The translations under genes were made by a program, and so were the position numbers. DNA of 64,000 nt. Source: Chloroflexota bacterium. Its GTDB lineage: Bacteria; Chloroflexota; Dehalococcoidia; Lucifugimonadales; Lucifugimonadaceae. The notes beneath the pieces are model-generated. The model did not search any database and was not told the origin of the DNA. It was given only the letters and a program-made list of their open reading frames with translations. Position 1 is the stretch's first letter, and each line of letters opens with the position of its first letter. Below are positions 1 to 64,000 of this stretch, piece by piece. The stretch covers positions 8,496 to 72,495 of the forward strand of contig PAXI01000002.1 in the NCBI GenBank assembly GCA_002714425.1, read 5' to 3'.

Positions 1-1070
1 TCACCCGCGGAAGCCAAGGTTAAGACTCCCATAATTTGAGTTTCTCCTCGTGTGAAAATTGAAGAGCCATGAACTCTAGGTAAGTACCCAATCTCTGTAT
101 TTAAGTTTCTTATTTCATCTAATTTTCGCCCATCTGGCCTTTGTTCATCTTCTAGAATAGCCTTCCTAACTGCCTCTGTTTCAAGAGAGTACAGAGCACT
201 TTTTATTTTCGAAGGTTCATGATCTTCTCCAAGTGCTTCTATAGTTTTATTCATAAGTTCAGAAATTCTATCAAGTCTTTCTTTTTTATCTCCTGGCTCT
301 TTTAGTGTATTCAAAAAATCTTGCCCAATATGTTTTTGTGTTGCTTCAAAAGCAGATTTATCTTCCTCAGAAACTTCAGGGGCAGACCATTTTTTTACAC
401 CAACTTTGTTTTGAATTTCTATAATTTGCTCAACAATTTGCCCATTTACTTCTTGAGCTAATTGCAATGCATCAAGAAGAACACTTTCAGAAACAAAATT
501 TGCCGCAGATTCCACCATCATTACTGAATCTCCGGTTCCTGCAACCATTAACTCCAAGTCACTTGACTCAAGTTCTTCATAAGTAGGATTAACCACTAAT
601 TCCCCATCGATTAAACCAATCACACATGCTCCTATCGGATCATGAAATGGTAAATCAGAAATAGCAAGAGCCGTAGAAGCCCCAATAATTCCCATTGCTG
701 GATAAGGATTTTCTCCATCCGAGCTTAAAACACTGATTATTATCTGTATCTCATTATGTACGGTTTTAGAAAAAAGAGGCCTGATAGGTCTGTCAACCAT
801 CCTACTTGCTAGAATTGCTTCCGAACTAGGCCTGCCCTCTCTTTTGAAAAAACCACCTGGCAGTTTTCCTGCTGCATAAGCTTTTTCAGCAACTTCTACT
901 GTAAGGGGTAAAAAATCCAAATCTTTTGGCTCTTTTGAAGCCGCGACTGTTGCTAAAATCATTGTATCTCCGTACTGTAAAGTAACTGCACCTGCAGCCT
1001 GTTTGGCAACTTTTCCGTGCTCAAACCTTAGAGACCTACCACCAACCTCCATCTCAAAATTATTAATCAT
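1..1070 (-). CDS. pnp: Polyribonucleotide nucleotidyltransferase (PNPase), partial, N-terminal part
   Basis: PNPase degrades RNA 3' to 5' with phosphate and is a core degradosome exonuclease. Translation of the minus strand gives about 356 residues beginning MINNFEMEVGGRSLRFEHGK; the first RNase PH-like domain follows (ILATVAASKEP, REGRPSSEAILASRMVDRPIRP with about one residue change from the family pattern), then the helical linker and the start of the second RNase PH domain (DGRKLDEIR, LPRVHGSS, FTRGETQ). The gene leaves the window on the left, so the KH and S1 domains are not seen. An in-frame TAG lies directly before the ATG and a GAGAAGAG ribosome site precedes it, fixing the start. It follows rpsO after 59 bases, the classic rpsO-pnp arrangement. 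Confidence 0.96.
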   Translation of the reverse strand, partial: MINNFEMEVGGRSLRFEHGKVAKQAAGAVTLQYGDTMILATVAASKEPKDLDFLPLTVEVAEKAYAAGKLPGGFFKREGRPSSEAILASRMVDRPIRPLFSKTVHNEIQIIISVLSSDGENPYPAMGIIGASTALAISDLPFHDPIGACVIGLIDGELVVNPTYEELESSDLELMVAGTGDSVMMVESAANFVSESVLLDALQLAQEVNGQIVEQIIEIQNKVGVKKWSAPEVSEEDKSAFEATQKHIGQDFLNTLKEPGDKKERLDRISELMNKTIEALGEDHEPSKIKSALYSLETEAVRKAILEDEQRPDGRKLDEIRNLNTEIGYLPRVHGSSIFTRGETQIMGVLTLASAG

Positions 1071-1129
1071 CTACTCTTCTCTTTTGTTCTTCTTGATTCA
1101 GGGTGTAACTGAGTATAAATACTTGTAAA

Positions 1130-1405
1130 CTATTTTCTGAGTCCTAATTTATCTATAAGTTCTCTATATTTATCTACATTTTTATCATTTAGATATTTTA
1201 ATAGACTTCTTCTCTGACCCACAAGTTTCAACAAACCTCTTCTCCCACTAAAATCATGTTTATGTGTTTTTAAGTGATCAGTTAAGTAATTTATTCTATC
1301 GGTTAGAAGTGCTATTTGTACTTCTGCAGATCCAGTATCAGTTTTATGAACTTGATAACTATTTATTGTGGATAATTTTTCAGTTTTTTCCAATTCTTTA
1401 TTCAC
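1130..1405 (-). CDS. rpsO: Ribosomal protein S15
   Basis: This protein binds the central domain of 16S rRNA and helps nucleate assembly of the small-subunit platform. The 91-residue product has the usual length (E. coli 89) and the family core: [40 protein letters not shown] and a C-terminal LIDKLGLRK. The start is GTG; no strong Shine-Dalgarno is visible before it. It is the first gene of an rpsO-pnp unit on the minus strand. In several bacteria S15 represses its own translation through a leader structure; the leader lies in the long gap to the right, but I cannot identify the structure by eye. Confidence 0.97.
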
Positions 1406-1780
1406 CCGTTTGTATCCATTAATACATTGATTAAGGGATTTATCTTAATTGTTTTTCTCTTTTTAAAACACCATTAAGGTTATCATGAAGTAAATAAAGA
1501 ATATATATCTTATTCATTAATTATCAGCAATATTGATATATATTTTCATCTGTATAAAACTTACAAGAACAAAAATTGAATAAATTATAAAAAAATTCAA
1601 AAATTCACTAATCGTGTATATAGAGTCTATTGACAGTGTAAGTTGATAAATAATAAAGTATAATAATTGTATGTTCGTAATACATTGTTTATTGTCAAAT
1701 ATTTATAATATTGTCAGTCGACAGTTTTATTATCGACATAAAGTATTAATTAATTAATAATGACTGGAGGATGGGGGCCC
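1406..1780. promoter_or_regulatory. Divergent intergenic region between rpsO and the collagen-like gene
   Basis: No gene is visible in these 375 bases, the longest gap of the window. The region must carry promoters for rpsO (leftward) and the collagen-like gene (rightward). Rightward candidates are a TTGACA at 1630-1635 with a weak TAAAGT 18 bases on, and TATAAT hexamers at 1659-1664 and 1704-1709 that lack a good -35. The sequence ATTGTC occurs at 1691-1696 and 1710-1715, and a TGTC-4-GACA dyad at 1712-1723 is followed by TCGACA at 1733-1738, so a repressor or activator site is possible. Nothing here resembles a tRNA or a known riboswitch. Confidence 0.4.
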
Positions 1781-2368
1781 ATGAAAGGTCTGATCCAAAA
1801 AAAGGCAAAAGCCTTAATAATAATCGGCACGATGCTAGCCTTAATGGCATCATTCGCATGTGAAGGAGCAGCAGGACCAGCAGGAGAACCTGGACTACCT
1901 GGATTGCCTGGTAACCCTGGTAACCCTGGAGAACCTGGTAACCCTGGAGCACCTGGAGAACCTGGAGAACCTGGACCAGCAGGACCACAAGGACCAGCAG
2001 GACCAGCAGGACCAGCAGGACCGGAAGGACCAGCAGGACCAACGGGATCAAGTGGATCTGGTGCAACTAACATGGCAGGTATATCCGTTTCATTATCAGG
2101 AAGCACATTATCCGTTCACGGTGGTGGTTTCGCAAGTAGTGCTAATGTTACAATTACCCTTGGTAATATGACCAGCGGTGAAGTACTTGGCTCAACAGAT
2201 GCTGATGACAACGGTGCATTTACAGTAGATTTCGTATTAGACAGCCCACCAGCAGGTGTACATGGTGTAACAGCTATGGGTACTGGCGGTGGCGCAGCTT
2301 CTAACGCATTTGTTGTTGGTGCTAGCTCTGGTTCATCTGGAGTAGTTGCAGGAGATGTGGTTAGATAA
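1781..2368 (+). CDS. Collagen-like surface protein, probable lipoprotein
   Basis: The product is 195 residues from the chosen ATG. Residues 1-26 form a signal sequence (basic KKAK, then a hydrophobic stretch) ending SFAC, with Cys27 a possible lipidation site; the lipobox is imperfect. Residues 29-94 are 22 uninterrupted Gly-X-Y triplets, first rich in GNP/GEP/GLP, then GPA/GPQ. Residues 95-195 look like a small beta-sandwich domain (repeated GG and alternating hydrophobics: [24 protein letters not shown]), similar in style to IPT-like surface domains. An ATG 21 bases upstream is in frame, but GGAGG at 1766-1770 and the better signal peptide favour the later one. Base composition is far more GC-rich than all neighbours. 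Function unknown; probably extracellular adhesion or coat. Confidence 0.8.
1865..2062 (+). repeat. Collagen Gly-X-Y coding tandem repeat
   Basis: Twenty-two consecutive Gly-X-Y codon triplets make a degenerate 9-base tandem repeat. Two repeat classes are visible: units like AACCCTGGT/GAACCTGGA in the first half and GGACCAGCA in the second. Such tracts are prone to slippage, so the triplet number may differ between strains. The same repeat produces long spurious open frames on both strands, which I do not regard as genes. Confidence 0.9.
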
Positions 2369-2390
2369 TATCTCGCCAAATTGAATGACT

Positions 2391-2419
2391 AAAAAAGCGC
2401 CGTTTGGCGCTTTTTTTTT
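2391..2419 (+). terminator. Rho-independent terminator of the collagen-like gene
   Basis: A perfect stem AAGCGCC / GGCGCTT with a GTTT loop is flanked by A-run and T-run tracts (at least eight T after the stem). It lies about 20 bases past the stop codon. The A-tract on the left also gives a U-run in the reverse direction, so it may stop transcripts from the minus-strand CBS gene too. Confidence 0.92.
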
Positions 2420-2439
2420 GGTATAAAACTAAGATTCTC

Positions 2440-3675
2440 TTAATTTAAAAGTTCAACTCTAGCTCTAGTAATTCTTCTACCGATAACATGTTGAACTGTT
2501 ATCCTGAGTTTATCAATATTAATTACTTCTCCAATTGAAGGCATCTTCCCTATATGTTTTAGTATCAAGCCTCCAACTGTATCAAATCCATCTGCCAAAA
2601 TATGCGTTGTAAAATATTGATTAATATAGTCAATTGATACGCCGGCATCAACTAATATAACTGAATCACTTATTTTTTGAACTTCTGGGCCTTCAATATC
2701 AAATTCATCAACTAATTCACCAACTATTTCTTCGATTAAGTCAGTTACTGTGACTAAGCCTGATACACCACCGTACTCGTCAATAACTATAGCTATACTT
2801 GTCCTGTGTTCTTGTAATTCTCTAAGTAATTTTTCCAAACTTTGAGACTCAGGAACTCTTAGCGCAGGCCTAACTAGTTCATTTATAATAATCTTCTTAT
2901 TTTCTGTCCCAAGTGCGTCTCTAGCGTATGCAATTCCAACAATTGTATCAATCGAATCTTTGTAAATAGGTATTTTGCTGTGCCCTCCTACATTCATAAG
3001 TTCGATGATAGATGTAAGATTCTGGTTAGAATCAGCAGTAATCATATCAACCCTAGGAACCATAATCTCTCTAACTTTTACGGTATCCATACGCAATATG
3101 CCTCTAATCATTTTTAGTTCTTCTTCGTCTGCAGGTATTACATCATCTTCTAATTGCTCTAATCTTTCTTGAAGATTAGCATAAACATCTTGGTCAACAG
3201 CTTCATTACCTAGACCTCTTGACAGTAAAAAAGAAATAATTTTTGAAATAAGTGGCAATCCACTTATGAAATTTAGTAATTTTCCAATTGGAAATGTGAA
3301 GGTTCTAAGATTATTAATCCACATACTGCAAATAGCTGATGCAATTATATGCAAAAGAATCCCTATGGATAGAGTTGAAAAGAAACTTATAAAGATTACT
3401 TGACTTGTATTTAAGGCATCAAGACTAATAAGTTCTTTAAATAAGAAATTGGATAATAAAACTAGAAATAAAGTTTGTAGCCCCCTACCAACAGCTGAAG
3501 ATTCGGCAGATAATCTTTCTAAATGTATATCCTCATCGTTATTTTTATTAGAATTTTTAATTGATGAAGGAGTTGCGATGACTCTAGTACCTAAGGAACT
3601 TAGCGTCAATGAAATTAGAAAAAAACCTACTAAAGGAATTGAAAAAAATAATACTGAGGCTAATGAATTAAGCAA
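2440..3675 (-). CDS. CNNM/CorC (HlyC) family membrane protein with CBS pair
   Basis: The 411-residue protein has an N-terminal membrane region (about residues 1-25, 70-90 and 95-120 hydrophobic), then a CBS-domain pair (IMVPRVDMITADSNQ; STSIAIVIDEYGG-type motif HRTSIAIVIDEYGGVSGLV; LIEEIVGELVDEFD) and a C-terminal CorC_HlyC domain (GFDTVGGLILKHIGKMPSIGE). The family is linked to Mg2+/Co2+ efflux or resistance and was first labelled hemolysin C. The TTG start is strongly supported by TAACTGGAGGTAGAA directly upstream. The membrane part is divergent from typical DUF21 sequence, so the transport role is inferred from the cytosolic domains. Confidence 0.88.
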   Translation of the reverse strand: MLNSLASVLFFSIPLVGFFLISLTLSSLGTRVIATPSSIKNSNKNNDEDIHLERLSAESSAVGRGLQTLFLVLLSNFLFKELISLDALNTSQVIFISFFSTLSIGILLHIIASAICSMWINNLRTFTFPIGKLLNFISGLPLISKIISFLLSRGLGNEAVDQDVYANLQERLEQLEDDVIPADEEELKMIRGILRMDTVKVREIMVPRVDMITADSNQNLTSIIELMNVGGHSKIPIYKDSIDTIVGIAYARDALGTENKKIIINELVRPALRVPESQSLEKLLRELQEHRTSIAIVIDEYGGVSGLVTVTDLIEEIVGELVDEFDIEGPEVQKISDSVILVDAGVSIDYINQYFTTHILADGFDTVGGLILKHIGKMPSIGEVINIDKLRITVQHVIGRRITRARVELLN

Positions 3676-3790
3676 TTCTACCTCCAGTTATATCACCGAT
3701 AGTATAAATATAAAAATTTATACACGTATGAGGAGGTTCCTCTTTTTCATTCATTTTTTCGAATTTTGATATCATAATTTTATAAAAGCA

Positions 3791-4414
3791 TCATTTAATT
3801 GATTTTGCTGGGACTCCAGCAACAATATCGTTACTTAAAACATCTTTTCGAATAACTGATCCTGCTCCAGTTTTAGCATTTTTTCCTATTGTTACAGGAG
3901 CAATTATCATACTGCCTGCACCAATAAAAGCTCCTTTTTCTATAACTGTTCTATGCTTTTTTTCTCCATCATAATTACACGTAACAGTACTAGCGCCAAT
4001 ATTGACATTTTCACCAATTGTAGAGTCACCAATATATGAAAAATGAGAAATAGTTGATTTTTCACCAATTATAGAATTCTTAACTTCTACTAGATTACCT
4101 ATTTTACAATATTTTTTTATATATGAACCGTCTCTAATTAGTGAATTTGTACCAGCAAACACATTATTTGATATTTCCGAATCCCTAATTATAGCGCCAT
4201 CTATCTCACAATTATCACTAATTACACTATTAGATATTTGACTATTAGGTCTAATAATTACATTTTTTCCAATTTGGGATCCATTCTTTATATGAACCCC
4301 TGGTTCAACTGTTGTCCCTATACCTATTTTCACATCATCATCTATGTAAACATTTTTTATATCAATAATGTTTACTCCATTTTTTTTATGTTTATTAATG
4401 TTTAATTGATTCAT
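3791..4414 (-). CDS. Stand-alone GlmU C-terminal-type acetyltransferase (left-handed beta-helix)
   Basis: The 207-residue protein matches only the C-terminal half of GlmU, the domain that acetylates glucosamine-1-phosphate for UDP-GlcNAc synthesis. It begins at the linker (GVNIIDIKNVYIDDDVKIG) and runs through hexapeptide repeats to the end; no N-terminal uridylyltransferase domain with its GTAGP-type nucleotide motif is present, and none lies upstream. The acetyltransferase residues known from E. coli GlmU (R333, K351, H363, Y366, N377, N386, K392) all have counterparts at the same spacing: R94, K112, H124, Y127, N138, N147 and K153. It is therefore probably active. The pyrophosphorylase must be a separate gene, or the substrate differs. 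Next gene leftward is the CBS protein, about 115 bases away. Confidence 0.87.
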   Translation of the reverse strand: MNQLNINKHKKNGVNIIDIKNVYIDDDVKIGIGTTVEPGVHIKNGSQIGKNVIIRPNSQISNSVISDNCEIDGAIIRDSEISNNVFAGTNSLIRDGSYIKKYCKIGNLVEVKNSIIGEKSTISHFSYIGDSTIGENVNIGASTVTCNYDGEKKHRTVIEKGAFIGAGSMIIAPVTIGKNAKTGAGSVIRKDVLSNDIVAGVPAKSIK

Positions 4415-4528
4415 ATTTGAAATTATACAATAATTACTGTTATATAATAATTACACATATAATAAGTTTTTATTACATAAATTTTTATCAATTTAAAGTT
4501 TATGATTTTAGAAAATTTCTAAAAATCA

Positions 4529-4618
4529 GGAGAGGTGCCAGAGCGGTTTAATGGGCACGCCTGGAAAGCGTGTGTGGGTGCAAGCTCACCGCAGGTTCGA
4601 ATCCTGTCCTCTCCGCCA
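4529..4618 (+). tRNA. tRNA-Ser (anticodon GGA)
   Basis: A complete class II tRNA: acceptor stem GGAGAGG pairs with CCTCTCC, the anticodon stem CACGC/GCGTG encloses loop CTGGAAA with anticodon GGA at 4563-4565, a long variable arm (about GTGGGTGCAAGCTCACC) follows, and the T arm contains GGTTCGAATCC. Discriminator G and an encoded CCA end the gene. It reads UCC and UCU serine codons. It is the only tRNA I find in the window. Confidence 0.97.
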
Positions 4619-4707
4619 TTTATTTTAATTTTGATATTCATTTTTTTTAAATTTTTGATATATAATATTAATTATCCTAATATAAAATAAAAATTTGAGG
4701 TATTAAT

Positions 4708-6759
4708 TTGTCAAAAAATCTCGTCATTGTTGAATCACCAACTAAAGCAAGAACCCTGCAAAGATTTTTGGGTAACAATTACATAGTTGAGTCATCCGTT
4801 GGACACATTAATAATCTTCAGTCAGGATACGGGGCAAAATATAGCGGCCCAGTGGTTGGCGTAAATGAAGATTTTGAACCAATTTGGCAACTTGAAAAAG
4901 GTGCAAAAACAAGAATAGACAATCTTCACAAATTAGCAAAAAAATGCGAAACAATATATTTAGCAGCTGACCCTGATCGAGAAGGAGAAGGTATTGCCTT
5001 TCACGTTGCTAATGCATTAATTGAAAAAAAAGAGCCAAAGGAAAAATTTAGAAGAGTTGTTTTTCATGAAATTACTGAAAAAGCTGTCAAAGAAGCCTTC
5101 GAAAAAGCAGGTGAAATAAACATGGATCTAGTTAATGCCCATATAGGAAGAAGATTAGTGGATAGACTAGTGGGTTTTTCACTAAGTGGACTTACATCAT
5201 CATTACTTAGACTAAAAAGACTATCAGTGGGAAGAGTTCAATCTGTTGCTGTAAGTATAATTAAGGACAAAGAAGATGAAATAAAAGCTTTTATTCCAAA
5301 AGAATACTGGAATATAACTGGTTATTTTTCTAAAAACAAGCAATCATATGAAGGAAAGTTATTTGAGGTCGACGGAAAATCTCAAAAAGAACTAATAATA
5401 TCAAATAAATCAGACGCATCAAATATTCAAATTAACCTAGAAAAACAAAAATATAAAATAGATTCAATTAAGTCTAATATTAGAAAAACCAAGCCAAGAG
5501 CACCATTTACAACTAGCTCACTTCAGCAATTTGCATCATCAAGATTAAGATTTAGTCCATCAAGAACTATGAGAATAGCACAACAATTATTTCAAGGAAT
5601 AAATTTAGGGCAAGGCGAAGAGGGTCTAATAACATATATGAGAACAGACTCAAATGTATTATCAGAAGATTCATTGAGTCAAATAGGAAGTTTTGTTAAG
5701 AGTTCCTATGGAAATAATTACTACAACGTAAGAAAATATAAAACTACATCGGCTAATGCACAAGAAGCCCATGAAGCCATAAGACCCACTTCAATAAAAC
5801 GTACTCCTGAATCAATACAAAAATATCTAGATGAAAATCAATTCAAATTATATGATTTGATATGGAGAATAACAATAGCCAGTCAAATGGCTGAAAGTGA
5901 AAATAAAAAGACGTCAATAATTACTTCTTCCGAGAATGAGAATTATAAATTCAAATCTGAATATGACGAGTTGATTTTTGATGGATATAAAAAACTATTT
6001 CCTGATAAAAAATCTGATAATATGCCGGATATTGTGGAAAAAGAAATTGTGGACCTTGATTCAATTACAAAAGAACAAAAATTTACCCAACATCCCCCAA
6101 GATATTCTGAAGCATCTCTGATTAAAACTATGGAAGAGCTTGGTGTTGGAAGGCCAAGTACATACGCTAGCATATTAAATACCATTAAAGAAAAAAAATA
6201 TATTTGGGTTATAAATAGATCAATTTTCATCAGTCCTATAGGTAATGCATTAGTTGAAGAATTAAAAAAATATTTTTCTGAAAGTGTTATGGATTATAAA
6301 TTTACTGAAAAAATGGAAAATGATCTTGACCTAATATCAAATGGAAAACTTAAGAGAGATAAATTTGTAAAAACATTCTGGAATAATTTTGAGCCAATTA
6401 AGAATAACTATGAAAAAATTGCTGAAGAAAATCCAAGAAACCCCAGTGAATATAATTTCTTAAGGACAAATATTATTTGTTCTTCCAAGACACCATGTAT
6501 AAATTCGGAAACAGGAAAAGAATTTGAAGAAAATGATCCTCCATTAGGGCAAAAATCATTAAATAAATCCTTAGAAAAATCACGTAGAATGATTTGGATT
6601 AGATTTAGAAATAAAAAAGGTGATGGTGGATTTTTAGCTTGTGAAGATAGAGAATGTAAAGTTACAGCCGACGAAAGTGCATGGGCTGGCTTTGGAAGAG
6701 GAAGAACAAGAACTCTAGAAGCACTTAAAAATTCAATGAAAGAAAAGTGCATTCGTTAG
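4708..6759 (+). CDS. topA: DNA topoisomerase I
   Basis: Type IA topoisomerase that relaxes negative supercoils. The 683 residues hold an N-terminal TOPRIM domain (LVIVESPTKA with catalytic Glu9; YLAADPDREGEG with the acidic metal site near residues 88-92) and the nucleophile Tyr310 in GLITYMRTDS. HRPPARYSEA-type motif appears as QHPPRYSEASLIKTMEELG. The C-terminal part keeps only isolated cysteines (IICSSKTPC and ACEDREC) instead of the usual repeated four-cysteine zinc ribbons, so the tail looks degenerate. The TTG start has GAGG eight bases before it. A TATAAT at 4661-4666 is a possible -10 element. It directly follows the tRNA gene. Confidence 0.97.
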   Translation: MSKNLVIVESPTKARTLQRFLGNNYIVESSVGHINNLQSGYGAKYSGPVVGVNEDFEPIWQLEKGAKTRIDNLHKLAKKCETIYLAADPDREGEGIAFHVANALIEKKEPKEKFRRVVFHEITEKAVKEAFEKAGEINMDLVNAHIGRRLVDRLVGFSLSGLTSSLLRLKRLSVGRVQSVAVSIIKDKEDEIKAFIPKEYWNITGYFSKNKQSYEGKLFEVDGKSQKELIISNKSDASNIQINLEKQKYKIDSIKSNIRKTKPRAPFTTSSLQQFASSRLRFSPSRTMRIAQQLFQGINLGQGEEGLITYMRTDSNVLSEDSLSQIGSFVKSSYGNNYYNVRKYKTTSANAQEAHEAIRPTSIKRTPESIQKYLDENQFKLYDLIWRITIASQMAESENKKTSIITSSENENYKFKSEYDELIFDGYKKLFPDKKSDNMPDIVEKEIVDLDSITKEQKFTQHPPRYSEASLIKTMEELGVGRPSTYASILNTIKEKKYIWVINRSIFISPIGNALVEELKKYFSESVMDYKFTEKMENDLDLISNGKLKRDKFVKTFWNNFEPIKNNYEKIAEENPRNPSEYNFLRTNIICSSKTPCINSETGKEFEENDPPLGQKSLNKSLEKSRRMIWIRFRNKKGDGGFLACEDRECKVTADESAWAGFGRGRTRTLEALKNSMKEKCIR

Positions 6760-6851
6760 TTTTTACAAATTGAAAAAATCTATTCTTAAAACAAGTAATT
6801 GAATTAAAGTTGTAAATCAGTAAATATGTAACAAGGTATGAATATTTATTT

Positions 6852-6874
6852 TTTCATATAATATTTATATGAAA
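6852..6874. repeat. Perfect 9-bp inverted repeat upstream of the Xer gene
   Basis: TTTCATATA and TATATGAAA flank a five-base centre, 19 bases before the recombinase start. It could be an operator or a hairpin in the leader. In DNA this rich in A+T, a dyad of only A/T plus one C/G pair can arise by chance. Confidence 0.3.
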
Positions 6875-6893
6875 TTTTAATAAATGACAAAAA

Positions 6894-7796
6894 ATGAACT
6901 CTCATAATAACTTTTATAACTATCTAAAAATAAATAAAAACTTATCATACTATACAATTAGAAATTACAAGAATGACTTAAGTGATTTTTTGGATTTTAT
7001 AGGAGAAAAAAAAATTTCAAATATAAATAAAATAACAAAACTAATTATCAGAGAATATCTATCCAATCTCTTAAAAAAGAATTACAAGAAAAAAAGTATA
7101 ACAAGGAAATTATCTGTCATTAGATCGTATTTAAGATACCTTAAATCCCAAAATATAATTGATGAAAACCATGCTGAGTTAGTACATGCACCAAAAAATA
7201 CAAAAAAATTACCTGAAATAATTGAAAAAAAAGAAATAAATAAATTACTTGAAACTCCAAAATTTGACACAATAAACGGTTCCAGAGATAGAGCAATTTT
7301 AGAAATATTCTATTCAACAGGAATAAGAGTGTCTGAAATGCATAAAATAAATATCAACGACGTAGATTATAAAGAACAAAATATCAAGATAATTGGAAAG
7401 GGTTCAAAAAATAGAGTTGTGCTTTTTGGGAAAAAATGTCAAGATGCTATAAAAAATTACGCTACTTATCATAGAGTTAAACTCATTTCGAATCTACATA
7501 ATGATAAAGCTCTTTTTCTAAATAGATATGGATCAAGGTTATCAGTGAGATCTATTCAGAGGCTAGTAAAAAAATATTTTTTGATATCTGGATTAGGTAA
7601 TAATTTGCACACACACTCTCTAAGACACACCTTTGCAACTCACCTGATTGAAGAAGGAGCAGATATCAAGGTGGTGCAAGATCTATTAGGGCATGAAAGC
7701 CCAACAACCACCCAAATATATACTAATGTATCAGCAAAACATACAAAAGAAGCTTACTTTAAGTCCCATCCCAAAGCCAAACTAGATGTGAAGTAA
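6894..7796 (+). CDS. Tyrosine recombinase XerC/XerD
   Basis: Site-specific recombinase that resolves chromosome dimers at dif. The 300 residues are full length for the family: an N-terminal SAM-like core-binding domain (residues 1-90) and a C-terminal catalytic domain with the complete set Arg145 (STGIRVSE), Lys169 (GKGSKNR), His241 and Arg244 (HSLRH), His267 (LLGHES) and Tyr276 (TQIYTNV). The ending SHPKA is typical of Xer proteins. No phage or integron genes lie nearby, and the neighbours are housekeeping genes, so it is a chromosomal Xer and not a mobile integrase. Whether it is XerC, XerD or a sole Xer cannot be told from this window. Confidence 0.94.
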   Translation: MNSHNNFYNYLKINKNLSYYTIRNYKNDLSDFLDFIGEKKISNINKITKLIIREYLSNLLKKNYKKKSITRKLSVIRSYLRYLKSQNIIDENHAELVHAPKNTKKLPEIIEKKEINKLLETPKFDTINGSRDRAILEIFYSTGIRVSEMHKININDVDYKEQNIKIIGKGSKNRVVLFGKKCQDAIKNYATYHRVKLISNLHNDKALFLNRYGSRLSVRSIQRLVKKYFLISGLGNNLHTHSLRHTFATHLIEEGADIKVVQDLLGHESPTTTQIYTNVSAKHTKEAYFKSHPKAKLDVK

Positions 7797-7849
7797 TAAA
7801 AAAGTAATGAGAATTATATGAAAATAAAGAAAAATAGAGAGAAAAAATT

Positions 7850-8311
7850 ATGTCTAAATCAATAAAAAAAATTATAGTAATTAATGGTCCTAACCTTAAT
7901 AATTTAGGAAAAAGAAATAATAATTTGTATGGGAATGAATCATTAGATGATGTGGAAAACAAGATGATTAAAAATGCAAAAGAGAATAACTTTGAAATTT
8001 CTTTTTTTCAGTCAAATCATGAAGGTGAAATTGTTGATTTTATACAAAAATTAAATAAAGATAAAATATCTGGGATAATCATTAATGCTGGAGCATTATC
8101 TCAGGTAGGATATTCGATACTTGATGCATTGATTGATATGTCACCAATCAAATTTATTGAAGTGCATATTTCCAATGTTTTTTCAAGGGAAGAATTTAGG
8201 CAAAAATCGGTATTTGCAAAATATGCAGAAGGTCAAATTTGCGGGCTGGGAACTTATGGTTACCTAGCAGCAATGAATTTTTTTATTAATAAGGATCAAC
8301 TTAATGACTAA
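7850..8311 (+). CDS. aroQ: 3-dehydroquinate dehydratase, type II
   Basis: Third step of the shikimate pathway, dehydrating 3-dehydroquinate. The 153-residue length and the motifs INGPNLNNLGKR, NLYG, EVHISN and SREEFR are those of the type II family. Active-site Arg22, Tyr27, Asn79, Glu104, His106 and Arg113 are present. The loop that normally reads N-A/P-G-A-(Y/L)-T-H-T-S is NAGALSQVG here, so the conserved substrate-binding histidine is Gln85; this may alter activity. The stop overlaps the next gene by 8 bases, implying translational coupling. A purine-rich AGAGAG sits before the ATG. Confidence 0.93.
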   Translation: MSKSIKKIIVINGPNLNNLGKRNNNLYGNESLDDVENKMIKNAKENNFEISFFQSNHEGEIVDFIQKLNKDKISGIIINAGALSQVGYSILDALIDMSPIKFIEVHISNVFSREEFRQKSVFAKYAEGQICGLGTYGYLAAMNFFINKDQLND

Positions 8312-9392
8312 TGATATTAAATTTCCTAATAGAGTTAAAAACTTAAGAAATTATCTTTATGAAAATAATATAGATGCTATTATTATTTCTAATGAAATAA
8401 ACAGATTTTATTTTTCTGGCCTAAGTAGTTCTGCTGGATATCTCTTTGTAACATTGAACGATTTATATATATGTACAGATTTTAGATATACCGAATTAGC
8501 AAGTACAGAGGCTCCAGGTTGGAAAATTCAAAGAGTAACCTCTAGATTTGATTGGCTACCTAAATTGATAAAGTCCTGTAAAGTAAAAAGTCTAGCATTT
8601 GAAGCTGAATTTACAACTGTGAATACGCATAAGTTTTTAGAAACAACAATAAACGATTCAAAACTTAAGGTTTCTCTTATTCCAACTGCTGATATAGCCT
8701 TAACATTTAGGGCTATTAAAGATGAAGAAGAAATTACTCTTTTAAGAAAAGCTATTGAAATTGGAGATAAAGCTTTCGAATACACAGAAAAAAATATTGA
8801 AATCGGAATGACAGAAAAAGAAGTCGCATGGATATTTGAAAAATCTGTTCGAGAGCAAAATGCTGAATCTATATCTTTTGATACAATAGTTGCTTCGGGT
8901 AAGAATGCAGCTAGACCCCACCATCCAACTGGTGATTCCAAAATTGAGGCTAATTCTACTATTATTATTGATTGTGGTGCCAAATATAAAGGTTACTGCT
9001 CAGATCTAACGCGAACAATCGTTATAGGAAATGCTGATGAAAAAATAAAAAATATATATGATATCGTTCATATGGCTCAATTAACTGCAATAGACCTTGT
9101 TAAAGTTGGAATGACAGGAGAAGAATGCGATAGTATAGCCAGAAAAATAATTTCAGAAGCAGGGTATGGAGACTTCTTTGGTCATAGCCTTGGGCACGGC
9201 GTAGGACTTGATATTCATGAAAATCCAAATATTAGTCCTAGGTCAAAGTTTGTTATTCAAAATAATATGCCATTTACTGTAGAACCTGGCATATACTTAG
9301 AAGGTTGGGGCGGAGTTAGAATCGAAGATATTGTGATAATAATTGATAATAAAGTTCAAGTAATTAGTAAAGCAAAAAAAATAAATTTATAG
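8304..9392 (+). CDS. M24-family metallopeptidase (Xaa-Pro aminopeptidase/dipeptidase-like)
   Basis: Cytosolic peptidase that removes the residue before proline. The N-terminal creatinase-like domain (residues 1-135) is followed by the pita-bread catalytic domain. The five metal ligands are all there: Asp223 (IIDCGA), Asp234 (CSDLTRT), His298 (HSLGHGVG), Glu327 (FTVEPGI) and Glu341 (RIEDIV). At 362 residues it fits the short PepQ/YpdF-type members. An M24 peptidase immediately before efp is a common bacterial arrangement; both genes concern proline, one by cleaving proline peptides and the other by helping ribosomes make them. Confidence 0.93.
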   Translation: MTNDIKFPNRVKNLRNYLYENNIDAIIISNEINRFYFSGLSSSAGYLFVTLNDLYICTDFRYTELASTEAPGWKIQRVTSRFDWLPKLIKSCKVKSLAFEAEFTTVNTHKFLETTINDSKLKVSLIPTADIALTFRAIKDEEEITLLRKAIEIGDKAFEYTEKNIEIGMTEKEVAWIFEKSVREQNAESISFDTIVASGKNAARPHHPTGDSKIEANSTIIIDCGAKYKGYCSDLTRTIVIGNADEKIKNIYDIVHMAQLTAIDLVKVGMTGEECDSIARKIISEAGYGDFFGHSLGHGVGLDIHENPNISPRSKFVIQNNMPFTVEPGIYLEGWGGVRIEDIVIIIDNKVQVISKAKKINL

Positions 9393-9404
9393 ATTGGAAA
9401 AAAT

Positions 9405-9968
9405 ATGACAATTTCATCTGGAGAAATAAAAAGAAATATGACAATTTTACTAGATGACGAGGTTTATCAAATACTGGACTGGCAGCACAGACAAGCTCCA
9501 AAAGCTCCTCCAACACTAACATTAAAAGTAAGAAATATCCTTACTGGTAACGTTTTTGAAAAAAAACTACAAGGTAATCAGAAATTAACCAAAGCCGAAA
9601 CTGATAATATTTCTGCACAGTATCTCTATGAAGATGATGCTTATTACTGTTTCATGGATAACATAACTTTTGAACAATATAACATCGATAAAAATATTAT
9701 TGGTGAGGATATAAAATTTATTAATGAGGGTGATAATGTTGACTTAATAATGTTTAATGGGAATGCTCTCAGCCTTGAATTACCACCATCCGTAATTTTA
9801 GAAATAGGTCAAACTGACGTAGGATTAAAAGGTGATACACAGAGTGGGGCTAACAAACCTGCCACAACAACTACTGGGTTACCCATCCAAGTACCACTAT
9901 TCGTTAATACAGGCGATAAAATAAATGTAAACACATCTACTGGTGAGTATACAGGTAGAGCAGATTAG
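9405..9968 (+). CDS. efp: Translation elongation factor P (EF-P family)
   Basis: EF-P binds stalled ribosomes and promotes peptide-bond formation at polyproline stretches. The 187 residues include the N-terminal KOW-like domain (SSGEIKRNMTILLDDEVYQIL), the central OB domain (YEDDAYYCFMDNITFEQY) and the C-terminal OB domain (GLKGDTQSGANKPATTTTG, YTGRAD). The tip loop reads RQAPKAPPTLTLKVRN, keeping a lysine in the position of the modified Lys34 of E. coli but lacking the PGKG context, so its modification is uncertain. A GGAAA site precedes the ATG. xseA begins four bases past the stop. Confidence 0.95.
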   Translation: MTISSGEIKRNMTILLDDEVYQILDWQHRQAPKAPPTLTLKVRNILTGNVFEKKLQGNQKLTKAETDNISAQYLYEDDAYYCFMDNITFEQYNIDKNIIGEDIKFINEGDNVDLIMFNGNALSLELPPSVILEIGQTDVGLKGDTQSGANKPATTTTGLPIQVPLFVNTGDKINVNTSTGEYTGRAD

Positions 9969-9972
9969 ACAT

Positions 9973-11190
9973 ATGAACGAACCTTCTGTTTTTTCTGTCA
10001 GCGATGTTAATGAAATAATCAAACAAAATCTTCAAGAGCATTCTTTATTATCAGATGTTAGCATTGTTGGAGAAGTCTTTAGTTATTCACAACCAAGTTC
10101 TGGGCATAAATATTTTACATTAAAAGATGACTATAGTCAGATTAGCTGTGTAATGTTTAATGGTCAATACAACAAAACAAATAGCGGTGGTAACTTTATC
10201 GTTGAAGGATCAAAAATAATCTGTAAAGGTTATTTTGATATATATTTCCAATATGGGAAGTTACAACTTAATGTAAACAGAGTTAAGGCAGAAGGTGAGG
10301 GATCACTTCAGGCAGCATTTGAAGAATTAAAAGCAAGACTGGAAAATGAAGGTTTATTTGATGAATCAAGAAAAAGATACTTACCTGAATTTCCAAAAAA
10401 AATTGTCGCTATAACTTCTTCTACAGGTTCGGTCATTGAGGATATGAAAAACGTATTAGCTAGAAGATACCCTATTGGAGAACTTTTATTAATTCCGGTC
10501 TCCGTACAGGGTGAAAATTCAGTCGATGATATCTGCGATGCTTTTCTTACAACCAACCATATGTCTGACGTAGATGTAATAATTCTAGCACGTGGTGGCG
10601 GTTCTATTGAGGATTTATGGTCTTTTAATGATGAACGTGTAGCTAAAGCTATATATGGTTCTAAACATCCCGTAGTGAGCGCAATAGGGCACGAAACCGA
10701 TTATACAATTGCTGATTATGTGGCAGATTACAGAGCACCTACCCCATCTGTTGCTGCAGAGATTGTAGCGCCTTTTGTGACAAATATTATTGATAAAATT
10801 ACAGAAAAAATAAGTACAGGTGAAAAATTATTAAGAAATAAACTAGATGAAAAAGTTTATCAACTAGATTTAAATTTAGAAAAAATAAATAATAATTACC
10901 CAAACTTTGTAGATCTAAGAAAATATATTTATAATTTGTTATCAAATGTAGATTTAATCATAAATCAATCGATTCGATCAAAAAAAGAAAATATTAAGAA
11001 TTTTAAAAATTCTATTAGCATATTAAATCCAAAAAAAACATTAAAGCGTGGGTTTGCTTTAGTTAGAAATAAAAATGGTAAAATCATAGATAGCACCTCA
11101 AATATAAGTTTAGGCGAACGCTTAAGTTTTGAATTATCAGATGGATCTGCAATTACTGAAGTAAAGGAAATAAATAATGATGACAAATAA
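9973..11190 (+). CDS. xseA: Exodeoxyribonuclease VII large subunit
   Basis: Catalytic subunit of the single-strand-specific exonuclease VII. From the ATG it begins MNEPSVFSVSDVNEIIK, as expected for XseA; a GTG 30 bases upstream inside efp is in frame but adds an atypical ten-residue extension. An OB-fold DNA-binding domain (SGHKYFTLKDDYSQISCVMF) is followed by the nuclease domain with VAITSSTGSVIEDM, ILARGGGSIEDLWSFND and SAIGHETDYTIADYVADYRAPTPSVAAE. A coiled-coil region near the C terminus binds the small subunit. It overlaps xseB by 14 bases. Confidence 0.96.
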   Translation: MNEPSVFSVSDVNEIIKQNLQEHSLLSDVSIVGEVFSYSQPSSGHKYFTLKDDYSQISCVMFNGQYNKTNSGGNFIVEGSKIICKGYFDIYFQYGKLQLNVNRVKAEGEGSLQAAFEELKARLENEGLFDESRKRYLPEFPKKIVAITSSTGSVIEDMKNVLARRYPIGELLLIPVSVQGENSVDDICDAFLTTNHMSDVDVIILARGGGSIEDLWSFNDERVAKAIYGSKHPVVSAIGHETDYTIADYVADYRAPTPSVAAEIVAPFVTNIIDKITEKISTGEKLLRNKLDEKVYQLDLNLEKINNNYPNFVDLRKYIYNLLSNVDLIINQSIRSKKENIKNFKNSISILNPKKTLKRGFALVRNKNGKIIDSTSNISLGERLSFELSDGSAITEVKEINNDDK

Positions 11191-11401
11191 AAATGAATCT
11201 TCTTTTGAGGCTAAAATTGAAAAGATTGAAAAATTAATAAATGACTTACAGTCTAGCAAAGTTGGAATTGATGCCTCATTACTTATTCTTGAAGAAGCTC
11301 AAAATCTTGCTATTGAGTGCAATAAAATTTTATCAGATGCAGAATTAAAATTTTCAGAACTTAAAGAAAAATTTTCATCTAATGAAAATGTAGAAAACTA
11401 A
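11177..11401 (+). CDS. xseB: Exodeoxyribonuclease VII small subunit
   Basis: The 74-residue, helical and acidic protein has the XseB pattern: SFEAKIEKIEKLINDLQS, then EEAQNLAIECNKILSDAELKF. The small subunit wraps around the coiled-coil arm of XseA. Its start lies inside xseA; two adjacent ATG codons are possible and give proteins one residue apart. The overlap fits coupled, stoichiometric expression. Confidence 0.93.
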   Translation: MMTNKNESSFEAKIEKIEKLINDLQSSKVGIDASLLILEEAQNLAIECNKILSDAELKFSELKEKFSSNENVEN

Positions 11402-11405
11402 TCAT

Positions 11406-12149
11406 ATGAAAATGGGATGGTTCACATCGGCTGGAGGAGAGGGATCATTAGGATTATTTGAATCTACATTAACTGCCATAAACACTAAAAAAATTAATGG
11501 TTCAATTGATTTTGTATTTATTAATAAGGATTATGGTGAAAATAAAAATAGCGACAAATTTATGGAGATGGTACAACATAATAAAATTCCTCTAATTACA
11601 CTTTCATCAAAAAAATTTAAAGAATCTAAGAAAAAAAATTGGAGTGAACTAAGATCAAATTTCGATAAAGAAATTATAAATTTATTAGATGATTATAATG
11701 TAGATATAGCTGTTCAAGCTGGTTATATGTTAATTGCCCCACTATTATGTAAACATTTCATGACAATTAATATACACCCTGCTCTTCCGGGAGAAACAAT
11801 AGGGACATGGAAAAAAGCAATATGGGATGTTATTGAAAAAAGATCATATGAAACTGGCGCTATGGTACATATTTCAACTGAGAAAGTAGATCAAGGTAAA
11901 GTTTTAAGTTTTGGGAAATACAGCTTAAGTGAAGAAAAATTTAAGTCAGAGTGGGAAAGAATAAAAAGACTACCATTTAAAGATATTAAACATAAATATG
12001 GAGAAGATTTATGTTTATTTAATCTAATTCGACAAAAAGGTCTAATTTTTGAAAGAAAGTTGCTTGCAGAAACATTAGGAAGAATTTCAAGTAATCAAAT
12101 TAGTCTAAAAAATACCAATCCTGTAGATTTATCAGCATCATTATCATAA
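11406..12149 (+). CDS. PurN-like formyltransferase-domain protein
   Basis: The 247-residue protein has the formyltransferase fold found in GAR transformylase PurN. The glycine-rich start (SAGGEGSLGLFE) aligns with the ISGNGSNL loop, VQAGYMLIAP with the LAGFMRIL motif, and the catalytic triad is intact as Asn122, His124 (INIHPALPG) and Asp162 (EKVDQGK). Differences from true PurN are NIHPALPGET in place of NIHPSLLP and a longer C-terminal tail of about 50 residues. It may be a diverged PurN or a formyltransferase for another amine. It sits four bases after xseB and meets clpX tail to tail with a five-base gap. Confidence 0.75.
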   Translation: MKMGWFTSAGGEGSLGLFESTLTAINTKKINGSIDFVFINKDYGENKNSDKFMEMVQHNKIPLITLSSKKFKESKKKNWSELRSNFDKEIINLLDDYNVDIAVQAGYMLIAPLLCKHFMTINIHPALPGETIGTWKKAIWDVIEKRSYETGAMVHISTEKVDQGKVLSFGKYSLSEEKFKSEWERIKRLPFKDIKHKYGEDLCLFNLIRQKGLIFERKLLAETLGRISSNQISLKNTNPVDLSASLS

Positions 12150-12154
12150 TTTTT

Positions 12155-13321
12155 TTATGCAGCAACATTATGATTATCTCTTGGCAAAAGAATATCTAGG
12201 CGGTTACCATCAGAATCATATATAATTGGCCACAAATTTTCTTGAATAGTTTCTTTATTAATAACACATTTTTTTGCATTGTCCATATTTGGTAATTCGA
12301 ACATAACATCAAGCAATAATTCTTCGATTATAGACTTTAATCCTCTAGCACCAGACTTCCTTTCTAGTGCCATTTCTGCAGTAATTTGAAGAGCAGATTC
12401 AGTAAATTCCAAATGAACATCGTCTAATTCAAATAATTTAGCATATTGCTTTACTAGCGCATTTTTTGGTTCTATTAGGACTTGTTTTAACTGCTCAATA
12501 GATAAATCTGATAAACCAACCACAAGTGGAATTCGCCCTATAAACTCTGGGATAAAACCATATTTTAGTAAGTCTCTTGTTTCCAGCAATTCAAAATCTT
12601 TGGAATTTTCTTCAATTATTTTATTTGAAAAACCCATTGAAAATTTCTCTTTGTTTACTCTTTCATTTATTACTTCTTCTATTCCATCAAATGCTCCACC
12701 AAGTATAAATAAAATATTTGATGTTTCTATTTGCAAAAATTCTTGATGAGGATGTTTTCTTCCTGGTTGAGGAGGTACATTAACTATAGCTCCCTCAAGA
12801 ATCTTAAGCAAAGCCTGCTGCACACCTTCACCCGATACATCACGAGTTATTGAAGGATTTGCAGATTTTCTTGAAATTTTATCAATTTCATCTATATATA
12901 TAATTCCTTTTTCAGCCTTTTTAATATCAAAATTAGCACTCTGAATTAATCTTAATAAAATATTTTCTACATCTTCACCCACATAACCAGCTTCTGTTAG
13001 TGAGGTTGCATCAGCGATAGCAAAAGGAACATCTAATACTTTTGCTAATGTTTGTGCAATGTAAGTTTTGCCACATCCTGTAGGGCCTACTAATAAAACA
13101 TTAGATTTCTGTATTTCTACTGTATCTTGTTTTTTCTCTTTAAATTCTGACCAGATTCTCTTATAGTGATTATATACGCCTACTGATAAAACTTTTTTTG
13201 CTCTATTTTGACCAATGATATATTGATTTAGTAGTTCATACATTTCTTTTGGAGTTTTAGGTGAAGAAATATTTATTTCTGCTTCATTATTCTCCGAAAT
13301 AATTTCATTGTTTTCTAACAT
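12155..13321 (-). CDS. clpX: ClpX ATPase, lacking the N-terminal zinc-binding domain
   Basis: AAA+ unfoldase that feeds substrates to ClpP. Visible elements are Walker A GPTGCGKT (79-86), pore loop GYVGED, Walker B IIYIDEID, the RKH pore loop in [10 protein letters not shown], an MGF tripeptide at the position of the ClpP-binding IGF loop, and sensor 2 in SGARGLKS. At 388 residues it is about 30-40 short: the usual N-terminal four-cysteine zinc domain, which dimerises and binds adaptors, is absent and replaced by about 20 acidic residues. The clpP stop lies only 11 bases upstream, so no missing exon of the gene is possible there. Operon order is tig-clpP-clpX. Confidence 0.95.
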
Positions 13322-13332
13322 TTTATAACCTT

Positions 13333-13974
13333 TTATTTTGATGGTAATGAATCAGGAGACAAAACTTCATCTACTAGGCCATATTCAGTAGCCTGCTCTG
13401 CATTTAACCAAAAATCACGATCAGAATCTTTTGCTACACGTTCATAAGATTGACCAGTATGATCAGCTATAATCTGCCTTAATCTATCTTGAATTCTAAG
13501 AGTTTCTCTAGCATGTATCTCTATATCGGAAGCCTGTCCCTGAGTACCACTTAATGGTTGATGCATATGTATTGTAGAATTTGGCATAGCGTATCTTTTA
13601 CCTGCTGCACCTGCTGTAAGTAATACTGTACCCATACTAGCGCAAAGACCAACTGAAAATGTTGCTACATCACAAGGAACATACTGCATAGTATCATATA
13701 TAGCCATACCTGAATAAACTTCTCCACCAGGCGAGTTAATATATAAATTTATATCTTTCTCAGAGTCTTCTCTAGCCAAAAACAAAATCTGAGCAACAAT
13801 TAGATTTGCTATTTGAGCATTTATTGGGGTTCCTAAAAAAACGATTCTTTCTTTTAATAACAAAGAATATATATCATATGCTCTTTCTCCTCTAGCACCA
13901 CTTTCAATCACCATAGGGACAATGCTTTGAGGAATACCCTCTAATAATTTATTTGTATTTTGATTTTGATTCAT
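13333..13974 (-). CDS. clpP: ATP-dependent Clp protease proteolytic subunit
   Basis: Serine peptidase of the tetradecameric ClpP barrel. The triad is Ser113 (CASMGTVLL), His138 (HMHQPL) and Asp187 (SDRDFW), spaced exactly as in E. coli ClpP (97, 122, 171). Other family marks are [19 protein letters not shown] and [13 protein letters not shown]. The 213-residue length includes a normal short propeptide. An AAGGAAA site precedes the ATG. It is placed between trigger factor and clpX in one minus-strand operon. Confidence 0.97.
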
Positions 13975-13987
13975 ATTAATTATTTCC

Positions 13988-15337
13988 TTACTTTGTTTTT
14001 TTAGATTTTTTAGATGAAGATATTGTTTTTTTAGTTGATGATGTTGTTTTTTTTGTTGAAAGAGAAATCAAGTCATCTAATCCTTTCTGTCTCTTTATAT
14101 TTTCTCTAATGGATTCTCTCATATTTTCAGAATTAAAATCCATTGATTGATATTGTGGATTAGTTTTCAGTACATCAATCTCCTTATCAATTTCTTTATC
14201 ACTAACCTTTAACTTTTTCATAACAACATATTCTTCTAAAACTAACATTTTTTTTATATTAATCTCAGAAGTTTTTTTTGTTTCTTCTAATATTTCTTGC
14301 CTGGTTTTACCAATTCCACTCATATACTGATCATAATTAATATTATACTGAGAAAATTGCTTCTCTTGTTCTTGCATAGAATTATTTGCACTGTGTTCAA
14401 TTATCATAGGCGATATTTCAAATTTAGATTTTTCAATCATATAGTCTAATATTTTTTCTTCAAGAATTCTTTTTAAGTTTTCCTCAGACCTTAATTTTAA
14501 GTTTTCCTTAATTCTGCTTTTTAAGTCTTTCACAGTGGTTATATCTTGAGCTAATGATAGAACAAATGTATCATCTAAATTTGGGAGTATTTTTTCCTTT
14601 ACTGAAAAAACTTCTACATCAAATTGAGATTCCTTTTCCGCTAATTCTTTCTTAAAATAATCTTTGGGTATACTGATTTTGAAACTTTTTTTATCGCCCT
14701 GAACAGAACCTACAATTTTTGATGAAAATCCTAATAAAGGATTGGCAGAGTTTTCTTCAAGTAAGTAATCTAATTTATCTGACGAGAGGAATTCCTCTCC
14801 ATTTATTGAGCTTTTGTAAGAAATATTAATCATATCTCCATATTTTGATTTTCTTTTTACATCTTCCCATTTTGCTTGTGATTCAAGAATCTGAATAATT
14901 TGATTATCAATATCTTTGCTTGTTACACTATCTGCTTTGTCTGTGAATTTCATTTTTGTCAAACTTCCAACTTTAACTTGTGGAATTAAAGCAACAGTAG
15001 CATCAATTTTTATTGGTTCGCGTTCAACAATTGATACACGAGGAGGAGTATTTGCTATGGATAAATCTGTATTTTGCAAAACATCTCCTACAACTTTTGG
15101 TATCAGAGTTTCAAGTGATTCTTCCAATATGTATTCTCTTCCGACAAATTGCTCAACAATTTTATAGGGAGCCTTACCTTTTCGAAATCCTGGAATATTT
15201 AATCTATTAGCGATTTTTTTGTATGCTATTTTTAAATGGCTATCAGTAAATTTTTCGCCAACTAATATATGAAAGATTACTTGGTTATCTTTGTCATCTT
15301 CATGCGTAAATTTTATATCATCCAAAGAATTAGTCAA
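13988..15337 (-). CDS. tig: Trigger factor, ribosome-associated chaperone and prolyl isomerase
   Basis: The ribosome-binding signature [14 protein letters not shown] and the N-terminal domain are clear; a PPIase-like FKBP domain (about residues 160-245) and a long helical C-terminal chaperone domain follow. The tail is a lysine/serine/threonine-rich low-complexity stretch. A GTG nine bases upstream is in frame, but an AGAGG overlaps that GTG and lies eight bases before the TTG used here, so I prefer the TTG; the protein is then 449 residues. It heads tig-clpP-clpX, the standard arrangement, with aspS just upstream. Confidence 0.94.
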
Positions 15338-15394
15338 TTTTTTCACCTCTACTTAATTGTACATTGAGAATTTGATTTTAACTACAAAAATATC

Positions 15395-17209
15395 TCACGC
15401 ATCCTCTTCATCAGGTAAATCTAGGTTTATAAACAACTCTTGAAGCTGCTGGTCAGAAATTTTATTTGGTGAATCGAATAAAGGATCTTGTGCAGATTGA
15501 GTTTTAGGAAAAGCAATTACCTCTCTTATAGCTTTTTCCCCGGCCAAGGTAGCAATAAATCTATCTAAACCTAATCCCATTCCGCCATGAGGAGGTGCAC
15601 CATATGAAAATGCTTTAATTAGTTGTCCAAATCTATCATTAATTTCTTCTTCTTTATAACCAATAATACTAAATACTTTTTTTTGAATATTTGGATCGTG
15701 TATTCTAATACTCCCTGAGCCCATTTCCATGCCATTACAAACTAAATCGAATAAATCTGCATGAACTCTACCTGGATCTGACTCAAGAAATCCTAAGTGC
15801 TCTTTTTTTGGAGATGAAAAAACATGATGAGCCGGCTCCCACTTTTTTAAATCTGCGTCCCATTCGAATAAAGGAAAGTCGTAAACCCAAGCAAAAATTA
15901 TATCTTCTTGATCATACAGATTTAATTTTTCTCCTAAAAAATTCCTTAAGTTAGATAAAACAGTATTTACTTTATTTTCTTGATCGGCAACTAATAAAAT
16001 CAAATCTCCTGGTTTAGCTGACATTTTAAATGCTAATTCCTTAACAGTGTTTACATTAAGAAATTTTTTTAGAGGAGATTTATAATTTTCACTCATAAGA
16101 TTTTCTAAAGAATCAAAATCTCTATCAAGGGAGATATATACTAGACCCGATGCTCCACTAGACTTGGCTAAATCAATCAGTTCATCAGTTTTTCTTCTAT
16201 CGTAATCCCCTGCACCCGGAGCAACAATTCCCCTAATTACACCTCGTTGATTAAGTACATTATTGAAAACATTCGATTCGGTATTACTGAGATCTTCAGA
16301 GACAGTAACTAGTTCCATTTCAAACCTTAAATCAGGTTTATCTGTGCCAAATCTTTCGATAGATTCCTCATATGACAACCTAACAAAATCTTTATCATTA
16401 TGTTTATAATTCTCACCTAAAATTTCACAGGTTACATGTTTGTATAATCCTTCAACCAAATTCATAACATCATCCTGGTGTACAAACGACATCTCTAAGT
16501 CAAGTTGAGTGTGCTCAGGCTGCCTATCAGCTCTGAGATCTTCATCCCTAAAGCACCTAGCTATCTGAAAATATCTGTCAAATCCAGAAACCATTAAAAT
16601 TTGCTTTAATTGCTGAGGAGATTGAGGTAACGCATAAAATTTTCCTGGATGAATACGGCTAGGAACAACATAATCTCTGGCACCTTCAGGTGTACTTTTT
16701 AGTAATATTGGAGTCTCAATATGAATAAAATCTTTATCTGATAAATAATCCCATATTAATTTAGTAATTTTGTGCCTCAAGGTAAATAATTTTTGCATTT
16801 TAGGTCTTCTTAAGTCAACAAACCTATAAGCTAATCTAGTTTGATCATCTATTTCGATTTCATTTGATATTTCAAAAGGAGGCGTTTTTGATTTATTTAA
16901 GATTTTTAATTCACTTGCTTGCAATTCAACTGATCCTGTTGATATTGAATCATTTTCAGCACCAGAAATCCTTTTTACAATTATTCCTTTTATTTGAACT
17001 ACCCATTCGGATCTAAGGTTAGATGCTAAATCGTGAGCATCAGAGGAAACTTCGGGATTAAATACAACTTGTAATACACCCGATTTATCTCTAAGATCAA
17101 TAAAAATTAAATTACCATGATCTCTACGTTTATTAACCCAACCAGCTACAATAATTTCAGATCCGACATCCACAGTATTTGGTTCACCACAATTTTTATT
17201 TTTGTACAC
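15395..17209 (-). CDS. aspS: Aspartyl-tRNA synthetase
   Basis: Class II synthetase of 604 residues with the bacterial layout: N-terminal OB anticodon-binding domain (VNKRRDHGNLIFIDLRDKS), motif 2 (FRDEDLRADRQPEHTQLD), a GAD insertion domain in the middle, and motif 3 (GMGLGLDRFIATLAG). The OB domain has histidine in RRDHG where discriminating enzymes such as E. coli AspRS have leucine; histidine here is a known feature of non-discriminating enzymes that also charge tRNA-Asn. If so, GatCAB would be needed to make Asn-tRNA. Start is GTG with AAGGTG about eleven bases upstream. Confidence 0.96.
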   Translation of the reverse strand: MYKNKNCGEPNTVDVGSEIIVAGWVNKRRDHGNLIFIDLRDKSGVLQVVFNPEVSSDAHDLASNLRSEWVVQIKGIIVKRISGAENDSISTGSVELQASELKILNKSKTPPFEISNEIEIDDQTRLAYRFVDLRRPKMQKLFTLRHKITKLIWDYLSDKDFIHIETPILLKSTPEGARDYVVPSRIHPGKFYALPQSPQQLKQILMVSGFDRYFQIARCFRDEDLRADRQPEHTQLDLEMSFVHQDDVMNLVEGLYKHVTCEILGENYKHNDKDFVRLSYEESIERFGTDKPDLRFEMELVTVSEDLSNTESNVFNNVLNQRGVIRGIVAPGAGDYDRRKTDELIDLAKSSGASGLVYISLDRDFDSLENLMSENYKSPLKKFLNVNTVKELAFKMSAKPGDLILLVADQENKVNTVLSNLRNFLGEKLNLYDQEDIIFAWVYDFPLFEWDADLKKWEPAHHVFSSPKKEHLGFLESDPGRVHADLFDLVCNGMEMGSGSIRIHDPNIQKKVFSIIGYKEEEINDRFGQLIKAFSYGAPPHGGMGLGLDRFIATLAGEKAIREVIAFPKTQSAQDPLFDSPNKISDQQLQELFINLDLPDEEDA

Positions 17210-17258
17210 GCTTATATATCACCTTTTATTATTTTTTGTACTTAAGTTTATAAAAAAA

Positions 17259-17699
17259 TTATTTTAAAATACCAAATTGTCTTTTCATTACCTGCAAGTT
17301 TACAAAAGTTTCTGTTCTTCTTACACCTTCTATTGCACCAATTTCAATTCTGATAAATCTTCCTAGAGCTTCAGGATTAGGTAATGTTACCCAAACAAAT
17401 ACGTCATATGTACCCGTGGTCATAGCGACCCATCTAGTATGGTCTAATTTTGCTACTTTATTTGCAGCTAACTCAACTTGATCAGGATCTATTTGTATGC
17501 CAATTAGCGCCTCTGATTCATATCCTAATTTTGTAGGATCAGGCAAAGCAACAACATTAATAATTTCATCATCGATTAATTTTTTTAGTCTTCTACGGAC
17601 AGTACCCTCGCTGACGCCAGATTCTCTAGCTATAAAAGCATTAGATGCCCTACCATCCTTTTCAAGTTGACTAATAATATTTCTGTCTAATTCATCCAT
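17259..17699 (-). CDS. Lrp/AsnC-family transcription regulator
   Basis: The 146-residue protein has an N-terminal winged helix-turn-helix (LDRNIISQLEKDGRASNAFIA, then SGVSEGTVRRRLKKL) and a C-terminal RAM ligand-binding domain (WVAMTTGTYDVFVWVTLPN). Members sense amino acids and form dimers to octamers. It is divergent from the A-type carrier gene across about 245 A+T-rich bases and lies 49 bases upstream of aspS on the same strand, so it may be cotranscribed with aspS. Its target is not evident. Confidence 0.9.
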   Translation of the reverse strand: MDELDRNIISQLEKDGRASNAFIARESGVSEGTVRRRLKKLIDDEIINVVALPDPTKLGYESEALIGIQIDPDQVELAANKVAKLDHTRWVAMTTGTYDVFVWVTLPNPEALGRFIRIEIGAIEGVRRTETFVNLQVMKRQFGILK

Positions 17700-17944
17700 T
17701 TATTTTTTTACTTTCTTTTTGCTAATCTATTACAATTATATCTAATTTATAGTAAAAAATATTCAAAATATTATATATTTTTACGCTTTCGACAAAATAA
17801 GATAAAGAATATATCAAAAATCTATAAATTAACTTGTTATTTTTAATAATAATTTTATGATTATAATTATTTACCTTTTATATTAATTTATATAGAATTG
17901 TATAAAAATAACTATCAAGCATTATTTGCTTACTGAGAAAAAAA

Positions 17945-18325
17945 ATGGTCACAAATAACAATATTATTACTTTTACAGATGCAGCTAAATCTAAAATTGA
18001 AGAAGTTTTGAAAGAGCAAGCAACTGAAAATCACTATTTAAGGATAGCAGTCAACAATAACCCAATGGGTGGAGTGGAATATGTTTTTGGTCTAGAAGAA
18101 AAACCAAACGATTTAGACAATATTATTGAAGAACCTGTAAGAACATTAATAGATAAGGAAAGTGCACCATTAGTTGAAGGTTCTAGTATTGATTTTGTAG
18201 AGGGATTTGAAAGGTCCGGCTTTGTAATATCAAATCCAAACTTCCAGCAAGAAGGCTGTGGATGTGGCAATGGCGGAGGCGGTTGTGGCAGCGGTGGCGG
18301 TGGTGGCGGTGGCTGCGGTCACTAA
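17945..18325 (+). CDS. HesB/IscA-like A-type Fe-S carrier homologue with Cys/Gly-rich tail
   Basis: The 126-residue product shows the A-type carrier fold: FTDAAKSKIEEVL, YLRIAV, a central strand pair and FVISNPNF. Normal members hold iron through three cysteines, one in the GGGCSG motif and two in a C-terminal CGCG. Here the first is replaced (VNNNPMGGVEY, Met41 at that place) while Cys105 and Cys107 remain in GCGCG and are followed by a glycine-run tail with Cys114 and Cys124 and a final His. The tail could take over cluster or metal binding; that is inference. A ferredoxin gene follows about 120 bases downstream, suggesting joint Fe-S function. Confidence 0.8.
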   Translation: MVTNNNIITFTDAAKSKIEEVLKEQATENHYLRIAVNNNPMGGVEYVFGLEEKPNDLDNIIEEPVRTLIDKESAPLVEGSSIDFVEGFERSGFVISNPNFQQEGCGCGNGGGGCGSGGGGGGGCGH

Positions 18326-18364
18326 AGTTTAACTAGTTTATTTTCATTTCACAGTTAATTTGTA

Positions 18365-18392
18365 TTGATATCTATCTAAAAAAAATTATATT
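18365..18392 (+). promoter_or_regulatory. Candidate sigma-70-type promoter for the ferredoxin gene
   Basis: TTGATA (18365-18370) and TATATT (18387-18392) are separated by 16 bases, about 57 bases before the ferredoxin start. In such A+T-rich DNA this is only suggestive. Confidence 0.38.
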
Positions 18393-18448
18393 ATAGTTTA
18401 TAATTGTAAATTAGATTAGAAAAAAATTAAATTTACTTGGAGGTAAAT

Positions 18449-18715
18449 TTGACGTTTATAATAGGTAAAGCATGTGTGGGAGTCATGGATGGAGCTTGTG
18501 TTGAGGTTTGTCCTGTAGACTGTATTTATTCTAAGCCTGGAGACACTCAATTATTCATAAATCCCGATGAATGCATTGATTGTGCTGCATGTGAACCAGT
18601 TTGCCCAGAAAATGCAATTACCTCAGAAGATGATGTCCCAGAAGATCAGCAAGAATTTATAAAATTAAATTATGAATATGACTACGATTCTTCTGAACCA
18701 GGTGCAAATGCATAA
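18449..18715 (+). CDS. Ferredoxin, 7Fe/8Fe type
   Basis: Small electron carrier of 88 residues. Two cysteine clusters are visible: CVGVMDGACVEVCPVDC with the spacing of a 3Fe-4S/4Fe-4S site, and CIDCAACEPVCP, a classic C-x2-C-x2-C-x3-CP site. The C-terminal tail is acidic. This arrangement matches FdxA-like ferredoxins of aerobic bacteria. A TTG twelve bases upstream is in frame, but GGAGG at 18439-18443 overlaps it and lies five bases before the TTG chosen here, so the later TTG is the likely start. Confidence 0.92.
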   Translation: MTFIIGKACVGVMDGACVEVCPVDCIYSKPGDTQLFINPDECIDCAACEPVCPENAITSEDDVPEDQQEFIKLNYEYDYDSSEPGANA

Positions 18716-18723
18716 AAATTATT

Positions 18724-19398
18724 ATGCAAAATGATTCAGATAAAATAATTTTAGATAATCCTAATATTTTTTGTACTCATTGTGGCGTTAAAAATAGCAA
18801 TGAAAATTACGGTTGTACTCGTTGCGGTGAAAAACTTATAAAAAAACTTGATGTTGAAAAAACTAGTCTTAATAAGATTGTTTGCAATAAATGTGAAAAA
18901 TTTGACTACGCGAATTCATTTTATTGTTGGTCTTGCGGCTGTGAATATTCATCTCAAAATAAAGAATTAATATCGCCCTCTTTATCCGAAGAGCCAAAAA
19001 TAAATGTAGTAAGTGAAAATTCAAATCAACCTATTCCTCCTGTATCTAAAACTAACAATTCTGGTGATAAAAAATCCGTTGTTCCAAAAGAGATAAAGGG
19101 ATGGAATTGGGCGGCATTTCTAATACCACCGCTTTGGGGTTTGTTCTCTGGAGTTCCATTGGCAATTCTAATGTTAGCTTTATATCTACCGATATTTTCT
19201 GATGGAATGAGAGTACTTGCACTAATTGGTTGTAGTTTATTTTTAGGCTTAAGAGGCAACGAACTTGCTTGGAGGGGGAAAAAGTGGAAATCGATTGAAC
19301 ATTTTAAGAATGTACAAAAAAAATGGCTCTCATGGGCTGTAGCATTGAATATATTATATATAATAATTATTCTTTATACCGGAAACCCATCTAATTAA
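18724..19398 (+). CDS. Double zinc-ribbon membrane protein
   Basis: The 224-residue protein starts with two zinc ribbons: CTHCG paired with CTRCG (about residues 17-34) and CNKC paired with CWSCG (about 54-72). A Ser/Pro-rich linker leads to a membrane domain (WNWAAFLIPPLWGLFSGVP, two hydrophobic segments near 140-175, and a last one near the C terminus), similar to DUF2628-type domains. Function unknown; the ribbons should face the cytosol. It begins eight bases after the ferredoxin stop and overlaps the oppositely oriented acetyltransferase gene by eight bases. Confidence 0.8.
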   Translation: MQNDSDKIILDNPNIFCTHCGVKNSNENYGCTRCGEKLIKKLDVEKTSLNKIVCNKCEKFDYANSFYCWSCGCEYSSQNKELISPSLSEEPKINVVSENSNQPIPPVSKTNNSGDKKSVVPKEIKGWNWAAFLIPPLWGLFSGVPLAILMLALYLPIFSDGMRVLALIGCSLFLGLRGNELAWRGKKWKSIEHFKNVQKKWLSWAVALNILYIIIILYTGNPSN

Positions 19399-20047
19399 GG
19401 CTTTCTATTTTATCGAGCAAATTCCATTTTTCTGAATGGATATTTATCAAATATAAAATTCTATTTTTATATTCCTCAGAGTTAATATCATTAGCGGTCA
19501 TTATAATCGCGTCTTCATTATTATTAGAGTAATAAAATTTTCTCATTCCAACCTTATGAAAACCATATTTTTCATATAAATCTATTGCCTGAAAGTTAGA
19601 TTTTCTAACCTCAAGGGACATAGACTTTCCTCCTTTATAAATGACATGATATAGGGCTTGAATTAATAACAACTCTCCAAGTCCTTTTCCTCGCTCAAAT
19701 TCTCTTACTCCAAAAGTTGAAATATATGACTCATGCTCATAGAACCATACTCCGATAAATCCAGATATAAAATCTGAGTTATGAGAATTTATAAATTTAA
19801 GAGAAAAAATATTTTTTAATTTTAGTAATTTTTTAATCAAACTAAAAATAAAGTTGTTTTTTTCAACAAGCTCTCTTACTAAAAGTATATGATATTTATT
19901 TTTATATTCGATTTCATTAATAAAAGATACAGAATTACTATCATCACTGAAAATTAGTTCTTCAAGTTTTGTAATCTCATTTGAATCATTTTTGTCAGCT
20001 ATCTTTATTTTGTAACTGTTTTTAGTATTTAAGAGAAAGTTTTTCAT
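19391..20047 (-). CDS. GNAT-family acetyltransferase, RimI-like
   Basis: The 218-residue protein holds a GNAT domain. The acetyl-CoA site is FERGKGLGELLLIQAL (motif R-G-x-G-x-G/A-like), preceded by the beta-4 strand STFGV and followed by SLEVRKSNFQAIDLYEKYGFHKVGMRKFYY, the RimI pattern in which the tyrosine acts as general acid. RimI acetylates the N terminus of S18; bacterial RimI-like proteins can be broader. Extra material (about residues 60-85 and the last 30) makes it longer than E. coli RimI (148). It is not next to tsaB here. Confidence 0.82.
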   Translation of the reverse strand: MKNFLLNTKNSYKIKIADKNDSNEITKLEELIFSDDSNSVSFINEIEYKNKYHILLVRELVEKNNFIFSLIKKLLKLKNIFSLKFINSHNSDFISGFIGVWFYEHESYISTFGVREFERGKGLGELLLIQALYHVIYKGGKSMSLEVRKSNFQAIDLYEKYGFHKVGMRKFYYSNNNEDAIIMTANDINSEEYKNRILYLINIHSEKWNLLDKIESLN

Positions 20048-20161
20048 AAAATCAAAAAATATTGTATTAAATTTTATTATATTTAATTTAATAATTTGTG
20101 TAAAAATTGATTTAAGTTCAAAAAATAAAAAAAATTATCAATACAAAGAAATTTATATTAA

Positions 20162-21985
20162 ATGATAGTTAAAAATCAAACTATTTCTGCAAGACCATTA
20201 CAAAATAATGATTCTTTCAAAGTTTTTTTTAGAATTATCAAAATGTCCCTAAAATATAAATGGCGACTATTTTTTGGGATATTTTCTATATTCATCTCAA
20301 GTGGATTTTCATTATACATTCCTCTATTACTTGGAGATGCAGTTGACGCAGCAAATAATTTACTTGGTGACAACTCGGAAATTTCTTCCATAAACGATTC
20401 AAGAAATCATCTATATTTTATATGTGTTTTATTACTTATTTCCTCAATCGGCAGAGGTACATCGGCAATGCTACATGTTTATTTGGGGGAATCAATAGGT
20501 CAGCATATTGGATATGAACTTCGAATGCTATATTATGAAAAACTCCAAAGACTTTCTTTTAGTTATCATGCAGGTGTACATACCGGGGACCTAATAACTC
20601 GTGGAATATTAGATGTTGAAGGTATAAGAATGTTTGTTCAAACAGCAATATTAAGACTAATTTTTCTAACAACATTAATTGGAACTGGAACTTTTCTTAT
20701 GATAAAAACAAACCCTACTTTAGGGTTGCTTAGCTTGAGTTTTGTTCCTTTTGTTGCATGGAAAGCTACTTCTGCAAGACTAAAACTTCGTTCAAACTGG
20801 TATGCGTTACAAGACAAGCTTTCAGCTTTAACAAAAACTATGGATGAAAACTTAGGAGGAATTAGAGTTGTAAGAGCATTTTCAGCAGAAGAATTTGAGA
20901 TGAAAAAATATAAAAAAGTTTCAGATGAAGCACTTGATTTATCAAATGAGCAAGTAGAAATTCGATCATCAAGTATATCATTAATCAGCACATCTTTTTT
21001 TATATCAATGGGAATTGTACTATTGGTCGGTGGACAAGAGGTTATTAATGGAAATATAACCCCAGGAGAATTAACTCAATTCCTAGCTTTCATGAGTATC
21101 CTATTAGATCCTGTCAGGCAAATAGGTTTGATGATAAATGGATTTGCAAGAGGTTCAGCATCGGGTGGTAGATTATTTGCAATATTAGATTTAGAACCCA
21201 ATATTCATGACGAAGTTGACTCAAGAGATATTCAAGTCAATAAAGGTAAACTTGAATTTCAAAATGTTAGTTTTACATATGAAGGAGATAATCACGAAAC
21301 AATCCATAATGTAAGTTTCAAAATTAACCAAGGTGAAACTCTCGGTATTGTTGGCCCACCTGGTAGTGGTAAGTCCACAATAGCCCACCTAATCCCTAGA
21401 TTTTATGATCCTACAGAAGGTTCAATACTAATTGATGATGAAGACATTAAAAATTTCACCCTTGAATCTCTAAGGCATGCAGTCTGTGTTGTTGAACAAG
21501 ACACGTTTATGTTTACAGCATCTATTGAACACAATATAGCTTATGGGAATCCATGGGCCCCTGATGACAGAATCGAAAAGTCAACACATCATGCCCAACT
21601 AGCAGAGTACATTGAAAGGTTACCAGAAAAATATAAAACTCTTGTTGGAGAAAGAGGAGTTTCTTTATCAGGGGGCCAGAGACAAAGACTTTCAATAGCC
21701 AGATCTGTAATGCTAGATCCTAATATTATTATTTTTGATGATTCAACTGCAGCTATAGATGCTGGAACTGAAAGAAAAATAAGAGAAGAATTGAAAAATT
21801 TAACTTCTAAGACAACAACTATTATTATCTCTCATAGACTAAGTTCGCTGATGCATGCCAATAAAATCTTATTTCTAGAAAAAGGTAGGGTAGTTGAGTC
21901 TGGAAATCATGATGAATTATTAGAAATAAATGGTCACTATAAAGATTTATATAATCTGCAAAACCAAAAAAGAGGTAAATTGTGA
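20162..21985 (+). CDS. ABC exporter half-transporter, subunit A (non-canonical Walker B)
   Basis: A type IV exporter subunit of 607 residues with six membrane helices (residues 30-330) fused to an ATPase domain. Motifs: Walker A GPPGSGKST, signature LSGGQRQR, H-loop ISHRLSS. Walker B reads IIIFDDSTAAID, so the catalytic glutamate is aspartate. In heterodimeric exporters such as BmrC/BmrD and TM287/288 one subunit has this kind of degenerate site. The second subunit overlaps by four bases, supporting an obligate heterodimer. Substrate (lipid, drug or peptide) cannot be told. Confidence 0.9.
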   Translation: MIVKNQTISARPLQNNDSFKVFFRIIKMSLKYKWRLFFGIFSIFISSGFSLYIPLLLGDAVDAANNLLGDNSEISSINDSRNHLYFICVLLLISSIGRGTSAMLHVYLGESIGQHIGYELRMLYYEKLQRLSFSYHAGVHTGDLITRGILDVEGIRMFVQTAILRLIFLTTLIGTGTFLMIKTNPTLGLLSLSFVPFVAWKATSARLKLRSNWYALQDKLSALTKTMDENLGGIRVVRAFSAEEFEMKKYKKVSDEALDLSNEQVEIRSSSISLISTSFFISMGIVLLVGGQEVINGNITPGELTQFLAFMSILLDPVRQIGLMINGFARGSASGGRLFAILDLEPNIHDEVDSRDIQVNKGKLEFQNVSFTYEGDNHETIHNVSFKINQGETLGIVGPPGSGKSTIAHLIPRFYDPTEGSILIDDEDIKNFTLESLRHAVCVVEQDTFMFTASIEHNIAYGNPWAPDDRIEKSTHHAQLAEYIERLPEKYKTLVGERGVSLSGGQRQRLSIARSVMLDPNIIIFDDSTAAIDAGTERKIREELKNLTSKTTTIIISHRLSSLMHANKILFLEKGRVVESGNHDELLEINGHYKDLYNLQNQKRGKL

Positions 21986-23868
21986 GTATAAAAAAATTTT
22001 CTGAAAGAAGTCATGAAATACCTCCTAAGGCATCAGTCGTTCTTGCATCTAATTTAGAAGAAGAGGTATTTAGCGAGGAATTTAAAGGCGACGTAATAAA
22101 AAGGTTTTTTAGTTATGTAAGACCATACAAAAAACAAATAATACCTGCCTTAATAGCAGTGATTATTTTCACCATCACTTCTATTTCCATACCTCTTATA
22201 ATTAAAAATGTTTTTGACTCTTCATTATCCGGTGAAAACAATAATATAAATCTATTATATTTATTTGTTGGTGGTTTTTTTCTTGCAATTATTTTTAATT
22301 TTATATCAAATTATCTTCAAGAATTATTAGTTGGTAAAGTTGCTGAACATGTCCTGTTTGATATGCGAACAGCTATGTACGAACATCTCCAAAGAGTATC
22401 TTTGTCATTTATGGATAAAACTGAAAGTGGTAAATTAATGTCAAGATTACAAGGCGATGTTGCTGCATTACAAGAATTTTTGCATACTGCAGTTTTTGCT
22501 ATTGGTGATTTTGTACTAATTATAGGTATTATCATAACTATGCTTTGGTTAGATTTTAGGTTAGGCCTTTTGACAATGATTGTTATACCAGCTCTACTTC
22601 TTATAAGGATAATATGGATCCCTTATGCAAGAAAAGCTTTTCTTAGGGCAAGAATTACTTCCTCAATTGTTAGTGGAGCATTAGCAGAAAATATAAACGG
22701 AGTAAGAGCAGTACAAGGTATGACTAGAGAATATGTAAATTATGATCTTTTTGATCTCAGAGCAAAAGAAAACCTAAGAGCAGCACTCAAAGCTTCAAAA
22801 ATTGGTGTAATCATGCTTCCAACTGTTGATTCCTTAAGCGGAATTGCTAGAGGTATAGTTGTGATCGTCGGTGGAATATTTGTTTTAAATGGACAAATTG
22901 AAACAGGAGTTATGGTTGCTTTTGTACTATTTATTCAGAGATTTTTTGACCCAATTAGAGCCTTAACTATGCATTACAATGTATTACAAAGAGCAATGGC
23001 GTCCGGAGAAAGAATATTTGAGGTCATTGATGTCCCTGTAGATATGACTGACAAGGAAGATTCTATCATTATGGATGAACTAGAACCTTCAATAGAATTT
23101 ATCAATGTAACCTTTGGATATCTACCTAATCAACCAGTTTTGAAAAATATTAATTTTAAGATTAATCCGGGAGAAACTATAGCTTTAGTAGGACCTACTG
23201 GATCAGGTAAAACTTCAACTACAGCACTAGTGCATCGTTTTTATGAGATTTGGGAAGGCCAAATTAATATCGGCGGAGTAAATATATCAGATATAAAATT
23301 AGAATCATTGGGGAAAAACGTTTCTATGGTTTTACAGGAACCATTTTTATTCTCTGGTAGTATTATTGATAATATAATTTACTCAACAAAAAATGTTTCA
23401 TACAAGCAGGTAATAGATGCAGCAAAGGCTGTAGGAGTTCACGATTACATAATGGAATTACCAGATAAGTATGAAACCCAGTTAGAACAAAGAGGAGAAA
23501 ACTTATCTATTGGGCAAAGACAATTAATTTCATTCGCAAGAGCACTAGTTAGAGATTCTAAAATCATAATACTAGATGAAGCAACTGCTAATATAGATTC
23601 TTACACTGAAATGCAAATTCAAAATGCGTTAAAAGTGCTATTAAGGGGTCGAACAGCTATGGTGATAGCTCATAGACTAGCAACAATAAGAGATGCAGAC
23701 AAAATCATAGTTCTTCAAAATGGAGAAATTATAGAGCAAGATACCCACGAAAACCTAATCAAAAATAAAGGTTTATACTACAGTTTATCATCACTTAACT
23801 ACTCATCTTTTGATGACATCCCAGAAGATCTAATAAAAAAAATCACAGATGAATCACCTGGAACTTAA
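21982..23868 (+). CDS. ABC exporter half-transporter, subunit B (canonical Walker B)
   Basis: Partner of the preceding subunit: 628 residues, an N-terminal cytosolic extension of about 50 residues, six membrane helices, and an ATPase domain with Walker A GPTGSGKTS, Walker B IIILDEATANID with the catalytic glutamate, and H-loop IAHRLAT. The signature is LSIGQRQL, departing from LSGGQ. The complementary changes in the two subunits mean one full and one degenerate ATP site in the dimer. The GTG start overlaps the stop of subunit A, which implies translational coupling. Confidence 0.9.
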   Translation: MSIKKFSERSHEIPPKASVVLASNLEEEVFSEEFKGDVIKRFFSYVRPYKKQIIPALIAVIIFTITSISIPLIIKNVFDSSLSGENNNINLLYLFVGGFFLAIIFNFISNYLQELLVGKVAEHVLFDMRTAMYEHLQRVSLSFMDKTESGKLMSRLQGDVAALQEFLHTAVFAIGDFVLIIGIIITMLWLDFRLGLLTMIVIPALLLIRIIWIPYARKAFLRARITSSIVSGALAENINGVRAVQGMTREYVNYDLFDLRAKENLRAALKASKIGVIMLPTVDSLSGIARGIVVIVGGIFVLNGQIETGVMVAFVLFIQRFFDPIRALTMHYNVLQRAMASGERIFEVIDVPVDMTDKEDSIIMDELEPSIEFINVTFGYLPNQPVLKNINFKINPGETIALVGPTGSGKTSTTALVHRFYEIWEGQINIGGVNISDIKLESLGKNVSMVLQEPFLFSGSIIDNIIYSTKNVSYKQVIDAAKAVGVHDYIMELPDKYETQLEQRGENLSIGQRQLISFARALVRDSKIIILDEATANIDSYTEMQIQNALKVLLRGRTAMVIAHRLATIRDADKIIVLQNGEIIEQDTHENLIKNKGLYYSLSSLNYSSFDDIPEDLIKKITDESPGT

Positions 23869-23885
23869 AACCTTGAAGTTGGAAA

Positions 23886-24962
23886 TTATTCAAAAAAGTT
23901 TTTTTGAATAGTGTTATTTTTAGGAGGAATTAAACCCAAATGATCGAAAGCGTCTTTAGTGCACTTTCTGCCTTGTGGCGTTCTTATGATGAAACCTATT
24001 TTTAATAAATAAGGTTCAACTACATCTTCTAAAGTTTGTTGATCTTCATTAATAGTCGCTGATAAGGCCTGGATTCCAGCAGGACCTCCAGCATAATTTT
24101 TTGATAAAGTTTCTAAATATACCCTATCTAATCTATCCAGACCTAATTTATCTATTCCTTCAATCTCAAGAGCTTCAGATGAAATATTTTGATCAATTTT
24201 TCCATCATATTTTACCTGTGAGTAATCTCTAACTCTTTTCAATAATCGATTTGATATTCTTGGGGTACCCCTAGATCTGTTAGCTATTTCATTAGCACCT
24301 TCTTCATTAATTTTCACATCTAAAATTTTTGATGACCGAATAACAACCTCTGAAAGTTCTTCTACAGAATAATAGTCTAAATGATAAGAAAGACCAAATC
24401 GTTCTCTCAAAGGAGCACTAAGCATACCCACTCTAGTTGTGGAACCAATAAGTGTAAATTGACTTAAGGGTAAATTAATAGTTTTAGCAAAAGCTCCAGA
24501 TCCTGTAACAAAATCAACTCGAAAATCTTCCATTGCAGAATAAAGGTATTCTTCAACACTTGTGGACAATCTATGTATTTCATCAATAAATAATATATCA
24601 CCATTTTTTAGATTAGACAGGAGTCCCACAACATCTGCTGGCCTTTCAAGAGCTGGGCCAGAAGTATGGAATAACTTTGTATCCATCTCATGAGCAATAA
24701 TATGAGCAATTGTTGTTTTACCTAGTCCTGGAGGACCATGAAAAATTGAATGATCAAGCGTATCTTTCCTATCTTTACTGGCCTTAACTGCTATGGATAT
24801 ACTTTCTACTACACTTTTTTGACCCACATAATCTGAAAACTTTTTAGGTCTTAAACTTTTTAATACTTTCTCATCATCTTGTTTATCAAGATTACTGTTA
24901 TTTGAGATATTTTTAGATTCAATAATTTTTTCTCTAGCATTATTTTCTTTATCAGTAGACAA
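23886..24962 (-). CDS. ruvB: Holliday junction helicase motor RuvB
   Basis: Hexameric AAA+ motor that drives branch migration with RuvA. Motifs: LRPKKFSDYVGQ, Walker A GPPGLGKTT, GPALERPADVVGLLSNL, Walker B ILFIDEIHRL, sensor/arginine finger region LIGSTTRVGMLSAPLRERFG, and a C-terminal winged helix (PYLLKIGFIIRTPQGR). A Lys/Asn-rich N-terminal extension of about 30 residues precedes the conserved part. TTG start with AAGG a few bases upstream. Last gene of ruvC-ruvA-ruvB. Confidence 0.97.
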   Translation of the reverse strand: MSTDKENNAREKIIESKNISNNSNLDKQDDEKVLKSLRPKKFSDYVGQKSVVESISIAVKASKDRKDTLDHSIFHGPPGLGKTTIAHIIAHEMDTKLFHTSGPALERPADVVGLLSNLKNGDILFIDEIHRLSTSVEEYLYSAMEDFRVDFVTGSGAFAKTINLPLSQFTLIGSTTRVGMLSAPLRERFGLSYHLDYYSVEELSEVVIRSSKILDVKINEEGANEIANRSRGTPRISNRLLKRVRDYSQVKYDGKIDQNISSEALEIEGIDKLGLDRLDRVYLETLSKNYAGGPAGIQALSATINEDQQTLEDVVEPYLLKIGFIIRTPQGRKCTKDAFDHLGLIPPKNNTIQKNFFE

Positions 24963-24973
24963 AATTCACCTTT

Positions 24974-25621
24974 TCATTTCGAAATATTAGACTTAAATAC
25001 TTCTCTGAGCAATTCTTGTAGATCGTTCTCGCACTCAGAGTTCCTAGATACCGCCTCCTGTATTTGACTTTGAGCTTCAGGCAACCTGTAACCTAAGCTA
25101 ACTAGTGCATCTACACCTTCTGAAACAACGGTGGGAGGTAAATTTTTACCTGATTGAAGAGTTACTTCATCATAATTTTCATTTTTATATAAGGCTGTTT
25201 GAGTAACCTTTCCCTTCAAAGTAGCAATAATTTTTTGAGCAGCTCTAGATCCAATACCAGGTAACTTTTGAAGAGATGCAACATCTTCAGTTTCAATTGC
25301 CAATGCAATATTAGAAGCAGCAAGAATTAATGCGTTAGCCGCCTTTAGAGGGCCTATCCCTTCCACTTGTATCAATTTTTCAAAAAAATCTTTTTCAGTA
25401 GGATGCCTAAAACCGACCAATATTGGCTTAGGTTGCCTTTCAGTAACATGATAGTATAATTCCAACTCAATTTGAGATCCTTTTTCAATATTATCTGATA
25501 CTAAAGATTGATAAACATATGCGGGAAGATTAATATCATATCCTACTCCGTTATTTTCTATAGTAACTACGGATGGATCTTGTGTAATTTTACGGACTGT
25601 ACCTGAAATAAAACTAATCAT
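24974..25621 (-). CDS. ruvA: Holliday junction DNA-binding protein RuvA
   Basis: Tetrameric junction-binding protein that targets RuvB. The 215 residues show the N-terminal OB domain (MISFISGTVRKI, LPAYVYQSL, ELYYHVTERQ), two helix-hairpin-helix motifs (VEGIGPLKAANALI and LPGIGSRAAQKIIATLKGKV), and the flexible C-terminal domain that contacts RuvB (VDALVSLGYRLPEAQ). It lies between ruvC and ruvB with gaps of 6 and 11 bases. Confidence 0.97.
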   Translation of the reverse strand: MISFISGTVRKITQDPSVVTIENNGVGYDINLPAYVYQSLVSDNIEKGSQIELELYYHVTERQPKPILVGFRHPTEKDFFEKLIQVEGIGPLKAANALILAASNIALAIETEDVASLQKLPGIGSRAAQKIIATLKGKVTQTALYKNENYDEVTLQSGKNLPPTVVSEGVDALVSLGYRLPEAQSQIQEAVSRNSECENDLQELLREVFKSNISK

Positions 25622-25627
25622 ATAAAT

Positions 25628-26110
25628 TTAAATTGATTTCTCTATCATCATACCATGACATATTGCAATAGAAAATGCATCAGCCATATGTTCATTTTTA
25701 ATTATATTAGGCTCTCCTAAACAATCAGAAACGGCAGCTTTTATTTGTTCTTTAGAAGCTCCACCAAACCCGGTTAGCATATTTTTAGCCTGAGTTGGCT
25801 GATAGTTAAAAACAGGTATATTAAATTGCCCAACTGCCACAATAGCAGCTCCTCTAGCATGACCTAATAAAATAGCCGTTTTAACAAATCTAGACCTTGA
25901 ATGTAATTCTTCAATAGCAACGCTATTTGGAGAGAATTCCATCATAATATCCTTAATTACAGAGTAAATAGAATATAATCTATTTTCTAAGGATTGATCA
26001 GATTTAGTTCTAATTACACCACCTTCTAAGGATTTGTAATTTCTATTTTTTACACTAATTAATCCATAGCCTGTATTTGTTAATCCAGGATCTATCCCAA
26101 GAATTTTCAA
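25628..26110 (-). CDS. ruvC: Holliday junction endonuclease RuvC
   Basis: Resolves Holliday junctions by paired nicks. From the chosen TTG the protein is 160 residues and starts MKILGIDPGLTNTG. Metal ligands are Asp7, Glu67 (AIEELH), His141 and Asp144 (HMADAF); a histidine at the third position is also known from Thermus RuvC. A TTG 18 bases upstream is in frame, but GGAG lies seven bases before the later TTG and homology starts there. First gene of the ruv operon. Confidence 0.95.
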   Translation of the reverse strand: MKILGIDPGLTNTGYGLISVKNRNYKSLEGGVIRTKSDQSLENRLYSIYSVIKDIMMEFSPNSVAIEELHSRSRFVKTAILLGHARGAAIVAVGQFNIPVFNYQPTQAKNMLTGFGGASKEQIKAAVSDCLGEPNIIKNEHMADAFSIAICHGMMIEKSI

Positions 26111-26210
26111 AACTTTACTCCAAAACAAAATTAATTAGTTTTATTTTACGATTATCCCATTATAAACTCTAAATTAATATGTCAAAAAATATTTGATTAT
26201 TGATAATTAA

Positions 26211-26714
26211 ATGCAAAATAAAAATAAATTTCATGTAAATCTTTCTAGCCTACTAAGAGGAAACATAGGCGATATAAAAAAAGTAACAATAAATGATGTT
26301 GAGCTATCAACTCATAATCAAACTTTCAATAACATAATCGCAAATATTAATTTTATACGAATAGATAAAAGTATCATTGCAAGAGGTGAAATCACAGCTA
26401 AAACCAAAATAATTTGCAGTAGATGCACTGATGAGACAGTTCAAATAATAAGTTCAAATTATGAAGAAGAATATATCCCACATAAATATGATATTATGGG
26501 ATTCGATAATCTGATAGACAATTATGATTACAATGATGACATTGACATACAAAGACTAGATAAAAGAAATTTTGTAGATCTCACATCATTATTTGAAAAT
26601 TCTCTATATTCTGAAATTTCTATAGCTCCAAAATGCAAAGAGCACTGCAAAGGAATATGTATAAATTGCATGAAAAATCTTAATTATGAAAAATGTTTGT
26701 GTAAAACTCCCTAA
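26211..26714 (+). CDS. YceD/DUF177 family protein
   Basis: Known members promote accumulation of 23S rRNA and are almost always next to rpmF, as here. The 167-residue protein has the domain pattern: IDKSIIARGEITAKTKIICSRC, acidic middle, and a C-terminal cysteine cluster (CKEHCKGICINC then CLC). The four to six cysteines suggest zinc binding. rpmF follows after about 115 bases that contain no other feature I can name. Confidence 0.88.
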   Translation: MQNKNKFHVNLSSLLRGNIGDIKKVTINDVELSTHNQTFNNIIANINFIRIDKSIIARGEITAKTKIICSRCTDETVQIISSNYEEEYIPHKYDIMGFDNLIDNYDYNDDIDIQRLDKRNFVDLTSLFENSLYSEISIAPKCKEHCKGICINCMKNLNYEKCLCKTP

Positions 26715-26828
26715 ATTCTAGTATGAATACACTTGCGAAAAGTATCTAAATAGGTGCAAAATTAACAAGTGTTTAAAAATATAATAAACTATATAATAAA
26801 ATCAAGAAGTAATTAAAAGAAAATAATA

Positions 26829-27053
26829 ATGCCTCCATTACCCAAAAAAAAACATACTCGAGCAAGAAAAGGTAACAGAAACGCGCACAATGCTGTGAGT
26901 TTGCCATCTATCGCCTTAAATTGCCCAAGATGCCCAACCACTCACGTACAGCCTCATAGAGCCTGCACACAATGTGGTTACTATAATGGTAGAATACTAC
27001 CTGGAAACTGGCCGGTTCAATTAGATGAAGAAGTAACTACGCAAACTACATAA
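26829..27053 (+). CDS. rpmF: Ribosomal protein L32
   Basis: Small zinc-binding protein of the large subunit, 74 residues. The N terminus MPPLPKKKHTRARKGNRNAHN and the knuckle CPRC ... CTQCGYYNGR are diagnostic; all four cysteines are present, so this is the zinc-binding form. The C-terminal 15 residues are acidic and threonine-rich. It opens a run into fatty-acid genes (fabD, acpP), as rpmF does in many bacteria, though plsX, fabH and fabG are not here. Confidence 0.95.
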   Translation: MPPLPKKKHTRARKGNRNAHNAVSLPSIALNCPRCPTTHVQPHRACTQCGYYNGRILPGNWPVQLDEEVTTQTT

Positions 27054-27066
27054 GAGTAATAATCCA

Positions 27067-28002
27067 ATGAATGAAAAAAATAATAAAATAGCATTTGTAT
27101 TTCCTGGTCAAGGTTCTCAATCCGTTGGTATGGGTAAAGATCTATTCTTGAATTCTATAGCTGCGCGAGAAGTTTTCGAGGAAGTTGACCAAACCTTAAA
27201 TAAAAAACTATCAGATATTATTTTTAATGGCCCTCAGGATGAATTAACAAAAACCGAGAATACTCAACCTGCAATCCTTGCTACCTCTATTGCCACATGG
27301 AGAGCCATGGAGGAGGCATCTGGTGTTATACAAATACCTCAAGTAACTGCTGGACATAGTTTAGGTGAATATGCTTCATTGGCTGTTTCTGGTGTACTAA
27401 ATATTAACGATACTTTTAAACTAGTGTTTGAACGCGCCAGACTAATGGAAATGGCATGTGAACAAGTGCCAGGAGGTATGGCTGCATTAATTGGATTAGA
27501 TGAAATTACTGCTGAAGAGATATGTATCGAATCTGGAGTAGAACTATCTACAATAAACACGTCAGAGCAAATTATTATCGCAGGAGAGAAACAGAATCTT
27601 ATTCATGCGATTGATATAGCTTCATCTCGTGGTGCTAAAAAAGCTATATTGCTTCAAGTTGGAGGTGCTTTTCATTCAAAATTAATGGGGCCTGCCCAAG
27701 AAGGCCTCAATAAAATTATTGATTCTCTTGAGTTTAATAATCCTGTTATACCTCTAATTGGCAATGTTACAGCCGAACCATTAGTGACTGCCGAGGAGGT
27801 AAAATCTGAATTGAAAATGCAACTAACCTCATGCGTTCAGTGGAATAATTCGGTCAAGAATATGATAGGGGATGGTATTAGTTCTTTTATTGAAATAGGA
27901 AATGGCAAGATTCTGTCTGGCATGATAAAAAGAATTAATAGAGATGCAAAAATTACAAATATATCTGATTTTGACTCTGTTTTGGAATATGCAGCATCCT
28001 AA
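27067..28002 (+). CDS. fabD: Malonyl-CoA:ACP transacylase
   Basis: Loads malonate onto acyl carrier protein for fatty-acid elongation. The 311 residues show the N-terminal VFPGQGSQSVGMG, nucleophile Ser98 in GHSLGEY, and catalytic His203 in GAFHSKLM; the Gln and Arg substrate sites (ENTQPAI, FERARLMEMA) are also present. It is followed two bases later by nusB and then acpP, whose product is its acceptor. Confidence 0.96.
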   Translation: MNEKNNKIAFVFPGQGSQSVGMGKDLFLNSIAAREVFEEVDQTLNKKLSDIIFNGPQDELTKTENTQPAILATSIATWRAMEEASGVIQIPQVTAGHSLGEYASLAVSGVLNINDTFKLVFERARLMEMACEQVPGGMAALIGLDEITAEEICIESGVELSTINTSEQIIIAGEKQNLIHAIDIASSRGAKKAILLQVGGAFHSKLMGPAQEGLNKIIDSLEFNNPVIPLIGNVTAEPLVTAEEVKSELKMQLTSCVQWNNSVKNMIGDGISSFIEIGNGKILSGMIKRINRDAKITNISDFDSVLEYAAS

Positions 28003-28004
28003 AA

Positions 28005-28508
28005 ATGGACAAAAATAACAATCTAATTGATTTTATACCAAGTAAACTAATAAAAACTTATTCATTACAGGATGATGGCGTTGAAGTTATATCATCCATT
28101 GAGAAAAATTATAAATTAAAACATAACAAGACAAAATCTAGAGCAATTGTCGTGCAATCATTGTATGAATCAGATGTATCAAAAAAAAATCCCTTAGATA
28201 TATTAAGGAGAAATTGTCAAGGAAAAAAATTAGACAAAGAACACACTGATTTTATGGAATTACTAGTAAATAATTTCACTGATAAAAAACATATGATAAA
28301 CGACAGAATAAATTCAAAATTATTGAATAAAAATTCAACATTATTCCCAATTGATAAATGTATAATTCAACTTGCAGTTACGGAAAGCATCTCATCAAAA
28401 AATTCAAATAAAAAAATTATTATAAATGAAGCGGTTGAATTAGCTAAATATTTTGGTGAAGATTCGTCTTCAAAATTCGTTAACGGTATATTATCATCTC
28501 TGATATGA
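28005..28508 (+). CDS. nusB: Transcription antitermination factor NusB
   Basis: RNA-binding protein of the rRNA antitermination complex. The conserved domain starts near residue 42 (KSRAIVVQSLYES) and ends INEAVELAKYFGEDSSSKFVNGILSSL, the family signature. About 40 extra residues precede it (E. coli NusB has 139 in all, this has 167). No internal start with a better ribosome site is obvious, so the extension may be real. Closely packed behind fabD. Confidence 0.9.
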   Translation: MDKNNNLIDFIPSKLIKTYSLQDDGVEVISSIEKNYKLKHNKTKSRAIVVQSLYESDVSKKNPLDILRRNCQGKKLDKEHTDFMELLVNNFTDKKHMINDRINSKLLNKNSTLFPIDKCIIQLAVTESISSKNSNKKIIINEAVELAKYFGEDSSSKFVNGILSSLI

Positions 28509-28592
28509 TGTATATAATAATGTTTTAAGAATCAAAACAACTAACAATTTATATAGGGACTATTTCCCAAGATTTGAGAGGTTAATTTTATT

Positions 28593-28847
28593 ATGGCTAG
28601 CGTACTAGATAAAGTAAGAGAAATTGCAGCAGATAAATTAAGTGTAGATATTGATGATATTTCCGGAGAATCATCATTCACAGAAGATTTAGACGCAGAT
28701 TCTCTTGATATTGTTGAGTTAATAATGGCTATCGAAGAAGAGTTTGGAAGCGACGATAACCCTTTAGAGATCTCTGATGAAGATGCTGAAAAAATCCTAA
28801 CTGTAAACGACGCAGTAAAATACCTTAGTGATAACGGTATATCCTAA
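28593..28847 (+). CDS. acpP: Acyl carrier protein
   Basis: Carries growing acyl chains on a phosphopantetheine arm attached to Ser37 in DADSLD. The 84-residue, very acidic helical protein is the normal size. A GAGAGG site lies about ten bases before the ATG. FabD two genes upstream charges it, and the fused AccDA downstream makes the malonyl-CoA. A strong hairpin follows the stop. Confidence 0.97.
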
Positions 28848-28860
28848 ATTATCAACTAAG

Positions 28861-28898
28861 AAATACCCTCATAAATAACGTTCTGAGGGTATTTTCTT
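28861..28898 (+). terminator. Terminator-like hairpin after acpP
   Basis: AAATACCCTCA and TGAGGGTATTT form a perfect 11-bp stem around a 12-base loop, 13 bases past the acpP stop; the right arm ends in TTTTC. The T-run is short, so termination may be partial. It would allow high acpP expression relative to the genes downstream. Confidence 0.7.
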
Positions 28899-28928
28899 AA
28901 ATAACCTTTTGAAAGATAAAAATAATTA

Positions 28929-30602
28929 TTGAAAAGTAAAAATTCTCCATATGTGAAAATCATACCTATTGGAGGGCTCGATGAAGTTGGTAAAAATATG
29001 ACTATCATCGAATCTGACAAGGACATAGTAATAATAGACGCAGGTATTGGTTTCATTAAGAAAAAAGAAATTCCTGGAATAGAAATTGCTATTCCAGATA
29101 TAACTTATTTAGAAGAAAAAAAGCAAAAGATAAAAGGTATAATTGTTACTCATGGCCACGAAGATCATATAGGCGCAATCCCATTCATACTCGATAGTTT
29201 AAGTATTCCTGTCTATGCCCCAAGAATGGCATGTGAATTGATAAGAAAAAAACTTTATCGAAGTAGAAATAATATTTCTCCAAAGATTTTTCCTATAAAA
29301 GAGAATAATGAATATAAATTGGGTGATATAGTTTTTGAATTTTTCCCTGTATGCCATTCTATACCAGATTCTTACGGTTTATTGATCAATACTCCTTGTG
29401 GAAATATTGTTCATTCAGGAGATTTCAAGTTTGATAAAAACCCTACAATAGGTAATGACTATAAAACCAATATAAATCATCTGAAGAGGATACTTAAAGA
29501 TGAAGTCATGATTTTAATGTCAGAATCTACTAACGCTGAAGAGGAAGGGTATTCTATATCGGATGAAGAGGTAAAAAAATCTATAAATTCTATTATCAAG
29601 TCACATAATAATAGAATTATTATTTCTACATTTGCATCTCAAATTTCAAGAACTAAAATCATTTCTGATGCATGTATAAAATATAATAAGAGATTATGTA
29701 TTGTTGGTAAAAGTATGATTGAAAATACAAAAATAGCCAAAAATCTAGGTCATATCAGTTCCTATGAAGAATTAATGATAAGACCAGACCAGATAAATAA
29801 TATAAATCAAAATAATCTAGTAATCTTAACAACAGGCAGCCAAGGAGAAAAGCAATCAGGATTGGTAAGAATTGCTAATAATAATGATAAAAATATACAA
29901 ATTAGAGATGGAGACACCGTCGTTATTTCAGCTAGCACGATACCGGGAAACGAAGTTCAAGTAAATGAAGCAATAAACAAATTGCTCAAACTAGGTGCGA
30001 AAGTTATAACTGATAAAGATCAGACAATTCATACATCTGGACATGCACATAAAAACGAACTTAAAGAATTGATTAATACGGTTAAACCAAAATTTTTTGT
30101 ACCTGTTCATGGTGAGATTAAAATGCAAATGGCACATGGTAAAATTGCAGAAAGTGAAAATATTAATCAAGAGAATATATTTATATTAGAAAACGGTGAA
30201 GTTTTATTACTAAAAGATAAAAAGTTAGAAATAAATGGTAAAGTTCCTGCAGAAAATATACTTGTCGATGGAAAAAACTTAATTTATGAAGATGATGTAA
30301 TCATAAAAGAAAGAAATCAAATTTATAAAAATGGAATAATACTAGTTACAATTTTGTCCGATTCAAAATATGAGATAAATAAAATAGTTGACCTTAAATC
30401 ATATGGAGTTATTATAGATGACTCATATGAAAATATTAAATTTATCAAAGATTCGCTAGAGAAAAACATTAATAGCAGTATAAAAAAACAACCAAAAAAT
30501 AAAAAAATCGAAAATTTCATAAAAGAATATTCTTCCAACTTTTTGAAACAAAAACTTGATATAAAATCAAAAATTATTGTGAGTTTGGTGAATCATGGCT
30601 AA
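28929..30602 (+). CDS. rnj: Ribonuclease J
   Basis: Metallo-beta-lactamase-fold RNase with 5' exonuclease and endonuclease activity for mRNA decay and rRNA processing. The 557 residues carry IIPIGGLDEVGKNMTIIE, the zinc motif THGHEDHIGA, VHSGDFKFD, a beta-CASP domain (SESTNAEEEGYS, ISTFASQISR, TTGSQGE) and HTSGHAHKNELKELI with PVHGE. TTG start; ribosome site weak. It overlaps ftsK by eight bases. PNPase at the left end of the window is a second RNA-decay enzyme. Confidence 0.95.
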   Translation: MKSKNSPYVKIIPIGGLDEVGKNMTIIESDKDIVIIDAGIGFIKKKEIPGIEIAIPDITYLEEKKQKIKGIIVTHGHEDHIGAIPFILDSLSIPVYAPRMACELIRKKLYRSRNNISPKIFPIKENNEYKLGDIVFEFFPVCHSIPDSYGLLINTPCGNIVHSGDFKFDKNPTIGNDYKTNINHLKRILKDEVMILMSESTNAEEEGYSISDEEVKKSINSIIKSHNNRIIISTFASQISRTKIISDACIKYNKRLCIVGKSMIENTKIAKNLGHISSYEELMIRPDQINNINQNNLVILTTGSQGEKQSGLVRIANNNDKNIQIRDGDTVVISASTIPGNEVQVNEAINKLLKLGAKVITDKDQTIHTSGHAHKNELKELINTVKPKFFVPVHGEIKMQMAHGKIAESENINQENIFILENGEVLLLKDKKLEINGKVPAENILVDGKNLIYEDDVIIKERNQIYKNGIILVTILSDSKYEINKIVDLKSYGVIIDDSYENIKFIKDSLEKNINSSIKKQPKNKKIENFIKEYSSNFLKQKLDIKSKIIVSLVNHG

Positions 30603-32775
30603 TTCAAAAAATACTTTTTTAACTAAATTAATAATACTTGTAGCAATAAGTTTTGCCATAACGTATTTATATATTTTTAGAAACATAGAAGAAATGAAGG
30701 AATTTTTTGGCTGGTCATTTATTCCGTCCATTCTAGCTACCTTTCCAATAATAATTAATATTTTATTTAGAAAATTTCTTCGTTTTTGGAAGTATCAAAT
30801 TAGTTTCATATTAATATGCATGAGTTTATCTGGTATTTTAGGTATTTTTTATGCTCCAATTGGTTCATTTTCAGGTGAATCTATAGGAGGAGAGTTAGGT
30901 ATATTTATATCAAGGTCTTATATGAGTTGGAGTAGATTTGATGTTTCATTGTTAGAATATCTGATTTCTTGGATGAGAGTAATATTATTTATATTGTTAG
31001 CAATATCTTTGATAAAGCCAACATTGATAAAAATCACTACCTATTATACTTATAATTTCTCTAAAAAAATCATATTCAAGTTTTTATTACTTCTAACAAA
31101 ATTGTCTAAATATACAATAATTAATATTGTTAACTCAATTACAAAAAAAAATAATATCCCGGATGATAGTGAAAATGAAATAGAAATAAATAAAGAACAT
31201 GAAACAAGCGAAAAAGAGATTAACAATAAAGAAGATTTGTCAAAAAAAGAATCAATAATAAACTCAACTAAATCTAAAAATCAAGAGATTCCACAAAATA
31301 ATTTCACCTCAAATAACTCTGAAGAAAATTTTACAAAACCTGAAGAAATACTCTCTTCTAATAACCATCAATGGAGTATACCTAGCTTAGATAACCTCAA
31401 GAGACCTTTACCGGGAGGAATATCTGAATCAGAAGTTCATTTAACTAGTAAAAAAATTGAATCCTCTTTGAAACAGTTTGGCATTGAAGTTACTGTTGAC
31501 CAAGTAAAAAAAGGTCCAACTGTAACTATGTATGGTCTAAGTCCCGGATGGAAAGGAAAAACTGATAACAAAATCGGTCAAAGAGTTAGAGTTGACACAA
31601 TATTAAATCGAGAAAAAGATATAGCACTATCATTAGCTTCGCCAAACTTAAGATTTGAAGCTCCTGTACCTGGAGAATCCGTGGTAGGAATTGAAGTACC
31701 TAATAAGTCTCCTAATGAAGTAACTTTGAGATCAATAATGGATACAGATCAATGGAAAGAATTTGCAAATGATAATCCATTGCCTGTCCCATTAGGCCTT
31801 GGCTCAGGTGGAGAATCAGTAATGACTGATTTGTCAAAAATGCCTCATACTTTAGTTGCTGGATCTACAGGATCTGGCAAAAGTGTTTGCATGAATAGTA
31901 TTATTACAGGATTAATAATGACAAAAACTCCTGATGAACTAAGAATAGTCATGATAGATCCTAAAAGAGTAGAACTAACACCATACGAGGGAATACCACA
32001 TCTTTATACCCCGGTTGTAGTAGAAGCAGACCAAGCAGTAATTGTTCTAAAATCATTGGTTAAGGAAATGATGGAAAGATTTAAAATTTTAGAAAATTTT
32101 GGGGTAAAAAATATATTAACGTTTAATAAAAAATCAGATTATAAAATGCCTTATCTAGTTATATTGGTAGATGAGCTTGCAGACCTAATGCTCAGCGCAT
32201 CAGGTGAAGTAGAAAGGCTACTAGTAAGACTTGCTCAATTAGGGCGGGCTACTGGTGTACATTTAGTTGTAGCTACACAAAGACCATCAGTAGATGTAGT
32301 TACAGGGCTAATTAAGGCTAATTTTCCGAGCAGGATATCATTTGCTGTGATGTCCCAGATTGATTCAAGAACAATTTTAGATAGCGTTGGAGCGGATCGA
32401 TTATTAGGTAAGGGTGATATGTTATTTAAGCCTATTGATAAACCTAAACCATCAAGAGTCCAAGGTGCTTTTGTTTCAGATATAGAAGTAGATTCAATAG
32501 TAAATCTATGGAAGAAAAATACCTATCCAAATATGAAATTCTTAGAAATAAGTAATGACGAAGAGACCGAAATTAATAAAATAGAAATGTCTGATAATGA
32601 TTCATTATTTAATAATGCTTTAGAACTAAGTAAATCTCAAAAAACGTTATCCGTATCCTTTCTTCAAAGAAGGCTTAGAATTGGTTATCCTAGAGCAGCA
32701 AGATTAATGGATGAGTTGGAAGAAGCCGGAGTTGTAGGTACAGGGGAACCAGGTAAAGCTCGTCCAGTAATTTAA
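30595..32775 (+). CDS. ftsK: DNA translocase FtsK/SpoIIIE
   Basis: Pumps DNA through the closing septum and acts with Xer at dif. The 726-residue protein has three or four N-terminal membrane segments, a Lys/Glu/Asn-rich linker (about residues 180-260), alpha and beta motor domains (GPTVTMYGLSPG, Walker A GSTGSGKS, Walker B LVILVDELADLM, ATQRPSVDVVTG) and a C-terminal gamma winged helix (SVSFLQRRLRIGYPRAARLMDELE) that reads KOPS-like sequences. Its start lies inside the RNase J gene. Confidence 0.96.
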   Translation: MANSKNTFLTKLIILVAISFAITYLYIFRNIEEMKEFFGWSFIPSILATFPIIINILFRKFLRFWKYQISFILICMSLSGILGIFYAPIGSFSGESIGGELGIFISRSYMSWSRFDVSLLEYLISWMRVILFILLAISLIKPTLIKITTYYTYNFSKKIIFKFLLLLTKLSKYTIINIVNSITKKNNIPDDSENEIEINKEHETSEKEINNKEDLSKKESIINSTKSKNQEIPQNNFTSNNSEENFTKPEEILSSNNHQWSIPSLDNLKRPLPGGISESEVHLTSKKIESSLKQFGIEVTVDQVKKGPTVTMYGLSPGWKGKTDNKIGQRVRVDTILNREKDIALSLASPNLRFEAPVPGESVVGIEVPNKSPNEVTLRSIMDTDQWKEFANDNPLPVPLGLGSGGESVMTDLSKMPHTLVAGSTGSGKSVCMNSIITGLIMTKTPDELRIVMIDPKRVELTPYEGIPHLYTPVVVEADQAVIVLKSLVKEMMERFKILENFGVKNILTFNKKSDYKMPYLVILVDELADLMLSASGEVERLLVRLAQLGRATGVHLVVATQRPSVDVVTGLIKANFPSRISFAVMSQIDSRTILDSVGADRLLGKGDMLFKPIDKPKPSRVQGAFVSDIEVDSIVNLWKKNTYPNMKFLEISNDEETEINKIEMSDNDSLFNNALELSKSQKTLSVSFLQRRLRIGYPRAARLMDELEEAGVVGTGEPGKARPVI

Positions 32776-32831
32776 TCTTAACTTTATGGATATATACTTA
32801 TAGAACAGGGATTATATTAAGGAATTGATTT

Positions 32832-34613
32832 TTGAATAAAGTAACTGATCTCTTTTCAGATAATGAACCCAAAAAAGAAAAACAAATCGTTCTTGAAGAC
32901 TTGTTAGAATCTTGCTTACATTGTGACTTTGAATTAAAAAGTTCAAAAATTTACCAAAGATACAGAGTTTGTTCAAAGTGCAATTATCATTTTTCAATAT
33001 CAGCTAGGCGTAGACTAGCTACTTTGATTGACAAAAATAGTTTCCATGAAACAAGTAAATGGATTCAGTCATTAGACCCTATAGAATTTTCCCCAAGAGT
33101 TTCATACCGAGTTAGACTTGTACAAGATAGAATTCGTACAGGACTTAATGAAGCTATTATAACCGGGACTTGTAAAATAGACGATAAAGATGTTGTGATG
33201 ATTGTAATTGATTCAAGTTTTTTAGGAGGATCGATGGGAGTTGTAGTGGGAGAAAAAGTAACATTAGCCCTAGAATTAGCAAAAAGAAAAAAAATACCTT
33301 GTGTTTGTACTGTAACTTCAAGTGGCACTAGATTACAAGAAGGTATTTTTTCATTATTTCAGATGGCAAAAACATCTTTCGCTGTGAGATCACTCAAGGA
33401 TGCAAATATTCCTTTTATAACAATTTTAAGCAATCCAACAACAGGACAAATTTTTAGTAGTTTTGCATCTTTATCTGACATAATTATCTCAGAGCCCAAT
33501 GCTCAAATTGGATTTTCATCTCTAGGAGAAATAACTGAATTTGATAAAGATAAAAAAAACCTTCCCCATACATCAGAAACTTTTATTCAGTTTGGTCAAA
33601 TAGATAAAATATTAACTCGTGATAAAATTAAAATGAACTTAAGTTTATTGCTTGATTTGCTTTCTCCAAATCACAAGGTTAATCCTGTAAAAATTAGTAA
33701 AGAACATATAAAAAAGAATTTACCTCATAAAAATCCAGAAGAAATTATAGGATTGTCCAGAAATAAAAATAGACCAAAATCTAGATATTATTTAGAAAAT
33801 ATTTTTACAAATTTTTTTGAAATCCATGGAGATAGAATCTCATATGATGACCCTTCAATAATAACTGGGATAGCAAAAATTTCTGGTCAAAGTGTAATGA
33901 TTATTGCACAGCAAAAATCAGAAAAAAACATTAAGCGTAAAAGTTCATCAGGGTCTCAATCTGGAGAAATAACACCATCCGGATTTAGAAAAGCAGCAAG
34001 AGCAATTAATTTAGCAGAATTATTTAAGATACCTCTAGTAAGTCTTGTTGATACTCCAGGACCTGCTTTAGGAATGGAAATGGAAAAATTAGGTTTGTCT
34101 AATTCAGTATCAAATATGATAGACCAAATTGGCAAAGTAAATACTCCTACTATTTCTATAATTATAGGTGAAGGGGGTTCTGAAGCTGCACTAGCATTTT
34201 CGATAACGGATAAAGTATTGATGCTTGAAAATGCTATATACACACCAATTATTCCTGAAAAAGGTGCAAAAACAGAAATGAAAGATCAGAATAAGATTTC
34301 TGAAATAGCTGAATCACTCAAATTAACCGCCTCGGATTGTTTAAGCTCAGGGATTATTGATAAAATTATACCTGAACCTAACGATGGAGCTCATCAAAAC
34401 CCAACAGAAACTGCGAAATTAATAAAAACCATTTTAAGTAATGAACTTTTTGAGATAAATAAAATTCATATCAAGACCTTAAAAAATAGAAGAAAGAAAA
34501 AGTATAGAAACATAGGAGAATTCGGGAGTAAATTTTTACAGACTGTAAAAAATGAATCTAAAATTTTTCAGGCAGGAATCAAAGCAAGCATAAAAGCTTT
34601 AAGAGAAAATTAA
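32832..34613 (+). CDS. Fused acetyl-CoA carboxylase carboxyltransferase, AccD-AccA
   Basis: Transfers carboxyl from biotin to acetyl-CoA (or another acyl-CoA). Residues 1-300 are AccD-like: a zinc finger with Cys28, Cys31, Cys47 and Cys50, then LGGSMGVVVGEK and SSGTRLQEG. Residues 310-593 are AccA-like: HGDR, SGFRKAARAINLAE, DTPGPALG, GEGGSEAALA and IIPEPNDGAHQNP. Motifs are strongly changed: TMGGV is TTGQI, IDTPGAYPG is VDTPGPALG, GGSGGALA is GGSEAALA, and SPEGCASILW is IPEKGAKTEM. Fusion is known in some lineages. Substrate choice could differ. TTG start; overlaps the opposite gene by 15 bases. Confidence 0.87.
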   Translation: MNKVTDLFSDNEPKKEKQIVLEDLLESCLHCDFELKSSKIYQRYRVCSKCNYHFSISARRRLATLIDKNSFHETSKWIQSLDPIEFSPRVSYRVRLVQDRIRTGLNEAIITGTCKIDDKDVVMIVIDSSFLGGSMGVVVGEKVTLALELAKRKKIPCVCTVTSSGTRLQEGIFSLFQMAKTSFAVRSLKDANIPFITILSNPTTGQIFSSFASLSDIIISEPNAQIGFSSLGEITEFDKDKKNLPHTSETFIQFGQIDKILTRDKIKMNLSLLLDLLSPNHKVNPVKISKEHIKKNLPHKNPEEIIGLSRNKNRPKSRYYLENIFTNFFEIHGDRISYDDPSIITGIAKISGQSVMIIAQQKSEKNIKRKSSSGSQSGEITPSGFRKAARAINLAELFKIPLVSLVDTPGPALGMEMEKLGLSNSVSNMIDQIGKVNTPTISIIIGEGGSEAALAFSITDKVLMLENAIYTPIIPEKGAKTEMKDQNKISEIAESLKLTASDCLSSGIIDKIIPEPNDGAHQNPTETAKLIKTILSNELFEINKIHIKTLKNRRKKKYRNIGEFGSKFLQTVKNESKIFQAGIKASIKALREN

Positions 34614-35615
34614 ATTTTCTGGCTGAATACCACCTAGTGTTTTATTAGCATTTTCAAAAGCAAACATGATTCTTCTATCCACACTCTCCTTAGACGAACC
34701 TGCAAGATGAGGGGTTATAACACAATTGTCCAACTTCAGTAACTCTGAATTTTTACTAATTGGTTCAACTTCTGTCACATCAAGAGCAGCGCCTAAAATT
34801 TCATCACTTTTTAGAGCTGTTACTAGCGACTGCTCATCGTGCACAGGGCCTCTGCATGTATTTATAAATATGGAATCTTTTTTCATCAATCCAAATTCTT
34901 TAGCACCGAACAAACCCCTAGTTTCATCTGACAAGGGAACGTGAACAGAAACAATGTCTGAAATTTTTAATAATTCTTCAAAGGATATTTTTTTTATATT
35001 TAATTCGTCTTCAAAATTAGAAAATTCCTTTATATCATTATAAAAAATATTAACATCAAAACCTCTCAATAATTTAGCCACTTTTGAACCTATATTACCT
35101 AAACCAACTATTCCTATATTCTTTCCTGTGATTTCATGAACATTTCCATAGGGTCCTGTAATTGCTTTTTTCATCCATTGGTCAGATTTTACTCCTTCAA
35201 CAGCCTGAGGTAATCTTTTATACAGCATCATAATAAGTGCTATTGTATGTTCTGCAACCGAATTTGAAATAGCAGGCGAATTACCACAAATATTTATACC
35301 TAAATCATTAATTGCATCAATGTCCCATCCGTCAAAACCCGCGCTTAATAATTGTATATGGCGTAGATTTGGTAATTTTTTTAACATTTCTATGCTAAGT
35401 AATTCACCATTGCAAATTATTACTTCAGCATCAATCATTTTTTCAAGATTTTTTTCAAAACCATCCCTTATTTTTGCAGAATTTGAGTAATCTTCATCTC
35501 CAGAAAATAAAAATTCACATCTTAAGTCATCAAAGCATAACTGCTTTGCTCTATCACTTCTACTAAGAGTTCTACCCTTATCATTTTTACTGTAGAATAC
35601 TAATTTTTCACCCAT
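34599..35615 (-). CDS. D-2-hydroxyacid dehydrogenase, phosphoglycerate dehydrogenase-like
   Basis: NAD-dependent dehydrogenase of 338 residues. The Rossmann motif is GLGNIGSKVAKLLRGFD; the substrate/catalytic residues are the arginine in NTCRGPVHDEQSL, the glutamate in DVTEVEP and the histidine in ITPHLAG. There is no C-terminal ACT domain, so it is not the regulated form of SerA; glyoxylate, hydroxypyruvate or another 2-keto acid could be the substrate. The gene is divergent from the thi operon across 160 bases and meets accDA tail to tail. Confidence 0.87.
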   Translation of the reverse strand: MGEKLVFYSKNDKGRTLSRSDRAKQLCFDDLRCEFLFSGDEDYSNSAKIRDGFEKNLEKMIDAEVIICNGELLSIEMLKKLPNLRHIQLLSAGFDGWDIDAINDLGINICGNSPAISNSVAEHTIALIMMLYKRLPQAVEGVKSDQWMKKAITGPYGNVHEITGKNIGIVGLGNIGSKVAKLLRGFDVNIFYNDIKEFSNFEDELNIKKISFEELLKISDIVSVHVPLSDETRGLFGAKEFGLMKKDSIFINTCRGPVHDEQSLVTALKSDEILGAALDVTEVEPISKNSELLKLDNCVITPHLAGSSKESVDRRIMFAFENANKTLGGIQPENLIFS

Positions 35616-35775
35616 AATTGAAACCTCTAAACTTTTTTTTGATAATAAACCTAAAATAATTTATTATATAATTATTATAACTTTGAATAAGTAAACTTGC
35701 TGAGAAAAATTTTATCAAGCACCAACAACAAAATATCTTTCGATAAAGTTAGGATATTATTTAGAAGAATAAATT

Positions 35776-36546
35776 ATGAATGATCAATTAATTATTGCAG
35801 GGAAAAAATTTAACTCTCGACTTATGACTGGTACAGGTAAGCATAAGTCTAAAGAGGATCTACTAAAATCTATCGAAAGTTCTGAAACTGAAATCATAAC
35901 AGTAGCCATTGGACGTATTGACTTGAATGACCCACAGAAAAAAAATTTACTAGATCATATAAGCTGGAATGATTATCAAATTTTACCTAATACTGCTGGC
36001 TCTAAAACAGCCGAAGATGCTGTATATATAGCAAAACTAGCTAGAGAAGTTACTGGATCAAATTGGATAAAGATTGAGGTTATACCTGATTCAAAATACC
36101 TTCTACCTGATCCAATTGGGACATTAAAAGCAGCTGAAATATTAATAAAAGAAGGATTTGTCTGCCTACCATATATTGGGGCTGATCCAGTACTGGCAAA
36201 AAGATTAGAAGATACTGGTTGTGCCACCGTTATGCCGTTAGGATCGCCTATTGGATCTGGTAGAGGTGTTTTAGCACTAGAAGAAATACAAATAATTATT
36301 GAACAATCGAAAATTCCTGTGGTGGTTGATGCCGGTTTAGGCGTTCCATCAGATGCTTCAAAAGTCATGGAAAACGGAGCTGATGCAGTCTTAGTAAATA
36401 CAGCTATATCAAAATCTAATGATCCTGAATTAATGGGAGAAGCATTTAAGCTTGGAGTAAAAGCAGGAAGAAAATCTTTTCTTGCGGGTAGAATACCCGA
36501 GACCTTAATTGCAAACCCAAGTAGTCCTCAAGAAGGAATAAAGTAA
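35776..36546 (+). CDS. thiG: Thiazole synthase ThiG
   Basis: Forms the thiazole ring of thiamine from deoxyxylulose phosphate, dehydroglycine and ThiS thiocarboxylate. The TIM-barrel protein of 256 residues has SRLMTGTGKHKS, PNTAGSKTAEDAV, Schiff-base Lys99 in WIKIEVIPD, and the phosphate site PLGSPIGSGRG with DAGLG. Its partners ThiE and ThiS follow directly. No thiH, thiO, thiF or thiC is in the window. I looked for a TPP riboswitch ahead of it and did not find one. Confidence 0.97.
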   Translation: MNDQLIIAGKKFNSRLMTGTGKHKSKEDLLKSIESSETEIITVAIGRIDLNDPQKKNLLDHISWNDYQILPNTAGSKTAEDAVYIAKLAREVTGSNWIKIEVIPDSKYLLPDPIGTLKAAEILIKEGFVCLPYIGADPVLAKRLEDTGCATVMPLGSPIGSGRGVLALEEIQIIIEQSKIPVVVDAGLGVPSDASKVMENGADAVLVNTAISKSNDPELMGEAFKLGVKAGRKSFLAGRIPETLIANPSSPQEGIK

Positions 36547-36549
36547 TAA

Positions 36550-37179
36550 TTGAAACTACTTAGTTTTCCTATATTATCCTTGATTACCGATTCATCAGTT
36601 TATCAAAATAAAGAAAAAATGGTAAATAATATAACCCAAACTACAAAAGTTGGTGTTAATATGGTTCAAATTAGAGAAAAAAATCTTTCAAATGAAGAGA
36701 AAAAAAAACTTATCCAAAAAATTATAGTCAAAACAGATAACAAACCAATAATCATTATTAATGATGGATATGAATTATGTAAAGTTTTTGATATAGATGG
36801 GATCCATCTTCCCGAAAAAAAAATCAATCAAATAAAAAATTTAAAATCAACACTTAAGTATGATCAAATAATTGGTTGTTCTGTTCATTCTCTAAAATCT
36901 GCTATTTTAGCTGAAAAACTCGGCGCTAATTATTTACAGTTTGGAAGTATTTTTAAAACAAAATCTCATCCTGGACAAAATCCTTTAGGGTTAAGTGAAC
37001 TTAAGAAAATTACTGCAAATATAAATTTACCAGTAATAGCAGTGGGAGGTATAAATGAAAAAAATTGTTTATTACCATTCCAAAACGGTGCATATGGAAT
37101 AGCTTCAATAAGATCTTTTTCTGAACAAACTACATCAAGAAAAATTATTAATAAATTAAATAATGGAGAAATAATTTGA
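36550..37179 (+). CDS. thiE: Thiamine-phosphate synthase ThiE
   Basis: Joins the pyrimidine and thiazole moieties to make thiamine phosphate. The 209-residue barrel has VGVNMVQIREKNLS, IIINDGYELCKVFDIDGIHLP, GCSVHS, LGANYLQFGSIFKTKSHPG (the G-P-x-F-x-T-x-S-K motif is GSIFKTKSH) and PVIAVGGINEKN. TTG start three bases after thiG. Its stop overlaps thiS by four bases. Confidence 0.94.
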   Translation: MKLLSFPILSLITDSSVYQNKEKMVNNITQTTKVGVNMVQIREKNLSNEEKKKLIQKIIVKTDNKPIIIINDGYELCKVFDIDGIHLPEKKINQIKNLKSTLKYDQIIGCSVHSLKSAILAEKLGANYLQFGSIFKTKSHPGQNPLGLSELKKITANINLPVIAVGGINEKNCLLPFQNGAYGIASIRSFSEQTTSRKIINKLNNGEII

Positions 37180-37379
37180 TAGAAATTTTAATAAATGGTG
37201 AAAAAAATAAATTCGAAAATTCTATTTCCATTTCGGAATTAATTGTTATGAAAAATCTAGAAAATTTATCAGTCGCAGTAGCCTTAAACTCGGAGATCGT
37301 AAATATAAAAGATTTTAAAGTAACTTTCATAAAAAACGGAGATAAACTAGATATAGTGAAACCCGTTGGTGGTGGATAA
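37176..37379 (+). CDS. thiS: Sulfur carrier protein ThiS
   Basis: Ubiquitin-like carrier of 67 residues ending in VKPVGGG, whose terminal glycine is adenylated and thiocarboxylated to supply thiazole sulfur. The beginning (IEILINGEKNKF) and middle (VAVALNSEIV) fit the family. TTG start with GGAGA seven bases before it. The adenylating enzyme ThiF is not encoded nearby. Confidence 0.92.
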   Translation: MIEILINGEKNKFENSISISELIVMKNLENLSVAVALNSEIVNIKDFKVTFIKNGDKLDIVKPVGGG

Positions 37380-38633
37380 TTGAATATAACAAAAATTCTA
37401 TCATCAAACACTCAATATTTTATCGATAATTTATACGAACTTTTTTCAATAAATGATTATAAATACCTCGTAGTTGCGAATATAACAATGTTTGCTGGAT
37501 ATCAGATTAGAGTTATGGCTCTAGCTTGGATAGTTTTAGATCTTACTAAATCTGAGACTTCCATGGGTTTAATCAATTCAATAAGTGGCATTGGGGTAAT
37601 AGGCATGTCTCTTTTTGGTGGAGCATTTTCAGATAGATTTGAAAGATGGAAACTTTTATGGATTACTAAATTATTAGTAGCAATTATTTCAATAATTACT
37701 GGAATATTATTATCGATGAATATTATTAACGAAAATACAGTTTGGATATTAATACCTTTGTCATTAATGATTGGAATACTATTTGGAATTCACAATCCTT
37801 CCAGTCAGACATTTGTTGTAGATGTTGTTGGTAAAGAAAAATTAGTTCAGGCTGTAAGTTTCAACACATCTGCGAGTACAATAGCCCAAATAGCAGCCCC
37901 AAGTTTAGGAGGAATATTGATATGGCTTGGATATGATATAAGTTTTTATTTTATTTCATCCTTATATATATTGGGAGCGCTAATGATAATTTCTGTCAAG
38001 ACTAGAAGCAAGAAAAAAAATAAAAAAATAAAAACCCAAAATATACTTAAAGAAATAAAAAGTGGTCTAACATACTCATTCAAAAATCCTATCATTCGCC
38101 CCTTACTAGTAATTTCAATCACGGCAATTTTTGGAGGTATGTACCAACCAGTAATCCCGGTAAAGATAAAAAATGATCTTGGGTTAGAAGAATTACATTA
38201 CGGATATACTCTAGCTGCTAGCGGGGTTGGGGCTCTATGTGGTTCATTTATTCTATTTACTATAGGCTCAAGAGTAAGAAATTTATATGTATTAATACTC
38301 TCTTTTATAGGTTTTGATATAGGAGTAATTATTTTTGGGTTTGCTCCTAGTTTCCTAATTTCGATTTTATCCAGTTTTATGATGGGTACTGGTTTTGCAT
38401 GTTGGATGGTCACTGTGCCAGTAATGCTCCAGCAGCATGCAAGCGACGAAATGAGAGGACGGGTGATTAGTCTATATTACATGACAATATTAACTTATCA
38501 ATTAGGTTGGTTTTTTGGGGGATACATTCTAGAAAAAACTAGTATTGAATTTTCCGTATTATTTTCATCTTTATCAAGCATACTAATTGCCATAATTACA
38601 ATTCTTAGTTCAAAAGAACTAAGAAAGTTATAA
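37380..38633 (+). CDS. MFS transporter, EntS-like (MFS_3)
   Basis: A 417-residue membrane protein with about twelve hydrophobic segments. FAGYQIRVMALAWIVLDLTKS at the first helix and GGAFSDRFERWKLLW between helices 2 and 3 fit the MFS_3 (enterobactin exporter-like) group; a second Arg/Asp motif is seen around ASDEMRGRVISLYYM. The TTG start directly abuts the thiS stop (TAATTG), so it is cotranscribed with the thiazole genes. A role in thiamine-related transport is only a guess from position. Confidence 0.85.
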   Translation: MNITKILSSNTQYFIDNLYELFSINDYKYLVVANITMFAGYQIRVMALAWIVLDLTKSETSMGLINSISGIGVIGMSLFGGAFSDRFERWKLLWITKLLVAIISIITGILLSMNIINENTVWILIPLSLMIGILFGIHNPSSQTFVVDVVGKEKLVQAVSFNTSASTIAQIAAPSLGGILIWLGYDISFYFISSLYILGALMIISVKTRSKKKNKKIKTQNILKEIKSGLTYSFKNPIIRPLLVISITAIFGGMYQPVIPVKIKNDLGLEELHYGYTLAASGVGALCGSFILFTIGSRVRNLYVLILSFIGFDIGVIIFGFAPSFLISILSSFMMGTGFACWMVTVPVMLQQHASDEMRGRVISLYYMTILTYQLGWFFGGYILEKTSIEFSVLFSSLSSILIAIITILSSKELRKL

Positions 38634-38727
38634 ATATTGATATATAAATTCAGAAACATAACTTGTATTATTTATTTTTTTAAATAATAATCGATAATGT
38701 ATTTACATAAATGTAAGGATATAAAGT

Positions 38728-39885
38728 ATGCCAAAAATAACTAATGTAGAATTTTTAGAATTTTCAGCTAATCATCATAACGCATCTAGAAACTGGTTAG
38801 TAATTAAACTAAATACCGATAATCCAAAATTATTTGGACTTGGAGACGCCTCAGCTATGGAAGATGAGAATGAGGTTAAATCCATTATTAGTTCATGGAC
38901 AGAAAAGTACCTTTCAGGAAAAGATCCATTGGAATCCGAGGTTCTTTGGACAAACCTATACCATGACCCCCATGCTAGGGGCGGAAGACTAGCTACAACT
39001 TCTCTTTCTGGAATAGATATAGCTCTTTGGGATATAAAAGGAAAAATCCTTAAGGAGCCAGTTTGGAAACTACTTGGAGGATCTTTTAGAGAAAAAATTA
39101 GAGTTTATGCAAATGGCTGGTACACAAATCCTGGTACACCTAAACTAAATGCAGAAGAAGCAAAGAAAGTGGTAGATATGGGATACACAGCATTAAAGTT
39201 TGACCCTTTTGGCCAAAATAATTACTACAAAATTTCTTTGGAAGAATTAGACATTGCAGAGAAAAGAGTCGAGTCTGTCAGAAAATCAGTTGGAGATAAC
39301 ATCGATATATTAATTGAAGCACACGCAAAATTTAACGTTATGAATGCAATTAAGATTGGGAAAAAATTAGAAAAATATAATCCCTTATGGTACGAAGAGC
39401 CCGTTTCTGAGGAAAGAATTTCTGAACTTTTAGAAGTCAGAAGAAAAGTAAATATTCCTATTGCTACAGGAGAAAGATTATATACTAAATTTCCATTTTC
39501 AGAAATTGTAGATAAGCATGCTGCAGATGTTCTTCAACCAGACATTGCAAATGCTGGAGGAATAACAGAACTAAAGAAAATTTCGGCAATTGCAGAAGCA
39601 AAACACATAACTATGGCTCCACATAATGTATGCTCCCCTGTTGGGGCTATAGCAGAGATGCACTTGGACAAATCTATTGTGAATTTTGAGATACAAGAAT
39701 ACCATGCAGAATTTTATACTGAACATTACTTCAGTGTATTTCATGGTTTTCCTAGGCAATCAGATGGATATATAGAATTATCCGATAAACCTGGATTAGG
39801 TCTTGAAATTAACTATGAAGAAATTACTAAACATCCACCATTCAAAAAAACTCATGCAAGAGGTGGAACAATCAAAGGAATATAA
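38728..39885 (+). CDS. Enolase-superfamily sugar-acid dehydratase (galactonate dehydratase-like)
   Basis: Mandelate racemase/muconate lactonizing enzyme-type protein of 385 residues (COG4948). The capping domain occupies about residues 1-120; the barrel shows the ALKFDPFG motif of the dehydratase branch, and metal ligands in IEAHAKFN, WYEEPV and TGERLYTK, with base histidine in APHNVCSPVG. These reactions remove water from aldonic or uronic acids to give 2-keto-3-deoxy acids. The next gene is an aldolase that would cleave such a product. This superfamily is expanded in SAR202 genomes. Substrate unknown. Confidence 0.88.
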   Translation: MPKITNVEFLEFSANHHNASRNWLVIKLNTDNPKLFGLGDASAMEDENEVKSIISSWTEKYLSGKDPLESEVLWTNLYHDPHARGGRLATTSLSGIDIALWDIKGKILKEPVWKLLGGSFREKIRVYANGWYTNPGTPKLNAEEAKKVVDMGYTALKFDPFGQNNYYKISLEELDIAEKRVESVRKSVGDNIDILIEAHAKFNVMNAIKIGKKLEKYNPLWYEEPVSEERISELLEVRRKVNIPIATGERLYTKFPFSEIVDKHAADVLQPDIANAGGITELKKISAIAEAKHITMAPHNVCSPVGAIAEMHLDKSIVNFEIQEYHAEFYTEHYFSVFHGFPRQSDGYIELSDKPGLGLEINYEEITKHPPFKKTHARGGTIKGI

Positions 39886-39894
39886 GGCTATAAT

Positions 39895-40623
39895 ATGATT
39901 GAAAATTCAATTTTAAGAATTAATAAAACTGGAAAAAAAGCTAATGTTTTTGAACTTACTTTTCCATCCACACAGTTAGTAGAATTAGCTATTCATGTGG
40001 GATTTGATGCAATCCATCTTGACGGAGAACATGGTACATTTAGTGAGACAGATGTTGATAATATTTGTAGAATTGCAAATGGATTTGGTAAATCTGTAAC
40101 AGCTAGAGTTCCAGATAATTCTCCGTACCAAATCAACCTTTACCTTGATAGGGGAATTCAAGGTATTATAGGGCCACATATTAACTCAAAAGATGATGCT
40201 CAAAAGCTTGTAGATGCTTGCTTATTTCCTGGATCTGGTAAAAGATCATGGGGAGGAGGAAGAGGAACTGAGTTTAATGATGATGCAAAAATTAAAGAAA
40301 CATACCAAGGTAAACTAAATTTTTCAACATGGTCAAATCAAAACATGTTAGTAATTGCACAAATTGAATCTAAAGATGCTTCAGAAAATATTGATGGTAT
40401 TCTTTCTGTAAAAGGCTTATCTGGAATTACTGGAGGACCTAATGATTTTGCTGCATCCTTAGGTTTCCCTGGTGAGCCAGACAACAAAATAAGAATTGAA
40501 CATACTAAAAAAGCTGAAGAAAAAGCTAGAAAAACTGGTAAAGTAGTTTATGATGACATATGCAATAAATTATCTATTATGGATCTAATGCTCAAAAATG
40601 CTAGGAATTTTATAATAAAATAA
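39895..40623 (+). CDS. HpcH/HpaI-family aldolase, C-terminally short
   Basis: Class II pyruvate-dependent aldolase of 242 residues. Seen are the catalytic His in HLDGEHGTFS, Arg in TARVPDN, the GIQGIIGPHINSKDDAQ barrel loop, metal Glu in IAQIESKDA and the Asp in GGPNDFAASLG. It most resembles GarL/RhmA-type enzymes cleaving 2-keto-3-deoxy sugar acids to pyruvate and an aldehyde. The protein stops about 25 residues before the usual end, after ARNFIIK, losing a helix involved in hexamer packing; no frameshifted continuation is visible. It follows the dehydratase by nine bases. Confidence 0.85.
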   Translation: MIENSILRINKTGKKANVFELTFPSTQLVELAIHVGFDAIHLDGEHGTFSETDVDNICRIANGFGKSVTARVPDNSPYQINLYLDRGIQGIIGPHINSKDDAQKLVDACLFPGSGKRSWGGGRGTEFNDDAKIKETYQGKLNFSTWSNQNMLVIAQIESKDASENIDGILSVKGLSGITGGPNDFAASLGFPGEPDNKIRIEHTKKAEEKARKTGKVVYDDICNKLSIMDLMLKNARNFIIK

Positions 40624-40639
40624 ATTCGAGAAATAACCA

Positions 40640-41104
40640 ATGGAAAAAATTATAGATGAAATAAAAATTTCTAGTTCTACAAATCTTCAATTAACTCCTA
40701 GTCACCTTTATGTAAAAACTAAAAAAATACCTTATGCCTCAATTTTTCTTGATGACATAATTAATATAGAAACCTCAAAGTTAGATAAAGTTTTCTCTTC
40801 TGGATTTTGGGCAATTATAGGTTTAATTTCATCAATAATTTTGTGGCAAATATTGCCTGAATCTAATCTACTAAACTTTATCCTAATATTTTTATTATTT
40901 TTTTCTATGTTTTTTGTTTTTGATTTTTTCGTAAAGCCGGAAGGAATGTTGTTAAGAATTACAAGTTCAAATAGTGTTTATAATATAAAAATCGAAATTG
41001 ATAAAAAGAAAATTTTGAAATTCATAGATAAACTAGAAAATAGCAGAAAAAATATTATTTATTCTAGATTGAATAATAATTTCAAAAATTATCCATCCTC
41101 ATAA
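40640..41104 (+). CDS. Small membrane protein of unknown function
   Basis: The 154-residue product has two adjacent membrane helices (about residues 54-75 and 77-97) inserted in a soluble beta-rich region: strands LQLTPSHLYVKTKKIPYASI before, and GMLLRITSSNSVYNIKIEI plus a helix after. The order strands, helix hairpin, strands, helix resembles bacterial PH-like domains with a membrane hairpin, but I do not recognise the family. It comes 16 bases after the aldolase and overlaps tsaD tail to tail by six bases. Confidence 0.6.
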   Translation: MEKIIDEIKISSSTNLQLTPSHLYVKTKKIPYASIFLDDIINIETSKLDKVFSSGFWAIIGLISSIILWQILPESNLLNFILIFLLFFSMFFVFDFFVKPEGMLLRITSSNSVYNIKIEIDKKKILKFIDKLENSRKNIIYSRLNNNFKNYPSS

Positions 41105-42130
41105 CTCTCCAACTCGAAGATTAGGTTTTACATCAAAATCTTGTGAAAAAGTACGTAAATTATAGTTTACAAGACCGGCCATTGCTATCATTGCACCATT
41201 ATCAGTACATAACTTAAATTCCGGAATGGCTACAGGGATTGGTGAATGTTCTAAAAATTGATTCCTTAATGGCAAGTTGGCTGCTACTCCTCCAGCGAGT
41301 ACTATTCCAGAAGACTTTTCTCTCAAAGCAACATTAATAGTTTTAGTAAATAATACATCTACCACAGATTCTTGAAATGAATTAGCAAGAATTGGAATAT
41401 ATGAGGAAAAATTTTTGTCATTTTTATATTTTTTCACCTTATTATAGACCGCTGTTTTTAAGCCACTAAATGAAAAATTATCCGTGCCCTTCATCCATGC
41501 TCTAGGCAAACTATCTACCTCATTAGTTTTTTCAGCGACTTTTTGGATTTCTGGTCCACCTGGATAACGTAGCCCTAAAATTCTTGCAACTTTATCAAAT
41601 GCTTCTCCAGCAGCATCATCTTTTGTCTCCCCTATCAGTTTTATTTCGCCATATTTCTTTAGTATCGCTAAATCAGTATGCCCACCAGAAACAACAAGGC
41701 ATGTTATGTTTTGCTCTCCCACTAAAGATTGAAAATCTAGTAACTTATTTTGATCTGTTTTTGCCCAAGCAGCATAAATATGTCCGTCCATATGGTTAAC
41801 AGGGAAAACTGGAATACCTAGACTTGCTGACAGACCCTTAGCAAAGTTTACCCCTACAAGGAGTGAGCCTGCTAGTCCTGGACCATTAGTAACTGCTATT
41901 AATTTTATATCTGACCAATCTATTGAAGCTTCACTTAATGCTGCAAGACAAACTTTTTGAATATGGCTTATATGCTGGCGAGATGCAACTTCAGGAACAA
42001 TACCTCCATAAAAAGAATGAATATCAACCTGTGAGGAAATAATATTTGATAAAACATTTCCATCTCCATCAACTATTCCTACTGAAGTTTCATCGCAACT
42101 TGATTCTATTCCTAAAACAAACATATGCAT
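41099..42130 (-). CDS. tsaD: tRNA threonylcarbamoyladenosine transferase TsaD
   Basis: Transfers threonylcarbamoyl to A37 of ANN-decoding tRNAs, with TsaB and TsaE. The 343-residue ASKHA-fold protein has LGIESSCDETSVGIV, metal-binding His residues in SRQHISHI, VNHMDGHIYAAW, VVSGGHTDL, and DNGAMIAMAG near the end. Two start codons two residues apart (ATG CAT ATG) are possible; neither has a clear Shine-Dalgarno. TsaB, TsaE and TsaC are not in the window. Confidence 0.96.
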   Translation of the reverse strand: MHMFVLGIESSCDETSVGIVDGDGNVLSNIISSQVDIHSFYGGIVPEVASRQHISHIQKVCLAALSEASIDWSDIKLIAVTNGPGLAGSLLVGVNFAKGLSASLGIPVFPVNHMDGHIYAAWAKTDQNKLLDFQSLVGEQNITCLVVSGGHTDLAILKKYGEIKLIGETKDDAAGEAFDKVARILGLRYPGGPEIQKVAEKTNEVDSLPRAWMKGTDNFSFSGLKTAVYNKVKKYKNDKNFSSYIPILANSFQESVVDVLFTKTINVALREKSSGIVLAGGVAANLPLRNQFLEHSPIPVAIPEFKLCTDNGAMIAMAGLVNYNLRTFSQDFDVKPNLRVGEL

Positions 42131-42209
42131 TATTTATTGTATTTTTTATATATTTATTTTATATCTAAAAGAAATTAATATTGTAAAATAATAGTAATAA
42201 AAAATTATA

Positions 42210-42230
42210 TAAACTTAATATTTAAGTTTA
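42210..42230. repeat. Perfect 9-bp inverted repeat next to the ribosome site of the cysteine-pair gene
   Basis: TAAACTTAA and TTAAGTTTA flank a TAT centre, ending one base before GGAG of the next gene's ribosome site. It could be an operator or an mRNA hairpin that modulates translation. Composition is mostly A/T, so chance is possible. Confidence 0.4.
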
Positions 42231-42243
42231 GGAGTGTGGAAGA

Positions 42244-42453
42244 ATGAGTAATTTTGCATTACCCCCTTGCCCAACACCTTGTGAAAGTGGTGTATTAGTG
42301 CCATTATCTGATTTTGGAGGTCATGGAGCATCGGTGTTATATAAAGCTTGGGTATGTACTGACCCAGATTGTGGCTATAACATAAAGATTCGTAATGGAG
42401 AAATTCATCTTAATGAAGATATTCATCAAGGAAGAATCTCTCGAGATCGATAA
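42244..42453 (+). CDS. Small cysteine-pair protein of unknown function
   Basis: A 69-residue protein with two cysteine pairs, PCPTPC near the N terminus and VCTDPDCGY in the middle, which could form one zinc site. The C-terminal third (IKIRNGEIHLNEDIHQGR) is charged. The ribosome site AGGAGTG and the tight spacing to ctaA (27 bases) support it as a real gene. I do not recognise the family. Position before the heme A genes may hint at a link with respiration, but nothing more. Confidence 0.65.
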   Translation: MSNFALPPCPTPCESGVLVPLSDFGGHGASVLYKAWVCTDPDCGYNIKIRNGEIHLNEDIHQGRISRDR

Positions 42454-42480
42454 TTATTAGAAAAAAAAATAAGAACCTAA

Positions 42481-43452
42481 ATGAATTCAAAAAAAAATGA
42501 AAATTTATATATATTTCGTGACAAAGTTCTTATTTTTTTCTTAATTCTCTCCATAATTACCGTTATTTCTCAAATTACATTAGGTGGAATTGTAAGAGTT
42601 ACAGGCTCAGGCGATGGTTGCCCTGATTGGCCAAAATGTTATGATAGTTGGATACCACCTTTCGAGTACCATGCATTAATAGAATATGCTCACAGAACAC
42701 TAGGAGCATCACTTGGAATATTTATATTTATATCAACATCAATAGTATGGATAAAATATCGAAGAAATTCTTCAGTAATAAGACTAGTTACACTTAGTTC
42801 TATACTGGTATTTATTGTAGGTATGATTGGAGGAGTGGTTGTTCTTAGTGAATTGTCTCCAAGCGTAAGAACATTGCATCTTACTCTGGCTCAAATGGTT
42901 ACAGCTTTGGTAATCTTATCTTATGTATTCTCTACCTATACTTTCAACATACCTATAAATAAGTCATCTAAATGGTTATGGAGCAAAATTGATAAAGAGC
43001 ATAAAAGCATACTAAATTTTACGGTTTTTGCTGCTATTTTTACATTAGTTGCATTACTTTCAGGTTCATATGCTGTATGGAAAGAAGCAGGAACTGTTTG
43101 TAGTTCATGGCCATTATGTGGCGGAAGCATAATACCTCAATCATACCTTGCTTGGATACATATGTTTCATAGATTTATATCTATTCTTTCTGTGTTTGTT
43201 GTATTCATCGCTTGCTACAAAGTATTAAAAACTGAGAAAATTTCAAAACACTTAAGATTTGCAGCAATCTCCGGAATAGGATTAATTTTTGCTCAAATAA
43301 TTATGGGTGCAGCAAACCCATTAACAACTTTTGAACAGTGGGCTAGGGCTGGACATCTTAGTTTAGCAACTCTAATATGGGTAAATATGGTTTTTATGAT
43401 AGGTTTTTTTCTAAAACCAACTAAAGCCAGCGAAATAAATAATATAAAATAA
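42481..43452 (+). CDS. ctaA: Heme A synthase (CtaA/COX15)
   Basis: Membrane enzyme oxidising the C8 methyl of heme O to make heme A for aa3-type oxidases. The 323-residue protein has about eight membrane helices and the duplicated four-helix layout. The heme-ligand histidines are visible in EYAHRTLG, TLHLTLAQ, HMFHRFIS and RAGHLSLA. Both halves carry a cysteine pair (GCPDWPKC and CSSWPLC), as in the Bacillus-type enzyme. ctaB follows after five bases. Confidence 0.93.
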   Translation: MNSKKNENLYIFRDKVLIFFLILSIITVISQITLGGIVRVTGSGDGCPDWPKCYDSWIPPFEYHALIEYAHRTLGASLGIFIFISTSIVWIKYRRNSSVIRLVTLSSILVFIVGMIGGVVVLSELSPSVRTLHLTLAQMVTALVILSYVFSTYTFNIPINKSSKWLWSKIDKEHKSILNFTVFAAIFTLVALLSGSYAVWKEAGTVCSSWPLCGGSIIPQSYLAWIHMFHRFISILSVFVVFIACYKVLKTEKISKHLRFAAISGIGLIFAQIIMGAANPLTTFEQWARAGHLSLATLIWVNMVFMIGFFLKPTKASEINNIK

Positions 43453-43457
43453 ATCTA

Positions 43458-44351
43458 ATGATTGAAAAACTAGAAAAAAAAAATAATCTAGTCATTGACC
43501 TAATTTATCTCACAAAACCCAAAGTTATGTCATTACTGCTTATGGCTGCTTTGGCAGGAGGATTTATTGGATCAGAAAGTTCACCTTCCTTCAAAGTTAT
43601 CATTGGAGTTTTTTTAGGAGGTATGTTTGCTTCGGGCGGATCAGGGGCAATTAATATGGGTATTGAAAAGAATATAGATATCAATATGAAACGTACAAAA
43701 AAAAGACCTGTAGCAGAAGGTAGAATATCTCCAATAGTTTCAGTAATTTATGGAATCATTTTGAACTTAATTGCATTTATGATTTTGTTCTATACAACAA
43801 ATTTTTTAGCTGCAATATTAGCTATAACTGGAACATTGCTATACGTAATTTTATACACAATTATTCTCAAACCAAATACTGATCAAAACATTGTTATTGG
43901 TGGTGCTTCAGGATCAATTCCTCCCGTTGTTGGATATGTGGCTGCTGGTAATAGTGTAGACATAGTTGCAATATACCTGTTTATGATAATATTTTTATGG
44001 ACTCCGCCACATTTTTGGGCTCTAGCGATAATGATCAAAGATGATTATGAAAGAGCAAAAATACCAATGCTGCCAAATATTAAAGGTGAAAAAAATACAT
44101 CATTACAAATTATGATTTATACAGTTATACTTTCTATATTTGTAATCTCTTTTTCTTTTATATCTGACAGAGTCAATGAAATTTATCTTTTTGGATCATC
44201 AATACTTTGTGCATTATTTATATACTATTGCATTAAACTTATAAAAAATACTAATAAAGAATCCGCACTTAAAACTTATAAGTATTCTTTATTATTCTTG
44301 ACCTTGATATGGGTACTTATGATAGTTAGTTCCATAGAAAAAAATATCTAG
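43458..44351 (+). CDS. ctaB: Protoheme IX farnesyltransferase (heme O synthase)
   Basis: UbiA-family membrane prenyltransferase that farnesylates heme B. Both aspartate-rich sites are present: NIDINMKRTKKRPVAEG (the N-x3-D-x2-M-x-RT pattern) and KDDYERAKIPMLP. About eight to nine membrane helices across 297 residues. With ctaA it shows that the organism makes heme A and so is expected to respire oxygen with a heme A oxidase, whose subunits are not in this window. Confidence 0.95.
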   Translation: MIEKLEKKNNLVIDLIYLTKPKVMSLLLMAALAGGFIGSESSPSFKVIIGVFLGGMFASGGSGAINMGIEKNIDINMKRTKKRPVAEGRISPIVSVIYGIILNLIAFMILFYTTNFLAAILAITGTLLYVILYTIILKPNTDQNIVIGGASGSIPPVVGYVAAGNSVDIVAIYLFMIIFLWTPPHFWALAIMIKDDYERAKIPMLPNIKGEKNTSLQIMIYTVILSIFVISFSFISDRVNEIYLFGSSILCALFIYYCIKLIKNTNKESALKTYKYSLLFLTLIWVLMIVSSIEKNI

Positions 44352-44353
44352 TT

Positions 44354-45280
44354 ATGGATAAAGTAATTAGCACTTCGAAATTTATAGGGTTTTTAGCAGG
44401 AGCATATCTGGGTGTATCAGGCGTTCTACTAAAAAGTTTATTAAAAAATGATATTATAACTTCTCCAAATACACCTAAAGACATCAACTTAGACTATAAA
44501 GAAATTTCATTTTTAAACAGTTATGATGGTTCAAAAGTTAATGCTTGGATTATTCCGCATTCCAAAAAAATATCTAAAAGGCCTTGGGTAATAATAATAC
44601 CGGATAAACATACAAATATGATTGATCCAATCAAGGGTACATTAGGTATAATTAAGGGCCTAAATAAAGAAAAGTATAATATTCTAATTTATGACACCAA
44701 AAATAATAATGAATCATATTCTCGAAACTATAAAATTATAGGAGAATTCGAACAAATGCAAACTATTGGAGCAATAAACTTCTTAAAAAATGAGTTAAGT
44801 ATCAAAGAAGATAAAATTGCATTATTAGGCTTTGGTTTTGGTGGCTCTTTAGCAATAATAATAGGATCAAAATTTCAAAATATTGGAGCTATAATTTCTG
44901 ATAGTGCTTTTGCAGATTTAGAGATACTTTGGAAAAATTCTCTAAAGGGGATCAAGAAACCTTTTAATTATTTTATTCCAGGGGCAAAAATTTTAGCTAA
45001 TATTTTTTTACAAAATAATATTAATGATATTTCACCATTTGCATATTTGTCTCAATCTGAAATACCTATCATGATTCTTCATGGATTAGATGATAAAATT
45101 GTGCCACCTGAGCATGGGAGAATGCTTGCAAGAGCTTCAGGATATGATTTTGTAGAAAATAAATCAAAAAAACAAAAAATCATATTAGAAGAAAATATTG
45201 GCCATCTTGATTCTTTTTTATCAAATCCTAAGCAATATGTAGAAAATATTAGGATATTTTTGGAAGATAATCTAACGTAG
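44354..45280 (+). CDS. Alpha/beta-hydrolase-fold protein without the nucleophile serine
   Basis: The 308-residue protein has an N-terminal hydrophobic anchor (residues 10-30) and an alpha/beta hydrolase domain: PWVIIIPDKHTNMID, the elbow region, ISDSAFADLEI, IMILHGLDDKIVPPEHG and NIGHLDSFL. The acid (Asp in GLDDK) and histidine (GHLD) are kept. The nucleophile elbow, normally G-x-S-x-G, reads GFGFGG with Gly161 at the serine place. Hydrolysis by the classic mechanism is therefore unlikely; it may bind instead. It follows ctaB by two bases and overlaps rplT by nine. Confidence 0.8.
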   Translation: MDKVISTSKFIGFLAGAYLGVSGVLLKSLLKNDIITSPNTPKDINLDYKEISFLNSYDGSKVNAWIIPHSKKISKRPWVIIIPDKHTNMIDPIKGTLGIIKGLNKEKYNILIYDTKNNNESYSRNYKIIGEFEQMQTIGAINFLKNELSIKEDKIALLGFGFGGSLAIIIGSKFQNIGAIISDSAFADLEILWKNSLKGIKKPFNYFIPGAKILANIFLQNNINDISPFAYLSQSEIPIMILHGLDDKIVPPEHGRMLARASGYDFVENKSKKQKIILEENIGHLDSFLSNPKQYVENIRIFLEDNLT

Positions 45281-45628
45281 AGAATCTTTGGCTAATGAAA
45301 CAATTTCTCTGAATGCGTCAGGTTCATTTAGCGCTAAGTCTGATAAAGTCTTTCTATCAATATCAATGCCCGCTAAAGTCATTCCATAGATTAATTTACT
45401 GTAACTTATATCATTTAGTTTTGCAGCAGCATTTATTCTAATTATTTGCAATGATCTATTAGTTCTTTTTTTTAATTTTCTATGTGAAGTGGAGTAGGAT
45501 AATGCATGAGTCAATGATTCTCTTGCGACTCTGTACCTTCTACTGAGCGATGATCTATAACCCTTCGTAGCCTTCAATACAGCTTTATGTCTTTTTCGTG
45601 TGGTTGTACCACCCTTAACTCTTGCCAA
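45272..45628 (-). CDS. rplT: Ribosomal protein L20
   Basis: Binds 23S rRNA early in large-subunit assembly. The 118-residue basic protein shows MARVKGGTTTRKRHKAVLK, the SLSRRYRVARES helix and LIYGMTLAGIDIDRKTLSDLA, all typical, and normal length. It ends the operon infC-rpmI-rplT; in other bacteria L20 or L20 plus a leader controls the operon. Confidence 0.97.
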   Translation of the reverse strand: MARVKGGTTTRKRHKAVLKATKGYRSSLSRRYRVARESLTHALSYSTSHRKLKKRTNRSLQIIRINAAAKLNDISYSKLIYGMTLAGIDIDRKTLSDLALNEPDAFREIVSLAKDSLR

Positions 45629-45638
45629 GATAACCTCC

Positions 45639-45842
45639 CTATTTAATCGCGCTGATAGCCTGTTTAATCGTCTTGGAAATTGTATTGGAATCTAAACCTA
45701 CTTTTGAGCCGAACAATCGTTTTACCCTAGCAGCCTTTCGCCTTCTAAAATGACTTTTTGGACCTTTTGAACGCACTACTTTACCACTTCCAGTAATATG
45801 AAAGCGTTTTTTTGCGCCCTTATGTGTTTTCATTTTTGGCAT
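45639..45842 (-). CDS. rpmI: Ribosomal protein L35
   Basis: Small basic protein of the large subunit, 67 residues. MPKMKTHKGAKKRFHITGSGK and RRKAARVKRL are diagnostic. It lies ten bases before rplT and about 90 bases after infC; a good promoter candidate sits in that gap, so rpmI-rplT may be made independently of infC. Confidence 0.96.
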   Translation of the reverse strand: MPKMKTHKGAKKRFHITGSGKVVRSKGPKSHFRRRKAARVKRLFGSKVGLDSNTISKTIKQAISAIK

Positions 45843-45876
45843 ATTTTACACCCATTTAATTTTTTTCCAGATATCT

Positions 45877-45905
45877 ATTATCTCGAATTTTGAAAGAAAT
45901 GTCAC
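45877..45905 (-). promoter_or_regulatory. Candidate promoter for rpmI-rplT
   Basis: On the minus strand GTGACA and GATAAT, each one base from consensus, are spaced by exactly 17 bases inside the infC-rpmI gap. The start point would fall about 30 bases before the rpmI ATG. This is the best-matching promoter I found in the window. Confidence 0.55.
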
Positions 45906-45935
45906 GCTAAATTCACATGTTTATTTTTAGTTTTC

Positions 45936-46502
45936 CTAAACAGTTGCATTAATTTGTTTATTTTTAGCGCCATTATTTTTATTTGCATCAGGAACAAGCA
46001 TAACACTAAGCACTCTTCCATCCATAGTAGGCGGTTTTTCTAATTTAGCTATTTCAGAAGTACTTTCAGCTACTCTTCTAAGAACTTTCATAGCAATTTC
46101 AGGATGCGCTCTCTGTCTACCCCTAAATCTGACAAAAACTCTTACTTTTGCGCCATCTAAAATAAAACTATTAACCTTTTTGATTTTTGTTAATATATCG
46201 TTCTCAGACATGACAGGACTTAGCCTAACTTCTTTTTGCTTACTAAGGTTCCTAGTAGCCCTTCTTGACTCTTTTTCTTTTTTATTTTGAATGAACTTAA
46301 ATTTTCCGTAATCCAGAATTCTGCATACTGGAGGTTTTTGATTAGGTGCTACTTCTACTAAGTCTAATCCTAGATCATCAGCTAGAATCAAAGCATCTTT
46401 AATTTCCATGACTGTTGATTCAGAATTATCTGATGATTCGCCACGAATCACTCTAACTTCTTTAGACCTTATTTGCTCATTCACGTTAAAATCTTTTGAG
46501 AT
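45936..46502 (-). CDS. infC: Translation initiation factor IF-3, probable ATC start
   Basis: IF-3 keeps subunits apart and checks the start codon. The N domain (VNEQIRSKEVRVIRGES, LVEVAPNQKPPVCRILDYGKF) and C domain (KKVNSFILDGAKVRVFVRFRGRQ) are intact. A GTG at 46484 is in frame but has no ribosome site. AGGGGG at 46514-46509 lies six bases before an in-frame ATC at 46502, giving 188 residues. IF-3 genes elsewhere use ATT, ATC or ATA so that IF-3 represses its own translation; I infer the same here. First gene of the operon. Confidence 0.93.
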   Translation of the reverse strand: MSKDFNVNEQIRSKEVRVIRGESSDNSESTVMEIKDALILADDLGLDLVEVAPNQKPPVCRILDYGKFKFIQNKKEKESRRATRNLSKQKEVRLSPVMSENDILTKIKKVNSFILDGAKVRVFVRFRGRQRAHPEIAMKVLRRVAESTSEIAKLEKPPTMDGRVLSVMLVPDANKNNGAKNKQINATV

Positions 46503-46655
46503 GTTTGTCCCCCTAAATTGTTATCTTTTATACTTAATAATATTCCAATAAATAGAAAATATTATCCATATTATGTTAGGATTAATATATGAGCATGTAA
46601 ATACTATTTTTTGTAAATATCAAATTTTAAAAACTAAAGTTAGGAAAATAAATTT

Positions 46656-48581
46656 TTGAAAAATAATTTTATAGGTAAAAATTTTATATATATAGTGATG
46701 GGTTTAGTTCTTCTTACCGCACTAATGTTTACGTTTAATAGGCCTCTGGAAAACTCTAGAGAAATTGGTTTGAACGAAGTCGTAGAATTGGCTAGAAGTT
46801 CTACTCCCAATTCTAAATTACTAATTGAAATAGATGGAGAAATAATTAACGTTTCTCAAGGTGAGAATAAGTATAAAACTAGAAAAGAACAAGGCTCTAG
46901 TATAACTGAGTTACTTAGTAATGCAGATATAAACAACAATAACTATACTGTAGTCGTCAAGGGTTCAAGTGGGATCTCCAACTTATTTAGTATTATTATT
47001 AGTTTTTTACCATTAATAATTTTCGGTGGAATTCTATTATTTATGCTTAGACAAGTGCAAGGTAATAGTAATCAGCAAATGGGATTTGGAAGAAGTAGGG
47101 CAAAACTTTTCATAGGATCCAAAGCAAATGTTACATTTTTTGATGTTGCAGGTGTATCAGAAGCAAAAGAAGAACTTGAAGAAGTTGTAGAATTCCTTAA
47201 GTTTCCTGAAAGATTTCAGGCTCTTGGAGCAAAAATTCCAAGTGGTGTTTTATTAGTTGGACCTCCTGGGACAGGAAAAACTCTGTTAGCTAGAGCTGTT
47301 GCAGGCGAAGCGGGAGTCCCATTTTTTTCTATTTCCGGCTCGGAATTTGTTGAGATGTTTGTTGGAGTAGGAGCTTCAAGGGTAAGAGATTTGTTCGATC
47401 AAGCTAAAAGAAGTTCTCCTTGTATAGTTTTTGTTGATGAAATTGATGCCGTTGGAAGGCATAGAGGAGCAGGTTTAGGTGGAGGACATGATGAAAGAGA
47501 GCAAACATTAAATCAAATTTTGGTTGAAATGGATGGATTTGATTCTTCAACAAATATTATTATCATTGCCGCAACAAATAGACCAGATATTCTTGATCCT
47601 GCTCTACTTAGGCCAGGTAGGTTTGACAGAAGAGTAGTCTTAGATAATCCAGATATAAAAGGAAGAACTGCAATCCTAGATGTTCACGCCAAAGGTAAAC
47701 CATTTAAGGACGGTGTAGAGTTAGAAGAAGTAGCTAGGCAAACTCCAGGATTTTCAGGAGCAGATCTTGCTAACCTAATTAATGAATCAGCATTATTAGC
47801 TGCAAGAAATAATCAAAAATTTATTTCACTTGAAAACTTAACTGAATCAATTGATCGAGTATCAATGGGGCCCGCAAGAAAAAGTAAGGTAATTAGTGAT
47901 AAAGATAGAAAAATTACTGCTTATCATGAGTCAGGGCATGCAGTTGTTGCGCATTTCATGCCTGAAGGTGCACCTATAGGAAAAATTACAATAATTCCTA
48001 GAGGGCAAGCTGGAGGATTTACTCGATGGCAACAAGAAGATAAAACCTATGCCACTCAGGAACAACTAGAATCACAAATAGCCGCAGCAATGGGAGGTAG
48101 GGTTGCAGAAGTATTAAAAATTGGCGATGTAACAACAGGCGCTTCAAATGATTTTGAACAAGCTACGAATATAGCTAGAGAAATGGTGATGAGACTAGGA
48201 ATGTCTGATAAACTATCAAATCGATCTTTTGGCAAAAGGCAAGGTGGTGCTGTATTTTTAGGAAAAGAAATGTCTGAAGAGCGTGATTATTCTCTCAAAA
48301 CAGAAGAAATTATAGATAGTGAGATAAATCGAATCCTTAAAGAAGCTGAAAAAAATGCTAAAAATATTTTGACAAAATACGATAAAGAATTAGAAAAAAT
48401 TGCTAATTTTCTATTAAAATATGAAACAATTGAATCTGATCAATTTTTGGCAATACTTGAAGGCAAAAATCCTCTTCAAAAAAAACGAGTTAAAAAAGAA
48501 TCTCAGAGTAACTCTGACAATGAAAAGAAAAACATAAATAAACAAGAAGATCTGCCAGGCGCAGAACCTCAAACAATGTAA
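46656..48581 (+). CDS. ftsH: ATP-dependent zinc metalloprotease FtsH
   Basis: Membrane-anchored AAA+ protease that degrades misassembled membrane and regulatory proteins. The 641 residues have two membrane segments (about 8-27 and 108-130), Walker A GPPGTGKT, Walker [13 protein letters not shown], the second region of homology ([27 protein letters not shown]) and the zinc site HESGH. The tail is Lys/Asn-rich. TTG start with AGGA upstream. A second membrane protease gene follows after five bases. Confidence 0.97.
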
Positions 48582-48586
48582 TAAAA

Positions 48587-49450
48587 ATGTCTTCGAGTAT
48601 AAAATGGGATTTTTTAGATACTATACTCGCAATTATTTTATCGACTTTACTAGTAATTTTAGGTTCTATTTTTTTTGAAATTCTTTTTGAGTTAAAATTT
48701 CCTGAAAATATAAAAATTAAAAATCATATTTATTTTTTAGTTCTAATATCAACTTTAATAATTTTAATTATAAAAAAATTTAGTTTGCCCTATAAAACCC
48801 TATTTACTTGGCTTTTTGCATGGGCAATTCTTTCATTCATATTTATAAATTTAAGTGAAAAAAATAATAATAATATTTACTTCTATAATTTTTCTCTAGA
48901 AATTATTTGCAGTTCTTTATTAACTATATTATTTTTACTGCCAGCTATTAATTTATCAATAATAAAATACAAAAAGAATTTTTATAGTTTAGGTTTTCAA
49001 AAAACAAAAATAAAATATTTCTCAATGGGTATATATTACTGGATTGCTTGCTTAATAATTGTTGGTTTATGGGGGTGGATGTTAGAAATATTAAAACTTG
49101 ATTTCCTACTACCTCCAAATACTGCAAAAGAAGTACTAAACCTAGCATTTGAAAATATTTTTATTACTATAATTTTAGTGAGTATGATAGTACCAATATG
49201 TGAGGAAGTTTTTTTTAGAGGATTCTTGATTAATGGTTTAGAAAGAAAATTTAATTTAAAAATTTCTTTATTAATATCATCTGGTATTTTTTCAATTTTT
49301 CATATACATATTGGTTCCTTATTTCCTACTTTTATTTTAGGAATTTGTTTAGGACTGTTATACATTAAATCAAAATCTATATATCCATCAATTTTTATTC
49401 ATAGTATTCATAATTTTTTAGCAGTAATTATTAGTAAATACTACTTATAA
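48587..49450 (+). CDS. CPBP-family intramembrane metalloprotease
   Basis: The 287-residue protein has about eight membrane segments and the three CPBP (Abi) motifs: CEEVFFRGF (EExxxR), SIFHIHIG with F-x3-H, and HSIHNF (HxxxN-type). The family includes Rce1-like CAAX proteases and bacterial bacteriocin-immunity proteins; many have no assigned substrate. Tight spacing behind ftsH suggests one operon and a shared role in membrane protein turnover. Confidence 0.86.
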   Translation: MSSSIKWDFLDTILAIILSTLLVILGSIFFEILFELKFPENIKIKNHIYFLVLISTLIILIIKKFSLPYKTLFTWLFAWAILSFIFINLSEKNNNNIYFYNFSLEIICSSLLTILFLLPAINLSIIKYKKNFYSLGFQKTKIKYFSMGIYYWIACLIIVGLWGWMLEILKLDFLLPPNTAKEVLNLAFENIFITIILVSMIVPICEEVFFRGFLINGLERKFNLKISLLISSGIFSIFHIHIGSLFPTFILGICLGLLYIKSKSIYPSIFIHSIHNFLAVIISKYYL

Positions 49451-49486
49451 TATGCGTATCAGATATTTAACATATAAAATAAAATT

Positions 49487-50962
49487 ATGAGTAAAAAAAT
49501 TACACATACAGATATTATAGTAGTTGGTGCAGGGATTGCTGGAATTGCATCGGCTTATTACTTGAAAAAAAAAAGAGCCAAATCTAGATTTTTTATACTT
49601 GAAGCCTTAGATAGCTTTGGTGGAACATGGTATACGCATAAATATCCAGGAGTCAGATCAGATAGTGACTTATTTACATTTGGCTATAGTTTTAAGTCAT
49701 GGAATGATGCACCTATAGCAACTGCATCTGAAATACTAAAGTATATCGGAGAAACAATTAAAGAAAATAATATCCAAAATAACATAAAATATAATCATAA
49801 AGTCTTGAAAGCAGATTGGTCTAATTCAGAAAAAAAGTGGACACTGATGGTAGAGCATTCAACAAAAAAACAAATTTTATATTTTTCGTGTAATTTTTTA
49901 CAAATGTGCCAAGGTTATTACAGGCAAAATCAGGGTTATATTCCTAATTGGAAAAATATAGAAAATTTCGATGGAAAATTCATACATACAGAAGAATGGC
50001 CAAATAAATTAAATTATTCTAATAAAAAAATTATCGTTATTGGCTCAGGAGCAACTGCTGCAACAACAATACCAGTTCTTGCAAAAAAAGCCAAACATGT
50101 AACAATGCTTCAAAGAACCCCAACATTCTATAGGACATCTACAATAGGCACTGAGGAAATCGCAAATACCTTAAGAAATATAACTGATGATTCTGAGTGG
50201 ATTCATAAAATCGTTAGAGAACAAATATTAATTAATCAAGAAATATTTATCAAGAGATGTGTTGAAGAACCTGAAAAAGTTAGGTTGGAATTATTAGAAG
50301 AAATAAGAAATGTACTTGGAGAACAATTTGATATAGAAAAACATTTCTCACCAAGTTACAGACCATGGCAACAAAGAATTGCTTTAACACCTGATGCAGA
50401 GTTATTTAAATCTATAGCTAATCAAGATGTTTCTGTTGTTACAGATGAAATAGAAAGTTTTAATAAAAATGGAATTTTACTAAAGTCTGGTGAAGAATTA
50501 AGTGCAGACATTATAATTGCAGCAACAGGTTTTAATATGAGTATTTTAGGCGATATAGAATTTTCTATTGATAAAAAATTCATAAATTTAAGTGATACGA
50601 TAACATATAGAGGAATGATGTTTACATCAATCCCAAATTTAATTTGGACTTTTGGTTATTTCAGGCAAGCTTGGACACTAAGAGCTGAAATGATCGCGAA
50701 TTTTATGATAAAACTAATAAATCATATGGATTTTATTGATGCAAAAAAAATTACAGTAAAGCTAAGAAAAAAAGACCAAAACATGAAAATTCTTCCATGG
50801 ATTAGAGAAGAAGAATTTAATCCTGGTTATTTATCAAGAGCATTAGAAAAAATGCCTAAAAGTGGCAGCAATATCGAATGGGTCCATAATCAAAATTATT
50901 GGTACGAAAAAGATATAATTCCTAACATAGATCTAAATAGTGAAGAATTTATTTATGAATAA
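49487..50962 (+). CDS. Flavin-containing monooxygenase, FMO/Baeyer-Villiger type
   Basis: FAD- and NADPH-dependent monooxygenase of 491 residues. FAD site GAGIAG (14-19), EALDSFGGTW, the fingerprint FDGKFIHTEEWP (161-172) matching F-x-G-x3-H-x3-W-P exactly, NADPH site GSGATAA (from 186), and a late ATG motif (IIAATGFNM). Such enzymes oxidise ketones, amines or sulfur compounds; the YP(G)xRSD-type segment (YPGVRSDSD) is common in Baeyer-Villiger relatives. Flavoprotein monooxygenases are numerous in SAR202. Substrate unknown. Next gene is trpA. Confidence 0.9.
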   Translation: MSKKITHTDIIVVGAGIAGIASAYYLKKKRAKSRFFILEALDSFGGTWYTHKYPGVRSDSDLFTFGYSFKSWNDAPIATASEILKYIGETIKENNIQNNIKYNHKVLKADWSNSEKKWTLMVEHSTKKQILYFSCNFLQMCQGYYRQNQGYIPNWKNIENFDGKFIHTEEWPNKLNYSNKKIIVIGSGATAATTIPVLAKKAKHVTMLQRTPTFYRTSTIGTEEIANTLRNITDDSEWIHKIVREQILINQEIFIKRCVEEPEKVRLELLEEIRNVLGEQFDIEKHFSPSYRPWQQRIALTPDAELFKSIANQDVSVVTDEIESFNKNGILLKSGEELSADIIIAATGFNMSILGDIEFSIDKKFINLSDTITYRGMMFTSIPNLIWTFGYFRQAWTLRAEMIANFMIKLINHMDFIDAKKITVKLRKKDQNMKILPWIREEEFNPGYLSRALEKMPKSGSNIEWVHNQNYWYEKDIIPNIDLNSEEFIYE

Positions 50963-50978
50963 TAAAAGAGATTATAAA

Positions 50979-51773
50979 ATGAAAAAAAATAATAGAATTA
51001 AAACGACTTTCGAGAGTAATATAAATAAAAATAAAATAACAAATATAATATATATTACAGCTGGTTTCCCCGAAAAAAATAGTACTGAAAAAATCGTTGA
51101 TGTAGCTATTAAATCTGGTGTAGATATAATTGAAATAGGTATACCTTTTAGTGATCCATTAGGAGATGGGCCAATAATACAAGAAGCTGGGCAAATTGCA
51201 TTAGAATCTGGTATTAATACCTCAAAATGCCTTAAAATTGCCAAAAATATAAGATTATCTCATAGTGAAATACCCTTAATTTTTATGGGTTATTATAATA
51301 GTTTACTATCTTACGGAGTTGAAAATTTCTGCTCAGAAGTACAATCTATTGGTGTGGATGGCCTAATCATTGCTGATCTACCTCCCAGTGAATCTGAAGA
51401 GATGCTTAGAATAACTAAAAAGTATGATATATCACTAATTCCTTTACTTGCTATAACATCATCTGATGAAAGCATACGCACAGCCTGTAAAAATGCCGAT
51501 GGCTTTATATATTGCATCTCTTCTCTAGGTGTTACTGGTGTTAGAAATACTATATCAAGTAGAATTAACACCCTTGTTTCTAAGGTAAGAAAATATACAG
51601 ATACACCAGTGGCTGTAGGATTTGGGATATCCAATAATGAACAGATAATGGATATAGCAGAATTTTCAGACGGAATAATTATAGGTAGCGCTGTAATTAA
51701 GTCTATAATGAATGGTGAGAAACAATATGCTTCAAAAAATGTGGGAAAATTTTTATCAGAAGTAATAAAATAA
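50979..51773 (+). CDS. trpA: Tryptophan synthase alpha chain
   Basis: Cleaves indole-3-glycerol phosphate to indole. From the chosen ATG the protein has 264 residues. Catalytic Glu and Asp are in DIIEIGIPFSDPLGDGPIIQ; other marks are MGYYNSLLSYG, GLIIADLPPSE, ISSLGVTGVR and VGFGISNNEQ. Two earlier in-frame starts lie inside the monooxygenase gene, but AAGAG eight bases before this ATG and homology support it. trpB is not adjacent, which is unusual. It opens a run of aromatic amino-acid genes. Confidence 0.94.
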   Translation: MKKNNRIKTTFESNINKNKITNIIYITAGFPEKNSTEKIVDVAIKSGVDIIEIGIPFSDPLGDGPIIQEAGQIALESGINTSKCLKIAKNIRLSHSEIPLIFMGYYNSLLSYGVENFCSEVQSIGVDGLIIADLPPSESEEMLRITKKYDISLIPLLAITSSDESIRTACKNADGFIYCISSLGVTGVRNTISSRINTLVSKVRKYTDTPVAVGFGISNNEQIMDIAEFSDGIIIGSAVIKSIMNGEKQYASKNVGKFLSEVIK

Positions 51774-51795
51774 AGTATTAGGGAAAAATTTAAAT

Positions 51796-52176
51796 ATGGC
51801 AAATTTCATCAGAGGGGTAAAAGGGGCAACTACTGCTACTTCAAACTCTCCAGAAGATATTTTAGAAGCAACTGAAGACTTAATGTTAGAACTTATAAAG
51901 TGTAACAACATTGAAGAAAAAGATGTAGCATCAGTTCAATTTACTACTACCAAAGATCTTAATGCTGAATTTCCAGCAGTAGTAGCTAGAGAAAAAATTA
52001 AATGGAATAATGTACCTTTAATGTGCTCTCATGAATTTGATAAACCTGAAGCATTAGAAAAATGTATTAGAATACTGATATTATGGAATACAGAAAAATC
52101 TCAGGAAGATATTATTCATTTATACACCAAAAAAGCTAAGGTTCTAAGACCTGATATATCAAATAAAAATAAATGA
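51796..52176 (+). CDS. aroH: Chorismate mutase, AroH type
   Basis: Rearranges chorismate to prephenate for Phe and Tyr synthesis. The 126-residue protein matches the Bacillus trimeric AroH class: RGVKGATTATSNSPEDI, FTTTKDLNAEFPAVVARE, EKCIRILILWNT with the catalytic arginine, and YTKKAKVLRPD. It sits 22 bases after trpA and about 95 bases before DAHP synthase. Confidence 0.95.
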   Translation: MANFIRGVKGATTATSNSPEDILEATEDLMLELIKCNNIEEKDVASVQFTTTKDLNAEFPAVVAREKIKWNNVPLMCSHEFDKPEALEKCIRILILWNTEKSQEDIIHLYTKKAKVLRPDISNKNK

Positions 52177-52271
52177 CAGATAAATTACAATAAAACTTAA
52201 ATTTTTGTTAGATAAATAATCTATACTATTTTAGAATGTAATAATACAAACATCAAGAAAAACAAAAAATT

Positions 52272-53309
52272 ATGTCTACATCAAATCTCAGAGTAAAAAT
52301 GCAAAAAAATTTACTACCTCCCAAACATTATCTTGACAGCCAGCCTATTTCAAATGAAATTGCATCTGTTGTTTCAAATAGTAGGAAAAATATTGAAAAT
52401 ATTCTAGATGGAAAAGATAAAAGAATGTTTGTTATAGTTGGTCCATGCTCAATACATGATGAAGTTTCATGTTTAGATTATGCAAAAAGATTAAAAAAAT
52501 TATCAGATGAAGTCAACAATACGCTACTTATAGTGATGAGAGTATATTTTGAAAAACCTAGAACTACGGTTGGCTGGAAGGGATTAATTAATGATCCCAA
52601 TCTCGACGGAACTTATGATATAGAAAATGGATTAAAAAGAGCCAGAAATTTTTTTATTGAAGTTAATAATCTAGGTCTCGGTTGTGGAACAGAATTCCTA
52701 GATCCAATTTCTCCCCAGTATTATGCAGATCTAGTGTCATGGGGAGCTATAGGTGCAAGAACAACTGAAAGCCAAACACACAGACAAATGGCTAGCGGTC
52801 TATCTATGCCTATTGGTTTCAAAAATAGCACTACTGGAGATTGTCAGATAGCAGCAGATGCTATTGTTTCTTGCAGCTCAGAACATTCATTTTTAGGTAT
52901 TGATGATGTAGGAAAAGCATCAATTATTCATACAACTGGAAATAAATATGGACATATTATTCTTCGTGGAGGTAAAGTTCCAAACTACGAAGCAAGCCAT
53001 GTTAAAGAAGCAACAGAATTACTTACTGATAACTCATTGCCAAAAAATATAGTAATAGATTGCTCTCATGGAAACAGTAATAAGGACCATAAAAAACAGC
53101 CTATAGTTTTTGAAAATATCATAAATCAAAGAATTAATGGAAATAAAAATATTGTAGGTGTAATGATTGAAAGCCATATTAACGCAGGTAATCAAAAACT
53201 TAATAATCCTGCAGATTTAGATTATGGAGTATCTATAACAGATGCATGTGTCGACTGGAATACTACAGAAAAAATTTTACTAGATGCTCATAAAAAGCTA
53301 AGTAAATGA
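52272..53309 (+). CDS. 3-deoxy-D-arabino-heptulosonate 7-phosphate synthase, class I alpha
   Basis: First step of the shikimate pathway, condensing PEP and erythrose 4-phosphate. The 345 residues match E. coli AroF/G/H: LLPPKHY, VIVGPCSIHD, RVYFEKPRTTVGWKGLINDP, WGAIGARTTESQTHRQMASGL, PIGFKNSTTGD, DCSHGNSNKDH. Cys and His metal ligands are there. The N-terminal feedback region is present but shorter, so which amino acid inhibits it is not clear. aroQ lies far to the left on the same strand. Confidence 0.96.
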   Translation: MSTSNLRVKMQKNLLPPKHYLDSQPISNEIASVVSNSRKNIENILDGKDKRMFVIVGPCSIHDEVSCLDYAKRLKKLSDEVNNTLLIVMRVYFEKPRTTVGWKGLINDPNLDGTYDIENGLKRARNFFIEVNNLGLGCGTEFLDPISPQYYADLVSWGAIGARTTESQTHRQMASGLSMPIGFKNSTTGDCQIAADAIVSCSSEHSFLGIDDVGKASIIHTTGNKYGHIILRGGKVPNYEASHVKEATELLTDNSLPKNIVIDCSHGNSNKDHKKQPIVFENIINQRINGNKNIVGVMIESHINAGNQKLNNPADLDYGVSITDACVDWNTTEKILLDAHKKLSK

Positions 53310-53312
53310 AAT

Positions 53313-54233
53313 ATGAAATTAAGAAATTTAACTAACTTAATTAAACCAACTATAGCAACAATAGGAACTTTTGATGGAGTTCATAAGGGCCATAAAGCAC
53401 TGATAAATCATTTAATTGATTCGGCTAAGCAATTTGACCAAATACCAGTAGTAATAGTTTTTGAAGAAAAACCAAAAAATTTTTTCATATCAAAAAAAAT
53501 TAAAAGTTTATGTTCAATCAATGAAAGAAAAGAAATAATAAATTCACTTGGAATAGAGAATATCATTTCATTAAGGTTCGATAAGAGTATTCAAAAACTT
53601 TCATCTGATGAATTTATATCTGAGCTAGTTGAAAAAATCAGAATTAAGACTTTTGTTTTAGGTTCGGACTCCAAGATTGGATATGATCAGTCAGGATATG
53701 AAGAGTTGAAAAATAACCATCCAAATATAAAGTTCATAAAATTTCTTCCAAAAAAAAATAAGGGTAAAATTATATCTAGTACATTAGTTAAGCAAGCAAT
53801 TGAAAAAGGGAATTGTCAAGAAACAAAAGAATTATTAGGTAGATTTTATACTATAAAAGGAAAAGTTACAGAAGGAAAAAATTTAGGAGAAAAACTTGGA
53901 TTCCCAACGGCAAACATAATTCCTTCACCAAACATAGTTATCCCTAAAGATGGGATTTATGCTTCTATTGTTGAATATAACAATAAAAAATACTATGGTG
54001 CAACAAGTATTGGTAAAAGGCCTACTTTTGAAAAAAATGGTCAAAGAATTATTGAAACATTTATATTAGACTTTAATAAAAATATATACCATAAAAAAAT
54101 AAATGTTCATTTGATTTCAAAAATAAGAGATGAACAAAAATTTAATTCTCAGGAAGAACTAATTGATAAAATGAATGAAGATATCAAAAATATAAAATTA
54201 TTATTAGATAAAAAAACTTATTATGAGCAATAA
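53313..54233 (+). CDS. ribF: Bifunctional riboflavin kinase/FAD synthetase
   Basis: Makes FMN and FAD. The N-terminal adenylyltransferase half has GTFDGVHKGHKALI and ISSTLVKQAIEKG; the C-terminal flavokinase half has GKVTEGKNLGEKLGFPTANI and IGKRPTF. The 306-residue length is usual. Begins three bases after DAHP synthase and overlaps tyrS by 11 bases. FAD made here is the cofactor of the nearby monooxygenase. Confidence 0.96.
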   Translation: MKLRNLTNLIKPTIATIGTFDGVHKGHKALINHLIDSAKQFDQIPVVIVFEEKPKNFFISKKIKSLCSINERKEIINSLGIENIISLRFDKSIQKLSSDEFISELVEKIRIKTFVLGSDSKIGYDQSGYEELKNNHPNIKFIKFLPKKNKGKIISSTLVKQAIEKGNCQETKELLGRFYTIKGKVTEGKNLGEKLGFPTANIIPSPNIVIPKDGIYASIVEYNNKKYYGATSIGKRPTFEKNGQRIIETFILDFNKNIYHKKINVHLISKIRDEQKFNSQEELIDKMNEDIKNIKLLLDKKTYYEQ

Positions 54234-55539
54234 AACAATTTTTAATAACGTAGTTGAAGACATGGAATGGAGAGGTCTACTATTTGATCACACTCCAGAA
54301 GCTACTCATAATCTAATAACTGAGAAGATCACTTGTTACAATGGTTTTGATCCAACAGCAAGTAGTCTTCACATAGGCAATCTAGTCGCAATCATGGGTC
54401 TTGCAAGATTACAAAGATATGGTCACACTCCTATTATTTTAGTTGGCGGTGGAACAGGAATGATTGGTGATCCTTCAGGAAAAAGTGAAGAAAGAATACT
54501 ATTAAGTAAAGAAAAAATTGATGAAAATGTGGATGCTATATATAAACAAGTTTCACCTTTTTTAGATTTTAGTTCAAAAATTAAGAACCCCGCCAAAATT
54601 GTTAACAACTCAGATTGGTTGAGAAAAATTAATCTTTTGAGTTTTTTAAGAGATATAGGAAAACATTTCACCGTTAATACTATGCTAAGTAGAGAATCTG
54701 TAAAAAATAGACTTGATAGAGATACTGGAATTTCTTTTACAGAGTTTAGTTATCAACTCTTACAAGCATACGATTTTCTAAAATTATATGATGATTATGG
54801 ATGTAATTTTCAGTCAGGAGGTAGCGATCAATGGGGTAATATTCTTGGTGGAATTGACCTGATCAGAAGAGTTCACTCAAGAAAAAAATCCAAAAATGAC
54901 CTCGCTCATGGTATTATATTTCCCCTAGTTACAACCTCATCAGGAGAAAAATTTGGTAAATCGATTGGTGGAGCACCTACACTAGATCCTGAAGCAACTT
55001 CTCCTTATAAACTTTTTCAGTTCTTTCTAAATGTTAGTGATGAAGACATAATTAATTACTTAAAAATTTTTACTTTCATAACTCCTGAAAATCTATTAAA
55101 AATACAAGAATCCGTTTCAATAGAACCACAAAAAAGATTTGGCCAAAAAACTTTAGCCGAAGAGGTTACAAAGTATGTACACGGAACAAATGGGCTCTTA
55201 AAGGCAAAAAAAATTACAGAAGCATTTTTCTCAAATAATCTAAATACTCTTTCTTTAGAAGAGTTAGAGGATTTGCTGGACAAATCAGAAATTTTTGAGA
55301 TAAATTATGAAGATTTATTAAATAAAAATTTTATAGATATTTGCATTAATGACAAATTCAAAATTTTTTCATCAAAAAGTGAATTAAGAAGGCTATGTGA
55401 GCAAGGCGGTATTTATTTAAATGATAAAAAATTTACTAAATATGAAAATAGGATTAGCGCTGGTGATCTTATGGAAAATAAATATTTATTAATAAGGAAA
55501 GGAAAAAAGAACTATTTTTTATTGAAAATAAAAAATTAA
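54223..55539 (+). CDS. tyrS: Tyrosyl-tRNA synthetase
   Basis: Class I synthetase of 438 residues with TyrRS marks: YNGFDPTASSLHIGN (the HIGH motif is HIGN), VGGGTGMIGDPSGKSEER, QLLQAYDF, FQSGGSDQWGN and KFGKSIGG in place of KMSKS. A C-terminal S4 RNA-binding domain (SELRRLCEQGGIYLND) is present. It is embedded between ribF and an aminotransferase. Confidence 0.97.
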   Translation: MSNKTIFNNVVEDMEWRGLLFDHTPEATHNLITEKITCYNGFDPTASSLHIGNLVAIMGLARLQRYGHTPIILVGGGTGMIGDPSGKSEERILLSKEKIDENVDAIYKQVSPFLDFSSKIKNPAKIVNNSDWLRKINLLSFLRDIGKHFTVNTMLSRESVKNRLDRDTGISFTEFSYQLLQAYDFLKLYDDYGCNFQSGGSDQWGNILGGIDLIRRVHSRKKSKNDLAHGIIFPLVTTSSGEKFGKSIGGAPTLDPEATSPYKLFQFFLNVSDEDIINYLKIFTFITPENLLKIQESVSIEPQKRFGQKTLAEEVTKYVHGTNGLLKAKKITEAFFSNNLNTLSLEELEDLLDKSEIFEINYEDLLNKNFIDICINDKFKIFSSKSELRRLCEQGGIYLNDKKFTKYENRISAGDLMENKYLLIRKGKKNYFLLKIKN

Positions 55540-55544
55540 GTATT

Positions 55545-56738
55545 ATGATTTTTGAAAATATAAAAAGTGCACCAAAAGACCCAATACTTGGATTAACTTC
55601 TGAATTTAATAATGACAATAATAAAAAGAAAGTTAATTTATCCGTGGGTGTATATCAAGATAATAATGGAGTAACTCCAACTTTCGAATCTGTATTAAAT
55701 GCGGAAAAAATTTTACTTGATAAAAACTATTCAAAGTCATATAAACCAATTGATGGAGATCAAGAATTTTTATCTGAATCTATAAAATTAGTTTTGGGAG
55801 ATTCAATATACAATAATAATTTATCCTTTGGATTAAATACTCCTGGAGGGACTGGAGCACTAAAATTAGTCTCAGAGTTTTTGGTGAAATTTTCTCCAAA
55901 ATCGTCAGTTTGGTTTAGTAATCCAACTTGGGCAAATCATAGACCTATTTTTGAATCATCAGGCTTCTCAACAAAAGAATATAAATACCTAAATTTTGAA
56001 AAAAACAATGTAGATTTTCCTAGTATGATTTCATCAATAAATAATATACCAGATGGAGATATTATTGTTATACATGGATGTTGCCATAATCCAACAGGAG
56101 CAGACTTAAGCTCTGATGAATGGACTGAATTATCTAAAATTATAAATAAAAAAAATATTATTACAATATGTGACTTCGCATATCAGGGCTTAGGCTCTGG
56201 TATAGATGAAGATGCTGAGGGTATTAGAATACTTTCTAAAAATTTAGACGATTTGTTTATATGTTCGAGTTATTCAAAAAATTTTGGTTTATATAGCGAA
56301 CGAGTAGGATGCCTTATTTATACAAACAGCAGGAATAGAAATACAGATAATCTACTTAGCCAGCTTAAGAAAACAGCAAGAACAATATACTCTAATCCTC
56401 CTGCCCATGGATCGGATATAGTTAGAGAAATATTACAAGATGATAATCTAAGAGTTATGTGGGAATCAGAGTTAAAAATACTTAGAGAAAGAATTCAGAC
56501 TATGCGCATATCATTAGATTCAAATTTAAAAGAACTTAAATGTAGTAAAGATTTTTCATATATTGTTAATCAAAAAGGAATGTTTAGTTTTACAGGCCTA
56601 AGTGAGAAAGATGTTGAAAAATTAAAAAAAGATTACTCTATATATATAGTTAATTCAGGGAGAGTTAATATTGCTGGTATAACCACGAATAATGTACATT
56701 ACATAGCAGAAAGTATTAACAAAGTTACAAGTTACTAA
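55545..56738 (+). CDS. Aspartate/aromatic aminotransferase, AspC/TyrB subgroup
   Basis: PLP-dependent class I aminotransferase of 397 residues in the E. coli AspC/TyrB branch: VNLSVGVYQDNNGVTP, SVWFSNPTWANHRPIF, HGCCHNPTGADLS, DFAYQGLG, and the PLP lysine in SSYSKNFGLYSERVG. The arginine in SGRVNIAG near the end should bind the substrate carboxylate. The setting (chorismate mutase, DAHP synthase, TyrRS) favours a tyrosine/phenylalanine role, but aspartate activity is equally possible. Overlaps the DUF1015 gene by four bases. Confidence 0.9.
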   Translation: MIFENIKSAPKDPILGLTSEFNNDNNKKKVNLSVGVYQDNNGVTPTFESVLNAEKILLDKNYSKSYKPIDGDQEFLSESIKLVLGDSIYNNNLSFGLNTPGGTGALKLVSEFLVKFSPKSSVWFSNPTWANHRPIFESSGFSTKEYKYLNFEKNNVDFPSMISSINNIPDGDIIVIHGCCHNPTGADLSSDEWTELSKIINKKNIITICDFAYQGLGSGIDEDAEGIRILSKNLDDLFICSSYSKNFGLYSERVGCLIYTNSRNRNTDNLLSQLKKTARTIYSNPPAHGSDIVREILQDDNLRVMWESELKILRERIQTMRISLDSNLKELKCSKDFSYIVNQKGMFSFTGLSEKDVEKLKKDYSIYIVNSGRVNIAGITTNNVHYIAESINKVTSY

Positions 56739-58018
56739 ACCTTAAGGTTTTGCAATACTGAACCTGCAGGAGGCTTAGGAAAAAAGTTCGTTGCTTTTGC
56801 AGGCAACCTCCATCCATTGGAAACAATTTCTGAAAATTCTGATAATGGTAAAGGCCTCATAAAGAACACCATATCTACACGATCTTTTTCTATATAATCA
56901 CTAATCATTTTTGAATCACTTATAGGTAGTACAATTTTCTCTTCTCTATCAGATTTAAAAGATTTAGAAAAAATTAATTCATGAAGTTTATAGTATTCTG
57001 AATTTTCAAGCACGTTGCCATCAAGTGTAATTTGATTATCTTTTGCAATACCTAATGATCTTGTTTCCGAATTATAGAAACCAAAAACAATTTCTTTGTT
57101 TTTTCTAACATCTAAAGTTTTTATAAAATTATCTATAAAAATCTTATCTATTTTATTAGGCATTTCGTGATTTGTAACTGTAAAATGCTTTTGAATGCAG
57201 GTTTTAATATTATTGTATTCTTTCTTGGTTAGGTTGTTTAAAACTCTATGGTACCCTCTAGTTATAAGTCCAGGTTCATCATATGACACCATCATCATCA
57301 TCCTATAATTAGAAGATTTAATTGATTTTTCATTTATAGAATTATCTTTATTTCTATAGATTATTGAAGCCTCATACCTATGATGCCCATCAGCAATAAA
57401 AAGTTGAGATTTAGACATTTTTTTTTGGATTATTGATATAGTTCCTGGATCTGTAATTTTCCAAATACTCAATTTTGGCATATCTGGAGGTGAAAAAACA
57501 CTAGTAGGATCACCTCCAGAAATTGTTCTTATCAATTTTCCTACACTAAAAAATTTATCATCCTTGTATATAACTAACAAGGGACTAAAGTTTGATCTTG
57601 ACTCAGACATGAGTTGAGCTCTATCCTCTACCCATTCTAATCTTGTTTTCTCATGTGGTAAAATTATTTTTTTACGATACTCTTCTATTTTTACGTTTGA
57701 AATAAAGCCTCTTCTGACTTGTTTGACTCCTCTATACTCAAACTCTTCCTTCGTAACATATATTGCAGGATCAGAATCATACTTAAGTATGCCATTATTT
57801 ATCCAATCATTCAGTGTATTTGCTGCATTTTTATAATGGTCGATGTCTTGGTTTCTTCTAGCTAGTTCTAATCTTACAATATTGTAATCTGATCTTTCGT
57901 GCAAACTTTTTTGTAGATCAGGAGTAATAGCATCAAAAGGAGGACAAATGTTTAAACTATTGTCTCCAGCAAATTTCGGATCATATCTAAGTCCCTTAAA
58001 AGGTTGAATGTCTACCAT
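56735..58018 (-). CDS. DUF1015 family protein
   Basis: The 427 residues match the DUF1015 family: PFKGLRYDP at the start, PPFDAITPDLQ, the block ILPHEKTRLEWVEDR, and the hallmark FIADGHHRYEAS. Function is not established; conservation of the GHHR box suggests an enzyme. It is divergent from ligA across about 120 bases; neither gene has a visible Shine-Dalgarno. Confidence 0.88.
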   Translation of the reverse strand: MVDIQPFKGLRYDPKFAGDNSLNICPPFDAITPDLQKSLHERSDYNIVRLELARRNQDIDHYKNAANTLNDWINNGILKYDSDPAIYVTKEEFEYRGVKQVRRGFISNVKIEEYRKKIILPHEKTRLEWVEDRAQLMSESRSNFSPLLVIYKDDKFFSVGKLIRTISGGDPTSVFSPPDMPKLSIWKITDPGTISIIQKKMSKSQLFIADGHHRYEASIIYRNKDNSINEKSIKSSNYRMMMMVSYDEPGLITRGYHRVLNNLTKKEYNNIKTCIQKHFTVTNHEMPNKIDKIFIDNFIKTLDVRKNKEIVFGFYNSETRSLGIAKDNQITLDGNVLENSEYYKLHELIFSKSFKSDREEKIVLPISDSKMISDYIEKDRVDMVFFMRPLPLSEFSEIVSNGWRLPAKATNFFPKPPAGSVLQNLKV

Positions 58019-58077
58019 AATGATAAAATATAAATAAATTAAGTTTTAATCTATAATATCTATGATAAATGATGTAA

Positions 58078-60746
<2,669 letters not shown>

Positions 60747-60748
60747 TT

Positions 60749-62002
60749 TTATATTTTTTCCCAACCAGTATACTTAACTAATTCTTCTGGAATTATAATT
60801 GACCCATCTTTCTGTAAACCATTTTCTAGCACCGCAATCCATATTCTAGGTAAAGCTAAACCCGATCCATTAAGTGTATGTGGAAAATTAGTCGAACTGT
60901 TCTGAGAACTCTTAAACCTTGTGTTATTTCTTCTTGTTTGAAAATCTAAACAGTTAGAAACAGAACTTACTTCTAGCCACTCACCTGTTCCTTTTGACCA
61001 AACTTCAATGTCGTATGTTTTTGCTGATTGAAAACCAATATCACCCGTAGACAACTTCAAAACTCTATATATTAACCCTAACCTTTTACACAAATCAACC
61101 ACTTCTTCTAGCATTTCCTCATGTGCAATAATAGAATCTGCAGGTTCAACAAACCTAAATATTTCAACTTTTTCAAATTGATGAACCCTCTTTATACCTC
61201 TAACATCTCTTCCTGCGGCCGTATGCTCTTTTCTAAAACTTGAAGTTTTTGCAACATATTTTATTGGTAACTCTCCAGGTTTAATAATTTGACCTTGATT
61301 CATCCCATTTAATGCCACTTCTGCAGTTGGAATAAGCCACAAATCAGTCTCTGAGTCCATATATAAATTTTCCTTAAATTTAGGTAAATTTCCTGAACCA
61401 ATCATAGTTTCTTCCTTAACTAAAAAAGGAGGATCTATCTCTTCATATTGATTTTCATTAGTATGTACATCTAGCATCCAATCGCCTAGCGCTCTATGTA
61501 ATTTGGCGCCCTTACCTCTCAATACATAAAACCTACTTCCAGAAATTCTTGCACTAGATTCGATGTCCAATATGTTTAGGTTTTTACCAATATCCCAATG
61601 AGGATTATTATGAGTTATTTGTTCTGTTTCAGAGGTATAAATTATCTCATTTGCACTATCATCCAAACCTATAGGGACATCATCTAATGGAATATTGGGA
61701 ATTGTGAGTAAAGTGTTTTCAAGATCAAAATTAATTTTTGAAAGTTCAGATTCATAAGATTTTATCTCTTCACCCAAAACACGCATATCGATAATCTCTT
61801 GTTGGTTAGGAGGTCGCTTTGAATCACCTATATTTTTACTGACTATATTTTTTTTATTGCGAAGATTATCTACTAAAGTAATTATCTCTTTTCTTCTAGT
61901 TTCAAGAGATATTATTTCATCCAATGGAGGTTTTTCTCCCCTATTTTTTAATGACTTTTCAACATATGCTTTTTGGCTTAATATTTTTTCAATAGAAATC
62001 AT
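60749..62002 (-). CDS. serS: Seryl-tRNA synthetase
   Basis: Class II synthetase of 417 residues. The N-terminal long coiled-coil arm (about residues 28-100) contacts the long variable arm of tRNA-Ser such as the one encoded at 4529. The catalytic core has motif 2 SFRKEHTAAGRDVRGIKRVHQFEKVE, VSSVSNCLDFQTRR, and motif 3 LNGSGLALPRIW. SD AAGAG before the ATG. Cotranscribed with lysS 16 bases upstream. Confidence 0.97.
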   Translation of the reverse strand: MISIEKILSQKAYVEKSLKNRGEKPPLDEIISLETRRKEIITLVDNLRNKKNIVSKNIGDSKRPPNQQEIIDMRVLGEEIKSYESELSKINFDLENTLLTIPNIPLDDVPIGLDDSANEIIYTSETEQITHNNPHWDIGKNLNILDIESSARISGSRFYVLRGKGAKLHRALGDWMLDVHTNENQYEEIDPPFLVKEETMIGSGNLPKFKENLYMDSETDLWLIPTAEVALNGMNQGQIIKPGELPIKYVAKTSSFRKEHTAAGRDVRGIKRVHQFEKVEIFRFVEPADSIIAHEEMLEEVVDLCKRLGLIYRVLKLSTGDIGFQSAKTYDIEVWSKGTGEWLEVSSVSNCLDFQTRRNNTRFKSSQNSSTNFPHTLNGSGLALPRIWIAVLENGLQKDGSIIIPEELVKYTGWEKI

Positions 62003-62018
62003 AATGTACTCTTAATTA

Positions 62019-63539
62019 TTATTGCTTCCTCATAGCAGGAAAAAGCAGAATCTCTCTTATAGAAGATTCCCCAGACAAAAGCATTGTCAATCTGTCAACA
62101 CCTAACCCAAGACCTCCAGTTGGAGGCATCCCATGCTCAATTGCAACTAAAAAATCTTCATCTAAGCGATCAGCTTCAAGATCACCTTGTATGGCTCTCA
62201 TTTTTTCTTGATCTTCAAATCTTTTTCTTTGATCAATAGGATCATTTAGTTCACTAAATGCATTAGCTAATTCAGAGCCCATAACAAAAGCCTCAAATCT
62301 TTCAACTACATTCTCAGAACCAGGTTTTTTCTTTGCTAAAGGAGACATTTCAAGAGGATAATCTACGAGAAAATGAGGTTGGATTAAATCAGGCTCTATA
62401 GATGAAGATATGACCTTGTCAAGTAATCTACCCCATGTAGCATTTTCATCTACATGAATTTTTAATTCTTTCATTTTTTGAACTAATAAATTTCTTTCAT
62501 TAATTTCAAGAAAATCAATACCTACCTTATCAATAAGAGTTTTGCGCAAATCAAGCCTTTTCCATGGCGGGGTAAGATCTATATCTGGAATATTTTCTTC
62601 TTTCGATTTGATTATCATAGAACCATTAATTTTTTTGGCTATAAAACTTACCATGTTTTCAACCAATTCCATGACATCGTTATAGTCAGAATATGCCTCA
62701 TAAGATTCTATAGTTGTAAATTCTGGATTGTGGTTATGATCTATACCTTCATTTCTAAAAAGTCTTCCAATTTCAAAAACTTTTTCTATTCCACCTACAA
62801 TTAGTTTCTTTAGATATAGCTCTGTAGCTATTCTAAGATATAATTTTTCACTTAATTGATTATGATAAGTTTCGAATGGAGTTGCTTGAGCGCCAGCAGC
62901 AACTGGAACAAGTATAGGTGTTTCAACTTCTATGAAACCCTTTTCATACATAAACTCGCGCATATACCTAACAACATTGGATCTTAATCTTGCGTTTTTC
63001 ATAGCTTGAGGATTAGAAATCAAATCTAAATATTTTTGCCTAAATCTTACCTCATGATCACTCAAACCTCCCCACTTATCAGGTAGCGGCCTAATAGATT
63101 TTGTTAATATAGATAATTCTTGACAATCAATACTAATCTGACCTCTTCTAGTCTTAAATACTGATCCGTTTACTCCTATAATATCTCCAATATCAACATA
63201 ATCCAATAGAGAATAATTTTCCTTCATTTGATCTTTTTTAGAAAAAATTTGTATAACTCCATCTATATCTTTTATGTCTATAAAACACACACTACCCATA
63301 TCACGCTTTGACATCACTCTGCCAGAAAGAGAAATTTTAGACTCAATTAATTTACTTTCTTTTCCTTCTTTTTCCATTTTTGAATATAAATTAATAGCTT
63401 GTTCTGTAGTATGAGTCCTGCAAAATCTAGGTGGATAAGGGTCCACACCTAATGATTTCAAAGAATCAATTTTTTTGATCCTATCATCAATTAACTTTTG
63501 TTCACCAAATAGATTTTTTTCATTATTAGAAGATGACAT
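62019..63539 (-). CDS. lysS: Lysyl-tRNA synthetase, class II
   Basis: Class II LysRS of 506 residues: OB anticodon domain (SLSGRVMSKRDMGSVCFIDIKD), motif 1 (VRYMREFMYEKGFIEVETPIL), motif 2 (FRNEGIDHNHNPEFTTIESYEAY) and motif 3 (GGLGLGVDRLTMLL). The start has AGGA seven bases before the ATG. It leads a lysS-serS unit. With aspS, tyrS and serS this makes four synthetases in one window. Confidence 0.97.
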   Translation of the reverse strand: MSSSNNEKNLFGEQKLIDDRIKKIDSLKSLGVDPYPPRFCRTHTTEQAINLYSKMEKEGKESKLIESKISLSGRVMSKRDMGSVCFIDIKDIDGVIQIFSKKDQMKENYSLLDYVDIGDIIGVNGSVFKTRRGQISIDCQELSILTKSIRPLPDKWGGLSDHEVRFRQKYLDLISNPQAMKNARLRSNVVRYMREFMYEKGFIEVETPILVPVAAGAQATPFETYHNQLSEKLYLRIATELYLKKLIVGGIEKVFEIGRLFRNEGIDHNHNPEFTTIESYEAYSDYNDVMELVENMVSFIAKKINGSMIIKSKEENIPDIDLTPPWKRLDLRKTLIDKVGIDFLEINERNLLVQKMKELKIHVDENATWGRLLDKVISSSIEPDLIQPHFLVDYPLEMSPLAKKKPGSENVVERFEAFVMGSELANAFSELNDPIDQRKRFEDQEKMRAIQGDLEADRLDEDFLVAIEHGMPPTGGLGLGVDRLTMLLSGESSIREILLFPAMRKQ

Positions 63540-63795
63540 AATTTTTCCTACATAAAATACTCATTAAATAATAACAATTTAAATTTTTTATTACATGAAT
63601 AAATATACACAATTATTTATATCATTAGTAATTTTTTTTATTTTTTTATTTTTTTTTCAAATATAAAATCTTAATATATACGAAAAAAACACGAAAACCG
63701 GTAATAAACAGATATGTTAAGTTTTCTCTAATTTAATCAATAATTTTTATATAGTATAAATTTACATACTAAATCAATCTAATAAATTTAATTAA

Positions 63796-64000
63796 ATGAA
63801 ATATAGTTTTAATCAGTTGCAATCTCCGTTTCGACCGACCACTTCAAAGGTTATTTCAGCAATATTTTCTATGCTTGGACCTAATGGACCGAAAGATATG
63901 ATTATTTTAGATGCCTATGCAGGTGAAGGCTCAGTAGGAGTAGAAGCAGCAAAAAGAGGGGCGAAAAAAAGTATTTTCATCGAGCAAAACAATAAAAGAT
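63796..64000 (+). CDS. rsmD: RsmD-like 16S rRNA (guanine-N2) methyltransferase, partial
   Basis: Only the first 68 codons are present; the gene runs off the right edge. RPTTSKVISAIFSMLG corresponds to the R-P-T-x-x-V-R-E-x-L-F-x-x-L start of RsmD, and ILDAYAGEGSVGVEAAKRGA to its SAM-binding DLFAGSGALGLEALSRGA motif. RsmD methylates G966 of 16S rRNA. The upstream 256 bases to lysS are A+T-rich with long T-runs near 63630-63658 and no recognised feature besides expected divergent promoters. Confidence 0.82.
   Translation, partial: MKYSFNQLQSPFRPTTSKVISAIFSMLGPNGPKDMIILDAYAGEGSVGVEAAKRGAKKSIFIEQNNKR

Follow-up and report, generated by a model that had tools for sequence, protein, structure and literature searches.

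Gene content of the locus

The window, i.e. the entire 64,000-nucleotide stretch analyzed here, comes from a SAR202-type Chloroflexota MAG of genus g1 (hereafter G000; 1.395 Mb in 18 contigs, 95.4% complete). The closest named loci belong to marine Chloroflexi MAGs (91% and 84% identity); next come loci of other Chloroflexota, SAR202 records among them. On the minus strand, an open reading frame that starts with ATG at position 4414 and extends to position 3791 without an internal stop encodes 207 amino acids (3791..4414); based on the ORF, profile matches, alignment and a structural model, the product is predicted to be a stand-alone GlmU C-terminal left-handed beta-helix acetyltransferase, and we denote the gene half-glmU. 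Directly downstream, on the same strand, is the gene for a corC/hlyC-type CBS protein (2440..3675). Upstream, in divergent orientation on the plus strand, are a tRNA-Ser (GGA) gene (4529..4618), which bounds half-glmU, and topA, encoding DNA topoisomerase I (4708..6759). Because half-glmU starts at 4414 and the opposite-strand tRNA-Ser gene begins at 4529, there is no space for an N-terminal domain. A lipoprotein-like ORF with collagen-like G-x-y repeats lies at positions 1760-2368 of the window on the plus strand, and in g1, g5 and g6 similar proteins are encoded next to corC at this position.

When compared to the NCBIfam glmU profile (TIGR01173), the half protein scored 203.6 bits, below the cut-off for the whole bifunctional enzyme (366.85 bits), and the match covers model positions 238-436 of 452 only, i.e. 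the similarity begins at the inter-domain linker and runs on from there, in agreement with the first-pass annotation, which described this gene as the beta-helix half of GlmU alone. In the alignment to E. coli GlmU, the N-domain residues K25, Q76, D105, N169 and N227 are missing from the half protein. Among solved structures, bifunctional GlmUs are the nearest, and the PDB matches reach E = 6e-43; given these matches and the dN/dS values among homologous halves (0.09-0.25, see below), half-glmU is not a chance ORF. Two other family assignments were rejected, namely the archaeal bifunctional sugar-1-phosphate nucleotidylyltransferase/acetyltransferase (TIGR03992; 95.9 bits vs. a cut-off of 292.1) and the NeuD/PglD sugar acetyltransferase (TIGR03570; 81.4 bits vs. 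a cut-off of 160.8).

Conservation of the active site and predicted fold

Using E. coli K-12 GlmU (taken from NC_000913) as the reference, the residues R333, K351, H363, Y366, N377, N386, Y387 and K392 were all found to be identical in the half protein, so that the set of seven that we used to recognize the GlmU C-terminal acetyltransferase (the same residues without Y387) is complete. Their counterparts R94, K112, H124, Y127, N138, N147 and K153 do not vary across an alignment of 27 C-domains of GlmU, and the comparison bears out the previously noted constant offset of 239 between these seven catalytic residues and those of E. coli.

The Hexapep profile matched the half protein with 103.6 bits, as expected of a left-handed hexapeptide-repeat beta-helix like that of GlmU. 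An AlphaFold model built from the GlmU C-domain alignment (mean pLDDT 95.8) consists of a short helix at the N-terminus and, after it, the coils of the beta-helix. In a Foldseek search with this model, the best 35 matches were all GlmU structures, most with TM scores of 0.95-0.98 over the query. Thus, the half protein is predicted to fold as the left-handed beta-helix of GlmU (TM ~0.97 to solved GlmUs).

Altogether, 22 copies of the half are known from three genera (g1, g5 and g6), all with intact frames, and across these the active site is unchanged except for one R333K substitution and some Y387F substitutions. Pairwise dN/dS among the halves ranges from 0.09 to 0.25, indicative of purifying selection. 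The loss of the N-terminal half could, in principle, mark the gene as a decaying relic of glmU, but these dN/dS values, together with the preservation of frame and active site in the 22 copies from three genera, make such decay very improbable, as had been argued from the preservation of the site in the single gene.

Distribution of full-length and partial GlmU

Among the 201 genomes of the order included in the survey (each at least 80% complete), 164 encode a full-length GlmU match above the cut-off. Within that search, the C-terminal half is confined to g1, g5 and g6, with the addition of a diverged 272-aa form in genus g10 (L163:3982-4800 and other loci). The g10 form has V in place of K392 and F in place of Y366, and judging from these replacements, it may be inactive or may have acquired a new substrate.

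The mirror case is found in family f9, where two genomes (G080 and G116) carry a stand-alone GlmU uridylyltransferase half of 245-247 aa (L164:4070-4813 and L165:4364-5101), with the catalytic residues present and located directly before corC; neither the C-terminal half nor GlmS was found in these two genomes. A further N-terminal half, of 241 aa, is present in G059 (contig C15, L160:1424-2149), clustered with genes resembling mnmA, rsfS and argS. Most of its nearest relatives in our set are GlmUs from outside SAR202 (Endomicrobia, Vicinamibacterales, other Chloroflexota and E. coli), and no similar N-terminal half was found in any other genome of the same genus. On these two grounds, it was set aside as a real SAR202 partner of half-glmU; the contig is probably a contaminant, albeit one that itself carries a natural N-terminal half.

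Origin of half-glmU and the number of domain losses

The half-carrying genera g1, g5 and g6, whose assemblies are 0.7-1.5 Mb in size, share the gene order topA, half-glmU, corC, collagen-like lipoprotein, pnp. In relatives, at most loci with enough flanking sequence, corC lies directly downstream of full-length glmU. Given that corC adjoins both the half and the full-length gene, half-glmU is the ancestral glmU stripped of the N-terminal domain and not a paralogue acquired by transfer.

Each of the single-protein trees (GlmU C-domain, CorC and rpoB) requires three changes between the half and full-length states. In the tree of the three joined proteins (rpoB, CorC and GlmU C-domain), g1 is the sister group of g12, which has full-length GlmU (support 98/97), and the two together join g8, likewise with full-length GlmU (support 100/99), with g5 and g6 lying apart. 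A single clade of all halves was rejected by the joined data (AU test, p = 0.014) and survived the test on the GlmU C-domain alone (p = 0.097) and on rpoB alone (p = 0.071). Because g1 nests among full-length genera and a single origin is rejected, the N-terminal domain was lost more than once: the number of losses is at least two and probably three. Regain of the N-terminal domain in g8 and g12, instead of repeated loss, seems less likely.

Candidate genes for UDP-GlcNAc synthesis

G000 encodes a complete GlmS (668.8 bits), and its sole PGM/PMM-family protein is best matched by the archaeal GlmM model (Arch_GlmM; 300 bits, short of its cut-off, 439). Another SIS region resembling GlmS (G000:C1:150417-151598) lacks the glutaminase domain, and the match is broken by one stop; it may represent a sugar isomerase or deaminase. 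The GlmU profile search of the genome found neither a second full-length glmU, which would have implied that half-glmU is a paralogue, nor a separate N-terminal half, and the archaeal bifunctional enzyme was not found either. The proposal that UDP-GlcNAc synthesis is split between two genes is thus upheld in part: a conserved, apparently working half, GlmS and the mutase are all in place, and for the second gene the only candidate found by homology is a divergent GalU-type protein.

That a separate uridylyltransferase half is present and was missed, either through assembly gaps or because it belongs to an unrecognized family, seems improbable. The assemblies are drafts (55-97% complete), and the nucleotidyltransferase families sought were those of the NTP-transferase fold; however, apart from the likely contaminant in G059, no SAR202 genome with the half has a GlmU N-domain match, and the chance of its absence from all three g1 genomes with halves, computed from genome completeness with gaps assumed to be independent, is ~0.0008, and far less for g6.

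Three proteins of G000 belong to the NTP-transferase families: the GalU-type protein, which is the only sugar-1-phosphate nucleotidyltransferase found in this genome, a MocA-like protein whose gene adjoins one resembling XdhC, and a fusion of IspD with IspF. The names MocA, XdhC and IspDF were assigned by inspection of the sequences. The GalU-type protein (G000:C5:29193-29981, minus strand) is divergent: it spans the TIGR01099 model end to end with 245 bits, below the GalU cut-off of 326.8, and the nearest solved structures are UTP-glucose-1-phosphate uridylyltransferases. In G008 (genus g6, 97% complete), the sole sugar-1-phosphate nucleotidyltransferase is likewise of the GalU type. However, two genomes of g1, G001 (81% complete) and G003 (91%), show no GalU but a different nucleotidyltransferase of ~236 aa, and genus g5 has an RmlA-long-type protein of 319-353 aa in place of the GalU type; therefore, no one partner is universal. 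Furthermore, GalU-type genes are present also in relatives with full-length glmU and, accordingly, GalU is not a specific replacement. The PF01704 profile (UAP1-type UDPGP family) had no match in these genomes, and none in the controls either.

A GlmR/YvcK-type protein (CofD superfamily, PF01933) is a candidate for the uridylylation of GlcNAc-1-P made by the half. The GlmR proteins of Listeria, B. subtilis and S. aureus convert GlcNAc-1-P to UDP-GlcNAc with UTP in vitro (PMC10128056), so that a non-GlmU protein is able to perform the step missing here, but in these Firmicutes GlmR is an accessory to full GlmU, and we consider such a role in the half genomes unlikely.

Slightly less probable still is that the half acetylates another amino-sugar phosphate or an amine and that UDP-GlcNAc is not produced. 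The half genomes lack a GlmU-type uridylyltransferase, no MraY/WecA-type transferase was found in them, and a clear UDP-GlcNAc 2-epimerase was detected only in G001; furthermore, SAR202 bacteria have an S-layer but no peptidoglycan (PMC11994032, PMC10444878). However, the residues for GlcN-1-P and acetyl-CoA are unchanged in the 22 halves bar the single R-to-K replacement, the best structural matches are GlmU without exception, NeuD- and DapD-type enzymes matching much less well, and GlmS is retained, whereas the only genus of the order that has the N-terminal half alone has no GlmS match. The unchanged GlcN-1-P site and the retention of GlmS make a different amino-sugar substrate the less likely choice, as far as can be judged from the sequences.

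Discussion

On balance, we slightly favor the explanation, derived from sequence comparison, that the half is a working GlcN-1-P acetyltransferase that originated by in-place trimming of the ancestral glmU and whose product is uridylylated by an enzyme of another family. The bifunctional gene lost the N-terminal uridylyltransferase domain where it stood, leaving a complete beta-helix domain of the type that forms trimers in GlmU; under this scenario, the remaining protein, presumably also a trimer, would acetylate glucosamine-1-phosphate with acetyl-CoA, with the substrate supplied by GlmS and the archaeal-GlmM-like phosphohexomutase. GlcNAc-1-P would then be converted to UDP-GlcNAc by a nucleotidyltransferase of a different family, in G000 most likely the GalU-type protein. 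The loss recurred among SAR202 genera with small genomes and no peptidoglycan, in which the demand for UDP-GlcNAc is presumably low. A more specific and more tentative possibility is that a GalU-type or other nucleotidyltransferase with relaxed specificity makes both UDP-glucose and UDP-GlcNAc, and that the streamlined genera hence independently dropped the uridylyltransferase half. If so, a fused, normally essential step would have been passed to a generalist enzyme.

The half resembles the C-terminal part of the bifunctional GlmUs of E. coli, S. aureus, S. pneumoniae and M. tuberculosis in the beta-helix, catalytic residues and fold, and shares its gene neighborhood with the bifunctional GlmU of Chloroflexota relatives, but lacks the entire N-terminal uridylyltransferase domain. 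Engineered constructs of the E. coli GlmU C-domain (PDB 3twd and 4aa7; about 222-231 residues) show that the same domain folds alone; however, these are laboratory truncations, whereas half-glmU is a natural gene. In Mimivirus, R689 is a GlmU-N-like stand-alone UDP-GlcNAc pyrophosphorylase, so that the final steps of UDP-GlcNAc synthesis reside on separate proteins (PMC9614988), but this is the opposite half, encoded by a virus, with a different order of pathway steps. Among open-access papers, we found no relevant report of a natural stand-alone GlmU acetyltransferase.

Half-GlmU is a recurrent form of this enzyme maintained by selection, and its reading as part of a split pathway is plausible. 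Pathway annotation could score the genomes that carry it as glmU-positive from the half alone. Most of the 201 genomes encode the fused GlmU; the emergence, more than once, of a natural acetyltransferase half under selection shows that the fusion is reversible. More broadly, half-glmU suggests that these ocean bacteria without peptidoglycan either reach UDP-GlcNAc by a route other than GlmU or put GlcNAc-1-P to a use that does not involve UDP-GlcNAc.

Follow-up and report, generated by a model that had tools for sequence, protein, structure and literature searches.

Three cysteines are predicted to serve as the cluster ligands of A-type carriers, and in IscA of T. elongatus the ligands are C37, C101 and C103 (PMC8593673). 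Another source calls the exact role of these carriers controversial (PMC10301553), and a paper on A-type evolution states of a chicken IscA1 copy that its Cys motif was lost (PMC7144353). In NfuA, as two sources describe it, an A-type domain without ligand Cys targets apo-proteins and another part of the protein holds the cluster (PMC8593673, PMC10301553). A further relevant system is SlyD, a folded domain whose unstructured, variable, His/Cys-rich C-terminal tail binds several Ni(II) (PMC7055735). Among the literature matches listed, which were covered at the level of titles and abstract beginnings and mostly exclude subscription papers, there was no account of an A-type carrier that lacks the first ligand cysteine (Cys1) and bears a Gly/Cys tail.

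Such a protein is encoded in the window, i.e., the whole stretch of 64,000 nucleotides of Chloroflexota DNA that was analyzed. The gene and its parts are as follows:

17945 to 18325, forward strand: A-type protein of 126 amino acids without Cys1 and with a Cys/Gly tail (open reading frame, profiles, AlphaFold, Foldseek)
17945 to 18244, forward strand: predicted A-type (HesB/IscA) domain, residues 1-100, with zero Cys (Pfam match, TM-score)
18065 to 18067, forward strand: ATG codon encoding Met41, in the Cys1 position (alignment to 2apn, codon reading)
18254 to 18322, forward strand: Cys/Gly tail, residues 104-126 (23 residues), predicted to be disordered (translation, AlphaFold, composition)

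The open reading frame runs from an ATG start to a TAA stop, and its product is predicted to adopt the A-type (HesB/IscA) fold. Residues 8-108 match Pfam Fe-S_biosyn (PF01521) at 43.3 bits (cut-off 26.3), and the protein reaches 83.5 bits with NCBIfam TIGR00049 (cut-off 58.8); it is thus placed in the A-type carrier family by both models. It shares these family matches, the predicted fold and the C-terminal CGC with IscA, SufA and ErpA. Unlike them, it lacks the first of the three ligand Cys, carries a Gly/Cys arm with at least four Cys, and falls below every NCBIfam equivalog cut-off, i.e., those for ErpA (68.6 bits against 117), SufA (65.1 against 136.2) and IscA (44.6 against 150.6). In the AlphaFold model, the core lies mainly at pLDDT 70-90 and residues 103-126 lie below 50, so that the tail is predicted to be disordered. 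A Foldseek search with this model matched IscA (1r94/1s98), SufA and DsrR (2k4z), with an E-value of 2.0e-8 and a TM-score of 0.86 (normalized by target length) for IscA 1r94. DsrR, an A-type fold of solved structure that we take to lack the ligand cysteines, likewise has no in-domain Cys, whereas the window protein keeps CGC and has extra Cys. The A-type body is under strong purifying selection: comparisons with three same-genus copies gave dN/dS values of 0.008, 0.023 and 0.017, at dS values of 0.54, 1.44 and 1.00, the last two being near saturation.

The preliminary description had recognized an A-type carrier that lost its first cysteine, kept CGC and gained a Cys/Gly tail with four Cys and a terminal His, and both the translation and the alignment to 2apn bear this out. 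The Cys in the GGGCSG motif of H. influenzae HI1723 (2apn) aligns with Met41, and the protein does not have the canonical set of a loop Cys plus a C-terminal CxC pair, of which it retains the CGC. Because C37 is a ligand of T. elongatus IscA together with C101 and C103, the loss affects a true ligand position. No fixed residue has taken its place; the Cys1 column of 109 ten-residue loops contains 10 residue types (H 41, N 31, Q 13, M 7, G 5, S 4, T 3, R 2, A 2 and E 1).

Real as it is, this loss is not peculiar to one gene; it is an old trait of the bacterial order. An A-type match was found in all 40 genomes of a set comprising the window's own genome and 39 relatives, and reading the best match in each identified the Cys1-less form in 37, with only the canonical form in the remaining three (G015, G026 and G036). 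Order-wide, an A-type match was obtained in 144 of 147 genomes, and the best match reaches at least 78.7 bits in 129 of the 147, a count that rests on score and not on reading of the sequences; the next lower match scores 73.3 bits. Of the 15 genomes that match below 78.7 bits, one (G498) holds a contig-end fragment only. Sequences were read for 97 genomes of the order, and in 95 of them the Cys1 loop of this paralog contains no Cys; five further genomes of the order were read and have the canonical form only. Homologs with the same tail and the missing Cys, for which the preliminary description had proposed a search, are accordingly widespread, whether read directly in the 40-genome set or scored order-wide, and the loss of Cys1 in a single gene was rejected as an explanation. 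The Cys1-less, tailed A-type protein is an order-wide paralog of SAR202 Chloroflexota. The two remaining sequences among the 97 genomes, L295 (in G456) and L298 (in G414), combine the full Cys/Gly tail with a Cys that lies within a Cys1 loop expanded by Gly, and in both the loop grows the same kind of sequence as the tail.

A canonical A-type protein, whose presence elsewhere in the genome the preliminary description had asked about, does exist: it is encoded on another contig (G000:C9, L001) and reads KGGGCSG...CGCGTSFSV. Among the 37 genomes that have the Cys1-less form, 36 (the window's and 35 of the other 36) show a second match in the canonical range; the exception, G019, is 71% complete and has a single family match. 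Canonical copies were read in 22 genomes of the order, and those read have three Cys. Their surroundings also differ from those of the Cys1-less genes. A frame with the motif KGCxxGQE lies downstream on the same strand in 30 of 42 CGCGxSF rows (four of them repeats), and each of the 22 own-order genomes that were read has it; none of the 143 Cys1-less rows, counted with repeats, does. The one such gene tested against Pfam, beside L001, encodes a GCV_T-domain protein with this motif, which we take to be YgfZ/IBA57-like. On a third contig, the same genome carries SufB- and SufD-type genes and, between them, a SufC-like gene that was recognized by eye.

The tail of the window protein, GCGCGNGGGGCGSGGGGGGGCGH, contains Cys105, Cys107, Cys114 and Cys124 and ends in His126. 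For comparison, 143 distinct Cys1-less sequences of the main clade were collected from the order and the named loci; excluding 8 with unread tail stretches left 135, all picked for the absence of Cys in the Cys1 loop. At least four tail Cys are present in 133 of the 135, and the two exceptions, L039 and L294, have three and run off the contig end. Tail Cys are retained throughout a length range of 15-93 residues. A CxC occurs in every one of the 135 tails, and this arrangement is strongly enriched (302 observed against 120.7 ± 9.6 in 500 shuffles), whereas CC is avoided (8 against 124.5). No Fe-S motif of known geometry was found in the tail. A search of the genome for tail-like cassettes elsewhere with GGNTGYGSNTGYGGNGGN matched nothing, a pattern that would miss the window's own tail too; GGNGGNGGNTGYGGN matched twice in this gene and at two other places in the same genome, one within an unrelated frame of 458 residues and one in a frame of 22 residues. 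An assembly artifact was considered as the source of the tail and rejected, because Ca. Lucifugimonas marina JH1073, whose closed genome was obtained by PacBio sequencing (PMC10444878), has the same tail type (L042).

Two neighboring genes bear on the possible function of the protein:

18449 to 18715, forward strand: FdxA-like ferredoxin (FdxA_Actino, 98.4 bits, below the cut-off of 125)
17259 to 17699, reverse strand: divergent Lrp/AsnC-type regulator (Pfam)

The ferredoxin, a 4Fe-4S protein and presumably of the seven-iron type by its Cys spacing, probably starts at the TTG at 18449, which follows GGAGG; the list of open reading frames starts it at the TTG at 18437. Directly after it, at 18724-19398 on the forward strand, lies a frame whose N-terminal Cys pattern resembles a double zinc ribbon (22.4 bits, below the Pfam cut-off of 27.3). 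Of the best 80 named loci, which are those that resemble the window most, 76 extend at least 600 bases downstream, and 55 of these have an FdxA-like ferredoxin next on the same strand; 75 extend at least 800 bases upstream, and 63 of these have a divergent AsnC-type gene on that side. The corresponding counts for Cys1-intact rows are 0 of 79 and 0 of 76. The preliminary description had seen in the ferredoxin a natural client, and this suggestion is weaker than it appears. In the 40-genome set, 23 members of the window's family could be evaluated, and the gene adjoins in 18 of them but in 0 of 13 members of the order's other families. Moreover, conservation of the ferredoxin and the regulator is partly plain synteny, because other nearby genes are conserved too: aspS-like ones in 61 of the 80 loci, BioY-like ones in 47 and trigger-factor-like ones in 43 (one gene from each group was checked with Pfam). 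A nitrite/sulfite reductase-type gene also lies downstream in 26 of the 80 loci and a chlorite-dismutase-family gene in 24 (one of each checked with Pfam). In the window, no Fur-box-like site was found at up to 3 mismatches from the consensus, and promoter-like sites were in no excess over shuffles.

The preliminary description had named tailed relatives with an intact first Cys as what would speak against it. Such relatives were found, both at the class level (L125, L127, L128, L129 and L194, from families f27, f51 and f72) and at the phylum level (L159), but their Gly-rich tails have three Cys and not at least four; a full tail combined with a loop Cys occurs in the Gly-expanded L295 and L298. 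Since these tailed sequences exist, the tail does not need the loss of Cys1. Four loci of the Cys1-intact, tailed kind were looked at, and in two of them (L234 in G096 and L237 in G068, both f51) a gene of the class-V aminotransferase family lies directly downstream. Cysteine desulfurases belong to this family. The class-level tailed rows with intact Cys1 fall together (support 90) with another Cys1-less set, which consists of L130, L131, L137 and L191 (support 100). In family f28, only one A-type match was found in each of the four genomes searched (86-91% complete), and it is the Cys1-less one (L214 in G133, L215 in G104, L216 in G159 and L218 in G045). The tree, built on an alignment of only 99 columns and with many open forks, implies three Cys1 changes with all 120 rows and two when the long rows L207 and L208 are left out; a single Cys1-less clade is not rejected (p-AU 0.495). 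Judging from the sequences, the tail probably arose first and the loss of Cys1 came second.

This pattern suggests that the metal-holding part has been relocated from the domain to the arm. We tentatively favor, at close to an even chance, a division of labor analogous to that of NfuA, in which the A-type fold docks on clients and a flexible Cys arm carries an Fe-S cluster or iron. The fold, rid of its in-domain Cys, would dock on the assembly machinery and on apo-proteins; a labile Fe-S cluster (or iron) would be bound by at least four tail Cys, often paired as CxC on a Gly tether; and the arm would hand this cargo on, with the adjoining FdxA-like ferredoxin as one likely client in the window's family. 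We infer the binding of a cluster or iron, its transfer and the client from sequence features. Evidence for the arm as carrier comes from the predicted A-type fold, the purifying selection on its body and the tail Cys kept across all tail lengths, as well as from the enrichment of CxC, the avoidance of CC, the unfixed Cys1 column and the separate canonical paralog. The downstream FdxA, absent from Cys1-intact rows, the aminotransferase gene beside two of the four tailed Cys1-intact loci and the four f28 genomes with a Cys1-less protein only point the same way. The A-type domain of NfuA offers a precedent for targeting apo-proteins without ligand Cys (PMC8593673). The window protein shares with NfuA such a domain and a cluster-binding part presumed to lie elsewhere in the chain. 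Unlike NfuA, it has no Nfu domain, PF01521 being its only Pfam match, and ends instead in a disordered Cys/Gly tail; NCBIfam NfuA models match its A-type part only, far below their cut-offs.

The main rival to this carrier role, which we regard as unlikely though worth serious attention, is that the protein is a metal buffer or metallochaperone whose SlyD- or metallothionein-like tail keeps Zn, Ni, Cu or Fe ions in store or supplies them, without any Fe-S cluster. Tail Cys vary in number (4-12 in complete tails) and in spacing, and this variation, like the lack of a fixed Fe-S motif, fits a buffer equally well. In addition, 95 of the 135 tails end in His and some contain His-rich segments (L023, L264 and L280), which point also to Ni, Zn or Cu. 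Like SlyD (PMC7055735), the window protein has a folded domain with a C-terminal tail that is disordered, variable and rich in metal ligands. It differs in having the A-type fold, no FKBP match in Pfam, few His, and Cys that are often in CxC; likeness to metallothionein would lie in CxC enrichment only. The fold, the ferredoxin neighbor and the aminotransferase gene beside two tailed relatives point instead to Fe-S work, the ferredoxin doing so for the window's family only and within general synteny, and no metal-specific transporter or regulator was recognized by eye in the 14 commonest neighbor groups.

Retention of the canonical site with a substitute ligand appears improbable. A cluster at the dimer interface would then sit on the CGC pair, with Cys1 replaced either by a tail Cys or by His/Asn in position 41. 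The first tail Cys is the 5th residue after NPN in 32 of the 135 tails and the 6th in 19, including that of the window, which is near its place in Cys1-intact sequences (5th in 64 of 71); moreover, it opens a CxC in 78 of the 135, and the Cys1 column most often contains His. On the other hand, 10 residue types occur in that column, 66 of the 135 have their first tail Cys at least 7 residues past NPN (NPN being unreadable in 18 more), and in 57 it begins no CxC.

The DNA of the tail has a G+C content of 71%, against 32% for the body and 31% for the window; 8 of its 16 Gly codons are GGC (11% in the window's genes), it contains weak tandem repeats of 9/18 bases, and tail length differs between copies with near-identical bodies. 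The tail grows and shrinks by repeat expansion, yet its cysteines are retained and spaced. A degenerate paralog without metal function, its tail a slippage-prone low-complexity sequence, would suit these traits, but is very improbable given the near-universal four or more Cys, the CxC and CC biases, the low dN/dS of the body, the order-wide presence and the same tail type in the JH1073 genome.

SAR202 is a large group of ocean bacteria, and the window's family has a cultured member with a closed genome, Ca. Lucifugimonas marina. A complete migration of the ligand set from the fold to the disordered arm, with the tail first, the loss of Cys1 next and, in f28, the arm form as the sole A-type carrier, is possible but doubtful. 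A fold that is kept while one ligand is dropped and at least four Cys are placed on a flexible arm constitutes a natural experiment that sets the carrying part of an A-type protein against its targeting part, and the genomes with the Cys1-less form only make this question directly testable.
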